64,000 nt of DNA. It comes from Pseudonocardiales bacterium. GTDB lineage: Bacteria > Actinomycetota > Actinomycetes > Mycobacteriales > Pseudonocardiaceae. Numbering within the stretch: position 1 is the stretch's first letter; every line of letters begins with the position of its first letter. The stretch spans positions 1 to 64,000 of the forward strand of contig JAFAUB010000031.1 in NCBI GenBank assembly GCA_019243635.1. Direction: 5' to 3'. Both the position numbers and the translations under genes were made by a program. Of the stretch, positions 1 to 64,000 are shown in pieces. Below the pieces are notes generated by a model. That model ran no database searches, was not told the origin of the DNA, and was given only the letters and a program-made list of their open reading frames with translations.

Positions 1-1133
1 CGGAGCGGGTGGCCCGGCAGCGGGCCGCCGCCGCGGCGGCAGCCCGGCAGCGTGGCGCCGCGGTGGCCGCGGACGTGAAGCGGGCCGGGGAGCTCGCGCT
101 CAGCCGCATCGAGGTGTCGCTGCGGCGGGCCGCGGCGGAGCGGGACGCGGTGGCCCTCCAGCGGGCGCAGCGGGAGCAGGGCCTGGCGCAGGTCCGGGCC
201 CGGGCTCACCAGCTCGCCGGGGAGCTGGACGAGCTCACCGACACGGTGCATCGCGACGAGCTGCTGCGAGCGGCGCAGCGGCTGCGCATCGAGCAGCTCG
301 AGACCAAGATCTCCGACGACTTCGGCATCGGCCTCGATGACCTCGTCGCGGAGTACGGGCCCACCGTCGCGGTGCCACCGACGGCGGCCGAGGTGGCCGA
401 GTACGAGGCGGCGACCCAGCGTGGCGAGCAGGTCGGCGTCCTGCGGCCGGCTCCCTACGACCGGGCTGCGCAGACCCGCCGCGCCCAGCGCGCCGAGCGC
501 GACCTGACCCTGCTCGGCAGGGTCAACCCGCTGGCATTGGAGGAGTTCGCCGCGCTCGAGGAGCGTTACAGGTTCCTGTCCACCCAGCTTGAAGACCTCA
601 AGGCCACCCGACGCGACCTGTTGACCGTCATCGCCGAGGTCGACGAGAAGATCCTCGAGGTCTTCACCGAGGCCTTTCACGACGTGGCGCGCGAGTTCGA
701 GACCGTCTTCGCCACGCTGTTCCCCGGCGGGGAGGGGAAGCTGCTGCTCACCGAGCCCGACGACATGCTCACCACCGGCATCGAGGTCGAGGCCCGCCCG
801 CCCGGGAAGAAAGTCAAGCGCCTGTCACTGCTGTCCGGCGGGGAGAAGTCGTTGACCGCGGTGGCCATGCTGGTCGCGATCTTCCGGGCTCGGCCGTCAC
901 CGTTCTACGTGCTCGACGAGGTGGAGGCGGCGCTGGACGACACGAACCTGAGCCGCCTGATCGCGTTGTTCGAGCTGTTGCGAGATCGCTCGCAGCTGAT
1001 CGTGATCACACACCAGAAGGCGACGATGGAGGTTGCCGACGCGTTGTACGGGGTAAGCATGCGTGGCGACGGCATCACCACCGTGATCTCGCAACGGTTG
1101 CGCGGCGCCACCGACTCCGCCGGCGCCGCCTGA
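1..1133 (+). CDS. smc: Chromosome segregation ATPase SMC, C-terminal part (5' end outside window)
   Basis: This is the last ~376 residues of the condensin-type ATPase that compacts and segregates the chromosome. The reading frame is already open at the window edge, so the true start lies upstream. The visible part is the end of the long coiled coil (Ala/Arg/Glu-rich), then the C-terminal head domain: an NPLALEEF segment, the ABC signature LSGGEKSL near residue 275 of the visible part, the Walker B stretch [13 protein letters not shown], and the switch-like VITHQKATM. Together with ftsY (13.6 kb downstream) this matches the usual actinobacterial smc-ftsY neighbourhood, here interrupted by inserted genes. 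The family call is secure. Confidence 0.95.
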
Positions 1134-1164
1134 CGCGTCACAGGACGCCAACGAGGGGATCGCC

Positions 1165-2472
1165 GTGTCGCTACCGTTGACCATGTTGGATGAGTCGCTC
1201 CTGTTTCTGCAGGAGTCGCGCGTGTCGTGGAATGTTCAGCTCGAGCTGGGCACCGACCATCGCCTCGACGAGGCCGAGCTCCGGCAGGCGGTGCTGAGGT
1301 GCTGCCGACGTCATCCACTGGCCCGCGCGCGGTTGGCACCGTCACCGCGGGGCGAGACCTCCTACCGGTGGGACCTCGCCGACGAGGTGGATCTCGACCC
1401 GCTCCGGGTGGTGGACTGCTCGGACCGCGCCGCGCTGAACCGGCTGCGGACCGAGCTGTACACCCCGCCCATCGCCCTGGACACCACCCCGGGGTTTCGC
1501 GTCGCCCTGGCCCGGCGGCCCGGCGGGGACCTCGTGCTGCTGTCGGCCAGTCACATCCTCGCCGACGGGGTCGGTGTCGTGCGCCTGATGCAGACGATCG
1601 TCCGGGCCTACCGGGGCGAGCCGGACCCGCCGGATCCCCTGCCGCTCGCCCAGGCCCGCGATCTCGGTTCGGCACTGGCCCCCCGGACTCGGAGCGAGAG
1701 GTGGGCCCGGCGGCTGGAAGGACCTCGGCGAGTCCGCGAGGCGCTCGACCCGCCGAGCCGGATCGCCGCCGTCGGCGCCGGTGACCGCGACGGTTTCGGG
1801 TTCGTCTTCCGTACCCTCGACCTCGGCGAGGCCACGACGCCGCAGCTCGCGCGACGGCCCCCCGGCACGACGGTCAACGATGTCCTGCTCGCCGCGCTGC
1901 ACGTCACCGTGCAAGCCTGGAACTCCCAGCACGACGCGCCGACCCGACGTGTCGGGGTCATGATGCCGGTCAACGTCCGTCCCGCTGACCGTTTGTGGGA
2001 TGTCGTCAGCAACCTCACCTCGAACGTCACCGTCTCCACTGCCCCGGACGACCGGGTGGACCTGGCGACCGCGACCGCGGCGGTGGCGAGACAGACCTGT
2101 CAGACCCGCCGGAACATCCGCGCCTATGGCTTGTACGACCTTCTCGACGCCATCAGGAAGGCGCCCGCGCCGGTCAAGCGCGCGGTGCCGAGGTTGGTAC
2201 GTCTGACCGGTGACCGGTTCGTTGACACCGCGATGCTGTCGAACCTGGGCCGGGTCCCCGACCCGCCCACCCTGAACGCCAAGCCCGGCTCCGAGCCCTC
2301 GGAGCTGTGGTTCTCCCCGCCGTGCGACCCCGCCTGCAGCGTCTGCCTCGGCGTCGCCACCAGCGGAGCGCGACTCGCCCTGGTGGCTCGGTACCGCTAC
2401 GACCAGTTCGACGCCGACGCCGCGGCAGAGTTCACCGACCTGCTGACAGCCCAGGTGCAAAGTCGACGCTGA
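1165..2472 (+). CDS. Condensation/wax-ester-synthase-like acyltransferase
   Basis: The protein is 435 residues and begins with GTG 31 bp after smc. It carries the HxxxDG acyltransferase motif as HILADG (His130, Asp134), followed by features of the CoA-dependent acyltransferase/condensation fold such as GTTVNDVLLAALH around residue 235 and NVRPADRLWDVVSNLTS around residue 270. This fold occurs in WS/DGAT enzymes, NRPS condensation domains and PapA-type acyltransferases. It stands alone with no carrier protein or NRPS module nearby, so it probably acyl-transfers to a small or lipid acceptor. The substrate cannot be read from sequence. The gene sits where smc and ftsY are often adjacent, so it looks like an insertion. 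Confidence 0.7.
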   Translation: MSLPLTMLDESLLFLQESRVSWNVQLELGTDHRLDEAELRQAVLRCCRRHPLARARLAPSPRGETSYRWDLADEVDLDPLRVVDCSDRAALNRLRTELYTPPIALDTTPGFRVALARRPGGDLVLLSASHILADGVGVVRLMQTIVRAYRGEPDPPDPLPLAQARDLGSALAPRTRSERWARRLEGPRRVREALDPPSRIAAVGAGDRDGFGFVFRTLDLGEATTPQLARRPPGTTVNDVLLAALHVTVQAWNSQHDAPTRRVGVMMPVNVRPADRLWDVVSNLTSNVTVSTAPDDRVDLATATAAVARQTCQTRRNIRAYGLYDLLDAIRKAPAPVKRAVPRLVRLTGDRFVDTAMLSNLGRVPDPPTLNAKPGSEPSELWFSPPCDPACSVCLGVATSGARLALVARYRYDQFDADAAAEFTDLLTAQVQSRR

Positions 2473-2569
2473 GTCGGGGGGCGGCGGGGGTGGCTGCGAG
2501 ACGGTCTGGGTGTCGAGCTTCGCGCTATAGCCGTTTTGTGACGCCGCCATGGTGGAGGCCGGGTGGCCG

Positions 2570-2765
2570 CTAGTCGTACTGGGTGGCGTTCGTGATCATC
2601 AGGTCGCCGCAGCGCGTCCTGAGCGCGCCGGGAGGCTGGTCAACTTCGGGCAACAGCAGGTGCGCGTGGTAGTCCACCGGGGAACGCGCCCAGCGCCCCG
2701 GGCGGCCCGCAGCGGGCGACGTACACCCCGTAGGAGTGGTCGACGGCGTGGGCGTACCAGTCCAT
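2570..2765 (-). pseudogene. Broken small Cys/His protein gene next to the XRE regulator
   Basis: Reading leftward from an ATG at 2765, the frame gives MDWYAHAVDHSYGVYVARCG and then turns to nonsense. In another frame, just downstream, it continues as SPVDYHAHLLLPEVDQPPG followed by an RCGDLMIT stretch and ends at 2570. Together the two pieces look like one ~65-residue protein with paired Cys residues and PPG spacing, resembling small zinc-ribbon-like proteins found beside XRE regulators in actinomycetes. One indel between roughly 2690 and 2712 would rejoin them. The rest of the 2473-2847 gap shows no other convincing gene. The family assignment is inference; the frame break is seen directly. 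Confidence 0.35.
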
Positions 2766-2847
2766 GCCGCCACCCCACGCGGGGCGGCGGCCACCGAGCA
2801 TCCCCCGCCTAGCGACCAAGCGTCGCGAGAAACGCCACCCGGATGGG

Positions 2848-4038
2848 CTACACCGGCAGGCCCGCCCGGTAGGCCATTCCACGCAGCTCCCGGCCCACCG
2901 CGTCCCGGCGTGAGCGCACCAGCAGCTCACCGAGCACCTCCCGGACGAACGGTTGACGTTGCACCTTTGCTGGTGAGATCAGCTCCGCCTTCCGCAGCGC
3001 CTTCACCGCGTCGTCCTGGCGCCCCCGCACCCGGGCCAGCGCACGGCCGTAGTTGGCCCAGTAGGTCGCCCGCCGTACGGCGGACGGGAGTAGCTCGGGG
3101 TGCAGTCCCTCCGCGATGCGGGCGGCCCGGGCAAAATCGCGCGCCTCCAGCGCCACCGACATCCGCCACACCCCGACGTTGGTCGGCCCAAAGCCGAGCC
3201 AATAGGCATTTCCCTCTCCGGTTCGAACCGCCAGCTCTGCGGCATACTCCAGCGGCGCATCCATGTCCCCAGGTCGCTTGTCGGCAACCGCCACCAACGA
3301 CCGAGATAGCGCCAACATGCCGTCGAGCTGGCTGGATTCGGGGATGGTCGTGGGTACGGTCACCGAGTCGAGCTCGGCTTGCGCCGCGTCGAGTTCCCCA
3401 GCCGCCAGCAGCCCGTTCGCGGCACCGAACACGGCCAGACCGACGACATCGGCGCCACCGTGCTCCCGGGCGGCTCGGCGGGCCAGTAACGCGGCCTGCC
3501 AGCACAGATCGGGGGTCGCACCCATGGCCACAAGAAAACTGTGGGAGCCCTGTACATGCAGCAGTGCCGCCTCTGCAAGCAACTCGCGGACGTCCCGACC
3601 AGCGATCATGCTGGTGTGCAGGTCCCGGATCAGTGCGGGCAGCTCGCGGCCCACCTGCTCGTCGTCGCTCTCCTTCTTAGCCGCCACCAGTGCCGCCACC
3701 CGGCTCCGCAGCACATCCACCGGCACTACCTGCCCGGCTGGGTCGTCGCGGCTGACCGCGATCAGCGCGCGCCGGACCGCCTTCACCGCCTCGCCTTCCC
3801 CGTTGCCCGGCGCTGGTACCGAAAACCTGGTCAGCTCAGAGGGGGCTACCTGGAGCGCGTTGGCCAGGGCCACGGTCTGTGCGCGGCTGTCCAGAGCGAC
3901 TTCCCCGCGTTCTATCCGAGACAGGTGTGCCTTGCTGATCCCGGCCAGCCCGGCGATCACCCGCAGCGACTTGTCCCGGGCGTAGCGGATCTGCCGCAGC
4001 CGGGCGCCGATCGTACGAGCGTCGTCGTCAACGTCCAC
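2848..4038 (-). CDS. XRE-family helix-turn-helix regulator with TPR-like C-terminal domain
   Basis: This is a DNA-binding regulator of 396 residues. The N-terminal HTH covers residues ~8-65 (GARLRQIRYARDKSLRVIAG, then GISKAHLSRIERGE), and the rest is Ala/Leu-rich helical repeat sequence of the TPR-like type, including ANYGRALARVRGRQDDAVKAL near the end. I place the start at GTG 4038 (MDVDDDARTIG), because the in-frame extension upstream to 4305 is low-complexity, has no HTH-family similarity, and runs through a large inverted repeat. Such regulators in actinomycetes often control, or respond through, an adjacent small gene; here that neighbour appears broken. The ligand is unknown. Confidence 0.85.
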   Translation of the reverse strand: MDVDDDARTIGARLRQIRYARDKSLRVIAGLAGISKAHLSRIERGEVALDSRAQTVALANALQVAPSELTRFSVPAPGNGEGEAVKAVRRALIAVSRDDPAGQVVPVDVLRSRVAALVAAKKESDDEQVGRELPALIRDLHTSMIAGRDVRELLAEAALLHVQGSHSFLVAMGATPDLCWQAALLARRAAREHGGADVVGLAVFGAANGLLAAGELDAAQAELDSVTVPTTIPESSQLDGMLALSRSLVAVADKRPGDMDAPLEYAAELAVRTGEGNAYWLGFGPTNVGVWRMSVALEARDFARAARIAEGLHPELLPSAVRRATYWANYGRALARVRGRQDDAVKALRKAELISPAKVQRQPFVREVLGELLVRSRRDAVGRELRGMAYRAGLPV

Positions 4039-4046
4039 GGAAGTCT

Positions 4047-4112
4047 CTCTTCGCCGGGTCCCCTCGCCGATGCCCCGGGGAGCTACCCCGGGGCGGACAC
4101 CTCGGCGAAGAG
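4047..4112. repeat. Nested inverted repeat upstream of the XRE regulator
   Basis: CTCTTCGCCG at 4047-4056 is exactly complementary to CGGCGAAGAG at 4103-4112. Between them lie two copies of CCCCGGGG (4073-4080 and 4086-4093) separated by AGCTA. The structure begins 9 bp in front of the regulator start codon, so it would occupy its 5' leader or serve as an operator. An autoregulatory binding site or a leader hairpin are both possible; nothing in the sequence decides between them. Confidence 0.7.
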
Positions 4113-4482
4113 GTGACGCAAGGCTACGCCGCGCACCCGTGGCCGCTGGATCTGACGGTCGCGACCAGTTCCGTTCGCCTCCACACCCCCCGACCGGTCC
4201 CGCTACCGATCCCGGCTGACGCCGACTGGGAAGACTCGCAGATCTGGGCAGAACCACCACCGGAACCCCACCATCACCGACACCCGAATCCAGCGCCGAC
4301 ATCACACCCTTCTCAAGCGAACCGCCACTGCGGCCCGCCGCCGCACGCCGCCCGCCGTCCTCCAGGCGAGCCGCGGGGCGACGCTGTTAACAGCGCGAAA
4401 ATCTTGTGGTGCTGTGGTTGGGGTTACCGGCCGAGCGTGTGACGATCGATGGCGTGAGGTGTCGGGTAGGGATCACTGACCG
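4113..4482. other. Intergenic region between divergent XRE regulator and ppc
   Basis: About 370 bases hold no convincing gene. A proline/histidine-rich frame from 4113 to 4442 has no family features and no ribosome binding site. A more AT-rich patch at about 4385-4430 (containing GTTAAC and GCGAAAATCTTG) is the most plausible promoter area for ppc, but no clear -35/-10 pair can be defended. Confidence 0.5.
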
Positions 4483-7293
4483 ATGACGTCGTCAGCCCGA
4501 CAGGGCTCAAGCGCTGAACAGGGCAAGCGCCTGGACTCGATGGCTGTCCAGGCCGGAGTCGTCTCAGAGTCGCAGCACCACGCGCTGCGAGCCGACATCC
4601 GCCAGCTGTCGACGCTGCTCGGTGAGACCCTGGTCCGCCATGGCGGTGAGGAACTGCTCAAGCTGGTGGAACAGGTGCGGGGGCTGGCCAGGGTGGTCCT
4701 GCTGGAGGGCAGCGTGGAGATCAGGTCGCTGCTGTCCACGCTGGATGTCGGCACGGCCGTCCAGCTCGCCCGGGCGTTCTCGACCTACTTCCAGCTCGCC
4801 AACGTGGCCGAGCAGCTGCACCGCTCGCGCGAGCAGCGCGCTCAGCTCGGTGGGCGCGACGGGCCGCTGCGCGCGGTGGTGGACCGGCTGGCCCGAGAGG
4901 TCGACCGGGCCGAGGTGGAGGCGGTGCTGGCGCGGATGGAGCTGCGGCCGGTGTTCACCGCTCACCCGACCGAGGCGTCCCGCGCGTCGGTGCAGGGCAT
5001 CCTGCGCCGGGTGGCCGACGTTCTCGACCAGGACCTGCCCGAGGAGCAGTCGCGGCGGCGGCTCGCGGGGCTGGTCGACCTGCTGTGGCAGACGGACGAG
5101 ATCCGGCCCGGCCAGCCGACGGTTCTCGACGAGGCCCGCGCGGTCGCCTACTACCTGGAGCAGCTCGGGACCCACGCCGTGCCGGACCTGTTGGAGGACC
5201 TCGAGGACGAGCTCGCCCGCGCCGCGTTCGCGCTGCCGCCACGGTCCCGTCCGGTGATGCTCGGCTGCTGGGTCGGGGGGGACCGCGACGGCAACCCCAA
5301 CGTCTCACCGCAGGTCACCCTCGATGTCCTGCGGCTCTACGCGGAACGGGCGCTGACCATCCAGCTTGCGCTGATCGACCAGCTCGTCCAGGAGCTGAGC
5401 GTGTCCACCCGCATCGTCGGCGTCTCCGAGGGACTGCGGCGCAGCCTCGCCCATGACCGGCGCCTGCTGCCCGAGGTCTACGACCGTTACATCCGGCTCA
5501 ACGCCGACGAGCCCTACCGGCTGAAATGCTCCTTCATCCACGCCCGACTGACCCGGACCCAGCAGCGGATCCGCGACGGTGCCCCGCACCAGGAGGGACG
5601 GGACTACCTGGGGGCGGAGTCCTACGTCGCCGACCTGGAGGTGATGGACGCCTCGCTGCGCGGGCACCTCGGGGACCGCATCGCCGAGGGCACCCTGGCC
5701 AGGACGCTGCGCAGCGCCCGAGCGCTGGGACTGCACCTCGCGGCCCTCGACGTGCGCGAGCACGCGCAGGCGCACCACGCCGCGCTCGCGGCCCTCTACG
5801 ACCCGCTCGGTGAGCTCGCGGTGCCCTACGTCGAGCTCGACCGTACGGAGCGGGCGGCGCTGCTGTCCTGTGAGCTGGCCGGACGCCGGCCGCTGACCGC
5901 TCGGTCGGCTGAGCTGCCGCCGGCGGCGGTGGACGTGCTCGCTGTCTTCGACGCGATCCGGTCTGCCCAACAGACCTTCGGTGAGCCGGCTGCCAGCACA
6001 TACATCGTCTCGATGGCACGAGGCGTGGACGACGTGCTGGCCGCTGCGGTGCTGGCCCGGGAGGCCGGTCTGGTCGCGCTGGCGCCACCGGGGACCCCTG
6101 CGGCCGGTGGGTGCACGTGCACGGTGGACCTCGTGCCGCTGTTCGAGACGACCACCGAGCTGCGCCGCGCCGGAGAGCTGCTCGACGTGATGCTGAGGGA
6201 TCCCTCCTACCGGCAGCTGGTCCGAGCCCGGGGGGACCTGCAGGAGGTGATGCTCGGGTACTCCGACTCCAACAAGGAGGCCGGGATCACCACCTCCCGC
6301 TGGGAGATCCAGAAGGCGCAGCGTCAGCTGCGCGACACCGCCGCCGCGCACCGGGTCCGGCTGCGCCTGTTCCACGGCCGCGGCGGCTCGGTCGGCCGGG
6401 GCGGCGGGCCGGCCGGGGAGGCGGTGGCCGCCTCGCCGTACGGCACGGTCGACGCGACGATGAAGGTGACCGAACAGGGCGAGGTCATCTCCGACAGGTA
6501 CTCGTTGAGCGCGCTGGCCCACGACCACCTGGAGATCCTCCTCGCGGCGGTGCTGGAGGCGACCCTGCTGCACCAGACCTCGCGGGTACCGACGGAGGTG
6601 CTGGCCCGGTGGGACGAGGCGATGGACGTGGTCAGCACGGCCGCCCACACGGCCTATCGCGACTTCATCGGCCTTCCCGGGCTCAGCGAGTTCTTCTCCG
6701 CGGCCACCCCGGTCGACGAGCTGAGCTGGCTCAACGTCGGGTCCCGACCGGTACGGCGACCGGGCGGCGGGAAGGCCACGCTGGACGGGCTCCGGGCGAT
6801 CCCGTGGGTGTTCGGGTGGACCCAGACCCGGATGCTCGTGCCCGGCTGGTACGGCCTCGGCTGCGGCCTGCGGGCCGCTCATGACGTCGGGCTCGGTCCG
6901 GTGCTCGAGGAGATGCGGGACTGGGCGTTCTTCACCAACCTGCTTGGAAACGTCGAGATGACGCTGGCCAAGACCGACCTGCGGATCGCGGAGTGCTACG
7001 TCTCGGTCCTCGTCGAGCCCAGCCTGCAGTCGGTGTTCGACACCATCGTCGGCGAGCACGACCTGACCAAGCGCGAGGTGCTGCGGCTGACCGGCGACTC
7101 GACCCTGCTGGCCCGCCACCACCTGCTGCGCCACACCCTGCAGGTGCGGGCCTCCTACCTGGAACCGCTGCACCACCTCCAGATCTCGCTGCTGGCCCGG
7201 CGCCGCGAGGTGGACGAGCCCGACCCGGATCTGCGTCGCGCTCTGCTGCGGACCGTCAACGGGATCGCCGCCGGGATGCGCAACACGGGCTGA
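4483..7293 (+). CDS. ppc: Phosphoenolpyruvate carboxylase
   Basis: This enzyme carboxylates phosphoenolpyruvate with bicarbonate to oxaloacetate, refilling the TCA cycle. The 936-residue length matches the bacterial family. Catalytic motifs are intact: VFTAHPTEASR with the essential His161, GGDRDGNPNV, VMLGYSDSNKEAGI, and the mobile loop FHGRGGSVGRGGGP. The protein ends GMRNTG, the usual PEPC C-terminus that takes part in effector binding. ATG 4483 gives an N-terminal extension of ~20 residues relative to shorter homologues; an alternative start at Met20 (4540) cannot be excluded. It is transcribed away from the XRE regulator and converges on the S9 peptidase gene with only 9 bp between the stops. 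Confidence 0.97.
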   Translation: MTSSARQGSSAEQGKRLDSMAVQAGVVSESQHHALRADIRQLSTLLGETLVRHGGEELLKLVEQVRGLARVVLLEGSVEIRSLLSTLDVGTAVQLARAFSTYFQLANVAEQLHRSREQRAQLGGRDGPLRAVVDRLAREVDRAEVEAVLARMELRPVFTAHPTEASRASVQGILRRVADVLDQDLPEEQSRRRLAGLVDLLWQTDEIRPGQPTVLDEARAVAYYLEQLGTHAVPDLLEDLEDELARAAFALPPRSRPVMLGCWVGGDRDGNPNVSPQVTLDVLRLYAERALTIQLALIDQLVQELSVSTRIVGVSEGLRRSLAHDRRLLPEVYDRYIRLNADEPYRLKCSFIHARLTRTQQRIRDGAPHQEGRDYLGAESYVADLEVMDASLRGHLGDRIAEGTLARTLRSARALGLHLAALDVREHAQAHHAALAALYDPLGELAVPYVELDRTERAALLSCELAGRRPLTARSAELPPAAVDVLAVFDAIRSAQQTFGEPAASTYIVSMARGVDDVLAAAVLAREAGLVALAPPGTPAAGGCTCTVDLVPLFETTTELRRAGELLDVMLRDPSYRQLVRARGDLQEVMLGYSDSNKEAGITTSRWEIQKAQRQLRDTAAAHRVRLRLFHGRGGSVGRGGGPAGEAVAASPYGTVDATMKVTEQGEVISDRYSLSALAHDHLEILLAAVLEATLLHQTSRVPTEVLARWDEAMDVVSTAAHTAYRDFIGLPGLSEFFSAATPVDELSWLNVGSRPVRRPGGGKATLDGLRAIPWVFGWTQTRMLVPGWYGLGCGLRAAHDVGLGPVLEEMRDWAFFTNLLGNVEMTLAKTDLRIAECYVSVLVEPSLQSVFDTIVGEHDLTKREVLRLTGDSTLLARHHLLRHTLQVRASYLEPLHHLQISLLARRREVDEPDPDLRRALLRTVNGIAAGMRNTG

Positions 7294-7302
7294 GCCCGGG
7301 TG

Positions 7303-9156
7303 TCAGGCGCTGCGCTCGCCGACGTCGAGCAGGTGCCTGACCAGCCAGTGCACGACCTCGCGCACGAAGACCGCGAGGCCGGTGGTACGCAGGATGTCGT
7401 GCCCCTCCTCGGGCAGCACCAGACAGCCGGGGGAGGCGCCGCGCTCCCGTAGCGCGGTGAGGAGCTGCTCGGCCTGGGTAGGCGGCACGTTGGTGTCCTG
7501 GGCGCCGTGCACCACCAGCAGCGGGGCGCTCAGCCGCGCGATGCGGTGGATCGGCGACAGCTCACGGAGCAGCCCCGCGTCTCGCCGGGGGTCGCCGTAC
7601 CTGCTCACCGCCGCCGCCGCGATCCACGGCTCCGTGTGGGCGAAGAACGTCTCGAAGTCGGTGATACCGCTGGCGTCGACGCCCACCCGGAACAGCGCGG
7701 GATAGCTCACCATCGCGGCGACGGTCAGGTAGCCGCCGTAGGAGCGGCCGGCGCAGCCTAGTGCGGCGGGGTCGGCGAGCCCGGCGTCCACCAGGTACCC
7801 GACCACGTCGGCGACGTCATCGACGGCGGCGAACCGCCGGTGGCGGACATCGGCGTCCACGAAGGCGCGTCCGAAACCCGACGAGCCGCGCACGTTCGGC
7901 GCGAACACCGCGACGCCGTAGCTCAGTAACGCCTGATAGAGCGGGTTGAACGTGGGACGTTCCTGTGCCTCTGGGCCGCCGTGCAACCAGACCAGCGTGG
8001 GCACCGCGCCGAGCGCTCCGGCCGGCCGGTAGAGCCAGCCGCTCAGCTCCAGGCCGTCCCGGGCCCGCCACCGGTGCAGCTCCGGCCGGGCCGGCGCGTC
8101 AGGTGGCCAGGGCGGTGGCAGCAGGGGAGCCAGTCGCACCGGTTCGGCCGGCCCGTGCTGAGGGTGTGTCACAGCCGGGTAGTGCAGGACATGCGGCGGC
8201 TCGGTGCCGGACTCCACGGCGAGCACCAGCGACTCCCCGTCCTGGGCGAAGGCGCAGCCGGTCACCACCACCGCGGTCGGCGTCGGCAGCGCACGACGCC
8301 GACCTCCCACCAGGTCGACGAGCTCGATCTCGCTGTGTCCCTCGACGTTCCACACCGCGACGACCGCGCGGCCGGTCGGCTCGAGCGCGAACCTTTCGAG
8401 CTCGGCCCCGTCGCGCGCCGCGATGACCTCGGCGGCCTCCGGGTAGCCGGCGGCGACCCTCGGCAGCGCGAGCAGCGCGGCGAACCCGTGACGGGCGTCG
8501 GTGTGCAGGTAGATCATCCGACTGTCGGGGGCGAAGCGGGCGTCGGCGACGGTCGCGTCGGCGCCGAGCAGCTCGGCGCGGCTGCCCGTCCGGGTGTCGA
8601 CCAGCAGCAGGCGGCGCTCACCGCGGGCGCCGCGGCGCACCACGGCGTAGCGCCCGTCGTGGCTGAAGGTGCACACCGTCGCCGCCACGCCGCTCGCCAG
8701 ATGACGGCGACGGCCGGAGCACACGTCCATCGCGTACGCGGTGAGCATGGCCGGGTCCGTGGCGCTGCTCTCCGCAAGACCCACGACGTGCCCGCCGGGC
8801 TGCCAGCGGCCCATCCACGCCACCCCGGCGGGACCTCCGGCGACGACGTGGGCGTCGGAGCCGTCCGGGCGCAGCGCGCGGACCAGGGTGCGCTCGCCGC
8901 CGCCGGGCGCCGTCACCAGGCACAGCCACTCGCCGTCGGGCGACCAGCTGACCGCCCGTACGTAGTCCTCGCCGGTGTCCAGCCGCACCGGCGGGCCGAC
9001 CCGCGCCGGCGGGATCAGCCATACCCGGGGCGTGCCGTCGCGGTCGGAGACCACGGCCAGGGTGCTGCCGTCCGGGGACAGCGCCGGTGAGGTACAGGTC
9101 TCGGCGGCGAGCCAGTCGAGGCCGGGCAGCTCGGCGCCGAACCGGGCAGCGTTCAC
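7303..9156 (-). CDS. S9-family prolyl oligopeptidase-like serine peptidase
   Basis: The protein is 617 residues with an N-terminal WD40/beta-propeller-like region (repeated SPDG-type strands, residues ~1-340) and a C-terminal alpha/beta hydrolase. The catalytic triad is visible: Ser472 in GRSYGGYL, Asp554 in HGAQDTNVPP and His586 in EEGHDI. No signal peptide is present, so it probably acts in the cytoplasm on short peptides. Its GTG start directly follows the TAG stop of the amidotransferase gene (9157-9159), implying translational coupling. As the third gene of the ligase/amidotransferase operon it is a candidate for degrading or trimming the operon's product, as the M42 hydrolase is thought to do in NAGGN clusters. 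Confidence 0.9.
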   Translation of the reverse strand: MNAARFGAELPGLDWLAAETCTSPALSPDGSTLAVVSDRDGTPRVWLIPPARVGPPVRLDTGEDYVRAVSWSPDGEWLCLVTAPGGGERTLVRALRPDGSDAHVVAGGPAGVAWMGRWQPGGHVVGLAESSATDPAMLTAYAMDVCSGRRRHLASGVAATVCTFSHDGRYAVVRRGARGERRLLLVDTRTGSRAELLGADATVADARFAPDSRMIYLHTDARHGFAALLALPRVAAGYPEAAEVIAARDGAELERFALEPTGRAVVAVWNVEGHSEIELVDLVGGRRRALPTPTAVVVTGCAFAQDGESLVLAVESGTEPPHVLHYPAVTHPQHGPAEPVRLAPLLPPPWPPDAPARPELHRWRARDGLELSGWLYRPAGALGAVPTLVWLHGGPEAQERPTFNPLYQALLSYGVAVFAPNVRGSSGFGRAFVDADVRHRRFAAVDDVADVVGYLVDAGLADPAALGCAGRSYGGYLTVAAMVSYPALFRVGVDASGITDFETFFAHTEPWIAAAAVSRYGDPRRDAGLLRELSPIHRIARLSAPLLVVHGAQDTNVPPTQAEQLLTALRERGASPGCLVLPEEGHDILRTTGLAVFVREVVHWLVRHLLDVGERSA

Positions 9157-10992
9157 CTAGATCCCCTTGCCCTGCAGCCACATCTCCAGCAGGGCGACCT
9201 GCCACAGGGCGTTGGACCCCAGCGTGGTCCGTTCAGCGTTGGGGTCGGCGAGCATGCGCTCCAACCAGTGGGAGCGGAAGACACCGCGGTCCTTGGCTAC
9301 CGGATCGGTCACCGCGTCGCGCACCCGGTCGAGGAACGAGCCGGACAGGTACCGGATCGCCGGCACCGGGAAGTAACCCTTGGGCCGGTCGATGATCGTG
9401 TCCGGAACGACGCCGCGGCCGGCCGCCTTGAGCACACCCTTTCCACCCCCGGCGAGCTTCAGCTCGGGTGGGCAGGCGGCGGCGAGCTCGACCAGCTCGT
9501 GGTCCAGGAACGGCACCCGCGCCTCCAGTCCCCACGCCATCGTCATGTTGTCCACCCTCTTGACCGGGTCCTCGACCAGCATGACGGTGGTGTCCAGGCG
9601 CAACGCCGCATCGAGCGCGGTGTCGGCGCCGCGAGTGCCGAAATGCGCGTCGACGAACGCCCGGCTGTGGTCCCTGGTGAAGAAGTCACCGGCGACCAGC
9701 CACTCCGGCTCGAGCAGGTCGGCCAGCTCGGCGTGCGGGCGGTCGACGAACACCTCCGAGTACGCCGCCGCGGCCCGGTCCCGCGGCACGCCGGCAAGCG
9801 GAGGATACCAGTCGTAACCGGCGAACACCTCATCGGCGCCCTGCCCGGACTGCACCACGGTCACCGACCGGGAGACCTCCTCGGAGAGCAGGTAGAACGC
9901 GACACAGTCATGGCTGACCATCGGCTCGCTCATCGCGTCGATGGCCGCGTCCACCGCCGGGAGCAGCCGCTCCGACTGGACCATGATCTTCTGGTGGTCG
10001 GTGCCGAAATGGGCCGCGACCTGGTCGGAGTAGACGAACTCGTCCCCGGACTCGCCACCGGCGGCCTCGAACCCGACGCTGAACGTGCGCAGCCTCCGCT
10101 GACCGCCCTCGGCCAGCAGCGCCACCACCAGGCTGGAGTCGATGCCGCCGGAGAGCAGGACGCCCACCGGAACGTCGGCGACCATGCGCCGCTGGACAGC
10201 GAGCCGCAGCGCGTCCAGCACAGCGCCCGGCCAGTCGGTGATGTCCCTCGCATCGCTGTCCCTCGCATCGGTGTGCCCGGCATCGGGGCCCGGACCGGGA
10301 CCACGTCGCGAGAACACCGGCCGCCAGTACTCCCGGTCCTCGCGACGGCCATCCGAATGCACGGTGCGCACGGTGGCCGGTGGCAGCTTCTCCACCCCCA
10401 TGAGGATCGTGCGAGGAGCCGGCACGACGGAGTGGAAGCTCAGGTAGTGGTGCAGCGCCACCGGATCGATCGAGGTGTCCACCTCACCCGCGGCGAGCAG
10501 CGCCGGCAGCGTGGAGGCGAAGCGCAGCCGGCGAGGAGTCTGTGAGAGGTACAGCGGTTTGATCCCGAGTCGGTCCCGGCCGAGCACCAGGCGCCCGCTG
10601 TCGCGCTCGAGCACCGCGAAGGCGAACATGCCCAGGAAGTGGTCCACGCAGCTGGTGCCCCACCGATGGTAGGCCTTGAGCAGCACCTCGCTGTCGGAGT
10701 CGGAGAAGAACCGGTAGCCGAGGGCGCTCAGCTCCGAACGCAGCTCGCGGTAGTTGTAGATCAGGCCGTTGAACACGACGGTGAGCCCCAGCTCGGGGTC
10801 GACCATGGGTTGCGCGGCCCGGTCCGACAGGTCGATGATCTTCAACCGGCGGTGGCCGAGTGCGGTGCGGCCGCCGGCGTGGACCCCCCAGCCGTCGGGG
10901 CCGCGACGGTGCATCGCGGCGGTCATGGTGGTGACCGCCGCGATGCCGGCCGGTGTCTCGTCGAACCTGATCTCGCCCGCGATGCCGCACAT
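9157..10992 (-). CDS. AsnB/AsnO-type glutamine amidotransferase (NAGGN amidotransferase-like)
   Basis: This is a 611-residue class II glutamine amidotransferase. ATG 10992 gives the required N-terminal Cys2 (MCGIAGEIRFDE) and is preceded by AGAGGAG; further upstream codons are not used. The glutaminase domain covers ~2-215 and the ATP-pyrophosphatase domain ~255-600, with SGGIDSS at 281-287. The GEIRFDE start and the QPMVDPELGLTVVFNG and PVALHHYLSFHSVVPAPRTI segments fit N-acetylglutaminylglutamine amide (NAGGN) amidotransferases better than plain asparagine synthetase. A short Gly/Pro/Asp-rich insert at ~227-250 is encoded by near-repeats. It lies 13 bp after the double-ligase gene and would amidate that enzyme's product. 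Ordinary asparagine synthesis is the alternative. Confidence 0.85.
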   Translation of the reverse strand: MCGIAGEIRFDETPAGIAAVTTMTAAMHRRGPDGWGVHAGGRTALGHRRLKIIDLSDRAAQPMVDPELGLTVVFNGLIYNYRELRSELSALGYRFFSDSDSEVLLKAYHRWGTSCVDHFLGMFAFAVLERDSGRLVLGRDRLGIKPLYLSQTPRRLRFASTLPALLAAGEVDTSIDPVALHHYLSFHSVVPAPRTILMGVEKLPPATVRTVHSDGRREDREYWRPVFSRRGPGPGPDAGHTDARDSDARDITDWPGAVLDALRLAVQRRMVADVPVGVLLSGGIDSSLVVALLAEGGQRRLRTFSVGFEAAGGESGDEFVYSDQVAAHFGTDHQKIMVQSERLLPAVDAAIDAMSEPMVSHDCVAFYLLSEEVSRSVTVVQSGQGADEVFAGYDWYPPLAGVPRDRAAAAYSEVFVDRPHAELADLLEPEWLVAGDFFTRDHSRAFVDAHFGTRGADTALDAALRLDTTVMLVEDPVKRVDNMTMAWGLEARVPFLDHELVELAAACPPELKLAGGGKGVLKAAGRGVVPDTIIDRPKGYFPVPAIRYLSGSFLDRVRDAVTDPVAKDRGVFRSHWLERMLADPNAERTTLGSNALWQVALLEMWLQGKGI

Positions 10993-11005
10993 CGGCAAGC
11001 TCCTC

Positions 11006-13546
11006 TCAACGCAGGATCCAGGTGTCCTTCGCGCCACCGCCGCGTGAGGAGTTGACGATCATGCTGCTGGTGGCCGCGACCCGGGTCAGGGCGGCTGGTG
11101 GCACCTCGACCCGGTCACCGAGCAGGACGAACGCGCGCAGGTCGATCGCGCGGGGCTCCAGCCGGGTGCCGGTGAAGGTCGGGTGGGTGGACAGCGACAC
11201 CAGGTCCTGGGCCACCCAGTCCTCGGGGTGTTTCTGGACGGTGGCGGCGAGCTCGGCCAGCTCGGCGGAGTCGGCGTCCGGTCCGATCACGACGCCGTGA
11301 CCACCGTAGCCGTCCACCGGCTTGAGCACCAGCTCGTCGAGCCGGTCGAGCACCTCCGCGAGGTGGTGCGGGTCGGCGCACGGGTAGGTGGGCACCTGGG
11401 CGAGCCGCACCTGCTCGCCCAGGTAGTAGGTGATCATGTCTGGCACGTAGGCGTACACCCGCTTGTCGTCGCCCACCCCGTTGCCCAGCGCGTTGAGCAG
11501 GCTCACCCGGCCCTCGGCCACGGCCGCGCAGATCGCCGGCCCGACGGGCCGCCCGTCAGCCCCGATCGCGTCGAGCAGGGTCTGCTCGTCGAGCCGCCGG
11601 TAGAGCACACGGAGGTGCCGACCGTGCGCGTACACCCCGCGCTCGGTGACCGTGAGCTCCGCGGGAGTGACCAGTGGCAGACCCATCTGCTCCGCCAGCA
11701 GCCGATGCTCGTAGAACGCGGCGTCGAGGGGACCGGCGCTCAGCAGCGCGATCGTGTCGCCGCCGGCCCCGTCCGGAGCCGAAGCCAGCAGCGTCGTGCG
11801 CAGCAGCTCGGGTACGCCTTCCAGCGGCACCATGCCGGTGGGTGGCTCCAGGTCGGGCAACACGCTGCGCACCAGCCGCCGGCTGGTCATCGCGTACCCG
11901 ATGCCCGAGGGCACCCGCAGGTTGTCCTCGAGCACGAGCCAGCCCTCGGCGCTGTCCCGCACCAGGTCGATCCCGCTGATGGCGGCTCGCGCCGCGCGCC
12001 GGCTCGACAGCCTCCCGAGACCGCTCCAGCCGGGCGAGCCGGTGACCACCGACGCCGGCAGCACACCGTCCCGGATGACCTCCTGGCGGCCGTAGACGTC
12101 GTGCAGGAACGCATCCAGCGCGCGCACCCGCTGGGTCAGCCCCGGCGTCAGCGTCGCCCACTCCTGGGCTGTGACGATGCGCGGTACCAGGTCCAGCGGG
12201 AACAGCCGGTCCGGCTCGTCGTCAGCCACCCGGAACGTCACGCCCCGCGCCCGCTGCTCGGTGTGCAACGCGTTCACCGCGGCCCTCATGCCGCGGGCTC
12301 CCAGCCGGTCGAGCACCCGGAACATCCAGCCGTACTGCGGCAGAACCCGGCCGGTGGCCCCCACCGCCTCGTCGTAGCCGGCGCGGCGGTAGCCATCGAT
12401 CAGGGCCGACGTCCTCGGCACCGTGGTCGGCGGGTCGCGGTGCAGCGACTCGCCGCGGGTCTGCGCGAGCAGGTCGTCCACCACGTCGGTGAGTTCGCCG
12501 CGCCGGCCGAACATCCGGCGCTGGCCGGCTGCGGAGCTGCCCGCGGCCAGTGCCCGCTGGGACAGTTCCCACACCTGCTCCCAGTCACCGGATGCCTCCA
12601 GCTCCGGCCGCAACCGGATGACCAGCTGTTCGACGAGCAGCGACGGCGGCACCAGGGTCGGCCCGTCGAGGAGCTCGACGAGGTCTCCCTCCAGTCCGGA
12701 CCGGGCCGCCCGCCAGGTCGCTGCCCGCAGCAGCTCGTGGCGGGTCTGGGGGAACGGCCTGCCGTCGGCGACCCACCCGCGGGCCCGCTGCACCAGCGCC
12801 CGGAACAGGCCGGCGATGAGCACGACGGCGTCCACCGCGGGGCAGGCATCGCAGATCCGCAGCTCGACGGTGGGCAGGTGCGCTGACGGGCGGATGTCGA
12901 AATAGACCATGCCGGGGTCGCTGATCGTGCCGGAGGCGACCAGGTCGGCCACCATGGCGTCGTAGTCGGCGGCGTTACGCATCGGCCCCGGCGGGCCGGC
13001 GGTCGGCCAGCGCTGCCAGACCATGCAGCGGTAGCTGGCGTAGCCGCTGTCGGCTCCCCGCCAGTACGGCGAGCTGGCCGACAGCGCGAGGAAGGTCGGT
13101 AGGTGCAGCGCCACGTGCTGCACGACGGCGACCGCGACGTCCCGATCGGGCATGTCGACGTGCACCTGGGCCCCGCAGATGTGCTGCTCGCGGACCAGCA
13201 GCTGGTACTCGTGCTGCATCCGCTCGTAGCGAGCACCGGCCGAGATGTCGGTGCCGAGCAGGTCGACCAGGGGCACCGTGCCGGCGGCTACCACGCCGAG
13301 CCCGAGTGGGTCGGCGACCTCGTTCAACCGGCGGCGCAGCCGACAGAGCTCGGTGCGCAGCTCGTCGAGGCTCTCGCAGGGCAGCGTGTTGGCCTCGATC
13401 AAGGAGCGCTGCAGCTCCGGCGCGAACGAGTCGCTGTCCAACTGGCCGAGCATGGCCTCGACCGCCGGCACCGCTCTTCGGGTCTGCAGGTCGACGAGAT
13501 GGAACTCTTCCTCGACACCGATCCGTGAGGTCAAGAAGTCGCCCAT
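11006..13546 (-). CDS. Fusion ligase: GCS2-type carboxylate-amine ligase plus circularly permuted ATP-grasp
   Basis: The 846-residue protein joins two unrelated ATP-dependent ligases. Residues ~1-365 are a GCS2/YbdK-type glutamate-amine ligase (RIGVEEEFHLVD near the start, ICGAQVHVDMPD, PTVELRICDACPAVDAVV). Residues ~375-846 are a circularly permuted type-2 ATP-grasp domain (LPQYGWMFRVLDRLG, LNALGNGVGDDKRVYAYVP, LVLKPVDGYGGHGVVIGP). Both active regions look intact. Each would activate a carboxylate and couple it to an amine, so the fusion could make a di- or tripeptide-like compound. ATG 13546 is first in an operon with the amidotransferase and peptidase genes. GCS2 domains also occur in EgtA and gamma-glutamylcysteine ligases, but no other ergothioneine genes are nearby. 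Confidence 0.9.
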   Translation of the reverse strand: MGDFLTSRIGVEEEFHLVDLQTRRAVPAVEAMLGQLDSDSFAPELQRSLIEANTLPCESLDELRTELCRLRRRLNEVADPLGLGVVAAGTVPLVDLLGTDISAGARYERMQHEYQLLVREQHICGAQVHVDMPDRDVAVAVVQHVALHLPTFLALSASSPYWRGADSGYASYRCMVWQRWPTAGPPGPMRNAADYDAMVADLVASGTISDPGMVYFDIRPSAHLPTVELRICDACPAVDAVVLIAGLFRALVQRARGWVADGRPFPQTRHELLRAATWRAARSGLEGDLVELLDGPTLVPPSLLVEQLVIRLRPELEASGDWEQVWELSQRALAAGSSAAGQRRMFGRRGELTDVVDDLLAQTRGESLHRDPPTTVPRTSALIDGYRRAGYDEAVGATGRVLPQYGWMFRVLDRLGARGMRAAVNALHTEQRARGVTFRVADDEPDRLFPLDLVPRIVTAQEWATLTPGLTQRVRALDAFLHDVYGRQEVIRDGVLPASVVTGSPGWSGLGRLSSRRAARAAISGIDLVRDSAEGWLVLEDNLRVPSGIGYAMTSRRLVRSVLPDLEPPTGMVPLEGVPELLRTTLLASAPDGAGGDTIALLSAGPLDAAFYEHRLLAEQMGLPLVTPAELTVTERGVYAHGRHLRVLYRRLDEQTLLDAIGADGRPVGPAICAAVAEGRVSLLNALGNGVGDDKRVYAYVPDMITYYLGEQVRLAQVPTYPCADPHHLAEVLDRLDELVLKPVDGYGGHGVVIGPDADSAELAELAATVQKHPEDWVAQDLVSLSTHPTFTGTRLEPRAIDLRAFVLLGDRVEVPPAALTRVAATSSMIVNSSRGGGAKDTWILR

Positions 13547-13702
13547 GGTAGTGACGTTAGGCGATTGTTGTTACCGCAACTTTGCCGAGCAGCGGCCGGT
13601 GGTGCTGCGTCATGGGCGAGTCGAGTGGTTCCCGCTGGTGCCCGTCCGGCGACGTAATGGGGCCTCAACCGGGTAGCAACAGCCGTCGCCGATGCTGACT
13701 GG

Positions 13703-14614
13703 GTGACCGCAGCTTCGGCCGCGACGGCCACGCACTGCCCGTACTGCTCGCTGCAGTGCGGCATCACGCTCACGCCACGCGGCGCCATGGTCGAGCCGGC
13801 AGCTCGCGAGGACTTCCCGGTGAACCGGGGCGGACTGTGCATCAAGGGCGCGACAGCCGCCGAGCTGCTGGACCAATCCCGAGCGGGTTCACCAGCCGCT
13901 GATGCGAGACGGTCGCGGCACGCCGCTGCGGTCGGGGAGCTGGGAGGAGGCACTGGACCGGGTCACCGCCGCGATCCGGCGCGCCCAGCGGGCGCACGGG
14001 CCCGCGGCCGTGGGTTGCTTCGGAGGCGGCGGTCTGACCAACGAGAAGGCCCACCAGCTGGGCAAGTTCGCCCGGGTCGCGTTGCGCACCTCGGCCATCG
14101 ACTACAACGGCCGGTTCTGCATGTCCTCGGCGGCGACGGCCTGCCAACGAGCCTTCGGCATCGACCGCGGGCTGCGCGCGGACCGCGCATCTGCACCTGC
14201 AGGCCGCCCCGGGCACCGACCTCACCCTGGCCAACGGTCCGGCCAGGGCAACGGGCAGGGCGGCAGGGAGCACGGGCAGAAGGCCGACCAGCTGCCCGGC
14301 TACCGCAAGCTCACCGACCCGGCGGCGCGGGCGCACGTCGCGACCGTCTGGCGCGTCGACCCCGACGAGCTGCCCGAGCCGGGACCGTCCCCGGCACCCC
14401 GCGGCTGTTCACCGAGTCTTTCCCGACCCCGGATGGTCGCGCCCGGTTCCACGTGGTGCGCTCCGGTGGCCCTGAGGAGCTGACCGACCAGCGGTTCCCG
14501 TTCGTGCTCACCACCGGCCGGACCCGCACCCACTACCAGTCCGTGCGCTGTGTCCTCCAGGCGCGCCAGGCGCGGCTGCCCACTGCCTTCGTGACCTCAT
14601 TCACGGGCGGATGA
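13703..14614 (+). pseudogene. Decayed assimilatory nitrate reductase / molybdopterin oxidoreductase
   Basis: Pieces of one ~700-residue enzyme survive in three frames. Frame A starts at 13703 with the 4Fe-4S motif (CPYCSLQCGITLTP ... GGLCIKG, ending AAELLD). After an indel near 13880 the next frame gives PLMRDGRGTPLR, SWEEALDRV and GLTNEKAHQLGKFAR up to ~14176. Another shift yields PGTDLTLANG, then a large internal deletion, then QKADQLPGYRKL, and finally GTPRLFTESFPTPDGRARFH and FVLTTGRTRTHYQS in the first frame. The active-site core is missing, so no enzyme can be made. It lies upstream of nitrogen-control genes, suggesting a lost nitrate-assimilation ability. Confidence 0.9.
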
Positions 14615-14729
14615 TGCCGGACCCCGCGCGGATGGCGAAAGATCCTCATGAGTGCCCGCTGGTCGGTTTGCGCCTAGCGTGCGCTGACCAGCGCTGCTCA
14701 CCTGAAGGACTGGGTGCCAGGATGGTCTG

Positions 14730-16364
14730 GTGTCGAGCGTGATCTGGATCGCTGTCGCCATCGCGGTGGTGCTGTTGGTCGCGCTGGCGGTGGGCCTGTT
14801 ACTGGCTCGCCGCCGGCGGATCAGCATCGCCGAGAAGCCTGACCAGCAGGTGGAAGCCCCCCCGACGCCTCGCCGTTATCAGGCTGGCGGCTCCATCAGC
14901 TTCTCCGCCGGCGGAGGCGGCCCACCGGCCCCGCCACAGACCCCGGCCCCGCCACAGACTTCCGCTCCGGCGCCGCCGAAACCGCCTGCGCAGGCACCCC
15001 CGAAACCGCCTGCGCAGGCACCCCCGAAACCGCCTGCGCAGGCACCCCCGAAACCGCCCGCGCAGGCACCCCCGAAACCGCCCGCGCAGGCACCCCCGAA
15101 ACCGCCCGCGCAGGCACCACCCGCACCCGCCGCGCCACGGGCTTCCGCCTCGGCGCCGCCGAAACCCCCTGCGCAGGCACCCCCGAAACCGCCTGCCCAG
15201 GCACCCCCGAAACCCCCTGCCCCGGCGTCGCCTGCGCCGGCCGTGCCGAAGCCCACATCGCCCGAGCCTGCGCCGACGGCAGATCTGGCCCCGCCGGCGA
15301 ATGTCGCGCCGGCTGCTCCAGCCACACCACGACCCGTTGCACCGGCTCCGCCCATGCCGGCTCCCCCCACGCCGGCAGCCGAGCAACCGATTCTCGCTGA
15401 GCCAGCGCCCACGCTGGTGGAACCGATCGACGCCCCGGCCGGTCGGCTGGTGCGGCTGCGCAGCCGGCTGTCCCGGTCCCGTTCGGCGTTCGGGCAGAGC
15501 CTGCTGGGCCTACTCGGCGCGGGTGACCTCGACGAGGACTCCTGGACCGACGTGGAGGACACCCTCCTGCTCGCCGATCTCGGCGCGGCCACCACCGCCG
15601 AGATCGTGGAGCGGCTGCGCGCCGAGCTCGCTGCGCGCGGCGTGCGAACCGCCGAGCAGGCCCGTGCGGCGCTTCGCGACGTGCTGATCGAGGCGCTGCG
15701 TCCGGAGCTGGACCGTGCCGTGCGGGCGTTGCCGCACGATGGCGCCGACGGCGCGAGCGTCCCCGGCGTGGTGCTGATCGCCGGGGTGAACGGCACGGGT
15801 AAGACGACCACCACCGGCAAGCTAGCCCGGGTGCTGGTTGCCGACGGCCGGCGGGTACTGCTCGGTGCGGCCGACACCTTCCGGGCCGCCGCCGTCGACC
15901 AGCTGGTCACCTGGGGTGAGCGCGCCGGCGCCGAGGTCGTGCGAGGTGCCGAGGGCGCCGACCCCGCCAGCGTGGCGTTCGACGCGGTCAAGCGGGGTAG
16001 CGCTGACGGGGTGGACACGGTGTTGATCGACACCGCCGGCCGGCTGCACACCAAGACCGGCCTGATGGACGAGCTGGGCAAGGTTAAACGGGTGGTCTCC
16101 AAGCAGACCGAGGTGGATGAGGTGCTGCTGGTGCTGGACGCCACCACAGGTCAGAACGGGATGACCCAGGCCAAGGTGTTCCGCGAGGTCATCGATGTCA
16201 CCGGCATCGTGCTGACCAAGCTGGACGGGACCGCCAAGGGCGGCATCGTCTTCCACGTGCAGCGTGAGCTGGGGGTGCCGGTCAAGCTGGTGGGCCTCGG
16301 CGAGGGAGTCGACGATCTTGCGCCGTTCGAGCCCGCTGCCTTCGTGGACGCGTTGTTGGACTGA
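14730..16364 (+). CDS. ftsY: Signal recognition particle receptor FtsY
   Basis: FtsY docks SRP-bound ribosomes at the membrane. The protein has 544 residues: an N-terminal membrane helix (~4-26, followed by RRRR), a long Pro/Ala/Lys linker (~45-230), and the NG GTPase domain. GTPase motifs are GVNGTGKTTTTGK (G1), DTFRAAAVDQL, DTAGRLHTKTGLMDEL, and TKLDGTAKGG, with the closing GEGVDDLAPFEP. The linker contains nine copies of APPKPPAQ-like octapeptides from a 24-bp tandem repeat. GTG 14730 is chosen because it places the membrane helix at the extreme N-terminus. No other gene shares its immediate leader; the degraded nitrate reductase lies upstream. Confidence 0.97.
   Translation: MSSVIWIAVAIAVVLLVALAVGLLLARRRRISIAEKPDQQVEAPPTPRRYQAGGSISFSAGGGGPPAPPQTPAPPQTSAPAPPKPPAQAPPKPPAQAPPKPPAQAPPKPPAQAPPKPPAQAPPKPPAQAPPAPAAPRASASAPPKPPAQAPPKPPAQAPPKPPAPASPAPAVPKPTSPEPAPTADLAPPANVAPAAPATPRPVAPAPPMPAPPTPAAEQPILAEPAPTLVEPIDAPAGRLVRLRSRLSRSRSAFGQSLLGLLGAGDLDEDSWTDVEDTLLLADLGAATTAEIVERLRAELAARGVRTAEQARAALRDVLIEALRPELDRAVRALPHDGADGASVPGVVLIAGVNGTGKTTTTGKLARVLVADGRRVLLGAADTFRAAAVDQLVTWGERAGAEVVRGAEGADPASVAFDAVKRGSADGVDTVLIDTAGRLHTKTGLMDELGKVKRVVSKQTEVDEVLLVLDATTGQNGMTQAKVFREVIDVTGIVLTKLDGTAKGGIVFHVQRELGVPVKLVGLGEGVDDLAPFEPAAFVDALLD
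14970..15224 (+). repeat. 24-bp tandem repeats in the ftsY linker
   Basis: Six in-frame copies of a 24-bp unit encoding APPKPPAQ run from 14970 to 15113, and three more (the last ending PAP) from 15153 to 15224, separated by a 39-bp spacer encoding APPAPAAPRASAS. Copies differ mainly by silent changes (CCT/CCC at the third proline codon), pointing to recent expansion by slippage or unequal recombination. Copy number is likely to vary between strains. Confidence 0.95.
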
Positions 16365-16441
16365 CTTTCGTGACGCGCGGGCGGCGGTACGAGGAGCCCC
16401 GCCACGTCCGCAACCCGGATGTCATAGTAAGACCTCGACAG

Positions 16442-16479
16442 TTAACGTGGTCGAAACATACCGTGCCTCTGGCGGAAAC
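16442..16479 (+). promoter_or_regulatory. GlnR-type operator upstream of amtB-glnK-glnD
   Basis: TTAAC (16442-16446), six bases, GAAAC (16453-16457), six bases, a weak third element TGCCT (16464-16468), six bases, GAAAC (16475-16479). The two GAAAC boxes are 22 bp apart, matching the a-n6-b-n6-a-n6-b arrangement bound by the actinobacterial OmpR-type nitrogen regulator GlnR. It lies 71 bp before the amtB start, where GlnR activates amtB-glnK-glnD in Streptomyces. Three of four boxes are good. The call rests on pattern matching. Confidence 0.75.
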
Positions 16480-16549
16480 ACTTTCTGCTCACTCTTTTCA
16501 CACGCGCCACCCGATCGTGGTTGTGAGGCCGCCACAGAGGAGTGAACCC

Positions 16550-17917
16550 GTGCCAGACACTGGTGACACCGCCTGGATGCTCGCCAGCTCCGCCCTGGTG
16601 CTGCTCATGACTCCGGGCCTGGCGTTCTTCTACGGCGGCATGGTCCGCTCGAAGAGCGTCCTGAACATGATGATGATGAGCATGTCCGCGATGGGGGTCG
16701 TGGGCGTGCTCTGGGTGCTCTACGGCTACTCGGAGGCGTTCGGCAACGATGTCGGCTCCGGCCTGATCGGCAACCCGGCGGAGCACGCCGGGCTCCGGGG
16801 CCTGTACGGCACCAAGCTTGCCGCCAATGGAGCGCACGTCCCTCTCGCGCTGGTGGGAACCATCCCGGCGACGGTGTTCGTCGCGTTCCAGGCGATGTTC
16901 GCGATCATCACCGTCGCCCTGGTGTCGGGTGCTGTGGCCGACCGGCTGCGGTTCGGGCCATGGCTGATGTTCTCCGCGCTGTGGGCGACGGTGGTGTACT
17001 TCCCGGTCGCGCACTGGGTGTTCTCCGCTGACGGGGGCAGCGCTCCGGTCGGTGGCTGGATCGCCAACCGGCTCAAAGCGATCGACTTCGCCGGTGGAAC
17101 GGCGGTGCACATCAACGCGGGTGCCGCCGGCCTGGCGCTGTGCCTGGTGCTCGGCAGGCGTCGTGGCTGGCCTCGGGAGGCGATGCGTCCGCACAACCTG
17201 CCCTTCGTGATGCTCGGGGCGGGCCTGCTGTGGTTCGGGTGGTTCGGCTTCAACGCCGGGTCGGCCCTGCGCGCGGACGGCGCCGCCGGCATCACCTTCA
17301 TCAACACCGCGGTGGCCACCTGCGCGGCGATGCTGGCCTGGCTGCTGGTGGAGCGCATCCGGGACGGCCGGCCCACCAGCCTCGGTGCCGCCTCTGGCGT
17401 CGTGGCGGGTCTGGTCGCCATCACACCGTCCTGCTCCTCGGTCTCCCCCCTCGGCGCGATCGCGGTGGGAGCGATCGCCGGTGTGGTGTGCGCGCTCGCG
17501 GTCAGCATCAAGTTCCGGTTCGGCTTCGACGACTCGCTCGACGTGGTCGGCGTGCACCTCATCGGCGGCCTTGCGGGCACGCTGTCGGTCGGCTTCCTCG
17601 CCACCGCTGCGGCGCCCGCTGGGGTCAACGGCCTGTTCTACGGCGGAGGCACCGATCAGTTGTGGCGCCAGGCGGTGGCCGCATTCACAGTGATGATCTT
17701 CTCGTTCGTCGGAGCGTTGATCATCGCTCTGGTGCTGAAGCACACCATCGGTCTGCGGGTGGACGGCGAGGCCGAGCGGACCGGTATCGACGAGACGGAG
17801 CACGCCGAGGCCGGTTACGAGCTCAGCGCGATCTTCACCGGGAGCGGGCCGTCCAACAGTCGGGTCGCTGCGCTCCCCACGAGCAAGGTGCCGGCGTCGG
17901 CCGGCCAGGAAGGGTGA
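16550..17917 (+). CDS. amtB: Ammonium transporter AmtB
   Basis: A polytopic membrane channel for ammonium uptake, 455 residues from GTG 16550, which follows an AGAGGAG ribosome site. The open frame extends upstream to 16370 but that part lacks membrane character and overlaps the GlnR operator. Family features include LMTPGLAFFYGGMVR, NRLKAIDFAGGTAVHINAGAAGL, GLLWFGWFGFNAGSA, and GVHLIGGLAGTLSVG with the pore histidines in DFAGGTAVH and GVHLIGG. The ~60-residue C-terminal tail is cytoplasmic and should meet GlnK. The gene begins the amtB-glnK-glnD operon, with 6 bp to glnK. Confidence 0.97.
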   Translation: MPDTGDTAWMLASSALVLLMTPGLAFFYGGMVRSKSVLNMMMMSMSAMGVVGVLWVLYGYSEAFGNDVGSGLIGNPAEHAGLRGLYGTKLAANGAHVPLALVGTIPATVFVAFQAMFAIITVALVSGAVADRLRFGPWLMFSALWATVVYFPVAHWVFSADGGSAPVGGWIANRLKAIDFAGGTAVHINAGAAGLALCLVLGRRRGWPREAMRPHNLPFVMLGAGLLWFGWFGFNAGSALRADGAAGITFINTAVATCAAMLAWLLVERIRDGRPTSLGAASGVVAGLVAITPSCSSVSPLGAIAVGAIAGVVCALAVSIKFRFGFDDSLDVVGVHLIGGLAGTLSVGFLATAAAPAGVNGLFYGGGTDQLWRQAVAAFTVMIFSFVGALIIALVLKHTIGLRVDGEAERTGIDETEHAEAGYELSAIFTGSGPSNSRVAALPTSKVPASAGQEG

Positions 17918-18262
<345 letters not shown>

Positions 18263-18296
18263 CGGCGAGACGGAAGGGACGGCGAGACGGAAGGGA
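18263..18296 (+). repeat. Perfect 17-bp tandem duplication in the glnK-glnD gap
   Basis: CGGCGAGACGGAAGGGA occurs twice back to back (18263-18279 and 18280-18296). Each copy contains a GGAAGGG ribosome-binding-like sequence; only the second is correctly spaced for the glnD ATG at 18302. The duplication fills almost the entire gap and looks recent. Confidence 0.9.
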
Positions 18297-18301
18297 CGGC
18301 G

Positions 18302-20722
18302 ATGGCGGGCTCTGGTGCCCTGCCTCACGGCGACGGTCCGGACACCTCCGCCGCCGACCTGGGCAGAGCCCGAGCCGCTCTGCTCGGCGCGGGTCCCCGG
18401 CAGCGCCGGCTGAGCGCCGAGGCGCTGCGGGCAGCGCTGGCGGACCTCTACGATCTGTGGCTCACCTCCCGATGCGCGGCGGTGGGCGTGGGTCGCGGCA
18501 GCGCGTTGGTCGCGGTCGGTGCTCTGGGCCGCCGCGAGGTCGTGCCGTACTCCGACCTGGACCTGCTGTTGCTGCACGACGGTAGGCGCGACGTGACCGA
18601 GCTCGCGAACTCGCTGTGGTACCCGCTGTGGGACGCCCGCATCGACCTGGACCACAGCGTGCGCACCGCGGGGCAGGTCGTACAGGTGGCGGTCACCGAC
18701 CTGCGCGCCGCGCTGGGGTTGCTGAACGCCCGTCTGATCGCCGGAGACGGTGCGCTGTTCACCGCGATGGACACCGCCGTGCGGCGAGCCTGGCGCACGG
18801 GGATCCGCGGCCGGTTGGAGGAGCTCGTCGAGTCGACGCGGCAGCGCTGGCTACGCAGCGGTGACATCGCGCACCGGGTGGAACCGGACCTCAAGAACGG
18901 CCACGGCGGGTTGCGGGACGTGCAGCTGCTGGACGCGCTGTCCGCGGGCCAGCTCGCGGACAGCGCCGGGCCGGACGTGCGCGCGGCACGTGACCTGTTG
19001 CTGGACGTGCGCACCGAGCTGCACCTGCTCGCCGGCAGAGGCCGCGACGTGCTCCACGCGCAGGAGGCCGACGAGGTGGCTGCAGTGCTGGCGCTCGGTG
19101 ATCGGTTCGACCTGGCCAGACGCCTGTCCGGAGCGGCGCGGACCGTCGTCTACGCGGTGGATGTCGGGTTGCGCACCGCCCGGGGTGCACTGCCTCCTCG
19201 CGGGCGCGCCCGGCTGACCGGGCTGCGCAACCTGGAGTGGGGGCCGCAGCGCCGCCCGCTGGACGACGGGGTGGTCGAGCACGCCGGCCAGGTGGCGCTG
19301 GCCCGCGGCGCCAACCCGGCGCGGGACCCGGCGCTGGCCCTGCGGGTCGCGGCCGCGGCGGCGCGAACCGGTATGCCGGTCGCTACCGGCACCCTCAGTA
19401 CCCTCGCCGACACCGCCCCGGAGCTGCGCCGGCCGTGGCCCCGAGCAGCGCTGGAGGAGCTGCTGTCGCTGCTGGGTGCCGGGCCGCCGACGGTGGATGT
19501 GATCGAGGCCATGGACCGCACCGGGCTGTGGGGCAGGTTGTTCCCGGAATGGGGCATGGTGCGTGACCTGCCGCCGCGGGACCGGGTACACGTGTGGACC
19601 GTGGACCGGCATCTGGTGGAGGCCGCGGCGCAGGCGGCTCGGTTGACCACCACGGTCGCTCGTCCGGACCTGCTGCTGCTCGGCGCGCTGCTGCACGACC
19701 TGGGCAAGGGCCGCGGCGGTGACCACAGCATCGTCGGCGCGGCGCTCGCCGAGCAGATCGGGCACCGGCTCGGGCTGCCGACCTCGGATGTCGGGACACT
19801 CCGCGCGATGGTGCGCCACCACCTGCTGTTACCCCACACCGCGACCCGTCGAGACCTCGACGACCCCGCGACCGCGCAGCGGGTGGTCGACACCCTCGGC
19901 GGGGATCCGACCCTGCTGGAGCTGCTGGTCGCGCTGGCCGAGGCCGACAGTCTGGCCACCGGCCCGGGGGTCTGGACCGAGTGGCGCGCCGGCCTGATCC
20001 GCGACCTCGCCGAGCGTTGCCGAGCGGTGCTGGCCGGCCGGCCCGTGCCGGCACCGGAGCCGCTCACCGACGAGCAGCGTGCGCTGGCGGAACGGGTCAT
20101 CACGACCGGCTCGCCGCACGTGGCGGCTACCTCCCCGGCGGGGCGGGGAGTGACCACCACCGTCATCATCGTCGTGGCCCCTGGCCGGCCCGGTGCGCTC
20201 GCCCTGGCCGCCGGAGTGCTCGCGCTGCATTCGCTGCAGGTCCACGCGGCGGACATCCGGGTCGTCGAGCTCCCCGGAGGATCTGCGGCGGTGAACAGCT
20301 TCACCGTCTCACCGCGCTTCGGCCGCCCGCCGGACGCCGCGCTGCTGCGTCAGGATGTGGTGCGGGCGCTGGACGGCTCATTGCGACTGGCGGACGCGCT
20401 GGCGGCCAAGGAGCGTGACTACGGCGAGACCCCAGCATCCGACCCGGGGTCCGGAGACGTCGAGACCAAGGTGCTGTGGTTCGACGACGAAGCGACCGGA
20501 GCGGTGGTCCTCGAGCTGCGTACCGCTGACCGGATCGGGTTGCTACACCGGGTCGCGGCGGCGTTGGGGAGCACCGCAGTCGCTGTCCGCTGGGCGCGGG
20601 TCGTCACGTTGGGCAGCTCGGTGGTGGACTCGTTCGGCCTGACCAGCCCCGGTGGTTCCAGCGCGCTGCCTGTCGAGGTACGAGAGCAGGTCGAGCTCGC
20701 GGTGCTCAGCGCGGCCCGGTGA
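18302..20722 (+). CDS. glnD: PII nucleotidyltransferase GlnD
   Basis: A bifunctional enzyme that modifies and demodifies GlnK Tyr51 according to glutamine level. The protein has 806 residues. The N-terminal nucleotidyltransferase has GALGRREVVPYSDLDLLLL. A linker and an HD phosphohydrolase domain follow (RDRVHVWTVDRHLVEA, then LLGALLHDLGKGRGGDHS), and two C-terminal ACT domains sense glutamine (TVIIVVAPGRPGALALAAGV; VLELRTADRIGLLHRVAAAL). In actinobacteria the nucleotidyltransferase is generally an adenylyltransferase, so that activity is more likely than uridylylation. ATG 18302 sits behind a duplicated ribosome-site sequence. Confidence 0.95.
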   Translation: MAGSGALPHGDGPDTSAADLGRARAALLGAGPRQRRLSAEALRAALADLYDLWLTSRCAAVGVGRGSALVAVGALGRREVVPYSDLDLLLLHDGRRDVTELANSLWYPLWDARIDLDHSVRTAGQVVQVAVTDLRAALGLLNARLIAGDGALFTAMDTAVRRAWRTGIRGRLEELVESTRQRWLRSGDIAHRVEPDLKNGHGGLRDVQLLDALSAGQLADSAGPDVRAARDLLLDVRTELHLLAGRGRDVLHAQEADEVAAVLALGDRFDLARRLSGAARTVVYAVDVGLRTARGALPPRGRARLTGLRNLEWGPQRRPLDDGVVEHAGQVALARGANPARDPALALRVAAAAARTGMPVATGTLSTLADTAPELRRPWPRAALEELLSLLGAGPPTVDVIEAMDRTGLWGRLFPEWGMVRDLPPRDRVHVWTVDRHLVEAAAQAARLTTTVARPDLLLLGALLHDLGKGRGGDHSIVGAALAEQIGHRLGLPTSDVGTLRAMVRHHLLLPHTATRRDLDDPATAQRVVDTLGGDPTLLELLVALAEADSLATGPGVWTEWRAGLIRDLAERCRAVLAGRPVPAPEPLTDEQRALAERVITTGSPHVAATSPAGRGVTTTVIIVVAPGRPGALALAAGVLALHSLQVHAADIRVVELPGGSAAVNSFTVSPRFGRPPDAALLRQDVVRALDGSLRLADALAAKERDYGETPASDPGSGDVETKVLWFDDEATGAVVLELRTADRIGLLHRVAAALGSTAVAVRWARVVTLGSSVVDSFGLTSPGGSSALPVEVREQVELAVLSAAR

Positions 20723-20746
20723 GCGCCGGGGCTACCATCCGGCCGC

Positions 20747-21577
20747 ATGCACGGAACCCGGGACGAGGTCGTTCCCCTACCTCCGCCGTTCGAGATCGTG
20801 TTGCGTGGGTTCGACCGCCAGCAGGTCATCGACCATGTCAACGCTCTGAAAGCTCATATCGCGAGTATCGGCGCTGAACGCGACGCCGCGCTGCGGCGGG
20901 CCGCCGACGTCGACGAGAAGCTCGAACAGCTGCGCCGCGAAGCCGCCGAGGCGAGCAGGCAGGTCGACCGCCTGCAGCGGTCCCCGCTGACCGCGGCGAC
21001 CGCGCGGATCCAGCGCATGCTGCAGATGGCCGAGGATGAGGCCGCCGAGCTGCGGGCCACCGCCGAGCGGGAGACCACCTCGCTGCGCGAGAGCGCCCGC
21101 GCCGAGGCCGATCGGCTGCTGGCCGAGACCAGTCAGCAGTGCAAGCGCCTGGAGATGGAGTCCACGAGCCGGCGCCAGGCCGTGGAGGCTGAGTCCGCGG
21201 CCCGACGTCAGCGGGCGGAGCAGCAGTCCGAGCGGGACATCGCTCGCCGCGAGGCCGAGACGGACGCCTGGATCCGCGACTACCAGACCCGTAGCGTCGC
21301 CGCGCTGCATCTGATCATGCAAATGGCGGGCGAGCGGCTGAGCAGCCGGGTGGTCAAGGTCACGCGGCAGGTCACGGCGGCCCGAGCGCTGCGCTCCGAG
21401 GTCATCAGTCAGCTGTCCGAGGTGCACCGCATGCTGATGGAGGCGCTCGGTGTGGTCGACCAGCCCACCCCCGCCGAGCAGGCCGAGCACGTCGAGCCGG
21501 CCGAGCACGTCGAGCCGGGGGACGGCTCATCCCTGCCGGCGGACCAACCCACAGCCAGGTTCGGGCTACGTCCATAG
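20747..21577 (+). CDS. DivIVA-like coiled-coil protein
   Basis: 276 residues. The first ~50 (VPLPPPFEIVLRGFDRQQVI) resemble the membrane-binding N-terminal domain of DivIVA/Wag31, which recognises curved membrane. A long, highly charged coiled coil fills residues ~50-190 (runs such as AEDEAAELRATAERETTSL), then a helical segment and a disordered tail with a direct repeat (AEHVEP twice). No enzyme motif is visible. It probably acts in envelope or polar-growth organisation, or as a scaffold. It is not clear whether it belongs to the glnD transcript (24 bp gap) or is independent. Confidence 0.75.
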   Translation: MHGTRDEVVPLPPPFEIVLRGFDRQQVIDHVNALKAHIASIGAERDAALRRAADVDEKLEQLRREAAEASRQVDRLQRSPLTAATARIQRMLQMAEDEAAELRATAERETTSLRESARAEADRLLAETSQQCKRLEMESTSRRQAVEAESAARRQRAEQQSERDIARREAETDAWIRDYQTRSVAALHLIMQMAGERLSSRVVKVTRQVTAARALRSEVISQLSEVHRMLMEALGVVDQPTPAEQAEHVEPAEHVEPGDGSSLPADQPTARFGLRP

Positions 21578-21929
21578 CGGATGGCGGACGCCGCAGCCGC
21601 GAGGTCGAGGTCGAGGTCGAGGTCGAGTAGTCCTACCCAGTCACAGTTGCGGATATTCACGCTCCCCGGCGGTGCCTGCCGGCGGCACGCTGGTTGGGTG
21701 GCTCGGAGGTGGTCGAGCCGACACGGGCCGCGACCCGGGCCGAAGAGTCGGGCCGCGGATGTGGCGCCTCGACCACCGAGCCCTTGCCGGATCGCCGGCA
21801 GCCCGGGGTGGGGCCTGGGATGCCGGCGATCCAGGCTCTCGCGTCCACAGCGGCGCGGTTAGGCTGGCCGGAGAAGCAGTCAGACTCCGGGGCCATCACC
21901 CCGCCGGACCCCAAGGGAGTACGACCGGC
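21578..21929 (+). other. ffh leader region with hexamer repeat and large stem-loop
   Basis: No gene is convincing here. GAGGTC is repeated 4.5 times at 21601-21627. An imperfect long stem follows: 21700-21717 (GGCTCGGAGGTGGTCGAG) pairs with 21768-21782 (CTCGACCACCGAGCC) with a three-base bulge, and the intervening sequence is also GC-rich and self-complementary. It could be a terminator for the coiled-coil gene or a structured 5' leader for ffh. There is no U-tract, and conserved SRP-RNA loop sequence was not recognised. Confidence 0.55.
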
Positions 21930-23492
21930 GTGTTCGACACCCTCTCCGACCGGCTCACGTCAGCGTTGTCCAGCCTGCGCGGCAAGGGCAGGCTCTCCGA
22001 GGCCGACGTCGACGCCACCGCCCGTGAGATCCGCATCGCACTGCTCGAGGCCGACGTCGCGCTGCCGGTGGTCCGCCAGTTCGTCGGGCAGGTCAAGGAG
22101 CGCGCCAAGGGCGCCGAGGTCTCCGGCGCGCTGAATCCCGCCCAGCAGGTCATCAAGATCGTCAATGAGGAGCTCGTCGGCATCCTGGGCGGGCAGACCC
22201 GGCGTCTTGAGCTGGCCAAGGCGCCCCCGACTGTGATCATGCTGGCCGGCCTGCAGGGTTCCGGGAAGACGACACTGGCCGGCAAGCTCGCCCGCTGGCT
22301 GCGCACCCAGGGCCACACCCCCCTGCTTGTCGCCGCGGACCTCCAGCGCCCCAACGCGGTCACCCAGCTTCAGATAGTGGGCGAGCAGGCCGGGGTGCGG
22401 GTGTTCGCGCCCCATCGGGGCGCGCAGGCGACCGGTCAGACCGCGGAGCTGGGCAGCGCACTCGGCGACCCGGTCGAGGTCTCCCGCCTCGGAGTGGCCG
22501 AGGCCCGGGCCCGCCAGCACGACATCGTCATCGTGGACACCGCCGGCCGGCTGGGCATCGACGCCGAGATGATGCGTCAGGCCGCCGACATCCGCGACGC
22601 GGTGACGCCCACCGAGATACTGTTCGTCGTCGACGCCATGATCGGCCAGGACGCGGTGACCACCGCCGAGGCTTTCCGCGACGGCGTCGGCTTCACCGGC
22701 GTGGTGCTGACCAAGCTGGACGGTGACGCCCGCGGTGGCGCGGCGCTGTCGGTGCGGCAGGTCACCGGTGCGCCGATCCTGTTCGCGTCCAACGGGGAGA
22801 AGCTGGAGGATTTCGATGTCTTCCACCCGGACCGGATGGCCAGCCGGATCCTGGGCATGGGAGATCTGCTCACTCTGATCGAGCAGGCCGAGCAGGCCTT
22901 CGACGCCGAGCAGGCCGAGCAGGCCGCCGCCAAGATCGGCAGTGGTGAGCTGACCCTGGAGGACTTCCTGGAGCAGATGCAGGCCATCCGCCGGATGGGG
23001 CCGATCGCCAACCTGCTCGGGATGCTGCCCGGCGCGGCCGGAATGAAGGAGCAGCTTGCCCAGGTCGATGACAAGCAGCTGGATCGGCTGCAGGCCATCA
23101 TCTGCGGCATGACCCCCGCCGAGCGGGCCGATCCGAAGATCATCAATGCCTCCCGGCGCCAGCGTATCGCCCGGGGCTCCGGAGTGGCGGTCAGCGAGGT
23201 CAACCAGCTGGTCGAGCGGTTCTTCGAGGCTCGCAAGATGATGCAACAGATGGCCGGCCGGTTCGGTTTCCCCGGGGCCGGTCCCGGACGCCGCGGCCAC
23301 AAGGGCCGCAAGGGCAAGAAGGGCAAGGGGCGGGGCCCGACGCCGCCGAGGACACGCGGTGGGTTGTCGGGGGGGCTGCCTGCGGGGCTGCCGGGCGGCA
23401 TGCCTGAGCTGCCCGACCTATCCGCTCTGTCCGGTCTGGATCAGCTGCCTCCCGGCTTCGACCCGTCGAAGCTGAAGTTCCCCAAGAAATGA
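21930..23492 (+). CDS. ffh: Signal recognition particle GTPase Ffh
   Basis: Ffh binds signal peptides and SRP RNA and delivers nascent membrane proteins to FtsY. GTG 21930 (MFDTLSDRLTSAL) gives 520 residues and follows AAGGGAG. The N domain (~1-90) is followed by the G domain with GLQGSGKTTLAGKLA, DLQRPNAVTQL, DTAGRLGID and TKLDGDARGG, then the methionine-rich M domain (DFLEQMQAIRRMGPIANLLG, INASRRQRIARGSG). The C-terminal tail is Lys/Arg/Gly-rich and ends FDPSKLKFPKK, the common form in actinobacteria. Its stop overlaps the start of the amidohydrolase gene by 4 bp (ATGA). Confidence 0.97.
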   Translation: MFDTLSDRLTSALSSLRGKGRLSEADVDATAREIRIALLEADVALPVVRQFVGQVKERAKGAEVSGALNPAQQVIKIVNEELVGILGGQTRRLELAKAPPTVIMLAGLQGSGKTTLAGKLARWLRTQGHTPLLVAADLQRPNAVTQLQIVGEQAGVRVFAPHRGAQATGQTAELGSALGDPVEVSRLGVAEARARQHDIVIVDTAGRLGIDAEMMRQAADIRDAVTPTEILFVVDAMIGQDAVTTAEAFRDGVGFTGVVLTKLDGDARGGAALSVRQVTGAPILFASNGEKLEDFDVFHPDRMASRILGMGDLLTLIEQAEQAFDAEQAEQAAAKIGSGELTLEDFLEQMQAIRRMGPIANLLGMLPGAAGMKEQLAQVDDKQLDRLQAIICGMTPAERADPKIINASRRQRIARGSGVAVSEVNQLVERFFEARKMMQQMAGRFGFPGAGPGRRGHKGRKGKKGKGRGPTPPRTRGGLSGGLPAGLPGGMPELPDLSALSGLDQLPPGFDPSKLKFPKK

Positions 23493-24592
23493 CGGTGTCC
23501 CGTCCTGGGTCCTCCTCTGGGACCCCGGTCATGCACCTGCGTGGGGTGTCGCTGCCCGCGGGGCGGCCTGGCGAGGTGTGGGTGGCCGACGGGGTGGTCC
23601 GCGCCGAGCCGGTGCCCGGTGCGGTCACCGTCTGTGATGGCGGCTATCTGCTCCCGGGCTTGGTCGACGCGCACTGCCATGTCGGTATCGGCGCGCGGGG
23701 GCCGGCGAGCCTGGCCGAGGCCGCCGAGCAGGCCGCCGCTGACCGGGACGCCGGCACCCTGCTCATCCGGGACTGCGGAGCCCCGATCGACACCCGTCCG
23801 CTGCGGGCCCGTGTCGACCTGCCGCGGATCATCCGGGCCGGCCGCCACCTGGCGCGTCCCAAGCGTTACATCCCGACCATCGGCGTGGAGCTGGACGAAC
23901 CCGAGCTGCTCCCGCAGGCCGTGCGGGAGCAGGCGGCGGCCGGGGACGGCTGGGTCAAGCTGGTCGGCGACTGGATTGATCGCTCGACGGGCGATCTCGC
24001 GCCGCTGTGGCCCGATCACGTGCTGGTCGAGGCGGTCGCCGCCGCGCACGCCGCTGGGGCCAGGGTCACCGCGCACGTCTTCGGCGCTGAGGCGCTGCCA
24101 GGTCTGATCACTGCCGGCATCGACTGCATCGAGCACGGCACCGGCCTGTCCGCCGACACCATCGCCGAGATGGCCGCTCGCGGGACCGCCCTGGTGCCCA
24201 CGCTGATCAACATCGAGATGTTCCCCACGATCGCCGACCGCGCCGGCAAGTACCCGCGCTACGCCGCGCACATGCGCGCGCTGCACGCCCGGGTCCGGGA
24301 CACCGTCGGTGCCGCCGTCGAGGCGGGGATCCCGGTCTATGCTGGCAGCGATGCCGGTGGTGGTATCCAGCACGGCCGTCTGGTCGATGAGATCGCCGCG
24401 TTGCGCACCGTCGGGCTGTCCGGTGCGCAGGCGCTGGCGGCGGCGAGCTGGGCGGCCCGCGACTGGCTGGGCGTTCCCGGCCTGGTGCCCGGCGCGCCGG
24501 CGGACCTGCTGGTCACGCGCACCGACCCGCGGCTGGACCCGGATACCCTGCGGGACCCGGTGTTGCTGCTGCTGCGCGGTCGGGCGCTATGA
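23489..24592 (+). CDS. Amidohydrolase-superfamily metal-dependent hydrolase
   Basis: 367 residues, with the TIM-barrel metal-dependent hydrolase pattern: HxH metal ligands in LVDAHCHVGIG (~65), a likely bridging Lys in GWVKLVGDW, His in VTAHVFGAEAL and IEHGTGLS, and the catalytic Asp in AGSDAGGG. The C-terminal GLVPGAPADLLVT strand completes the small beta domain. The substrate could be an imidazolone-, dihydroorotase- or prolidase-like amide and cannot be set from sequence. Its start overlaps the ffh stop and its stop overlaps the CPBP gene start (ATGA both times), so the three genes are translationally coupled. Met14 (23531) is an alternative start. Confidence 0.85.
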   Translation: MTVSRPGSSSGTPVMHLRGVSLPAGRPGEVWVADGVVRAEPVPGAVTVCDGGYLLPGLVDAHCHVGIGARGPASLAEAAEQAAADRDAGTLLIRDCGAPIDTRPLRARVDLPRIIRAGRHLARPKRYIPTIGVELDEPELLPQAVREQAAAGDGWVKLVGDWIDRSTGDLAPLWPDHVLVEAVAAAHAAGARVTAHVFGAEALPGLITAGIDCIEHGTGLSADTIAEMAARGTALVPTLINIEMFPTIADRAGKYPRYAAHMRALHARVRDTVGAAVEAGIPVYAGSDAGGGIQHGRLVDEIAALRTVGLSGAQALAAASWAARDWLGVPGLVPGAPADLLVTRTDPRLDPDTLRDPVLLLLRGRAL

Positions 24593-25338
24593 GCACGCTC
24601 GTGCGGGATGTCCGCTGCGGCTGGCTCATGCTCGCCTGTTTCGTGGTCGCGGAGATGACCTTCCTGGTGGCGTCGGTGCTGGTCCTGGTGCCCTTCGTGC
24701 CGGCCTCCCGGCACGGGGGTGCGGGTCCGCGGCTGCCAGGTAGCGCACTGGTCACCGCACTCGTGGTGCCGACCGTGGCGGCCGCTGTGGTCGCGGTAAC
24801 CGGCGCCGGGCTCCTCGGCGGGGGGAACCTGGCGGAACGTTTGCGCAGCCAGCTCTCGGTGCGGTGGCGACCGCGCGACGTCGGCCTCGGGCTGGCGCTG
24901 GGCGTCGTCGGTCTGCTCGTTACCCTGCCGGCCGCCGCGCTCTGGGCGCGCTGGGTCGGTGGCAGCCGGGCGAACTCGGCGGTGGGGGAGGTGTTCGACG
25001 GTCTGCGGCTGCCACTCGGGTTGGGGCTCACCCTGTTCTTCGCGGTGTGGCTGGTCGCGCCGGTGTGCGAGGAGGTGATCTACCGCGGCGTGCTGTGGCG
25101 GGCGATGGAGTACTGGCGGTGGAACCGCTGGGTGATCCTCGGGCTGACCACGGTGCTGTTCTCCTGCGCTCACCTGGAGCTGCTGCGCACCCCGCTGCTG
25201 GTGGTGGTTGCGCTGCCGATCGGGCTGGCGCGGTTGCTCACCGGCAACCTGCTGGCCAGCATCGTCGCCCACCAGGCGAACAACTTCCTGCCGGCGCTCG
25301 GGCTCCTGCTGATCACCCAGGGTGTTGTGTCCGGATAA
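24589..25338 (+). CDS. CPBP-family intramembrane metalloprotease
   Basis: 249 residues with about six hydrophobic segments. The CPBP/Abi motif EExxxR is present as CEEVIYRGVLWRAMEY, followed by SCAHLE (second motif, His) and a third conserved stretch ending HQANNFLPAL (His/Asn). This family includes Rce1-like prenyl-protein proteases and bacterial proteins linked to bacteriocin self-immunity or membrane proteolysis. No bacteriocin gene is nearby, so a housekeeping membrane protease is more likely. It is coupled by ATGA to the amidohydrolase gene. Confidence 0.88.
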   Translation: MSTLVRDVRCGWLMLACFVVAEMTFLVASVLVLVPFVPASRHGGAGPRLPGSALVTALVVPTVAAAVVAVTGAGLLGGGNLAERLRSQLSVRWRPRDVGLGLALGVVGLLVTLPAAALWARWVGGSRANSAVGEVFDGLRLPLGLGLTLFFAVWLVAPVCEEVIYRGVLWRAMEYWRWNRWVILGLTTVLFSCAHLELLRTPLLVVVALPIGLARLLTGNLLASIVAHQANNFLPALGLLLITQGVVSG

Positions 25339-25560
25339 GGCCTGACCGGTGCGTCCGACACCGGCGCGCAGCGACCACCGGTTGTGGATGGGTGATACAG
25401 GGCGCCGGACGCCTCTGGCACAATGGGTCGCTGTTGTCGCGGCGAGTCCTCGTCATCGCGCCGCGACCACTGACCTCGCGAGCGCCGCCGGTCCGGGCCC
25501 CCAACCATGGGCCGCGCGCTCACCGTGAACACTCGCGCGTTGACAGGAGTAGCTCGCCCC

Positions 25561-26061
25561 GTGGCTGTCAAGATCAAGCTCATGCGGCTCGGCAGGATTC
25601 GCCGGCCGTACTACCGGATCGTCGTCGCCGACGCCCGCACCCGCCGCAACGGCAAGGCGATCGAGACGATCGGCAAGTACCACCCCAAGGAGCAACCCAG
25701 CGTCATCGAGGTCGACTCTGAGCGGGTGCAGTACTGGCTCGGTGTCGGGGCTCAACCCACCGAGCCGGTTCAACACATCTTCCAGATCACGGGGGACTGG
25801 CAGCGGTTCAAAGGTCTCCCGGGTGGTGAGGGCACGCTGCGGCGTGCTGAGCCCAGGCCCGACAAGGCCGAGCTGTTCAACCGTGCGCTGGCGCAGGCCG
25901 GCGAGGTGCCGACCACCGAGGCCACCACGCCGCGGAAGAAGGCCGCCCGCCAGACCGACACCGGTACGGTCGCGGATGCCCCGAGGACGGCTCCAGAAAC
26001 GGCTCGAGCCGGAGGTGAGGACCGGGAGGACACCGCGACGGTCGCGGACGGCCAGGTGTGA
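25561..26061 (+). CDS. rpsP: 30S ribosomal protein S16
   Basis: S16 of the small ribosomal subunit, 166 residues from GTG 25561 ([20 protein letters not shown]), with AGGAG 11 bases upstream. An in-frame ATG at 25507 would add 18 residues with no counterpart in the family. Residues 1-80 are the conserved S16 fold. The C-terminal extension (~85-166) is Ala/Thr/Glu-rich and carries a small repeat (TVADAP, TVADGQ); long tails are usual in actinobacterial S16. The 222-base region upstream holds no gene. Its stop overlaps the KH gene start. Confidence 0.97.
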
Positions 26062-26297
26062 GCATGCTGGCCGACGCGCTCGAGCATCTCGTGCGGGGAA
26101 TCGTCGACAATCCGGACGATGTGCGCGTCCAGCTGGTGACCACGCGTCGGGGCCGTACTCTCGAGGTGCACGTCCATCCCGATGATCTCGGTAAGGTGAT
26201 CGGCCGGGGTGGACGCACCGCCACCGCGCTGCGCACGGTGATGAGCGGTATCGGCGGGCGCGGGGTTCGCGTCGACGTCGTCGACACCGATCGCTGA
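26058..26297 (+). CDS. KH-domain RNA-binding protein (KhpA/YlqC family)
   Basis: 79 residues (77 if ATG 26064 is used) with one KH domain; the conserved GxxG RNA-binding loop is [20 protein letters not shown]. The family binds RNA with KhpB and affects ribosome assembly and cell-size control. Its usual position between rpsP and rimM is preserved, and the GTGA overlap with rpsP implies coupling. A 28-bp gap leads to rimM. Confidence 0.93.
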
Positions 26298-26325
26298 CTT
26301 TCGGTGGCTGACGGAGGCGGCTGAG

Positions 26326-26850
26326 GTGTCTATCATGCGGCCGGGCAGGGACACTCGTCGGGTGGTCGGCCGGATCGGCAGGCCACATGGCCTCCGTGGG
26401 GAGGTGGCCGTGCAGGTGCGCACCGACTTCCCCGAGCAGCGGTTCACCGCCGGTGCGCAGCTTCGCACCGACACCGGCCGCACCCTCACGGTGCAGACCG
26501 TCCGTCCGCACGGGGCAGCCTTGCTCGTGCGGTTCGCCGGGGTGGTCGACCGAGACGCGGCAGCGGAACTACGCGGCCTCCTGCTGACCGTCGAGGCCAC
26601 CGAGCTGCCCGAGCTGGACGACCCCGACGAGTTCTACGATCACCAGCTTGAGGGCCTGGCCGCCGTGGGGCCCGACGGCGCGGCGCTGGGCACGGTGCGC
26701 GAGGTCGTGCACGCCCCGGCCAGCGACCTGCTGGTGCTGGAGACAGACCACGGCGAGGCGCTGGTGCCCTTCGTGCGGGCGATCGTGCTCGAGGTGGACC
26801 TGGCTGGTGGCGCGGTGGTGCTCGACCCGCCTGCCGGGCTGCTCGACTGA
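26326..26850 (+). CDS. rimM: Ribosome maturation factor RimM
   Basis: This 174-residue protein assists maturation of the 30S head and binds S19. The N-terminal RimM domain (VVGRIGRPHGLRGEVAVQVR) is followed by the PRC-barrel (EFYDHQLEGLAAVGPDG ... ALVPFVRAIVLEVDLAGG). The GTG start follows GGAGG with 9-base spacing. It lies in the conserved rpsP-KH-rimM-trmD-rplS order, with 12 bp to trmD. Confidence 0.96.
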   Translation: MSIMRPGRDTRRVVGRIGRPHGLRGEVAVQVRTDFPEQRFTAGAQLRTDTGRTLTVQTVRPHGAALLVRFAGVVDRDAAAELRGLLLTVEATELPELDDPDEFYDHQLEGLAAVGPDGAALGTVREVVHAPASDLLVLETDHGEALVPFVRAIVLEVDLAGGAVVLDPPAGLLD

Positions 26851-26862
26851 GGGCGTCGCGCT

Positions 26863-27630
26863 GTGCTGATCCAGGTGGTGACGATCTTTCCCGAGTACCT
26901 GGCTCCGGCTCGGGAGGCGCTGCTCGGTCGAGCCATCGAGCGGAACCTGATCGCCTTCACGGTGTACGACCTGAGGGACTGGGCCCACGATGGGCACCGG
27001 TCGGTGGATGACGCGCCCTACGGCGGTGGACCCGGCATGGTGATGCGGCCCGATGTCTGGGGTGCGGCGCTGGACGAGGTACTCGCCGGTGAGCCACCGC
27101 CGCGGTTGGTGGTGCCCAGCCCCGCGGGAGCGCCGTTCACCCAACAGCTGGCCGCCGAGCTGGCCGGGCAACCCCGGCTCGTTTTCGCCTGCGGCCGCTA
27201 CGAGGGCATCGACCAGCGGGTGATCGACGACGCGGCCGACCGGGTTATCGTCGATGAGATCTCGATCGGCGACTACGTGCTCGTTGGGGGTGAGGTCGCC
27301 GTGCTGGTGATGGTCGAGGCGATTGCCCGGCTGCTGCCCGGGGTGCTGGGCAACCCCGCCTCGGCGATGCAGGACTCGTTCTCTGACGGCCTTCTGGAGG
27401 GGCCCTGCTATACCCGTCCCGAGGTGTGGCGGGGCCGGGAGGTGCCCGCCGTGCTCCGCTCGGGCAACCACGCCGCGATCGCTCGCTGGCGCCGGGACCG
27501 CGCCGTGGAGCGCACCGCGGCGCGACGTCCGGACCTGCTGACGGCGCTGCCGCCCGGCGCGCTGGATGCCGAGGACCGCGCCCTGCTCGAGGGCCTCGCC
27601 ACTGCACTCGACGAACGTCGGCCCGGCTGA
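26863..27630 (+). CDS. trmD: tRNA (guanine-N1)-methyltransferase TrmD
   Basis: TrmD methylates G37 of tRNAs reading CNN/GGN codons, preventing +1 frameshifts. 255 residues; the trefoil-knot SAM site is visible in [12 protein letters not shown] and [16 protein letters not shown], and the N-terminal [13 protein letters not shown] loop is intact. The start is GTG after GAGGG. After the stop come 186 bases without a gene before rplS, containing a small hairpin (GGGCG-CTCC-GCCC region near 27770) that may be part of the rplS leader. Confidence 0.97.
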
Positions 27631-27816
27631 TACTGCCCGGCTGACCACTGCCCGGTTTCGTCGCAGGCGGCGGCGTCTGATTCACTTACCGGGTCACAGC
27701 GGAACAAGGTAGGGCTGCCCCAGGGTGGAGGTCCTTGTCGTCACCGGTGCCGCTGTTCGCGCTCACGGCGGGCGCTCCGCCCGTGCACAGCACACGATGA
27801 CAAGGATGGACTTCCG

Positions 27817-28176
27817 ATGAACACCCTGGACGCCCTGGACGCGACGTCATTGCGGTCCGATGTCCCCGACTTCCGGCCTGGTGACACCCTCAAGGTGCAC
27901 GTCCGCGTCATCGAGGGCTCGCGCCAGCGGTTACAGATATTCCAAGGCGCGGTCATCCGCCGTCAGGGTGGCGGAGTGCGGGAGACCTTCACGGTGCGCA
28001 AGGTATCCTTCGGCGTGGGTGTGGAGCGCACCTTTCCGGTGCACACCCCCACCATCGCCAAGATCGAGGTTGTCACCCGCGGTGATGTGCGCCGTGCCAA
28101 GCTGTACTATCTTCGCCACCTCCGGGGTAAGGCTGCCAAGATCAAGGAGAAGCGTGAGACGCCGCCCGCGTCCTGA
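27817..28176 (+). CDS. rplS: 50S ribosomal protein L19
   Basis: Large-subunit protein at the 30S/50S interface, 119 residues, close to family length. Typical features are [40 protein letters not shown], and the basic C-terminus [20 protein letters not shown]. The short acidic N-terminus ([18 protein letters not shown]) is common in actinobacteria. It precedes lepB by 38 bp. Confidence 0.97.
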
Positions 28177-28214
28177 TCCCCCCGGCGCCGGCCGCCTGTC
28201 GATAGCCTGAGGAC

Positions 28215-29117
28215 GTGGCCCACCTGGCTCGCTCGATCGAACCCGCTCGTGGCGTGGGTCCCGGTGACTCTCCCGGACCCCGCGTGAAGCGGCATCGCCT
28301 GTCCAAGCGTAAGAAGGGCTCGTTCTGGCGCGAGCTGCCGATCCTGGTGCTCACCGCGCTGGTGCTCACGTTCCTGATCCAGACGTTCGTGGCCCGGGTG
28401 TACGTGATCCCCTCGGCGTCCATGGAACCGACCCTGCATGGCTGCACCGGCTGCACCAACGATCGGGTGCTGGTCGACAAGCTGATCTACCGGTTTCGCG
28501 ATCCGAGACCGGGCGAGGTGGTGGTGTTCCGCGGCCCCGCTTCGTGGGTCAGCGAGTTCAGCAGCCAGCGGTCGGACAACGTGCTGGTCCGCGGGCTTCA
28601 GGAGGCCGGCTCACTGGTCGGACTCGCGCCACCCGACGAGCGCGACTTCGTCAAGCGGGTGATCGCGGTGGGTGGCCAGACCGTGCAGTGCTGCGACAAG
28701 CAGAACCGGGTCATGGTCGACGGACACGCGCTGACCGAGCCCTACGCCGTCTTCATGGGGCACGAGCCCCAGGAGGGGTTCGGCCCCGTCACGGTGCCTC
28801 GAGGCAACTTGTGGATGATGGGAGACAACCGGAACAACAGTGCGGACTCACGGCGACACGTCGCGGACCAGCTATCGGGCACAGTCCCGGTGAGCGACGT
28901 CATCGGCAAGGCGCGTCTGATCGTGCTTCCGCTGTCGCGATGGCAGGTCATCTCCGACCCGGACCCGAGGCAGACCGGCGCGCTCGGCGCACCGGAGCCT
29001 TCTGGGCCGTCCTGGCCCGCTGGTCTTCCGCTGGGTGCCGGCCTGGCGCTGAGCCGGCCGGTGCTGCGAGGCGGTCGGGGCCTGCGGGAGCGGGTGCTCG
29101 CCCGGAGGCGTGGCTGA
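28215..29117 (+). CDS. lepB: Type I signal peptidase LepB
   Basis: LepB removes signal peptides from exported proteins at the outer face of the membrane. 300 residues with a positively charged N-terminus, one strong membrane helix (~41-60), and the catalytic dyad Ser69 (VIPSASMEPTL) and Lys147 (DFVKRVIAVGG). Box E GDNRNNSADSR is intact. The C-terminal ~60 residues include a second weakly hydrophobic stretch (LPLGAGLALS), so two-helix topology is possible. The start is GTG 28215. It is followed closely by rnhB. Confidence 0.95.
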   Translation: MAHLARSIEPARGVGPGDSPGPRVKRHRLSKRKKGSFWRELPILVLTALVLTFLIQTFVARVYVIPSASMEPTLHGCTGCTNDRVLVDKLIYRFRDPRPGEVVVFRGPASWVSEFSSQRSDNVLVRGLQEAGSLVGLAPPDERDFVKRVIAVGGQTVQCCDKQNRVMVDGHALTEPYAVFMGHEPQEGFGPVTVPRGNLWMMGDNRNNSADSRRHVADQLSGTVPVSDVIGKARLIVLPLSRWQVISDPDPRQTGALGAPEPSGPSWPAGLPLGAGLALSRPVLRGGRGLRERVLARRRG

Positions 29118-29132
29118 CGAGGAGTGCCGGTC

Positions 29133-29918
29133 GTGGCGCTGATGACCCGCCAGGCCCTGCCGCGGCCGCCGAGGGCGGTGGTGCGCCGGGACGGCGGCAC
29201 GTGGACGCTGCAGGCTGTCCTGCACCGCAAGGGCTTGGGCCCGGTCGCCGGGGTGGATGAGGCCGGTCGAGGCGCCTGCGCCGGCCCGCTGGTGGTGGCG
29301 GCGTGCGTGCTGCGGCCGGCTGATGCGGCGGCCCTGGCTGGGCTCACCGACTCCAAGCTGCTCACCGCGCCGCGCCGGGAGTACTACCATGACCTGGTCG
29401 TCACCAGGGCGGTGACCAGGAGCGTGGTGGTCATCCCACCCGAGGAGGTCGATGAGTGGGGCGTGCATGTGGCCAACCTGGAGGGCATGCGTCGAGCCGT
29501 CGCCGGCCTTGCCGTGCACCCCGGTTACGTGCTCACCGACGGGTTTCGCGTGCCCGGCCTGACCGCCCCGAACATGGCGGTGATCGGCGGGGACCGGGCT
29601 GCGGCCTGCGTGGCGGCGGCCTCGGTGCTCGCCAAGGTGACCCGCGACCGCATCATGGGCGAGCTGCACCAGCGGACGCCGTGGTATGGCTTCGGCGAGC
29701 ACAAGGGCTACTGCACGCCGGAGCACAACGCGTCCCTGCTGGCGCATGGCCCGTGCGCCGAGCACCGGTTCAGCTACGTCAACGTCATGCTCGCGGCGCG
29801 TCTGCACGGCCTGAGGGTGCGGGCGTGCCGGAGCGCACGGGCGAGGTCGGCCTCGATAGGGGGACCGGTAGGGGCCGGGCGGTGCTCCAGAATGGGGGAG
29901 TCATGGGGGAGTCGCTGA
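29133..29918 (+). CDS. rnhB: Ribonuclease HII
   Basis: RNase HII cleaves RNA at ribonucleotides misincorporated in DNA. I place the start at GTG 29133, eight bases after GAGGAG (29119-29124), giving 261 residues; a GTG at 29124 overlaps that ribosome site itself. Acidic catalytic residues appear in [20 protein letters not shown] (DEAGRG), LTDSKLL, and the Asp of YVLTDGF, with KVTRDRIM and [12 protein letters not shown] downstream. The last ~40 residues are an Arg/Ala/Gly-rich tail that is not conserved. The neighbouring DUF2469 gene is its usual companion in actinobacteria. Confidence 0.95.
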
Positions 29919-29978
29919 CCACGCAACGTCTGCGAGCAGGAGGAGCCAGCACCCGATGAAGCGACCGGTGGGCCGTCG

Positions 29979-30302
29979 ATGAGCGCTGAGGATCTCGAGA
30001 AGTACGAGACCGAGATGGAGCTGTCGATCTACAAGGAGTACCGCGACGTCGTCGGTCAGTTCACCTATGTCGTCGAGACCGAGCGGCGCTTCTACCTGGC
30101 CAACGCGGTGGATGTGCAGGCCCGCAACCCCGAGGGGGAGGTGTACTTCGAGGTACGGATGTCCGATGCCTGGGTGTGGGACCTGTACCGGCCGGCCCGG
30201 TTCGTCAAGAACGTCCGAGTGCTCACGTTCAAGGACGTCAACATCGAGGAGGTGGACAAACCAGACCTACGGCTGCCTGAAGACGGCCCCTTCGGCGGCT
30301 GA
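29979..30302 (+). CDS. DUF2469 family protein
   Basis: 107 residues of an actinobacteria-specific conserved family (MSAEDLEKYETEMELSIYKE at the start, FVKNVRVLTFKDVNIEEVD near the end). The function is unknown. It is acidic, soluble and has no membrane segment. Its position between rnhB and yraN is as in mycobacteria, which suggests a role tied to DNA or RNA metabolism. It converges on the P450 gene with 9 bp between the stops. Confidence 0.93.
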   Translation: MSAEDLEKYETEMELSIYKEYRDVVGQFTYVVETERRFYLANAVDVQARNPEGEVYFEVRMSDAWVWDLYRPARFVKNVRVLTFKDVNIEEVDKPDLRLPEDGPFGG

Positions 30303-30311
30303 GACCGCCCG

Positions 30312-31502
<1,191 letters not shown>

Positions 31503-31594
31503 GGTCTGCGTCTGGAGAGTGAGAGCGCCTCATGTGACCAGCGTACGTGGGCGCCCTGACATTTTTCGTGGCTCACCCACCCTGCGCGCTCTAC

Positions 31595-31622
31595 TTGTCC
31601 ACACCCCCCTCTGTTGTCCACA
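31595..31622 (+). promoter_or_regulatory. Pair of perfect DnaA boxes
   Basis: TTGTCCACA occurs at 31595-31603 and again at 31614-31622, same orientation, 19 bp apart. It matches the DnaA box consensus of high-GC actinobacteria exactly. The pair lies in the 200-base gap between the divergent P450 and yraN genes. No AT-rich unwinding element or dnaA/dnaN gene is present, so this is not the origin; DnaA titration or transcriptional control is more plausible. Confidence 0.7.
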
Positions 31623-31702
31623 GATCTGCCCGCGCGAGGTCGACCGCACCGGGGCGGCGCGGCAGTCTCGTGGCTGGAGATCACCGAGAGACGGGAGGAC
31701 GG

Positions 31703-32083
31703 ATGGAGCCGACAGCGCAGGCGGCCCAGCACCGTAGCGACGAGCTGGGCAGGCGGGGCGAGGACCTGGCGGCGGACTACCTGGCCAGCACGGGGCTCGT
31801 GGTGCTCTCACGCAACTGGCGTTGCCGGGACGGCGAGGTGGATCTTATCGCCACCGATGGGCAGCGCCTCGTGGTGTGTGAGGTCAAGACCCGGTCGGGG
31901 ACCGGGTACGGGGAACCGTCCGAAGGCGTGACACCGGCGAAGGCGGCGCGGATCAGGCGGGTCACGGCGGCGTGGCTGCGGGCCTATCGGGTCGGTTGGT
32001 GCGAGGTCCGCTTCGACGTGCTGGCGGTGCTGTGCCCGCAGGACGGACCGGTCACCGTGGAGCACCTGCAGGGTGCGTTCTGA
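31703..32083 (+). CDS. YraN/UPF0102 family nuclease-like protein
   Basis: 126 residues from ATG 31703, which has GGAGG five bases upstream; an in-frame upstream extension reaching 31547 lacks a ribosome site and runs through the DnaA boxes. The protein carries the restriction-endonuclease-like core: RGEDLAADYL, VLSRNWRCRDGEVDLIATDG (catalytic Glu-Asp) and VVCEVKTRSG (ExK). It is probably a DNA-repair or recombination nuclease; the precise role is unknown. The stop overlaps the yifB start (TGATG), as in other actinobacteria. Confidence 0.92.
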   Translation: MEPTAQAAQHRSDELGRRGEDLAADYLASTGLVVLSRNWRCRDGEVDLIATDGQRLVVCEVKTRSGTGYGEPSEGVTPAKAARIRRVTAAWLRAYRVGWCEVRFDVLAVLCPQDGPVTVEHLQGAF

Positions 32084-33597
32084 TGTCGCTGGCCAGCGCC
32101 TGGGCGGTGGCGCTGCACGGGGTCGACGGGATGCTGGTGGAGATCGAGGCCCATATCGGTCCGGGACTGCCGGGGCTGCAGATGGTGGGGCTGCCGGACA
32201 CCGCCTTGTCCGAGGCGCGGGACCGGGTGCGGGCCGCGGTGCTCAACTCGGGTGAGCGGTGGCCACCGCGCCGGATGACCCTCGCGCTGTCGCCGGCCAC
32301 CCTGCCCAAGGGTGGCAGCAGCTACGACCTCGCGCTGGCCTGCGCATTGCTGGCCGCGGCCGGCCGGGTCCCGGCGCAGCGGCTGCACGGGCTGGTGCTG
32401 ATCGGGGAGCTGGCCCTGGACGGCCGGCTACGTCAGGTACGAGGTGTGCTGCCGGCCGTGCTCGCCGCCCGCCAGGTAGGTATCGGCGAGGTGGTGGTGC
32501 CGAGCGCCTCGCTCGCCGAGGCCTGCCTGGTTGACGGGGTGCGGGTGCACGGCGCGACCTGCCTGAAGGAGGTGCTCAGCTGGTTGCGAGACCCGGGCGG
32601 TGCCGGGTTGGCGCGCCCCGGCCCGCCGCGCCCGGCACCGCCGGCGGCGGTCCCCGACCTCGGCGACGTACTGGAACAAGGTGACGCCCGCTGGGCGGTG
32701 GAGGTCGCCGCCGCGGGCGGTCACCATCTGCTGCTGACCGGCCCGCCGGGGACGGGCAAGACCATGTTGGCTCAGCGGATGGTCGGGCTGCTGCCGGCGC
32801 TCACCGACCAGGAGGCGCTCGAGGTGACCGCGGTGCACTCGGTGGCCGGCCTGCTCGCCCCGGAGACCCCGCTGATCACCGTGCCTCCGTTCGTGGCGCC
32901 GCATCACACCAGCTCGGTGGCCGCGCTGGTCGGAGGTGGCTCGGGGCTGGCCAAGCCCGGTGCGGTAAGCCGAGCACACCGTGGAGTGCTGTTCCTCGAC
33001 GAGGTTGCCGAGTTCGGGCCACGGTCGCTGGAGGCGCTGCGCACCCCGCTGGAGGATGGCGAGGTCCGGTTGGCCCGCCGGGACGGGGTGGTGCGATACC
33101 CGGCACGGTGCCAGCTGGTGCTCGCGGCGAACCCGTGTCCGTGCGCTCCGCCCGACGAGCGGGACTGCACCTGCGCCCCGTCGGCCCGCAGGCGGTATCT
33201 GGGCCGGCTGTCCGGGCCGCTGCTGGACCGGGTGGACCTGCGGGTGTTGATGCGTCCGGTGAAGGACATGGGTCAGGCCGACGCGGAGCCGGAGAGCACC
33301 GCGACGGTGCGCGAACGGGTGCTCCAGGCTCGCGCGGCCGCCCGCGCGCGGTGGACGGGCACTGGCTGGAGCACGAACGCCGAGGTGCCCGGCCCGGTGT
33401 TGCGGCGGAGGTTCCGGCTGCCGAGGGCGGTGACCGAGCCGATCGCGGCGGCGCTGCATCGGGGCATGGTGACCGCCAGAGGGGCGGATCGCACGCTGCG
33501 GCTGGCCTGGACGGTGGCTGATCTGGCCGGTCGGGACCGCCCGCTGGTCGAGGACGTGAGTGTGGCGATGGGTCTGCGGGACCGGAGGGCGGCATGA
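32083..33597 (+). CDS. YifB family Mg-chelatase-like AAA+ ATPase (ComM-like)
   Basis: 504 residues from ATG 32083. The N-terminal Lon-like domain ([36 protein letters not shown]) is followed by an AAA+ core with [14 protein letters not shown] (Walker A), [24 protein letters not shown] (Walker B), and a Cys-rich insert ([17 protein letters not shown]) that may bind zinc. ComM homologues act as branch-migration helicases during natural transformation. It overlaps dprA by 4 bp (ATGA). Since dprA is broken here, a DNA-uptake role may be lost. Confidence 0.93.
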
Positions 33598-34686
33598 CAC
33601 CGGGACAGCGCGAGCTGCGTCGGGCCCGAGCCTACCTCAACCGGGTCGCCGAGCCCCCCGCTGCGGCGTTGTCCGAGCTGGTCGGCGAGGTCGGTCCGGT
33701 GCAGGCGGCCCGGTTGGTGGCTGCGGGGCGGGTACCTGACCGGGTCACCGACGAGACCAGCGCCCGCCGGGGGGAGGACCGGGCCGAGGTCGACCTGTCC
33801 GCGATCGCCGCGCTCGGGGGCCGGTTGGTGGTTCCCGAGGACGCGGAGTGGCCCGCCGAGGCGTTCACCTGCTTCGCCACGCCCGATGCTCAGACCGACC
33901 AGCGCTGGCGTGCTCCGATGGCGCTCTGGGTGCGGGGGGCCGCTCGCCTCGACGAGCTCGGCGAGCGGACGGTGGCGGTGGTGGGGGCAAGAGCCGCGAC
34001 CGGATACGGGGAGCACGTCGCTGCCGAGTTCGGCTACGAACTGGCCGAGGCCGGCTTCGCGGTGGTCTCCGGCGCCGCGTTCGGCATCGACGGCGCGGCG
34101 CACCGGGGCGCGCTGGCCGCCGAGGGTCGCACTGTCGCGGTGCAGGCGTGTGGGCTGGATCGGGCCTACCCGGCGGGCCACCATGGGCTGCTGGACCGGA
34201 TCGCCCAGCGCGGCGCGGTGGTCAGCGAGTATCCACCGGGTATCCGGCCCGCGCGACACCGCTTCCTGATCCGCAACCGCCTGATCGCCGCATTCGCGGC
34301 CGGCACCGTCGTGGTCGAGGCCGGCGTGCGCAGCGGCGCCCGACGCACCGCTGCCGCCGCGGCCGCGTTGGGCCGAGTCGTGGGCGGTGTTGGTCACCCG
34401 GGTGGCGGAGGTGGTGGAGGCGGTGGGGCGGATCGGGACGGACCTCGCGCCGCCGCCGGCCACCGTCCACCGGTGCACCGATGGGCTGAGCCCGGAGCTG
34501 CTGGCGGTGTACGAGGCGCTGCCCGTGAGGGCTCCCCGGCATCCCGAACAGCTGGTGCTCGACTCTGGGGTGCCGCTACACCGGGTACGCTCCGCGCTGC
34601 CGTTGTTGGAGCTGCGGGGGCTGGTGGGGTGCGGGGTGAGCGGTTGGCACCGAGTGCTGCCCGAGGCGGGGCGTGGCGGTGCTTGA
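33594..34686 (+). pseudogene. dprA: DprA (DNA processing protein A), disrupted by internal deletion and frameshift
   Basis: DprA loads RecA onto incoming DNA. Residues 1-~262 are a good Dpr[35 protein letters not shown], and [20 protein letters not shown]. At ~34380 the conserved stretch (GRxVMAVPGP ... LL) is missing and the frame changes. The C-terminal winged helix survives in another frame ([17 protein letters not shown] ... [10 protein letters not shown]) and ends at 34686. The shifted first frame stays open with no stop into xerC, to 35660. The loss is about 30 codons. Sequencing error cannot explain a deletion of that size, so the gene is probably dead or makes a truncated protein. Confidence 0.82.
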
Positions 34687-34709
34687 CCTGGCGCCGTCAG
34701 GAGCGCACC

Positions 34710-35660
34710 GTGCTGCGGGTGAGCGAGGACCGGCCGGCTCCCGACTCGCTACCGGACACCCTGGCGGCGTATCGGGAGCGCTTCGCGGCGTATCTGCGGT
34801 CCGTGCGTGGGCTGTCACCGCACACGGTGCGGGCTTACCGCGGCGACGTCACCACCCTGTTGCGGTACCTGGTGGACTCGGGCCGTGACGACCTCGCGGC
34901 GGTGGACCTCCCGCTGCTGCGCGGCTGGTTGGGCACGCAGCACCGCAGTGGCCATCAGCGCAGCACGTTGGCGCGCCGTGCCGCGGCGGCTCGCGCCTTC
35001 ACCGCCTGGGCCACCCGAGTCGGAGTGCTGAGCAGTGACCCGGGACTGCGGCTGGTCGCGCCGCGGCCACGGCGAGCCCTGCCCGCGGTGTTGCACCCGG
35101 AACAGGCTGCTGCGGCACTCCAGGCCGCGCAACGCGGTGCCGCCGAGGCGGATCCGATCGCGGTGCGTGACCACGCCGTTGTGGAGCTGTTGTACGCGAC
35201 CGGGATACGCGTCGCCGAGCTCTGTGGTCTTGATCTCAGCGATCTCGACACAGAGCGGCGCCTGGTCCGGGTACTCGGTAAGGGAGCCAAGGAACGCGCG
35301 GTGCCCTATGGGCTGCCCGCGCAGCGCGCCCTGTTCCACTGGCTCGAACGAGGGCGCCCCGCGCTCGCGCATCCCCGTTCCGCAGCGGCGCTGTTCCTCG
35401 GGGCGCGTGGCGGACGGGTCGATCAGCGGATCATTCGGACCGTCGTGCACGACACGGTCGGCGCGGTGCCAGGCGCGCCGGACATGGGTCCGCACGGCCT
35501 GCGGCACAGCGCCGCGACCCATCTGCTGGAGGGGGGCGCCGATCTGCGCGCCGTTCAGGAGTTACTCGGTCACGCTACGCTCGCCACCACGCAGCTCTAC
35601 ACGCATGTCACTGTCGAGAGGCTGAAGGCGATCCATGACCGGAGCCACCCCCGTTCCTGA
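34710..35660 (+). CDS. xerC: Tyrosine recombinase XerC
   Basis: XerC resolves chromosome dimers at dif with XerD. 316 residues from GTG 34710, which follows AGGAG by six bases. The N-terminal SAM-like core-binding domain ([20 protein letters not shown]) and catalytic domain are intact: [13 protein letters not shown] (first Arg), [11 protein letters not shown] (Lys), [15 protein letters not shown] (His-x-x-Arg), [16 protein letters not shown] (His, nucleophile Tyr). The start codon is embedded in the open frame continuing from the broken dprA, so a DprA-XerC read-through product is formally possible. It overlaps the downstream sigma factor gene by 26 bp. Confidence 0.93.
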
Positions 35661-36510
35661 GTACTCCGGGGGTGGTGAGGGCATCCTGACCGCCGTCCCC
35701 CTCGCCGATTCCGGGGTCTGCGGCGGCACCGCCGAGGCCAGAGCCGAGGAGGTGGAAGCGGGCATCGTCGCCCTGTGGCAGGCCTACGGGGAGCATCGCG
35801 ACGCAACCCTGCGTGACCGACTTGTTCTGCACTACGCGCCTTTGGTGAAGTACGTGGCCGGCCGGGTCGGAACCGGGCTGCCCGCCCATGTGGACATCGC
35901 GGACCTGGTGCAGTCGGGCGTGTTCGGCCTCTGGGACGCCATCGACCGGTTCGAGCCGGCGCGCGGCTTGAAGTTCGAGACCTATGCGATGCAGCGGATC
36001 CGGGGGGCGATCCTGGACGAGCTGCGCGCTCAGGACTGGGTGCCCCGTTCGGTGCGGAGCCGGGCCCGCGAAGTGGAGCGTGCGCTGGAACGCCTGGAGA
36101 GTCGGTTGCAGCGGTCCGCCACCGACGCGGAGGTGGCTGCCGAGCTCGGTGTCACCACTGCCGAACTGCGGGAGGTTTATGCCCAGCTACAGCTGACCAG
36201 TGTGGTCGCGCTCGATGAGCTCATCGCCGTGGGACGGGGCGGCACGTCGATCGCCGAGACGTTGCCCGATGACACCGTGGAGGAACCGGGCGCGTTCCTC
36301 GACTCGGTGGAGAGCAGGCGCCTGCTCGCCGAAGCGGTCTCGCAGCTCACCGACCGGGATCGCGTGGTGGTCTCGCTCTACTACTTCGAGAACCTCACCC
36401 TCGCCGAGATCGGCCGGGTGCTCGGCGTCACCGAGTCCCGGGTATGCCAGCTGCACACCAGGGCGGTGCTACGGCTCCGAAGCAAGATGCTGGAAGCCTC
36501 CGCCGGCTGA
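35635..36510 (+). CDS. WhiG/FliA-type alternative sigma factor
   Basis: 291 residues of the sigma-70 family, group 3. Region 2 appears as [35 protein letters not shown] and [20 protein letters not shown]; region 3 as [15 protein letters not shown]; region 4 as [20 protein letters not shown] plus [16 protein letters not shown]. In Streptomyces the homologue WhiG directs early sporulation genes; in motile actinomycetes the same class controls flagellar genes. No flagellar or spore genes are in the window, so the regulon is unknown. ATG 35635 lies inside the 3' end of xerC, implying co-translation. Confidence 0.92.
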
Positions 36511-37159
36511 GGACCCCGGGCGTCCCCAGGTCCGGGCGTCCCCAGGTCCGGGTGACGGTAAAGGTCGGGGTATCACCGGCGGGTGCGTCGGTCGGCAGCA
36601 GGCGCACCCGCGCTGTGGCGAGCAGTCGCAGCGGGTCCAGGTACTGCCTGTCCTGCTCTGGGTCGCGGACACTCCGGCGCAGGACACCCCAGTGCAGGCA
36701 GGCGGTGACGGGGCAGCCCGGGTGGCCGGGCTGCACGGTTCCGATCCACTCACCCCGTGCCACCCGGTCACCGATGGTGACGGTTGGTGACACCGGCTCA
36801 TACGTCGTGCGCAGCCCACCGGGGTGGTCCACTGACACCACGCCATGGCCGGCCACCGTCCCGGCGAACGCCACCGTGCCGGCGCCAGCGGCGAGCACCG
36901 GGGCGCCGGCCACCGCAGCCAGGTCGACACCGCGATGCCCCGGTCCGTACCGGAACGTCGGCGGGTGGAAAGCCCGAACTACGGTGGGGGACCCGGGAAG
37001 TGGCCAGCCGAACCGCGGCGCGGACTTGTCACCACCCTCGTCGGCCCCGACTCGGGTCACCGGATCGGTCGGAGCCACCGGATCGGCTGGGCTCGTCTGG
37101 CTGGACGGCCCACTGGACAACACCGCCATGAGCGTGATGCAGATCAGAGTCCGAGACAC
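36428..37159 (-). CDS. Secreted M23-family metallopeptidase (LytM-like)
   Basis: 243 residues with an N-terminal signal peptide ([20 protein letters not shown]) and a short spacer. The peptidase domain has [15 protein letters not shown] (His/Asp zinc ligands) and ACLHWGVL (HxH-type motif as LHWG), typical of enzymes cutting cell-wall peptide crosslinks. The C-terminal ~30 residues are encoded over the 3' end of the sigma factor gene (83-bp antisense overlap) and include a 16-bp tandem repeat, so the last part may be a recent extension past a lost stop. An M23 gene beside rpsB is common in actinobacteria. Confidence 0.9.
36518..36549. repeat. Perfect 16-bp tandem duplication in the 3' end of the M23 gene
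   Basis: GGGCGTCCCCAGGTCC is repeated directly at 36518-36533 and 36534-36549, just after the sigma factor stop. The unit length is not divisible by three, so the duplication changes the M23 reading frame downstream and may explain its unusual tail and overlap. Confidence 0.85.
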
Positions 37160-37525
37160 GCCGACAGCCTTCCCGCGCCGAGCGCGACTGCCCAGCGACG
37201 AGGCCGACCGCTGGGGATGGAGCGGGCCCTGTGGATGGCTGTGGGCAGCATGGATGCTAGCGGAGCGCGGGGAGCACCTCGGCTGGGGTTGGGCGTGGGC
37301 ACGTCGTACACTGCAGATGCGACTCGCTTGCGGGTCGACTTCGCGCGCCAGCGCTGCGCCCTACCGGGGCCTCGGCGTCCGGCGGTCCTCGTCGCGATCA
37401 TGATCGCCCGGGGTCCGGCCGTCGGCCTGGCGCCAGGGCGGCGGTCCGACCCGGCTCGCCGCGACAACCGCGTGAGCGCGCCGGTGCCAGCCGACGCGCC
37501 TGACACATTGAGGTGTGCACCGGCT
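37160..37525 (+). other. Intergenic region between divergent M23 gene and rpsB
   Basis: About 365 bases with no credible gene; in-frame extensions of rpsB upstream have no similarity to S2. The region should contain the rpsB-tsf promoter and leader and the M23 promoter. TACACT at 37307-37312 is a possible -10, but no matching -35 at proper distance is convincing. Confidence 0.5.
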
Positions 37526-38446
37526 ATGGCCGTCGTCACCATGAAGCAGCTGCTCGACTCCGGCGTGCACTTCGGGCACCAGACCCGCCGCTGGAACCCG
37601 AAGATGAAGCGCTACATCTTCACCGAGCGCAATGGCATCTACATCATCGACCTGCAACAGACGTTGACCTACATCGACCGGGCCTACGAGTTCATCAAGC
37701 AGACCGTGGCCCACGGCGGTTCGGTCTTGTTCATCGGCACCAAGAAGCAGGCCCAGGAAGCGATCTCGCATCACGCGCAGCGAGTCGGCATGCCCTTCGT
37801 GAACCACCGCTGGTTGGGCGGCATGCTCACGAACTTCTCCACCGTGCACAAGCGCCTGCAGCGACTCAAGGAACTCGAGTCCATGGAGCAGACCGGCGGC
37901 TTTTCCGGGTTGACCAAAAAAGAGATCCTGATGCGCACCCGGGAGAAGGACAAGCTGGAGAAGACCCTGGGCGGGATCCGGGACATGCAGCGTGTCCCCA
38001 GCGCGGTGTGGATAGTGGACACCAAGAAGGAGCAGATTGCCGTCGGTGAGGCCCGCAAGCTGGGCATCCCGGTGGTGGCCATCCTGGACACCAACTGCGA
38101 CCCCGACGAGGTCGACTATCCCATCCCGGGCAACGACGACGCGATCCGCTCCGCGGCGCTGCTCACCCGCGTGGTGGCCGACGCCACCGCTGACGGGCTG
38201 ATGTCGCGAGCCGGCCGCTCCGCCGGCGCCGACGGCTCAGACAAGCCTGCGGCCGGTGCCGGTGTCGATGAGCCGCTGGCCGAATGGGAGCAGGAGCTGA
38301 TGGTCTCGAGCGACCCTGTCTCCGACAGGCCCGTCTCTGACAGACCCGTCTCCGACAGCTCTGTTTCTGACAACCCAGTGGAGCGGGCAGCCGCGCCGCG
38401 GCTGCCCGCTCCACTGGTCGCCAACAACGGTGTGCAGCGGGCCTGA
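37526..38446 (+). CDS. rpsB: 30S ribosomal protein S2
   Basis: S2 of the small subunit, 306 residues from ATG 37526 ([20 protein letters not shown]), with a GAGGTG ribosome site ten bases upstream. Core motifs include [32 protein letters not shown] and [20 protein letters not shown]. The C-terminal extension after ~residue 232 is disordered and contains [20 protein letters not shown], a short tandem repeat. The DNA for the extreme C-terminus folds into a 43-base palindrome. It is followed by tsf behind another hairpin. Confidence 0.97.
38375..38417. repeat. 43-base near-perfect palindrome inside the 3' end of rpsB
   Basis: The left arm 38375-38395 (starting CCAGTGGAGCGGGCAG) and right arm 38397-38417 are exact 21-base reverse complements around a single C at 38396. 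It encodes the [14 protein letters not shown] part of the S2 tail. In DNA it could extrude as a cruciform; in mRNA a fully paired stem without a loop would need a few central bases to open. Confidence 0.9.
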
Positions 38447-38460
38447 CAACCCGCTGCACA
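38431..38460 (+). terminator. Hairpin spanning the rpsB stop codon (terminator or attenuator)
   Basis: TGTGCAGCGGG (38431-38441), loop of eight bases containing the TGA, CCCGCTGCACA (38450-38460): an 11-bp perfect stem. No U-tract follows, as is usual in high-GC actinobacteria. Lying between rpsB and tsf, it could lower tsf transcription relative to rpsB. Confidence 0.65.
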
Positions 38461-38503
38461 CCCCGCCCGATCCGACAACGAACTCCAGGATGGTAAAGCC
38501 ACG

Positions 38504-39319
38504 ATGGCGAACTACTCCGCCGCCGATGTCAAGCGAATCCGGGACCTGACCGGCTCCGGGATGATGGACTGCAAGAAGGCGTTGGAAGAATCCGACGGCG
38601 ACTTCGACCGTGCGGTCGAGCTGCTCCGCATCAAGGGCGCGAAGGACGTCGGCAAACGGGCCGAGCGCACCACCGCCAATGGACTGGTGGCCGCCGAGGG
38701 CGGCGTGATGATCGAGCTCAACTGCGAGACCGACTTCGTGGCCAAGGGCGCCGACTTCCGGGAGCTTGCTGGCAGGATCCTCGCTGAGGCGATCCGGAGC
38801 CGGCCCGCCGACGCCGAGGCGCTCGCCCAGGCGCGGTGCAACGGTGGCACGGTGGACGACGCGGTGCGGGCGTTCTCGGCCAAGATCGGCGAGAAGCTGC
38901 AGCTGCGCCGGGTGGTGTCCTTCGACGGCGAGGTGGCCACCTACCTGCACCGTCGCGCCTCGGACCTGCCACCTGCGGTGGGCGTGCTGGTCGAGTATGA
39001 CGGGGGTTCGCTGGAGACCGCGCGTGCGGTGGCGATGCAGGTGGCCGCCATGAAGCCGCGCTATGTCACCCGGGAGGACGTGCCGGCCGACGTGCTGGCC
39101 GATGAACGGCGCATCGCGCAGGAGACCGCGCGGGAGGAGGGCAAGCCCGAGCAGGCGCTGCCGAAGATCGTCGAAGGCCGCGTCAACGGCTTCTTCAAGG
39201 ACACCGTATTGCTGGAGCAGTCCTCCGTGCAGGACTCCAAGAAGACCGTCAAGGCTGTTCTGGACGAGGCCGGGGTGAGCGTGCGGCGGTTCGCCCGCTT
39301 CGAGGTCGGCCAGGCCTGA
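38504..39319 (+). CDS. tsf: Elongation factor Ts
   Basis: EF-Ts exchanges GDP for GTP on EF-Tu. 271 residues, standard length. The N-terminal UBA-like domain and signature are clear ([20 protein letters not shown], then [17 protein letters not shown]), followed by [19 protein letters not shown] and the dimerisation core ending [11 protein letters not shown]. The start is ATG 38504. It lies between rpsB and pyrH in the conserved order, with 8 bp to pyrH. Confidence 0.97.
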
Positions 39320-39326
39320 CGCGCCG

Positions 39327-40064
39327 ATGAACGCCGACCGGCTGGTGGGTCCCGGATACCGCAGAGTGCTCCTCAAGCTCGGCGGGGAGATGTTCGGTGG
39401 CGGTGGGGTCGGGGTGGACCCCGAGGTGGTGAAGGCTGTCGCGAGGCAGATCGCCGAGGTGGTCGCCGGCGGGATGCAGATGGCCGTGGTGATCGGCGGC
39501 GGGAACTTCTTCCGCGGCGAGGAGCTCCAGCAGCTCGGCCTGGAACGCTCCCGCGCCGACTACATGGGAATGCTCGGCACCGTGATGAACTGCCTGGCCC
39601 TGCAGGACTTCCTGGAGCGTGAACACAAGATCGACACTCGCGTGCAGACGGCCATCACGATGGTTCAGGTTGCCGAGCCCTACATTCCGCGCCAGGCCAT
39701 CCGGCACCTGGAGAAGGGCCGTGTGGTGATCTTCGGAGCCGGCGTGGGGATGCCTTACTTCTCCACCGACACCACCGGTGCCCAGCGGGCGCTGGAGATC
39801 GGTTGCGAGGTTCTCCTGATGGGCAAGGCGGTCGACGGAGTCTACACCGCCGACCCTAGGATCGATCCCTCGGCCACGATGTTCACCCACATCACCCATC
39901 GCGAGGTGCTTGAGCGCGGACTCAAAGTGGCGGACGCGACCGCTTTCAGCCTGTGCATGGACAACAAGCTGCCGATCATCGTGTTCAACCTGCTCACCGA
40001 GGGCAATATCGCTCGCGCGGTGCGGGGTGAGTCCATCGGAACCCTGGTCAGCACTGTGTCATAA
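39327..40064 (+). CDS. pyrH: Uridylate kinase
   Basis: UMP kinase converts UMP to UDP; it is hexameric and GTP-activated. 245 residues. Motifs: [20 protein letters not shown] (phosphate-binding), [51 protein letters not shown] and [16 protein letters not shown]. The start is ATG 39327 after the tsf stop with a short gap. It belongs to the rpsB-tsf-pyrH-frr-cdsA cluster. Confidence 0.97.
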
Positions 40065-40112
40065 CGGAGCATATCGGGTCATAACGGGTATTGGCTAGTA
40101 CAAGGAGCAGCC

Positions 40113-40670
40113 GTGATCGACGACACCCTTCTCGACGCCGAGGACAAGATGGAGAAGGCCGTGGCGGTGGCCAAGGAGGACCTGGCCACGGTACGGACCG
40201 GCCGTGCCAGCCCCTCGATGTTCTCCAAGATCGTCGTGGACTACTACGGCTCGGCCACCCCATTGATCCAACTGGCCAGCGTGACGGTCCCGGAGGCCCG
40301 GATGGCCGTGATCAGGCCCTATGACCCCGGCCAGCTCCGGCCCATGGAGAAGGCGATCCGGGACTCCGACCTGGGCGTCAACCCCACCAATGACGGCGTG
40401 ATCATCCGGGTGGTCATCCCGCAGCTGTCCCAGGAACGCCGCCGAGACCTGGTCAAGGTGGCGCATACCAAGGGAGAGGACGCCAAGGTATCCATTCGCA
40501 ACATCCGTCGCAAGGCCAAGGAAGCGCTCACCCGTATCTCTCGCGAGGGCGAGGCTGGTGAGGACGACGTGACACGGGCAGAGAAGGAACTCGAGGTCGT
40601 CACTCACCGGTACGTGGGGCAGGTCGACGAGCTCGTCAAGCACAAGGAATCCGAACTGCTCGAGGTCTGA
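40113..40670 (+). CDS. frr: Ribosome recycling factor
   Basis: RRF splits post-termination ribosomes with EF-G. 185 residues, canonical. GTG 40113 follows AAGGAG. The signature is complete: [20 protein letters not shown] at the N-terminus, and the three-helix bundle with [20 protein letters not shown] and [20 protein letters not shown]. The 48-base gap from pyrH carries two TCATAACGG direct repeats without clear meaning. The cdsA start abuts the stop. Confidence 0.97.
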
Positions 40671-41549
40671 GTGGCTGCCAGCGGACTGCCTGAGCGTCCC
40701 CACTCCGCTGTGCACCCGGCTGAGCGGCCCCATATCCGACGGGCGGGCCGGAACCTGTGGGCGGCGATCGCCGTCGGGCTGCTGATGGGCGCCGGGATCC
40801 TGGTGGCGCTGTTCACTGTGCGACAGGTGTTCATCGGGATCGTGGCCGCCGCGGTGGCGGTGTCCAGCTGTGAGCTGGCCGGGGCATTGCGCCGAACCGA
40901 TGTCCGGGTCTCGCTGCCACCGGTCCTCCTCGGCGGGCAGGCGATGGTGTGGCTGGCCTGGCCGCTCGGCCGGGACGGGATACTCGTCGCGTTTGTGATC
41001 ACTGCGCTGGTCTGCCTGGTGTGGCGCTTCCCCCGGGGTGCGGCGGGCTACGTCCGCGACGTCAGCGCGTCGGTGTTCAGCACCGCCTACGTGGCGGGAC
41101 TCGCCGCTTTCGCGACGTTGCTGGTGGTTCCCGCCGACGGCGCGGCGCGGGTCTTGTGCCTGATGCTCGCCGGGGTGGCCTCGGACATCGGTGGCTATGC
41201 CACCGGCGTGCTGGGCGGGCGCCACCTGATGGCGCCTTCGATCAGTCCGAAGAAGTCCTGGGAGGGCTTCATCGGATCGTTGGTGGTCGGGACCGCCGCG
41301 GGTGCTCTGTCGGTGACCTTTCTGCTGGGTGGCCAGCCGTGGCGTGGGGTGGTGTTCGGGGCGGCGATCGTGCTCACCGCGACCGGAGGGGATCTGGTCG
41401 AGTCACTGATCAAGCGAGATCTCGGCGTCAAGGACATGGGCACCGTGCTGCCCGGCCACGGCGGGTTGATGGACCGGATCGACTCGCTGCTGCCCTCGGC
41501 GGTCGTGTCCTGGCTGCTGCTGAGCCTGCTCGTCCCGGTCGGCGGCTGA
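40671..41549 (+). CDS. cdsA: Phosphatidate cytidylyltransferase
   Basis: CdsA makes CDP-diacylglycerol, the precursor of phosphatidylglycerol, cardiolipin and phosphatidylinositol. 292 residues with about eight membrane helices. The family signature is at the C-terminus (LIKRDLGVKDMGTVLPGHGG, then MDRIDSLLPS). GTG 40671 follows directly after the frr TGA, so translation is coupled. The first ~25 residues are hydrophilic and may be cytoplasmic. Confidence 0.95.
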   Translation: MAASGLPERPHSAVHPAERPHIRRAGRNLWAAIAVGLLMGAGILVALFTVRQVFIGIVAAAVAVSSCELAGALRRTDVRVSLPPVLLGGQAMVWLAWPLGRDGILVAFVITALVCLVWRFPRGAAGYVRDVSASVFSTAYVAGLAAFATLLVVPADGAARVLCLMLAGVASDIGGYATGVLGGRHLMAPSISPKKSWEGFIGSLVVGTAAGALSVTFLLGGQPWRGVVFGAAIVLTATGGDLVESLIKRDLGVKDMGTVLPGHGGLMDRIDSLLPSAVVSWLLLSLLVPVGG

Positions 41550-41551
41550 CG

Positions 41552-42280
41552 GTGACCGACTCGGGCGTGCTGGCCAGCCCCAACATCTGGAACTGGCCCG
41601 AGGTCTACGAGCGGGAGAACCAGGCGGTCGACGCCGACGGGGCGCTGTGGGTGGCATTGGCCGACCGGGTCGACTGGGATGGCGCCGACGTCGTCGACGT
41701 CGGCTGCGGGGACGGGTTTCACCTGCCTCGGTTCGCCGAGCGGGCCCGCGGCGTGGTCGGGGTGGAGCCACACCCTCCGCTGGTGACCCGCGCCCGTCGA
41801 CGGGTCCGCGCCCTGCCCAACGTCTCGGTGATCGCCGGTCGCGCCCAACGGCTGCCGCTGCCCGACTCCAGCGCCGACCTGGTGCATGCCCGCGTCGCCT
41901 ACTTCTTCGGCCCAGGCTGCGAACGGGGCCTGGCCCAGGCGCGACGGGTGCTGCGCCCTGGCGGGACCATGGTCGTGATCGACCTGGACGGTACCCACGC
42001 CCCCTATGGCGAGTGGTTGTGCGCGGCGGCACCGCGCTACCGGCCCGCCACTGTCGAGGCGTTCTTCGCCGCCCAGGGCTTCGACTGCCGCCGGGTGGAC
42101 ACCGTCTGGCGCTTCCGCGATCGCGGTGACCTGGAGGCCGCGCTGCGCATCGAGTTCACTCCCGAGGTGGCGGCGCGGGCGATCGCGGCGACTCCGGGGC
42201 TGACCATCCCCGTCCGCTACCGTCTACATCTGCGCCGCGAGCCCACTGGTCTTGCCATGGGACGATGGACAGCGCGATGA
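41552..42280 (+). CDS. SAM-dependent class I methyltransferase
   Basis: 242 residues from GTG 41552, two bases after the cdsA stop. Motif I is [15 protein letters not shown], with an acidic residue ending strand 2 ([11 protein letters not shown]) and the later post-motif [20 protein letters not shown] and [14 protein letters not shown]. This resembles methyltransferase-11 type small-molecule enzymes. The substrate is unknown. Between cdsA and rlmN this gene is commonly conserved in actinomycetes. Its stop overlaps the rlmN start (ATGA). Confidence 0.88.
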
Positions 42281-43395
42281 CTGCGCTGCCCTTGGTGTTC
42301 CAGGCCCCGCGCCGGGGCATGCCGCCGCGTCACCTTGCTGACCTCGACCGCGGCCAACGCCGTACCGCGGTGAGGGAGCTGGGCGAGCCGGCATTTCGCG
42401 CCGACCAGCTGGCCCGACACTACTTCGCGCGGCTGAGCACTGATCCGGCCGCGATGACCGACCTGCCCGCGTCGAGCCGGGACCGGCTGGTGGCGGCGCT
42501 GCTGCCGGAGCTGGCCACCCCGCTGCGGCACATCTGCTGTGACGGTGGCACGACCCGAAAGACGCTGTGGCGTGCGGCGGACGGGGCGCTGTCGGAAAGC
42601 GTGCTGATGCGCTACCCCGACCGGACCACGGTGTGTGTCTCCAGCCAGGCCGGCTGTGGGATGGCGTGCCCGTTCTGCGCCACCGGGCAGAGTGGGCTGA
42701 CCCGCAACCTGTCCACCGCGGAGATCGTCGACCAGGTGCGCGCCGCCGCAGCCGCGATGCGCGACGGCGAGCTGGCCGGCGGTCCCGGCCGGCTGTCCCA
42801 CGTCGTGTTCATGGGCATGGGCGAGCCGCTGGCCAACTACCAGCGAGTGGTCGCCGCCCTCAGCCGGATCACCCACCCCGCACCGGACGGGCTGGGTCTG
42901 TCCCAGCGGTCGGTGACGGTGTCCACGGTGGGCCTGGTGCCGGCGATCCGGCGGCTGGCCGCCGAAGGACTGCGGGTCACGCTGGCGGTGTCGTTGCACA
43001 CCCCGGACGACGAGCTGCGGGACACCCTCGTCCCGGTCAACCGCCGCTGGAAGGTGGCCGAGGTACTCGACGCCTCGCGACACTACGCGGACACCACGGG
43101 GCGCCGGGTGTCCATCGAGTACGCGCTGATCCGGGACGTCAACGACCAGCCGTGGCGCGCCGAGCTGCTCGGCCGGCTGCTGCGTGAACGCCTCGGCGCC
43201 CTGGTGCACGTGAACCTCATCCCGCTCAACCCCACCCCAGGCAGCGAATGGGACGCCACCCCCCCGCTCGCACAGGAGCAGTTCATGGCGCGGGTCCGCG
43301 CGGCCGGAGTGCCCTGCACCATCCGAGACACCCGCGGCCGCGAGATCGCCGCCGCCTGCGGCCAACTCGCCGCGTCACCGCATTCAGCGGGCTGA
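42277..43395 (+). CDS. rlmN: 23S rRNA (A2503-C2)-methyltransferase RlmN
   Basis: A radical-SAM enzyme methylating A2503 of 23S rRNA and A37 of some tRNAs. ATG 42277, overlapping the previous stop by ATGA, gives 372 residues; an in-frame ATG at 42265 is also possible. The cluster-binding CxxxCxxC is [11 protein letters not shown]. Also present are [32 protein letters not shown], and [11 protein letters not shown]. The catalytic cysteine pair includes the one in [20 protein letters not shown]. The 3' end lies within a 21-bp terminator stem. Confidence 0.96.
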
Positions 43396-44167
43396 GCGTG
43401 GTTATCAGGCGCCGTTCAGCACGCTCAGCCCGCTGAATGCGCAAGATCGACGACTGCGCTTCGGCGCCGGCGGCACGGTCTGGGAGCCGATGAGCTGGCT
43501 CGTCCGGTCTGAGCGGAAGATCGAATACTTCGGGGCGCGGATTCACATCCACCGCAGTACCGACCGCACGATGATCACCGTTCGACGGGCGCAGGCTAAA
43601 CCCCTCGGGCTGCCCAGTGGAGCTGGTGGTCGGGCGTCCGGACCGACGGGTCGTGCAGGTCTCGTCGAGCTGGTTGATCAGTGTTTCCAGGTGTGCCGCC
43701 GCTGGTGCGGATGCCGAACCGGTTGTAGTGGGGCTGCCCGACGCGTTGTGGCATGGCGGGCCGGCTGCGGGGCCGAAGCGGGGGACGCTCAACCGGCGGC
43801 CGGCCGGGGATCTAGTCGGGCAGCGCCGTGCGCCGACCGGGTCGGGGACCTCGTCCACAAATCGGCGACACAGGTCGATGAACTGGGCGCCGGGCATCCG
43901 CAGGGCCTGCTGGCACAGCTGCTCATAGCGGTCGGTCCCGGCATCGGTGAGCGCCACCCGGGCCACGGCCGACGGTTCCGGGTCGACCGGCATCACCAAC
44001 CCACCGGCGAGCAACCCGGCGAGCGCGCCCGCGACGTAGCCCGGTACCCGATGGCCGTTCTGCAGCCAACGGTCACCCACCTTCGCCACCCCACCGCCGC
44101 CGACCCGGCGCAGCGCGATCCACTCGTACACCTCAGCACCGGCCAACGGGGCAGGGTAGGCAGACAT
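43283..44167 (-). CDS. Hypothetical protein; N-terminal ~100 residues credible, C-terminal part doubtful
   Basis: ATG 44167 has a strong ribosome site (GGAGGA seven bases upstream). The first ~95 residues look like real coding sequence ([60 protein letters not shown]), possibly a small winged-helix-like or regulatory protein. Beyond ~residue 130 the composition turns to Pro/Ser/Thr/Arg-rich, and the frame runs through the rlmN terminator into rlmN, 294 residues in all. That suggests frameshift decay of the 3' half. It is divergent from the regulator remnant and RiPP genes. The function is not recognised. Confidence 0.45.
43380..43440 (+). terminator. Perfect 21-bp hairpin at the end of rlmN
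   Basis: Bases 43380-43400 (beginning GCATTCAGCGGGCTGAGC) are the exact reverse complement of 43420-43440, with a 19-base loop. The rlmN TGA is inside the left arm. Stem length and position mark a strong terminator for the cdsA-methyltransferase-rlmN transcript and the boundary with the accessory island that follows. Confidence 0.85.
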
Positions 44168-44190
44168 CCGGCTCTCCTCCGTCGTGGTGG

Positions 44191-44704
44191 GTGACGTGCG
44201 CCCAGGCTGCTCTGGAGCTGCTGTTCGGTGAGCCGGTGGCGCGGCTGCTCGGGCCGCCGTACGGCACCGGGGCGGTCCTGCCGACCCGCCGCCGTGCCGG
44301 GGCTGCACCGGAGCGGGGCAGCGCGCGGACGGACTGGGAAGGGCAGGTGATCGCCATGAGCGCCGACCGGCTCGCGACTTCCTCACCTGTATCGAGGCGC
44401 CCAACGTCGGCGCGGGGATGCTCGATCAGTTGATCGATGACGTGCGTCGTCTGGTCACCGCCTACCAACAAGAGCTACTGCCCACCCTGCTCGGTGACCT
44501 GGTGGACACCCAGGATCGCGCCTTCGGGTTGCTGGAGGGGCGCCAGCGCCCGGCGCAGACCCGGACCTCTGTCTGATCGCCGGGATCGCCTGCGGGCTGA
44601 TGGCCGAGGCATCGCATGACCTCGATGCTCCCCATGATGCGATGACGCAGGCCCGAGTGGGCTACGCCTGCGCGGACAACGCCGACATCCCGTCACCCGA
44701 CAGC
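44191..44704 (+). pseudogene. Decayed XRE-family regulator, joined to the RiPP precursor
   Basis: Fragments in order: LLFGEPVARLLGPPYGTG and DWEGQVIAMSADR in one frame; then, after an indel near 44385, FLTCIEAPNVGAGMLDQL ... LPTLLGDLVDTQDRAFGLLE; then, after a 1-base loss near 44567 (CCCGGACC for expected CCCGGGACC), DLCLIAGIACGLMAEASHDL and MTQARVGYACADNA. This is the middle part of an actinomycete XRE-TPR regulator; the HTH and the C-terminal TPRs are gone. Its last frame runs straight into the precursor leader (SPDS-VRPWGL), implying a deletion that removed the precursor's own promoter and start. Confidence 0.8.
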
Positions 44705-44940
44705 GTGCGCCCGTGGGGACTACGCGGCATGAAGGTTCCGCCCAGCACCGGCCGACAGATCAGGATGTGGCGCTATGACCACGAAAGTCAAATGGCGTGG
44801 ACTGTGACGGAACACCATTGAACGAAACACGGATGGAGCAGCCGACTGCGGACAAGGTCACCTCAAGCGACGGTGACGAAGGACCGATGGAGGACTTCAT
44901 CTACGACTTCGCGCCAGATGCGCCGTTCCCGCCGGCATGA
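44705..44940 (+). pseudogene. Graspetide (ATP-grasp-modified RiPP) precursor with one-base frameshift
   Basis: Frame 1 from GTG 44705 gives MRPWGLRGMKVPPSTGRQIR and WRYDHESQMAW, then stops at 44820. The PWGLRxM leader motif marks the actinobacterial ATP-grasp target family. From 44791 the other frame reads NGVDCDGTPLNETR, then MEQPTADKVTSSDGDEGP and MEDFIYDFAPDAPFPPA, stopping at 44940. Adding one A to the AAA run at 44790-44792 fuses both into a 78-residue precursor. The core has hydroxyl donors (Thr, Ser-Ser) and many Asp/Glu for side-chain esters, and SDGDEG with an Asp-Gly pair. The stop overlaps the maturase start (ATGA). There is no ribosome site before GTG 44705. It could be dead, a sequencing slip, or read by -1 frameshifting. 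Confidence 0.75.
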
Positions 44941-45890
44941 CAGTCCTGATCCTCGCGAGTGATCTCGACGCGAACGCCGATGACATGATCACTGCACTCG
45001 ATGTGCGTGGGATGGCTGCCTGTCGAGTGAATACCGCGTGGTTTCCGGCGCAGCTGCGCCTGTCGGTCTCGCTGTGCAGGGGCCGTTGGTCCGGGCAGTT
45101 GCGCACACCTGCACACATCGTGGAACTCGAAGAGATCCACGATGTGTGGTACCGCAGCACGGAAGCATACCGAATGCCTGCCGTGCTCTCACCGGTTGAG
45201 CGCCATCATCGCCTCCGCGAGGCTAAGTACGGATTGGGCGGTGTGCTCGCCGGCCTGCCGGTGCTGTGGGTCAACCACCCGAGCCGTCTGGCGGATGCGG
45301 CATACAAGCCCGTGCAGCTCGTGCGTGCCCATGAGTGCGGGCTCTCCGTACCGGAGACGGTAATCACGAACGAGCCTGAGTCGGTGTGTTCTTTTGCCGC
45401 TGCCGGGCGGACCGTCACGAAACTGATGGGCGCGAACACAATTTCGGAGGAAGGCCGCCGCAAGCTGTCCTGGACTCGAGTGCTCGGCCCGGACGATCTC
45501 GATGATCTGCGGGGGCCCGAGGTCACCAGCCATCTGGTACAGCGCTGGGTTCCCCAATCCTTCGAGGTGCGCGTGGTCGTCATCGACGACCGCCGCACCG
45601 CAGTCAAGATCAAGGCCGGGAGTCCCGACTCCTCCGTCGACTGGCGATCCGATTACGCCGCTTGGACCTACGAGCTTATCGAGCCGCCCGACCACGTCGC
45701 CCACGTCATCCACGCGCTCATGTGCAGTTTCGACCTGATGTATGGGGCGTTGGATTTCATCGTCTCACCGGACGGTGAATGGGTCTTCCTGGAGGTCAAC
45801 ACGGGAGGCCAGTATGGGTGGCTTGAAGCCGCGACCGGTGTGCCGCTGACGGGGTGTCTGGCTGACGTCCTGGTGAAGGGGAAGCGGTGA
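44937..45890 (+). CDS. ATP-grasp ribosomal peptide maturase (graspetide synthetase)
   Basis: 317 residues, of the actinobacterial MvdC/MvdD-like maturase family that activates Asp/Glu side chains of a RiPP core and joins them to Thr/Ser (esters) or Lys (amides). The N-terminal pre-ATP-grasp part has LGGVLAGLPVLWVNHPSRLA and YKPVQLVRAHECGLSVPET; the ATP-binding core has KLMGANTISEEG and VQRWVPQSFEVRVVVID; the metal and ATP loop is FLEVNTGGQYGWLEAATGVPL. ATG 44937 overlaps the precursor stop by ATGA, and its own stop overlaps the methyltransferase start by GTGA. The reading frame is intact. Confidence 0.92.
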   Translation: MTVLILASDLDANADDMITALDVRGMAACRVNTAWFPAQLRLSVSLCRGRWSGQLRTPAHIVELEEIHDVWYRSTEAYRMPAVLSPVERHHRLREAKYGLGGVLAGLPVLWVNHPSRLADAAYKPVQLVRAHECGLSVPETVITNEPESVCSFAAAGRTVTKLMGANTISEEGRRKLSWTRVLGPDDLDDLRGPEVTSHLVQRWVPQSFEVRVVVIDDRRTAVKIKAGSPDSSVDWRSDYAAWTYELIEPPDHVAHVIHALMCSFDLMYGALDFIVSPDGEWVFLEVNTGGQYGWLEAATGVPLTGCLADVLVKGKR

Positions 45891-47116
45891 CCGCCCCATC
45901 CGCTGCCGACTGGGCTGCACGGGCGCAGCGGCTCGCCGACCTACTCGCCGCGCAAGGCGACGTACACCATCCCGCATGGCGCAGCGCCGTAGCCGCCGTA
46001 CCCCGCCACGTGTTCGTGCCCGGCGCCTACCGGCAAGATGACACCGGTACGTGGCAACCGGTGGACGTGACCTCTCCGGCCGGGCTGGATCTCGTCTACT
46101 CCCCGACGACTCTCCTCACGGCATTGGCTGATCGGGGAACGCACCAGGAATCCCTCCCCAGCAGCACCAAACCGGATCTCATGCTGCGCATGCTCGAAGC
46201 ACTCGATATCCACGACGGACATAAAGTGCTCGAAATCGGTACCGGCACCGGATACAACGCGGCAGTGCTCTCGCACCGGCTCGGTGCGAACCTGGTGTTC
46301 TCCGTCGACGTCGACACCGAGCTCGTCGACAGCGCCCGCCGGCGACTCCACAGGATCGGCTTTCGGCCGACCCTGGCGACCGCTGACGGCGCGGGCGGAC
46401 TACCGGGGCACGCCCCATTCGATCGGATCATCGCCACCTGCTCCGTGCCCACGGTACCTTGGGCCTGGGCCGAACAGCTTTGTGTCGGCGGCAGAATCCT
46501 GGTCGATGTCAAGGTGGCACCGGAGGCCGGCAACCTCGTCCTGCTGTACCGCCATCCCGACCGGCTGGAAGGTCGTTTCACCACCAGGTGCGGCTCGTTC
46601 ATGACCATGCGCCATCACCACGAGGACGCACCTGCGCCCCCACAACCCCGCAGCGAACACACCCGGCGGCGGACCACGACCATCCCGCCACATCCCTGGT
46701 GGGACCATCGCGTCAGCCGGCTGCTCGCCCAGTTCCAGGGACTACCCGCAGGCGTGCACATCGGGATGCACCTCGATCCAGACACTCGGCAACCGACCGC
46801 CAGCTTCCTGTCCGCCCCGGACGGGTGCTGGGCTACGGTCCGCCTCATCAGCAGCCGAGGCCACTACGACCTCATCGAAGGTGGACCCACAGCATTGTGG
46901 GACAGCGTCGAACGGGCCCACCAGGTATGGCTCGAGCACGAGCAGCCCGATTGGACCCGCTTCGGTCTCACCATCACCCGGTTACCGGTGATGACCTGTC
47001 CCCCTATGGACGCGGTCGCGCCGCCGGTCAGCGGGGACGGAGGAACGCATTTACCGCTCCGTCGGCTACCGACCCGTTACCGAGATGCTCACATCTCCTT
47101 AACACGATCATCATGA
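45887..47116 (+). CDS. PIMT-like O-methyltransferase of the graspetide system
   Basis: 409 residues. The first ~230 resemble protein-L-isoaspartate O-methyltransferase: VPRHVFVPGAYRQD, the SAM motif HKVLEIGTGTGYNAAVLSHR, VFSVDVDTELVDSARRRL, FDRIIATCSVPTVPWAW. The extra C-terminal ~150 residues are typical of the ATP-grasp-associated subgroup. In fuscimiditide-type graspetides such an enzyme methylates a core Asp, which cyclises to an aspartimide. The last ~40 residues (after FGLTITRLPV) look unlike the rest and may be altered. It is GTGA-coupled to the maturase. Confidence 0.88.
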   Translation: MTAPSAADWAARAQRLADLLAAQGDVHHPAWRSAVAAVPRHVFVPGAYRQDDTGTWQPVDVTSPAGLDLVYSPTTLLTALADRGTHQESLPSSTKPDLMLRMLEALDIHDGHKVLEIGTGTGYNAAVLSHRLGANLVFSVDVDTELVDSARRRLHRIGFRPTLATADGAGGLPGHAPFDRIIATCSVPTVPWAWAEQLCVGGRILVDVKVAPEAGNLVLLYRHPDRLEGRFTTRCGSFMTMRHHHEDAPAPPQPRSEHTRRRTTTIPPHPWWDHRVSRLLAQFQGLPAGVHIGMHLDPDTRQPTASFLSAPDGCWATVRLISSRGHYDLIEGGPTALWDSVERAHQVWLEHEQPDWTRFGLTITRLPVMTCPPMDAVAPPVSGDGGTHLPLRRLPTRYRDAHISLTRSS

Positions 47117-47128
47117 GACCCTGTCCTG

Positions 47129-48196
47129 GTGCAGCTCCCCGTCATGCCGCCCGTCGCGCCGATGCTGGCCAAGCCCGCGGCCACCATTCCCGCCGGCCAG
47201 CACTACGAGCCGAAATGGGACGGCTTCCGGTCCGTCATCTTTCGCGACGGCGACGAGGTCGAGATCGGCAGCCGCGGCGAGCGTCCGATGACCCGATACT
47301 TCCCGGAGGTCGTCGCCGCTGTCCTGGCCGGCTTCCCACCCCGCGCGGTGATCGACGGTGAGATCGTCATCGCCGACCGGGAACGCCACACCCTCGACTT
47401 CGAGGCGCTGCAACAGCGCATCCACCCCGCCGCCAGCCGGGTCACGCTGCTCTCGGAGCAGACTCCGGCCAGTTTCGTCGCGTTCGACCTGCTCGCGCTC
47501 GGTGACGATGACCTCACCGGGCGGTCGCTCGCGCATCGACGCGCGGTGTTGGACGACGCGCTGGCCGGCGCCGCCGCACCGGTGTACGTCACCCCGGCGA
47601 CGCGCGACCACGACCTCGCTCGACGCTGGTTCGACCGGTTCGAAGGCGTCGGGCTCGACGGGCTCATCGCCAAGCGGCTCGACCTGCGCTACCAGCCCGG
47701 TATGCGCGTGATGACCAAGATCAAACATGAGCGTACCGCCGATTGTGTCGTCGCCGGCTACCGGGTGCACAAGTCCGGTCCGGGCGCCATCGGCTCACTG
47801 CTGCTCGGCCTCTATGACGGGCGGGGCGTCCTGGTGTCGGTGGGCGTGGTCGGGGCGTTCCCGATGGCTCAGCGCCGGGAGCTGCTCACCGAGCTGGCGC
47901 CGCTCGTCACCACGTTCGACGACCACCCGTGGTCCTGGGCGCGGCATCAGGAGGGTGAGCGCACTCCGCGCAAGTCCGAGGCCAGCCGCTGGAACGCCGG
48001 CAAGGACCTGTCGTTCACCCCGTTACGTCCTGAACGCGTCGTCGAGGTCAGCTACGACTACCTGGAAGGCGTGCGGTTCCGGCACACCACCCGGTTCGTT
48101 CGCTGGCGTGCCGACCGCGAACCGCGCTCCTGCACCAACGACCAGCTCGAACGCCCCATTCGGCTCACCTTCGCCGATGTCCTGAGGAGTACCTGA
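47129..48196 (+). CDS. ATP-dependent DNA ligase, LigC-type
   Basis: 355 residues. The adenylation motif I is YEPKWDGFRS (nucleophile Lys), motif III VIDGEIVIAD, motif IV GLDGLIAKRLDLRY, motif V MTKIKHERTADCVV, and an OB-fold C-terminus with RHTTRFVRWRADREP. Size and motifs match actinobacterial LigC, a monofunctional repair ligase. LigC is often with Ku/polymerase genes; none are here. The GTG start lies 12 bp after the methyltransferase gene, but a functional link to the RiPP cluster is not expected. Confidence 0.93.
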   Translation: MQLPVMPPVAPMLAKPAATIPAGQHYEPKWDGFRSVIFRDGDEVEIGSRGERPMTRYFPEVVAAVLAGFPPRAVIDGEIVIADRERHTLDFEALQQRIHPAASRVTLLSEQTPASFVAFDLLALGDDDLTGRSLAHRRAVLDDALAGAAAPVYVTPATRDHDLARRWFDRFEGVGLDGLIAKRLDLRYQPGMRVMTKIKHERTADCVVAGYRVHKSGPGAIGSLLLGLYDGRGVLVSVGVVGAFPMAQRRELLTELAPLVTTFDDHPWSWARHQEGERTPRKSEASRWNAGKDLSFTPLRPERVVEVSYDYLEGVRFRHTTRFVRWRADREPRSCTNDQLERPIRLTFADVLRST

Positions 48197-48214
48197 GGCA
48201 CCGGGCGCCCGCGC

Positions 48215-48538
48215 TCAGCGCCGCTTGGCCTTGCGGGCCTTCAGGTGGCTACCGATCAGCATCACCACAAGCAGCGTGCCGATGCTGACCAGGTAGACGT
48301 CCCCCACGTGGCCGCCGTTGTTCCCGATGAGCATCGCGAACAACGCGAAGGCGGTGAGCCACCCCGCGACCGGGCCCGCCCGCGGGAAGGTGCCGTGCCA
48401 GCCCCAGTCGGCCGAGGGCTCCCGCTCCGGATCCACGCTGTACGGGCCCCCGGCCTGGGCTGAGTGCTCGCCGGGGTCCGAGTGCGCCTCGGCGGGGTGC
48501 TGTTCGGTCAGGGCCACTGCGGCATCATCGCATACCAC
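48215..48538 (-). CDS. DUF2631 small membrane protein
   Basis: 107 residues (100 if GTG 48517 is used). The first half is hydrophilic and acidic, then DWGWHGTFPRAGPVAGW, two membrane helices separated by GNNGGHVGDVYL, and a basic end RKAKRR. The W-H-G-x-F-P and N-x-G-H-V-x-D features fit DUF2631, found near dxr in actinobacteria. The function is unknown. The stop lies 19 bp from the ligase stop, convergent. Confidence 0.8.
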   Translation of the reverse strand: MVCDDAAVALTEQHPAEAHSDPGEHSAQAGGPYSVDPEREPSADWGWHGTFPRAGPVAGWLTAFALFAMLIGNNGGHVGDVYLVSIGTLLVVMLIGSHLKARKAKRR

Positions 48539-48598
48539 AGAGGCGATGGAGAGAACAGAGGCGATGGAGAGATCCGGCCGTACGCCGGTTCTGCGGGG

Positions 48599-48871
48599 TC
48601 AGTAGCGCCCGACTGCTCTACGTCCGGCGACGAGGCGGTAGATCCCCAGCAGGATGAGCGATCCGATGATCGCGACGATCCAGGTCTGGAGGTTCCAGAA
48701 GGACTCGAGCCCCACCCCGAAAATGCGGCTCCCGAGGTACCCGCCGATCAAGGCCCCGACGATGCCCAACAGCATGGTGACGATGATGCCGCCGGGGTCG
48801 TCACCCGGCATGATCAACTTTGCGATGGCGCCGGCGACCAGCCCCAGAACGATCCACCCGAGAAAGCCCAT
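48599..48871 (-). CDS. GlsB/YeaQ/YmgE-family small membrane protein
   Basis: 90 residues from ATG 48871, with AAAGGAG upstream; an in-frame extension to 48913 lacks a site. Three hydrophobic, glycine-rich helices (FLGWIVLGLVAGAIAKLIMP; LLGIVGALIGGYLG; IVAIIGSLILLGIYRLV) define the transglycosylase-associated/GlsB family. These are induced by stress in several bacteria; the molecular role is unknown. It is divergent from dxr. Confidence 0.9.
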   Translation of the reverse strand: MGFLGWIVLGLVAGAIAKLIMPGDDPGGIIVTMLLGIVGALIGGYLGSRIFGVGLESFWNLQTWIVAIIGSLILLGIYRLVAGRRAVGRY

Positions 48872-48956
48872 GCCCCACTCCTTTCGTGTGCCCTCAGGGT
48901 CAGTGTGATCCATGTCGGGCTACCGTGCACGCGCAATGGCACTACCGTCGGGAACA

Positions 48957-50222
48957 ATGACCTCAATGGACTCGTCGACCTCGCTGGACCCAGTGCGCCG
49001 GCCGCGTTCGGTACTTCTGCTGGGCAGCACCGGGTCGATCGGTGTCCAGGCGCTGGACGTGGTGCGCCGCAACCCGCGGCGTTTCCGGGTGGTCGGGCTG
49101 GCCGCCGCCGGGGCTGACCCGGGGGCCCTGGCCGAGCAGGTGCTGCAGACCGACGCACCCGCCGTCGCGGTGGCACGCGGTCGGGCCGCGCAGGATCTGC
49201 AGCTGGCGCTGTTCGCCGAGGCGCAGCGACGCGGGTACGACCGGGGCGGCTACCGGATGCCCCGGATCCTGGTCGGTCCCGAGGCGGTGGCCGAGCTGGT
49301 CGCGACGGCGCCCGCTGACGTAGTGCTCAACGGTGTGACCGGCTCCCGGGGCCTGGCGCCGACGCTGGCGGCGCTACGCAGCGGCGCCACCCTGGCGCTG
49401 GCCAACAAGGAGTCTCTGGTTGCTGGAGGCACCCTGGTCACCGGGGCCGCCGCGCCCGGCCAGATCGTGCCGGTGGACTCCGAGCACTCCGCGCTCGCCC
49501 AGTGCCTGCGCGCCGGCAGCCGGGTGGAGGTATCCCGGTTGGTGCTCACCGCCTCCGGAGGGCCGTTCCGCGGCTGCCGCTCCGAGGAGCTGGACGGGGT
49601 CACCGCCGAGCAGGCCCTGGCGCACCCGACCTGGCGGATGGGGCCGGTCGTGACGGTGAACTCGGCCACCCTGGTGAACAAGGGCCTCGAGTTGATCGAG
49701 ACGCACCTGCTGTTCGGCGTGCCCTACGACCGCATCGACGTCGTGGTGCACCCGCAGTCGGTGGTTCACTCGATGGTCACCTTCACCGACGGCTCGACGA
49801 TCGCCCAGGCCAGCCCGCCGGATATGCGACTGCCGATCGCGCTGGCGCTCGGCTGGCCGGACCGGGTCGCCGATGCGGCCCCAGCCTGCGACTTCACCGT
49901 CCCGGCGGCCTGGACCTTCGAACCGGTGGACGCCGAGACCTTCCCCGCCATCGAGCTGGCCAAGGCGGCGGGTACCGCCGGCGGGTGCGTGCCCGCGGTC
50001 TTCAACGCGGCCAACGAGGAGGCGGTGGCCGCCTTCCTCGAACGCCGCATCTCCTTCCGGGGGGTCGTCGGGACGGTGGCCGCAGTGCTGGGCGAGGCGC
50101 AGGGGTGGCGAGCCGACCCGACTACGGTGGAGGACGTGCTGGCCGCCGAGGACTGGGCTCGGAGCAGGGCCGCAGAGCTGCTGGGCGGTCGACCCGCCTG
50201 GGCGCGCAGGAGCCCGAAGTGA
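48957..50222 (+). CDS. dxr: 1-deoxy-D-xylulose 5-phosphate reductoisomerase
   Basis: Second step of the MEP isoprenoid pathway, NADPH-dependent. ATG 48957 gives 421 residues; ATG 48966 is equally plausible, and an upstream GTG at 48912 lacks support. NADPH loop [30 protein letters not shown]; metal and substrate residues in [12 protein letters not shown] and [42 protein letters not shown]. It clusters with rip and ispG, another MEP enzyme, as in mycobacteria. Confidence 0.97.
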
Positions 50223-50232
50223 GGAGCGGAAC

Positions 50233-51444
50233 GTGACGTTCGTGCTGGGTGTGGTGCTGTTCGCGATGGGCATCGGGATCTCCATCGCGTTGCACGAGGC
50301 CGGCCACATGTACAGCGCGAAGGCCTTCGGGATGAAGGTGCGCCGGTACTTCATCGGCTTCGGCCCCACCCTGTTCTCCTTCCGCCGGGGCGAGACCGAG
50401 TACGGCCTCAAGATGATCCCGGCCGGTGGCTTCTGCGATATCGCCGGGATGACCGCGCTGGAGGAGCTGTCCGACCCGGCGGACCGCAAGCGGGCGTTCT
50501 TCCGTTTTCCCACCTGGCAGCGGGTGATGGTGCTCTCCGCCGGCTCGCTGACCCACTTCGCCGTGGGCATCGTGCTGATCTACGTGATGGCGGTGTCGAC
50601 CGGCCTGCCGAACCTGAGCCCCCCGCCGACCCCCCCGGTGGTGTCCTCGCTCAGCCAGTGCCTCCTGACGCGGCCTGACGGTTCTTGCCGGCCGGGCTCC
50701 CCGGCGCCGGCCAGGGAGGCGGGCCTGCAACCGGGTGACCGGGTGCTGGCGGTGGCGGGCACCCCGGTCCGCGACTTCGACGAGCTGGTCCAGGCTATCC
50801 AGAGCCGCTCCGGTCCGACCGACTTCCTGATCGAGCGCGACGGGCAGCCGCCGCGCACCGTGCAGATCCCTGTCGCCCAGGTCCCGATCTCGGCGCTGGG
50901 TGGCCAGGGCGACCAGCTGGTCGGCGCGATCGGGGTGGCGCCACAGCGACCGGGCGCCGTGCGGCTGCACTACGGTCCGGTGGACGCGGTGGGCCGGACC
51001 GTCAGCTTCACTGCCACCATGTTCGCCGGCACCTGGCAGGGGCTCAAGCAGCTACCGCAGCGGGTTCCGGCACTGCTGGATCGGATCGCCGGGCAGAACC
51101 GACCGGACTCCCCGGTCAGCGTGGTCGGGGCCAGCGTGCTCGGTGGTGACGCCGTGGGTTTCGGCGCGTGGTGGTTCTTCCTTTTCCTGCTCGCGTCGCT
51201 GAACCTTTTCGTCGGGGCGTTCAACCTGCTGCCGTTGCTTCCGTTGGACGGTGGCCATATCGCGGTCAACGTCTACGAAAGCGTCCGCAACGCGTTGCGC
51301 CGAGCTACCGGTCGCCCCAACGGCCCTCCGGTGGACTACGCCCGGCTGATGCCACTGACCTACGCAGTGATGATCGTCTTCATCGGCGTGAGCGCGCTGA
51401 CCATCACCGCTGACATCATCAACCCCATTCGCCTGCACCCCTGA
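50233..51444 (+). CDS. Site-2 intramembrane metalloprotease (Rip/RseP family)
   Basis: 403 residues from GTG 50233, after GAGGAG. The zinc site HEAGH is in the first membrane helix ([20 protein letters not shown]), a PDZ domain spans ~150-250 ([20 protein letters not shown]), and the second catalytic motif is [11 protein letters not shown]. The protease cuts anti-sigma factors and other membrane proteins within the bilayer; the mycobacterial homologue Rip1 occupies the same dxr-ispG slot. Four helices are predicted. Confidence 0.95.
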
Positions 51445-51454
51445 CGAGGCCTCC

Positions 51455-52558
51455 ATGATGATCGGCATGCCCGCCCTGCCACCACCGGTGCTCGCCGAGC
51501 GCCGCAAGACCCGCCAGCTGCGCGTCGGCACGGTGGGCGTGGGCAGCGAGCATCCGGTATCGGTGCAGTCGATGACCACCACACTCACCGCTGACGTCGA
51601 CGCCACCCTGCAGCAGATCGCCGAGCTCACCACGGCGGGTTGCGACATCGTGCGGGTGGCCGTCCCCAGCGCCGACGACGCCGAGGCGCTGTCGATCATC
51701 GCGCGCAGGTCGCGGATCCCGGTGATCGCCGATATCCACTTCCAGCCCAGGTACGTCTTCGCCGCCATCGAGGCGGGTTGTGCCGGCGTGCGGGTCAACC
51801 CGGGCAACATCAAGCGTTTCGACGACCGGGTCGGCGAGATCGCCAAGGCCGCGAAGGACGCGGGCGTCCCGATCCGGATCGGGGTCAACGCCGGGTCCCT
51901 GGATCCCAAGATCCTGGCCAAGCACGGCAAGGCGACCCCGGAGGCGCTGGTCTCCTCCGCGCTGTGGGAGGCGAGCCTGTTCGCCGAGCACGACTTCCAC
52001 GACATCAAGATCTCGGTGAAGCACCACGACCCGGTGGTCATGGTACGGGCCTACGAGCAGCTCGCGGCGCAGTGCGACTACCCGCTGCACCTCGGGGTTA
52101 CCGAGGCGGGCCCGGCGTTCCAGGGCACCATCAAGTCCGCCACCGCGTTCGGGGCGTTGCTCAGCCAGGGCATCGGGGACACCATCCGGGTCTCGCTGTC
52201 CGCGCCCCCGGTGGAGGAGGTCAAAGTCGGGCTACAGATTCTGGAGTCGTTGAACCTGCGGACCCGCCGGTTGGAGATCGTGTCCTGCCCGTCCTGCGGT
52301 CGGGCCCAGGTCGATGTCTACTCCCTCGCTGAGGAGGTGGCCGCGGGACTGGAGGGCATGGAGGTGCCGTTGCGGGTGGCCGTGATGGGCTGCGTGGTCA
52401 ACGGGCCCGGCGAGGCCCGTGAGGCCGACCTCGGGGTGGCCTCGGGCAACGGCAAGGGCCAGATCTTCGTTCGCGGCAAGGTGGTCAAGACTGTGCCCGA
52501 GGCGCGGATCGTCGAGACGCTCATCGAGGAGGCCTTCCGCCTGGTTGAGGGTTCCTGA
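51455..52558 (+). CDS. ispG: 4-hydroxy-3-methylbut-2-enyl diphosphate synthase
   Basis: IspG (GcpE) catalyses the penultimate MEP step with a 4Fe-4S cluster. 367 residues. The TIM barrel has [33 protein letters not shown] and [17 protein letters not shown]; cluster ligands lie in [13 protein letters not shown] and [20 protein letters not shown]. Start ATG 51455 or 51458. It follows rip by 10 bp. Confidence 0.97.
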
Positions 52559-52625
52559 CGGCGGGGGTTCCCCACCGCGGGGGTCCTCAGGTGGTGCTCA
52601 CCGCTGTTCTGGCACGCTGGGTGGT

Positions 52626-53483
52626 GTGCTCAAGCACGCGGGCGCGCGCCTGCTGGATGACCGTGACGTGCGCGGCGTGCGGGCGGTGCTGGCCACTGAC
52701 CCGGTGATGTCCTGCATGGTGGCCGCCCGGATCGAGAACAGCGGGCTGGATCCGTGGCGGCTCGGCGGGGAGCTGTGGGGTTTCGCCGGTAGCCCAGAGG
52801 ACGGGCGTGGTGGGAGGCTGGAGGGGCTGTGCTTCTCCGGCGCCAACCTCGTCCCGCTGTGCGGGGGACGGTCGGCGATCCGGGCCTTCGCCGAGCGGGC
52901 GGCGCTGCGGGCCAGGTCATGCTCGTCGATGGTGGGACCGGCCGATCTGGTACTGGGGCTGTGGTCAGAGCTGTGCGAGAGCTGGGGACCGGCCCGCGAC
53001 GAGCGGCCGAGCCAACCACTGATGGTGCTCGCCGAGCGGCCCCTGGTGCCCGGTGACCCGCTGGTGCGGCCGGTGAGTCCCGACGAGCTGGACCGCTACC
53101 TGCCGGCTGCGGTGGCGATGTTCACCGAGGAGGTGGGAGTCGATCCTCTGCTGCCCGACGGTGGTGCCGGCTACCGGGCTCGGGTCGCGGAGCTGATCGC
53201 GGCCGGTCGGGCGTTCGCTCGGTTCGAGGCCGGTGAGGTGGTGTTCAAGGCCGAGATCGGGGCGATGTCAGCCACGGTGGGTCAGATCCAAGGGGTGTGG
53301 GTGCACCCGGGTTGGCGTGGTCAGGGCCTCGCGGCGGCCGCGACCGCAGCCGTGGTGGCCCGACTGCAGCGGATGGGCCGGGTCGCCAGCCTTTACGTCA
53401 ACGCCTACAACCTGCCGGCCCTGGCCACGTACCGCCGAGTCGGCTTCACCCAGGTGGGCTGCTTCGCAACGGTGCTGTTCTGA
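52626..53483 (+). CDS. GNAT acetyltransferase with N-terminal DUF4081 domain
   Basis: 285 residues from GTG 52626. Residues ~1-140 match the DUF4081 region found in this chromosomal slot (Rv2867c-like): DVRGVRAVLATDPVMSCMVA and RLEGLCFSGANLVPL. The C-terminal GNAT fold has the acetyl-CoA loop QIQGVWVHPGWRGQGLAAAA and the closing LYVNAYNLPALATYRRVGF. The acceptor is unknown. It sits between ispG and the penicillin-binding lipoprotein gene. Confidence 0.9.
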   Translation: MLKHAGARLLDDRDVRGVRAVLATDPVMSCMVAARIENSGLDPWRLGGELWGFAGSPEDGRGGRLEGLCFSGANLVPLCGGRSAIRAFAERAALRARSCSSMVGPADLVLGLWSELCESWGPARDERPSQPLMVLAERPLVPGDPLVRPVSPDELDRYLPAAVAMFTEEVGVDPLLPDGGAGYRARVAELIAAGRAFARFEAGEVVFKAEIGAMSATVGQIQGVWVHPGWRGQGLAAAATAAVVARLQRMGRVASLYVNAYNLPALATYRRVGFTQVGCFATVLF

Positions 53484-53526
53484 ACCGTCGCTGTGCGGAG
53501 CCGTCAGGGGGGGCATACTCGCGCCC

Positions 53527-55347
53527 GTGCGTCGACGACGTCTGGTAGCCGCCCTGCTGGTGGTCCCGCTGGGGGCTCTCCTGGGACCGTCGCTGGCCGG
53601 CTGCGGGATCCTCCGGGCTGATCCGCATGACGCGGCGGCCGCGTTCCTGGACGCGGTGGCTCAGGGCGACGCCGCCGGAGCCGGGCGGCTCACCGACGAC
53701 CCGGCCGCCGCCACCGAGCTGATCCGGCAGGTTCGCGAGGAGCTGAGGCCGCAGCGCGTGCAGCTCACTCTGGGTGAGATCCGCTCCGGCGACAACCTCG
53801 CCTCGGCGTCCTTCGCCGCGGTCTGGGACCTCGGTAGGGGCCGGCAGTGGCGTTACCCGGGCTCCTTCGACCTGGTCCCCGCCACGACCACGGGGGGCTG
53901 GTCGGTGCGGTGGAGCCCCCAGGTGCTGCACCCGCGGCTGGGCGCGCAGCAACGGCTGACGCTGCGCGAGGTGCCGGCTGACCCGGCCCCGGTGCTCGAC
54001 CGGGCCGGAGCGCCGTTGCTCACCTCGCACACCGTGGTCACCGTCGCGCTGGACCGCGCCAAGACCCCGGATCTGCCCGGGGTGGCCGCCCAGCTGGCCG
54101 CCGTCCTGGGGCGCTTCGACCCTCAGCTCACCCCGCAGTCCATCATCGCGGGGGCCAAGGCGGCTCCGGCGGGAGCGCCCAGTGCGGTGGCGGTGCTTCG
54201 CGAGCGGGACTACCAGTCGGTGCGGGACCGGATCTACGAGCTGCCTGGCGTGAGCTTCCCCACTCAGCGGTGGCTGCTCGGACCGGACCGGGAGTTCGCC
54301 TCCCAGCTGGTGCCGGGTATCCGCGCAGTGGCCCAGGAGCAGCTCGAGAACGCCGCGGGGTGGCGCATCGTCACGGTGGCCGCGCTGGGCGACGAGGTCG
54401 AGACCCTCGCCGCCGAACAACCACGCCCGGTGCCGACTCTGACCACCACGATCGATCGCGCCGTGCAGTCCGCCGGCGAGCACGCGCTCGACTCGGTGCC
54501 CAGCCCGGCGATGATCGTGGCGATCCAGCCCTCCACGGGGGAGATCCTCGGGGTCGCGCAGAACCGCGCGGCCGACGCGCACGGGGCGCCGGCGCTCACC
54601 GGGCGCTATCCGCCGGGCTCCACCTTCACGATTGTCACCGCGGTGGCCGCGCTGGAGTCCAACCAGGTCACGCTCGACTCGCCGGTGGCCTGCCCGGCGA
54701 CCACCATCGTCGGGGAGCGGGTGGTGCCCAACGACCATTTCGTCGACCTGGGTACGGTGCCACTGCGCACCGCGTTCGCGCGTTCCTGTAATACCACGTT
54801 CGCGCAGCTGGCGTCCCGTCTAGAAGCCGGCGCGCTGACCGACGCGGCGCACCAGATGAGCATCGGGATGGACTACGACATTCCCGGTGTCACGACCGTC
54901 ACCGGCCAGGTTCCGCCCTCGGAGTCGCTGGTGCGGCGTGCGGAGAACGGGCTCGGGCAGGGTCGGGTGCTCTCCAGCCCGTTCGGCATGGCGCTGGTGG
55001 CCGCGACGGTCGCGGCCGGCGGGCAGCTGCCCACCCCGGTTCTGATCAGGGGAATGCCGACTCACACCGCGCTTGGACCGGTGGCACCGATGCCGCGCGA
55101 GGTCGCCGACGTGGTGCGGGCGATGATGCGAGAAGCAGTGACCCAGGGCACCGCGAAGGTCTTGGCGGGCCAGGGCCAGCTGTACGGCGAGACCGGGACC
55201 GCCCAGGACGGCCCCGCCCTCGCGCACGGCTGGTTCGTCGGGTTCCGCGGGGACCTGGCGTTCGCGACTCTCGTCGTCGGCGCTGGCTCCGCCGGCCCCG
55301 CCCTGGATGCCTCGGGGCGCTTCCTGTCCGCGCTCGTTCCCGGGTGA
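53527..55347 (+). CDS. Penicillin-binding lipoprotein with degenerate transpeptidase site
   Basis: 606 residues from GTG 53527. An N-terminal lipoprotein signal with lipobox LAGC (cysteine near residue 25) precedes an NTF2-like MecA_N domain (~30-130), a dimerisation region and a transpeptidase domain (~320-606). The active-site SxxK reads GSTFT (Lys replaced by Thr), SxN is intact (SCN), and KTG reads GETG (Lys replaced by Glu). Each change is a single base (AAG to ACG, AAG to GAG). The fold seems complete, so it may be a structural pseudo-transpeptidase or beta-lactam-insensitive. Its position equals mycobacterial PBP-lipo. Confidence 0.88.
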   Translation: MRRRRLVAALLVVPLGALLGPSLAGCGILRADPHDAAAAFLDAVAQGDAAGAGRLTDDPAAATELIRQVREELRPQRVQLTLGEIRSGDNLASASFAAVWDLGRGRQWRYPGSFDLVPATTTGGWSVRWSPQVLHPRLGAQQRLTLREVPADPAPVLDRAGAPLLTSHTVVTVALDRAKTPDLPGVAAQLAAVLGRFDPQLTPQSIIAGAKAAPAGAPSAVAVLRERDYQSVRDRIYELPGVSFPTQRWLLGPDREFASQLVPGIRAVAQEQLENAAGWRIVTVAALGDEVETLAAEQPRPVPTLTTTIDRAVQSAGEHALDSVPSPAMIVAIQPSTGEILGVAQNRAADAHGAPALTGRYPPGSTFTIVTAVAALESNQVTLDSPVACPATTIVGERVVPNDHFVDLGTVPLRTAFARSCNTTFAQLASRLEAGALTDAAHQMSIGMDYDIPGVTTVTGQVPPSESLVRRAENGLGQGRVLSSPFGMALVAATVAAGGQLPTPVLIRGMPTHTALGPVAPMPREVADVVRAMMREAVTQGTAKVLAGQGQLYGETGTAQDGPALAHGWFVGFRGDLAFATLVVGAGSAGPALDASGRFLSALVPG

Positions 55348-55382
55348 CCGGCATACCGGGGTGATCGGCATAGAGTGGGGGC

Positions 55383-56240
55383 ATGCCCGTGCGAACCTCG
55401 TTGCGTCCTGGCCGCCAGACTCCGCCGCGTCCGGTCCCCCCGGTGATCCGGCGGCCGGAGTACGTCGGGAAGGCCGCGCCCACCCCGTGCGCCGAACCGT
55501 GGACCCAGCCGCCCGAGGTGATCGAGGCGATGCGGGTGGCGGGCAGGATCGCCGCGCGGGCGCTCGCCGAGGGCGGCCGCGCTGTGGCGCCCGGCGTCAC
55601 CACCGATGACGTCGACCGGGTGGTGCACGAGTTCCTGCTCGACCAGGGCGCGTACCCCTCGACGCTGGGTTACAAGGGTTTTCCCAAGTCGTGCTGCACC
55701 TCGCTGAACGAGGTGATCTGTCACGGCATCCCGGACTCGACCGTGATCGAGGACGGGGACATCGTCAACATCGACGTCACCGCCTTCATCGGCGGTGTGC
55801 ACGGTGATACCAACGCCACCTTCCTCGCCGGTGACGTCGCTGAGGAGGACCGGCTCCTGGTCGAGCGCACCCACGAGGCGATGATGCGCGGGATCCGCGC
55901 GGTGCGCGCCGGCCGACAGCTCAACGTGGTCGGCCGGGTCATCGAGGCGTATGCCAAGCGCTTCGGATACGGGGTGGTCCGCGACTTCACCGGCCACGGC
56001 ATCGGCCGCTCCTTCCACGGCGGGCTGGTCGTGCTGCATTACGACGAGCCGGGTGTGGACACCGTTCTGGAGGAGGGCATGACCTTCACCATCGAGCCGA
56101 TGATCACGCTCGGCGCGATCGACTACGACGTGTGGCCGGACGGATGGACGGTGACCACCAAGGACAAGCAGCGCACCGCGCAGTTCGAGCACACCCTGGT
56201 CGTCACCGCGACCGGGGCGGAGATCCTGACCCTGCCGTGA
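55383..56240 (+). CDS. map: Type I methionine aminopeptidase
   Basis: Removes the initiator Met from nascent proteins. 285 residues including the N-terminal ~40-residue proline-rich extension (PxxPxRPEYVGK) seen in actinobacterial MapB-type enzymes that contact the ribosome. Metal ligands lie in [20 protein letters not shown] (Asp, Asp), [13 protein letters not shown] (His), and FTIEPMI (Glu) and AQFEHTLVV (Glu). The start is ATG 55383. It precedes cobQ by 17 bp. Confidence 0.96.
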
Positions 56241-56257
56241 CCATGCGCCCATAGCCG

Positions 56258-57799
56258 ATGAACGGAGCGCTGCTCGTCGCCGGCACCACCTCGGACGCGG
56301 GCAAGAGCATGCTCGTGGCTGGGATCTGCCGGTGGCTGGCCCGCCGCGGGGTGTCGGTGGCGCCGTTCAAGGCGCAGAACATGTCCAACAACTCGGTCGT
56401 GACCCCGGACGGCGGGGAGATCGGCCGGGCTCAGGCGATGCAGGCCGCGGCGTGCGGCATCGAGCCCGGGGCGCGGCTCAACCCGGTCCTGCTCAAACCG
56501 GGCAGCGACCGGTGCGCCCAGGTCGTCCTGCTCGGGCGCCCCGAGGGCACGGTGTCCGCCGCGTCCTACCGGCAACGCAAAGCCGAGCTTCTCGACGTGG
56601 TGGTGAGCTCGCTGGCGGCGCTGCGAGCCGAGCACGAGGTGGTGATCTGCGAGGGCGCCGGATCACCCACCGAGATCAACCTGCGGAGCACCGACATCGC
56701 CAATATGGGACTGGCCCGGGCCGCCGGGCTGCCGGTGCTGGTGGTCGGCGACATCGACCGCGGCGGCGTGCTCGCGCATCTGTTCGGCACCCTGGCCCTG
56801 CTCTCGGCTGCCGACCAGGCGCTGGTGGCCGGGTTCGTGATCAACAAGTTCCGCGGCGACCCGGGGCTGCTGGCCCCCGGCCTGGCGCGGTTGCGTGCGC
56901 TGACCAGCCGGCGCAGCTACGGTGTGCTGCCCTTTCGGGATGACGTGTGGCTCGACGCCGAGGACTCGCTGGCCCACGTCGCCGACGGCGTGGTCGGGCG
57001 AGCGGCTCCGCCCTGCGGTACCCAGTGGCTGCGGGTGGCCGCGGTGCGGCTGCCGCGGATATCCAACGGCACCGACGTCGACGCGTTGGCCTGCGAGCCC
57101 GGGGTGGCGGTCCGTTATGTCACCGAGGCATCCCGGTTGGCCGACGCCGACCTGGTGGTGCTGCCCGGTTCGAAGTCCACCGTGGCGGACCTGTCCTGGC
57201 TGCGCCGCAGCGGGCTGGCCGCCGCGGTGGTGGCCCACGCCGGCGCCGGAGGACCGGTGCTGGGCATCTGCGGTGGCTACCAGATGCTGGCCCGCCGCAT
57301 CACCGACCACGTCGAGTCCGGCGCCGGCGAGGTGGCGGGGCTGGGACTGCTCGATCTTGACGTGGTCTTCGACCAACACAAGCACCTGCGGCGTGCGGCG
57401 GGGACCGCACTGGGTGAGCCGGTCATCGGGTACGAGATCCATCACGGACGGGTGGTGCACCGCGGCGACTCTCCGCTGATCTCCGGGTTGGTTTCCGGGT
57501 TGGTTTCCGGGGCTGATGAGGGTTCCGATGCCGGCCACGTGCTGGGCACCCACTGGCACGGGTTGTTGGAGAACGACGCCTTCCGCCGCGCCCTGCTGCG
57601 TCGGGTGGCCCGCCTCGCCGGCCGGTCCGGTTTCCGCCCGGCGCCCGACACCAGCTTCGCCGCGGTGCGGGCCGCCCAGCTGGACCTGCTCGGCGACCTG
57701 GTCTGCACCCATCTGGACACCGACGCGCTGCTCGACCTCATCGAGCACGGCCCCCCACCCGGTCTTCCCTTCATCCCCCCAGGTGCCGACGATCAGTAG
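56258..57799 (+). CDS. cobQ: Cobyric acid synthase (adenosylcobyrate a,c-diamide amidotransferase)
   Basis: Amidates four side chains of adenosylcobyrinic acid a,c-diamide in B12 synthesis. 513 residues. The dethiobiotin-synthetase-like P-loop is [16 protein letters not shown], with [12 protein letters not shown] and [13 protein letters not shown]; the C-terminal glutaminase has Cys in [14 protein letters not shown] and His in [13 protein letters not shown] 12-bp repeat encodes [10 protein letters not shown] near residue 410. The nearest other B12 gene is cobN, 2.3 kb downstream, separated by a toxin-antitoxin region. Confidence 0.96.
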
Positions 57800-58058
57800 C
57801 ACCCGCCCTCGCGGGAACGCCCTCGGACTGGTCACCGCTGCGGCTCGCGGTGGCCGTATCGTGGGCGCCGACCCCGTACGCATGGACTGTTCCCGATATG
57901 TCCACGTACAGAGTTTCCCGGGATAGTCTGCGGGCCAGCTCACGGCTGCGGATCCGGTACACGCCCGCCGTCCTGCGCACGCCCAGCCGTTGTGCCCACG
58001 ACCGGTCCAGATAGATCCAATGATCGGCACGGTGGCCGTGGTCGGCCTTGCGTCTCAT
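57771..58058 (-). CDS. Hypothetical small protein
   Basis: 95 residues with a very good ribosome site (AAGGAGG before ATG 58058). The first ~65 residues look genuinely coding: [40 protein letters not shown]. The C-terminal ~30 are Gly/Ser/Arg-rich and overlap the end of cobQ by 29 bp antisense, so the 3' end may have drifted. It is basic and soluble. The family is not recognised. The AT-rich stretch at ~58110-58165 upstream probably carries its promoter. Confidence 0.55.
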
Positions 58059-58324
58059 GAGGTCCTCCTTGGTCAGAGCCTCGCCGCCGTCATCGCAGCC
58101 CCGCCCACCGGGTTTATTCGCGACGCGTCGGGCGGGAATCTCTTGATTAATTCAGTGGCCCATTTCCATGGCGTGCGTCGACGGGGCGGTCAAGAGCTGG
58201 AGATTAGCATTCCCCCTACTGCCTACTGTGTGCCGTGACGCGGCGCGGTGTCACGGCTTCGGCTGACGAGAGTGAACATAATCGAGGCGCTCCAGCCCGC
58301 ACAAGGGCCAGACCTGACCTAGTA

Positions 58325-58351
58325 GGATAGACTAGACCAACCTAGTCATCC
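58325..58351. promoter_or_regulatory. Palindromic operator candidate before the toxin-antitoxin operon
   Basis: GACTAG (58330-58335) and CTAGTC (58342-58347) flank six bases, and GGAT/ATCC extend the arms (58325-58328, 58348-58351) with one bulged A. It lies 34 bp before the antitoxin start in an unusually AT-rich patch. Phd-type antitoxins autorepress at such palindromes. This is inference from position and symmetry. Confidence 0.55.
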
Positions 58352-58384
58352 AGGACGAGGCTAACCGGACGTGAGGTTGAGGTC

Positions 58385-58651
58385 GTGGCAAAGCAGGTGA
58401 ACGTCTACGAGGCCAAGACCCAGCTCTCCAAGCTGCTGGAGCAGGTGGAGGCGGGCGACGAGATCATCATCGCCCGCCACGGCAAGCCGGTGGCGCGGCT
58501 GGTGCCGTTGCAGCGTGCCCCTGTGCGTCGGGTGCCCGGAGCATGGAAGGGCAAGGTCTGGATGTCGCCGGATTTCGATGAGCCTGACCCGGAGCTGGAG
58601 AACTTGTTCTACGACGGGCCGATCTTCCCTGACGAGGACGATCGTTTGTGA
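58385..58651 (+). CDS. Type II antitoxin, Phd/YefM family
   Basis: 88 residues. The N-terminal DNA-binding fold is typical (VNVYEAKTQLSKLLEQVEAG, IIARHGKPVARLVPL). The C-terminal acidic tail (DEPDPELENLFYDGP) should wrap the toxin. The start is GTG 58385. It overlaps the toxin start by GTGA, ensuring antitoxin is made first and toxin by coupling. Confidence 0.92.
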   Translation: MAKQVNVYEAKTQLSKLLEQVEAGDEIIIARHGKPVARLVPLQRAPVRRVPGAWKGKVWMSPDFDEPDPELENLFYDGPIFPDEDDRL

Positions 58652-59022
58652 GGCTTCTGCTCGACACGAACGTCCTGATCTGGTGGCTCGAGGAGTCGCC
58701 ACGGCTGGGCAAAGAGACTCGTGAAGCGATCGCGGGGGAGTTTGAGGTCACGGTGTCGGCGGTCAGTGCGTTCGAGATCGCAGCCAAGGTGGCGATCGGC
58801 AAGCTGCGGACGCCAGGTGACCTTGCCGCGCAGATCGCGGAACAGGAGATGATCGAACTGCCGGTAACGGTGCGGCACGGATTGGCGGTGGGACAGCTGC
58901 CCATGCACCATCGCGACCCGTTCGACCGGCTGCTCATCGCTCAGGCACGGTGTGAGGGATTCACGATCGTCACCGCTGATCGCGCATTCACCGCCTACGA
59001 CGTGCCGATCATGCCCGCCTGA
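58648..59022 (+). CDS. PIN-domain toxin, VapC family
   Basis: 124 residues of a ribonuclease toxin. Catalytic acids: Asp6 in LLLDTNVLIWWLEE, Glu in SAVSAFEIAAKVAIGK, Asp in HHRDPFDRLLIAQA and Asp in IVTADRAFTAYDV. Targets of VapC toxins are usually tRNA or rRNA loops; the specific one is unknown. It is intact and coupled to the antitoxin. Confidence 0.93.
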   Translation: MRLLLDTNVLIWWLEESPRLGKETREAIAGEFEVTVSAVSAFEIAAKVAIGKLRTPGDLAAQIAEQEMIELPVTVRHGLAVGQLPMHHRDPFDRLLIAQARCEGFTIVTADRAFTAYDVPIMPA

Positions 59023-59256
59023 GTCAGGCGAGGTGATCGTTGTCTCCTACGCGGAGGAACTCCAGGCTCCGAGCTGGTGCGTGAGCCGCCTCAGGGGCGT
59101 TATCGAAAAGGCAGCAAATCGTCTACGTGGCAAGAACGCAGATTCACCGGAATCTGGAGATGTGCGTGATGAGGTGGCCGCCGACCTGCTCATCGCTTTG
59201 GAGAAGGGTGACTCTGCGGCCAGCTTGGCGAGCCCAGGCACCGACGGCCCGGGGTC
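59023..59256 (+). other. No gene recognised between the two toxin-antitoxin modules
   Basis: A frame starting near GTG 59033 (VIVVSYAEELQAPSW, then DVRDEVAADLLIALEKGDSA) stays open through this stretch but continues into sequence that overlaps the antitoxin remnant in another frame. It has no ribosome site and no recognisable fold. It is probably decaying DNA. Confidence 0.35.
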
Positions 59257-59451
59257 TTGGACCGACGCAGAAGACGTCCGACGGTCGCGCTGGTCCCGCC
59301 TCGGCAGGCCCGGCACAGTGACCACAAACCCGTCGGTTCTGCCGCCGTCGCCGGGGCGCTGGCTGAATGGGACACGATCGATGAGGACATGGCGGAGGTC
59401 GTCGCGACTCGGAGGTGGGCGATCGACCGGCCGGTTCTCCCATTACCGTGA
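59257..59451 (+). pseudogene. Antitoxin remnant (C-terminal tail)
   Basis: Only the end is plausible: AVAGALAEWDTIDEDMAEVV and RRWAIDRPVLPLP, resembling the toxin-binding tail of VapB-type antitoxins. Its stop overlaps the GTG of the following PIN remnant by GTGA, the same coupling as in the intact pair upstream. The DNA-binding half is missing or unrecognisable. Confidence 0.4.
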
Positions 59452-59862
59452 CCGGTTACTGCCCGGACACGGATGTGATCAGCGCCGTGCTAAAGTCTGC
59501 ACCGCCGTTGCATCTCATCCGACGGTTGGCGGTGACTCCCGCTGAATGTCAGTTCACCACGGCCATCACGGTGGGCGAGCTGATCCACGGCGTGGCCCGC
59601 CGTCGCGGTGCTCAGCTCTGGCGAACGCATCCAGCACCTCATTCATGAGGTTGGCGTGGTGCTGCCTTGGATGAGGTTGCGGCACATGCCTACGGCGACC
59701 TTCGGGCGACGCTGGAGCAGGCGGGGCAGCCACTCGCCGAGCCAGACCTCCGTCACGTCGACGTGTTCACGCTGGATGCACCGAGCCGCGTGCGCGGGGG
59801 CGCTGGGGTGAGGTCGGTGGAGGTGAAGCCCGCACTCAAACCCTGCACCCACCTGAACGTCT
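59448..59862 (+). pseudogene. Decayed PIN-domain (VapC-like) toxin
   Basis: From GTG 59448: CPDTDVISAVLKSAPPLHLI and TTAITVGELIHGVARRRGAQ, matching PIN-domain strands with the first Asp and the Glu. A frameshift near 59600 moves to GERIQHLIHEVGVVLPW, and another near 59665 to DEVAAHAYGDLRATLEQAGQ and PLAEPDLR. The last catalytic Asp region is replaced by unrelated residues. Two frameshifts make it non-functional. It differs clearly from the intact neighbour, so it is a separate acquisition rather than a duplicate. Confidence 0.7.
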
Positions 59863-60082
59863 GACCTACCGGCCTCGTTTCTTCACCGTCGGAGGTCTGC
59901 GTACATGACTGATCTGGTTCCTACCGCACTCGTACCCGGATTGGACAAGTGTCGGCCGGTCGTCTGGTGCACCACTCCACTCAGCTGTAGTGCGGGTGGT
60001 CGTGCTCCGTGTCACCTGGATAGATCACTGATCCGCGGCTGGGCTGGTGGTCACGGCCTCGGTGTTGGCATAGCTTGTCGTT
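59863..60082 (+). other. cobN upstream region
   Basis: About 220 bases with no gene. A B12 riboswitch would be expected in some relatives, but the conserved B12-box sequence was not found. The promoter elements are not identifiable. Confidence 0.5.
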
Positions 60083-63000
60083 GTGCGGATCTTGCTGCTG
60101 TCCACCGCGGACACCGACCTGCTCGCCGCGCGGGCCTGCGACGTTGGTTACCGGCTCGCCAACCCGGCCCGGACCGAGCCCACCGAGCTGTCCGCGCTGC
60201 TCGAAGGGGTGGACGTGGTGGTGCTCCGGTTGCTCGGCGGGCGGCGGGCCTGGGAGCCAGGGCTCGAGGCGCTGCTGCGCGCCCGGTTGCCGACGGTGTG
60301 CCTGGGTGGGGAGGCGGTCCCGGATGCGCAGCTGATGGCGGCCTCCACCGTTCCGGCGGGGGTGGTCGCGGAGGCGCTGCGTTACCTGGTCGCCGGCGGG
60401 CCCGCGAACCTGGCCCAGTTAGCCCGGTTCCTGTCCGACACGCTGCTGTTCACCGGGGAGGGCTTCGAGCCGCCGGCCGCCACCCCGGACTACGGTGTGC
60501 ACGACGTGCGCGAGCCGGACCCGGGACGCCCGACCGTCGGCATCGTGTTCTACCGGGCGCACGCGCTGGCCGGGAACACCGGCTTCGTCGACGTGCTGGC
60601 TGACGCGCTCCGCGCGGCCGGAGCGAATGCGCTGCCGGTGTTCTGCGGCTCGCTGCGCGGGCTGGGCGACGCTCAGGCGCGGAGGCTGCGCGCGCTGCTG
60701 GGTCGGTGTGACGCGGTGGTCACCACGGTGCTCGCCGCGGGCGGCAGCGCCGGGGCCGAGGAGGAGTCCTGGGACGCCGGAGCGCTGGCCGAGCTGGACG
60801 TCCCGGTGCTCCAAGGCCTGTGCCTGACCTCCTCTCGGGCCGGCTGGCAGGACAGCGACGCGGCGCTGTCCCCGATGGACGCCGCCATGCAGGTCGCGAT
60901 CCCGGAGTTCGACGGGCGGCTGGTGTCGGTGCCGTTCTCCTTCAAGGAGCCGGGAGCGGACGGGATCCCGGTCTATGTGGCCGACCCCGAGCGGGCCGCC
61001 CGGGTGGCCGGAACCGCCGTGGCACTGGCCCGGCTGCGACAGGTGCCGGCGCCGGACAAGCGGATCGCGATCGTGCTCTCGGCGTACCCGACGAAGCATG
61101 GCCGGATCGGTAACGCGGTCGGGCTGGACACCCCGGCGTCAGCCGTGGTGCTGCTGCGCGCGCTCGCCGAGGCCGGCTACCACCTCGGGGACCTGGAGGT
61201 CGAGGCGCTGGAGGGTGACGCGCTGATCCACCGGCTGATCGCCGCCGGCGGGCACGACGTGGAGTGGCTCACCGAGGAGCAGATGGCGGCCGCGGCGATC
61301 CGGGTGCCCACCGCGCGGTACGTCCAGTGGTTCGCCGGCCTGCCCGCGCCGCTGCGCGAGTCGGTCGTGGCGGCCTGGGGTGAGCCTCCGGGACAGCTGT
61401 ACGTGTCCGACGGCGGGATCTACGTCGGCTCGCTGCGGTTCGGCAACGTGGTGCTGCTCATCCAGCCGCCGCGCGGGTTCGGCGAGCACCCGGTGGCGAT
61501 CTACCACGACCCCGAGCTGGCTCCCTCGCACCAGTATCTGGCTGCTTACCGGTGGCTGGAGCACTCCTTCGGCGCGCACGCGGTGGTGCACCTGGGCAAG
61601 CACGGCAACCTGGAGTGGCTGCCCGGCAAGGGGCTGGGGCTGGCCGCGCGGGACGCCCCGGACGCGGTACTCGGAAACCTGCCGCTGGTGTACCCGTTCA
61701 TCGTCAACGACCCCGGTGAGGGCACCCAGGCCAAGCGCCGGGCGCACGCCACGATCGTCGATCACCTGATCCCGCCGATGGCCCGGGCCGACAGCTACGG
61801 TGATCTGGCCCGCCTCGAGCAGCTGCTCGACGAGTACGCAGGCGTGGCGGCGCTCGACCCGGACAAGCTCCCCACCCTGCGCGGGCAGATCTGGACGCTG
61901 GTCCAGAGCGCCCAGCTGCACCATGACTTGGGCGCGGACGCGCCGCCGGGTGAGGCCGACTTCGACGAGCTCGTGCTGCACCTCGACGGGTACCTGTGCG
62001 AGATCAAGGACGTGCAGATCCGCGACGGGCTTCACGTGCTGGGCCGGGTCCCCACCGGGGAGGAGCTGGTCAACGATGTGCTCGCGGTGCTGCGCGCCCG
62101 CCAGGTGTTCGGCTCCGGCGCGGCGCTGCCCGGCTTGCGGGCGGCCATCGCGGAGTGTCTCGGCCTGGACGAGCAGGAGTCGCTCGCCGACGTCGACCGC
62201 CTGGAGGCGCTGGCTCGCGCGCTCGTGCGGGGCGTCCAGGCCCTCGGCTGGGACGCCGCGTCGGTGCCCGCCGTGGTGACCGAGGTATTGGGGGCACCCC
62301 ACGCCGGGGTGGTCTCGGTGCTGCGGTTCGGCTGCGCCGAGCTGGTCCCACGCCTGGCCGGCACCCCGGCCGAGATCACCAACGTGCTGCGCGCCCTGGA
62401 CGGCCGGTTCATCGAACCCGGACCGTCCGGCTCGCCCACCCGCGGCCTGGTGTCCGTGCTGCCGACCGGTCGCAACTTCTACTCCGTGGACCCCAAGGCC
62501 ATCCCCTCCCGCAACGCCTTCGAGGTGGGCGCCGCGCTGGCCGACTCGTTACTCGAACGCCACCGCGCCGACACCGGTGACTGGCCCGCCTCGGTGGGTC
62601 TCACGGTGTGGGGCACCAGCGCCATGCGCACCCAGGGCGACGACATCGCCGAGGTGCTGGCGCTGCTCGGCGTCCGCCCGACATGGGACGACGCATCCCG
62701 TCGGGTCACCGGCCTGGAGGTGGTCGGGCTCGAGGAGCTCGGCCGGCCCCGCATCGACGTGGTGCTGCGCATCTCCGGTTTCTTCCGGGACGCCTTCCCG
62801 CACGTGGTCGCGTTGCTGGACGACGCGATCGCCGCCGTCGCGATGCTGGACGAGCCGGCGGAACGGAACTTCCTCGCCGCGCACTACCGGGCCGACCTCG
62901 CCGTCCACGGCGACGACCGGCGGGCTCGCACCCGGATCTTCGGTTCCAAGCCCGGCGCGTACGGCGCCGGGCTGCTGCCGCTGATCGACAGCCGGGAGTG

Positions 63001-63658
63001 GCGCACCGACGCTGACCTCGCCGAGGTCTACGCCACCTGGGGTGGTTACGCCTACGGGCGGGGCCTCGACGGGCTCAGCGCGCGCGGGGACATGGAGCAC
63101 GCCTTCCGGCGCATCACGGTGGCTGCCAAGAACGTCGACACCCGCGAGCACGACATCGCCGACTCCGACGACTACTTCCAGTACCACGGTGGGATGGTCG
63201 CGATGGTGCGCTCCCTGACTGGCCGCAGTCCCGCGTCCTATGTGGGTGACTCGGCGGTGCCACACGCCGTCAAGACCCGCTCGCTGGCCGAGGAGACCCG
63301 CCGGGTGTTCCGCTCCCGGGTGGTCAACCCCCGGTGGATCGCCGCCATGCAACGGCACGGTTACAAGGGCGCCTTCGAGCTGGCCGCGACCGTCGACTAC
63401 CTGTTCGGCTTCGACGCCACGGCGGGAGTGGTCGAGGACTGGATGTACCACCAGCTCACCGAGTCCTACATCGTCGATCCCGAGGTGCAGCGGTTCCTGC
63501 GGCGCTCCAACCCGTGGGCGCTGCGGGGGATGACCGAGCGGCTGCTCGAGGCCGCTGACCGGAGTCTGTGGGCCGATCCCGACCCGGCGCACCTCGACGC
63601 GCTGCGGGCGATCTACCTGGACCTCGAGGGCGAACTGGAGGGCGAACTGGAGGGCTGA
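60083..63658 (+). CDS. cobN: Cobaltochelatase subunit CobN
   Basis: The large subunit of the ATP-dependent chelatase that inserts cobalt into hydrogenobyrinic acid a,c-diamide in the aerobic B12 pathway. 1191 residues, near family length. Motifs include HALAGNTGFVDVLADAL, AYPTKHGRIGNAVGLDTPAS, HLGKHGNLEWLPGKGLGLA, LPTGRNFYSVDPKAIPSRNA and AYGRGLDGLSARGDMEHAFR. The GTG start at 60083 gives MRILLLSTADTDLLAA. The C-terminus ends in a small repeat (LEGELEGELEG) from a 12-bp duplication. The CobS/CobT-type partner subunits are not in the window. Confidence 0.96.
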   Translation: MRILLLSTADTDLLAARACDVGYRLANPARTEPTELSALLEGVDVVVLRLLGGRRAWEPGLEALLRARLPTVCLGGEAVPDAQLMAASTVPAGVVAEALRYLVAGGPANLAQLARFLSDTLLFTGEGFEPPAATPDYGVHDVREPDPGRPTVGIVFYRAHALAGNTGFVDVLADALRAAGANALPVFCGSLRGLGDAQARRLRALLGRCDAVVTTVLAAGGSAGAEEESWDAGALAELDVPVLQGLCLTSSRAGWQDSDAALSPMDAAMQVAIPEFDGRLVSVPFSFKEPGADGIPVYVADPERAARVAGTAVALARLRQVPAPDKRIAIVLSAYPTKHGRIGNAVGLDTPASAVVLLRALAEAGYHLGDLEVEALEGDALIHRLIAAGGHDVEWLTEEQMAAAAIRVPTARYVQWFAGLPAPLRESVVAAWGEPPGQLYVSDGGIYVGSLRFGNVVLLIQPPRGFGEHPVAIYHDPELAPSHQYLAAYRWLEHSFGAHAVVHLGKHGNLEWLPGKGLGLAARDAPDAVLGNLPLVYPFIVNDPGEGTQAKRRAHATIVDHLIPPMARADSYGDLARLEQLLDEYAGVAALDPDKLPTLRGQIWTLVQSAQLHHDLGADAPPGEADFDELVLHLDGYLCEIKDVQIRDGLHVLGRVPTGEELVNDVLAVLRARQVFGSGAALPGLRAAIAECLGLDEQESLADVDRLEALARALVRGVQALGWDAASVPAVVTEVLGAPHAGVVSVLRFGCAELVPRLAGTPAEITNVLRALDGRFIEPGPSGSPTRGLVSVLPTGRNFYSVDPKAIPSRNAFEVGAALADSLLERHRADTGDWPASVGLTVWGTSAMRTQGDDIAEVLALLGVRPTWDDASRRVTGLEVVGLEELGRPRIDVVLRISGFFRDAFPHVVALLDDAIAAVAMLDEPAERNFLAAHYRADLAVHGDDRRARTRIFGSKPGAYGAGLLPLIDSREWRTDADLAEVYATWGGYAYGRGLDGLSARGDMEHAFRRITVAAKNVDTREHDIADSDDYFQYHGGMVAMVRSLTGRSPASYVGDSAVPHAVKTRSLAEETRRVFRSRVVNPRWIAAMQRHGYKGAFELAATVDYLFGFDATAGVVEDWMYHQLTESYIVDPEVQRFLRRSNPWALRGMTERLLEAADRSLWADPDPAHLDALRAIYLDLEGELEGELEG

Positions 63659-63666
63659 GGCCCTCC

Positions 63667-63710
63667 CCGTGAGTGGCGATGCGAGTGGGAACTCGCATCG
63701 CCACTCACGG
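63667..63710. terminator. Perfect 20-bp hairpin between cobN and the M15 peptidase gene
   Basis: CCGTGAGTGGCGATGCGAGT (63667-63686), loop GGGA, and its exact complement (63691-63710). It lies 8 bp after the cobN stop and 1 bp from the end of the opposing gene, so it can act as a bidirectional terminator. Confidence 0.9.
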
Positions 63711-63711
63711 G

Positions 63712-64000
63712 TCAGCGTCCGTCGACGCTGAAATGCATGAAGTCGACCGGGCCCGGCCACCGGCCACCCCATGTCCACCCCGCCGACTCGAACGCGGTGA
63801 CTGCGGGGCCGCCGTCCAACGCCATGCCGGACCGCAGCCAGCCCCGGTTGAGGTAGGACGAGGCCAGCTCAGGCACCACCAGGTCGCCCTTGACGTAGGG
63901 GTTGTCGAATGGGTTGAGGTCGATGGCCAGCCCGTAGGCATGGGCCGACCAGCGGGTCTGGCCATGGGCCTGGTGGCAGACGAAGGCCTCGGTGTTGTTG
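63712..64000 (-). CDS. M15-family D,D-carboxypeptidase-like protein, C-terminal part (5' end outside window)
   Basis: On the minus strand an open frame runs from the window edge to a TGA at 63712-63714, ~95 residues. Zinc-ligand motifs of the M15 (VanY/D-Ala-D-Ala carboxypeptidase) fold are present: WSAHAYGLAIDLNPFDNPYV (His and Asp) and VDFMHFSVDG (final His), with GWTWGGRWPGP between. It would trim cell-wall peptide stems. The start and any signal peptide are beyond the window. Confidence 0.85.
   Translation of the reverse strand, partial: NNTEAFVCHQAHGQTRWSAHAYGLAIDLNPFDNPYVKGDLVVPELASSYLNRGWLRSGMALDGGPAVTAFESAGWTWGGRWPGPVDFMHFSVDGR

Follow-up and report, generated by a model that had tools for sequence, protein, structure and literature searches.

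A relocated and very probably decaying fragment of a group 13 graspetide (graspimiditide) cluster in a Pseudonocardiales draft genome

The window analysed here, a stretch of 64,000 nt, covers positions 1 to 64,000 of contig JAFAUB010000031.1 of the Pseudonocardiales bacterium draft assembly GCA_019243635.1 (177 contigs, 97.9% complete, 5.1% contamination), and its junctions are taken as assembled. Between positions 44937 and 47116 it encodes an ATP-grasp peptide maturase and a PIMT-like methyltransferase, and a core of the DGDEG type lies just upstream. Judged from sequence, the locus is of the group 13 graspetide or graspimiditide (aspartimide graspetide) type. The first-pass annotation was correct in this family call, as the graspetide synthetase, the PIMT-like methyltransferase and the DGDEG core agree with published group 13 graspetides (PMC13001092), and the ATGA (44937-44940) and GTGA (45887-45890) overlaps on which it based a coupled three-gene cluster are both present in the sequence. 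The coupled cluster itself is not supported, in view of a twice-broken precursor, a lost methyltransferase C-terminus and a move away from the home locus.

The intact arrangement is known from locus L032 (JAFAXZ010000258.1) of the congener G003 (Pseudonocardiales MAG CP_BM_RX_R8_2), which served as our reference. Its order is an NsdA-family regulator, a GNAT acetyltransferase, a 117-aa precursor (L032:2651-3004), the maturase and the methyltransferase. The window is 89% identical to it over 1,761 bp and keeps the same gene order from regulator to methyltransferase, but L032 has the complete 117-aa precursor frame, the GNAT gene and a complete methyltransferase tail (contig C63), and it lies at the home locus, not adjoining rlmN. 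Precursor frames and the maturase consensus were compared across 26 related loci. The clusters of Saccharopolyspora shandongensis (L033) and S. rectivirgula (L034) share the core architecture xAxSVSxxDGDEGxxEDW with the window and differ from it in that their own precursors are intact and their genomes are those of isolates.

The maturase (44937..45890, forward strand, 317 aa) has an open frame and matches TIGR04187 with E 1.6e-98, in the family search that the first-pass annotation had proposed for both enzymes. The match reaches 329.8 bits over 311 of the 312 positions, which is 20 bits under the curated cut-off of 350, while the L032 maturase scores 352.5 bits. Solved relatives include CdnC and AMdnB, and identity is 71% to the maturase of L033 and 70% to that of L034. 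Among 119 columns with a conservation of 90% or more in the 26 relatives, six find the window maturase off consensus (P75T, A92R, K207Q, G217D, L243W, G257V); the L032 maturase is off consensus at two of these six, 92 and 217. Its dN/dS against L032 is 0.22, and the value between two Saccharopolyspora species is 0.13.

The methyltransferase adjoins the maturase as an open frame of 409 aa (45887-47116), of which 364 residues (45887..46979, forward strand) are homologous to the family (TIGR04188, E 1.4e-101). The domain matches protein-L-isoaspartate methyltransferases, and residues 1-180 have a dN/dS of 0.37 against L032. The score of 340.5 bits is below the cut-off of 380, and intact relatives can also fall short of it, as L033 does with 352.9. 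Similarity to G003 and G005 ends at 46979. Past the equivalent point G003 reads RLGLTITPDRQRLWIDTP... and G005 likewise, both continuing into RLWIDTP, whereas in the window unrelated DNA (46980..47116, forward strand) is read through as the last 45 residues of the frame, and the W(L/I)DxP C-terminus of the relatives is missing. Within this replaced end lies a fragment of another gene (47038..47098, forward strand, reading ...EERIYRSVGYRPVTEMLTSP*), which we take to be GNAT-like and whose DNA matches contigs in two other genomes (85% to G001:C70, 83% to G002:C170).

The precursor is broken as well. A leader remnant (DNADIPSPDSVRPWGLRGM..., 44675..44821, forward strand) has lost its first 29 residues and ends in a stop. 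The proposed family search was also run for the precursor, and it returned TIGR04186 with E 0.0003 and 20.8 bits, under the cut-off of 25, compared with 30.7 bits for the L032 precursor (scanned minus residue 1). RPWG sits where an RPFG-type recognition motif is expected in the leader, and the frame that carries it, as RPWGLRGM, stops at 44821. The core region (TADKVTSSDGDEGPMEDFIYDFAPDAPFPPA plus stop, 44845..44940, forward strand) is out of frame with the leader and has its own ATG at 44833, 11 bases past the leader stop. The break between the two frames falls at 44796..44803 on the forward strand, with a single-base gap against L032 at 44796 that is the sole gap in the 1,761 aligned bases. 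Leader and core share no open frame in the window; leader motif and core are in one frame at 24 of the 26 related loci, the closest included. At two metagenome-derived loci, L036 and L037, precursors just upstream of the maturase also have leader motif and core in different frames. The leader motif and the TADKVTSSDGDEGPMEDFIYDFAPD element named in the first-pass annotation are real, but the precursor gene to which they were assigned is absent, as the two stand in separate frames; by writing of a "repaired precursor" the annotation had seen the break and did not draw its consequence. In the retained segments dN/dS is low, 0.24 for the leader and 0.31 for the core, on few sites.

Upstream of the leader lies a fragment of an NsdA-family TPR-like regulator (44200..44686, forward strand), 90% identical to L032:1108-1596. 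It is without start and 3' part, and its frame breaks at 44368 and 44562; the intact L032 regulator scores 76.4 bits against NF053720 (cut-off 75). Regulator and precursor are fused at a deletion junction (44675..44687), where two HSPs against L032 overlap by 12 bases at the common word GACAACgCCGACA, a 12-bp microhomology, and from 44675 onward the window aligns with the L032 precursor from residue 30. The GTG at 44705, proposed earlier as the precursor start, is thus no natural start, since the leader lacks its first 29 residues and the DNA upstream is a piece of the regulator gene. By the HSP offsets, 1,153 bp are missing relative to the L032/G003 arrangement, and the deletion takes out the regulator 3' part, the GNAT gene, the precursor start region and precursor residues 1-29. 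A net 565 bp is also absent on the regulator 5' side in comparison with L032. The DNA preceding the leader had initially been taken, in alignment, for a divergent leader, a reading given up when the L032 comparison identified it as regulator fragment joined by deletion. Further upstream, on the reverse strand, is the relic of a small gene (43759..44149) that in G003 is found upstream of the home-locus regulator (81% identical to G003 C188:11179-11591).

All these parts lie in a 3.7-kb island (43428..47125) between rlmN, which ends at 43395, and a DNA ligase gene, which starts at 47129. In the congener G005 (C58) the gap between the two genes is 28 bp, and in G003 (C369) it is filled by a different insert of 1.85 kb (L099, reverse-complement positions 2042-3892), presumably with an O-methyltransferase-like gene. 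Because the G003 gap holds a different insert, inserts seem to land at this site repeatedly. The left end of the island, on the 3' side of rlmN, has a self inverted match that marks a REP-like palindrome with arms of about 15 bp (43379..43430); this element, about 52 bp long, occurs more than 20 times in the genome. A segment of about 60-70 bp close to where the moved stretch begins (window 43759-43829, G003 C188:11174-11250) is dispersed on about a dozen contigs of the same genome.

The home locus of the cluster is split over contigs C188 and C63 in G003, and in G005 contig C26 spans both sides of it. In the genome of the window the home flanks are found on contig C71 (C71:5258-6090 matches C188:9983-10815, and C71:6098-7490 matches C63rc:627-2017), 7 bp apart and without the cluster between them. 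Sequence comparison with the congeners establishes both the damage and the change of place. The simplest reading would be that a fragment moved to the rlmN site and the home copy was lost, the order of these events being the part that we infer.

The core had been described earlier as apparently unfamiliar and possibly the source of a new product. A near-identical core, with 29 of 31 residues the same, is encoded in the intact congener cluster L032, and the pattern occurs also in Saccharopolyspora, Amycolatopsis, Prauserella, Pseudonocardia and others, so that by its sequence the core is not unique. It has Thr/Ser donors at core positions 1 and 6, acceptors of the Asp/Glu kind and, in the loop, an Asp directly before a Gly. 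Across an alignment of 15 such cores, Thr or Ser occupies positions 1 and 6 without exception, DGDEG fills positions 9-13, and Asp 17, 21 and 25 do not vary. A phmmer comparison of the core with the PDB gave no match, as expected at such short length, and no full-text literature match was found for DGDEG and graspetide together.

In published graspimiditides the stem consists of Thr-Asp omega-esters, the loop bears the methylated Asp, and the methyltransferases modify the cross-linked peptide only (PMC13001092). The maturase of fuscimiditide is leader-dependent, probably through recognition of an RPFG motif (PMC13003496), and makes a 10-residue loop from Thr-7 to Asp-18 (PMC12291112). Like the clusters of fuscimiditide, amycolimiditide, albusimiditide and SsfA, the window has a TIGR04187-type maturase adjoining a TIGR04188-type PIMT homologue, an RPWG/RPFG leader motif, and Thr/Ser donors, Asp acceptors and an Asp-Gly in the loop; it differs from them in its truncated, frame-broken precursor and lost methyltransferase tail. 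In the intact form, as in G003, the maturase would recognise the leader by its RPWG part and form omega-esters between Thr/Ser donors in the core and Asp acceptors, so that a stem-loop results. One Asp of the DGDEG loop would next be methylated by the PIMT-like methyltransferase and, if fuscimiditide and amycolimiditide are a guide, would close to an aspartimide. An inner ester between positions 6 and 17 would enclose ten residues, the loop length of fuscimiditide (PMC12291112), and an outer ester between 1 and 21 is likely. If positions 1 and 21 do pair, the outer donor-acceptor spacing would be 20, in contrast to 19 in fuscimiditide.

Taken together, we consider it highly probable that the locus is a piece of a group 13 graspetide (graspimiditide) cluster that has been moved and is now decaying, and most likely no graspetide product is made from it any longer. 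This reading is weakened by the enzymes, as the frames of the maturase and the methyltransferase stay open with low dN/dS (0.22 and 0.37, as given above). The low values of the retained leader and core segments and the draft state of the assembly count against it too. The decay is recent, or the enzymes keep some use; that they are mostly constrained still, or only recently released, is the main evidence at odds with a long-dead cluster.

It is unlikely that the cluster is intact and working and that errors of sequencing or assembly account for its frame break and rearrangements. Such errors would suit a draft genome in many contigs, the metagenomic origin of the other two broken precursors among the 26 loci, beside isolate genomes that were intact where examined, and the low dN/dS of the core. 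However, several independent ones would be required within 3.7 kb, the junction in the methyltransferase being one more lesion of its own, and the emptiness of the home site is a separate fact, seen on another contig. The three single-base frame breaks relative to L032/G003 (44368, 44562 and 44796) also all fall inside about 750 bp of regulator and precursor, and the genes for maturase, methyltransferase, rlmN and ligase, approximately 4.3 kb in the alignment with G003, have not one.

If the precursor is dead, the two enzymes might instead still serve a different precursor in trans, such as the intact one that this genome encodes on contig C125, and this we regard as quite improbable. Both enzyme frames are open, a 118-aa precursor is available there in another cluster, and ThfB, the fuscimiditide maturase, accepts many core changes (PMC12291112). 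On the other hand, the C125 cluster has a maturase and a methyltransferase of its own and a different core (TIEGTHTDGDGGDNEMWEWEE), leaders are mostly enzyme-specific (PMC13003496), the operon has lost its start region to a deletion, and the scores of both enzymes lie under their family cut-offs. That leader and core are made on purpose as two peptides or joined by programmed frameshifting hardly deserves credit, and the same must be said of a natural split-precursor graspetide in which a separate leader peptide serves a still active maturase in trans: the core frame does open with its own ATG shortly after the leader stop, and leaders supplied in trans can activate RiPP enzymes (PMC13003496), but nearly all relatives, the closest included, use one frame, the surrounding lesions fit decay, and no slippery run was seen by eye at the break.

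A decaying fragment of this sort is an ordinary relic of an already known kind and not the source of a new product. Surveys count 962 to 1,432 such clusters (PMC13001092), and a count from 2022 gives 717 O-methyltransferases of this kind at ATP-grasp loci (PMC8939145). With roughly a thousand or more of these clusters catalogued, and the one in the window broken, it matters little alone. What value it has is modest, as an illustration of how a graspetide cluster departs from its home locus and decays inside one genus, in which intact, emptied and differently decayed states are found side by side. It also advises caution, as precursor motifs adjoining open enzyme frames are no proof of a working cluster.

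The differently decayed state is that of G005, where the home copy has degenerated separately. The regulator and the methyltransferase are open. Of the precursor only KFTSSDGDEGLMEHY is left, fused to GNAT sequence that lies upstream of it, and the place of the maturase is taken by about 3.5 kb (L084, G005:C26, reverse-strand positions 6400-10100) with the gene for a 734-aa protein that weakly matches NACHT and what we assume to be a peptide deformylase-like gene. As a candidate intact copy this locus was ruled out, the precursor being a fused core remnant and the maturase gone. The methyltransferase there is intact and an apparent orphan.

Further graspetide loci were observed in these genomes. 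The C125 cluster in the genome of the window (L002, G000:C125:581-1893 and beyond) combines its 118-aa precursor, which is intact and ends in TIEGTHTDGDGGDNEMWEWEEVK, with a maturase and a methyltransferase that is complete, and contig C176 (L003) has a maturase and a methyltransferase too. The congeners G005 and G006 (3.7 and 5.2 Mb) each contain about 14-16 separate graspetide maturase loci, some of them fragmentary, and the genus seems rich in graspetide clusters.
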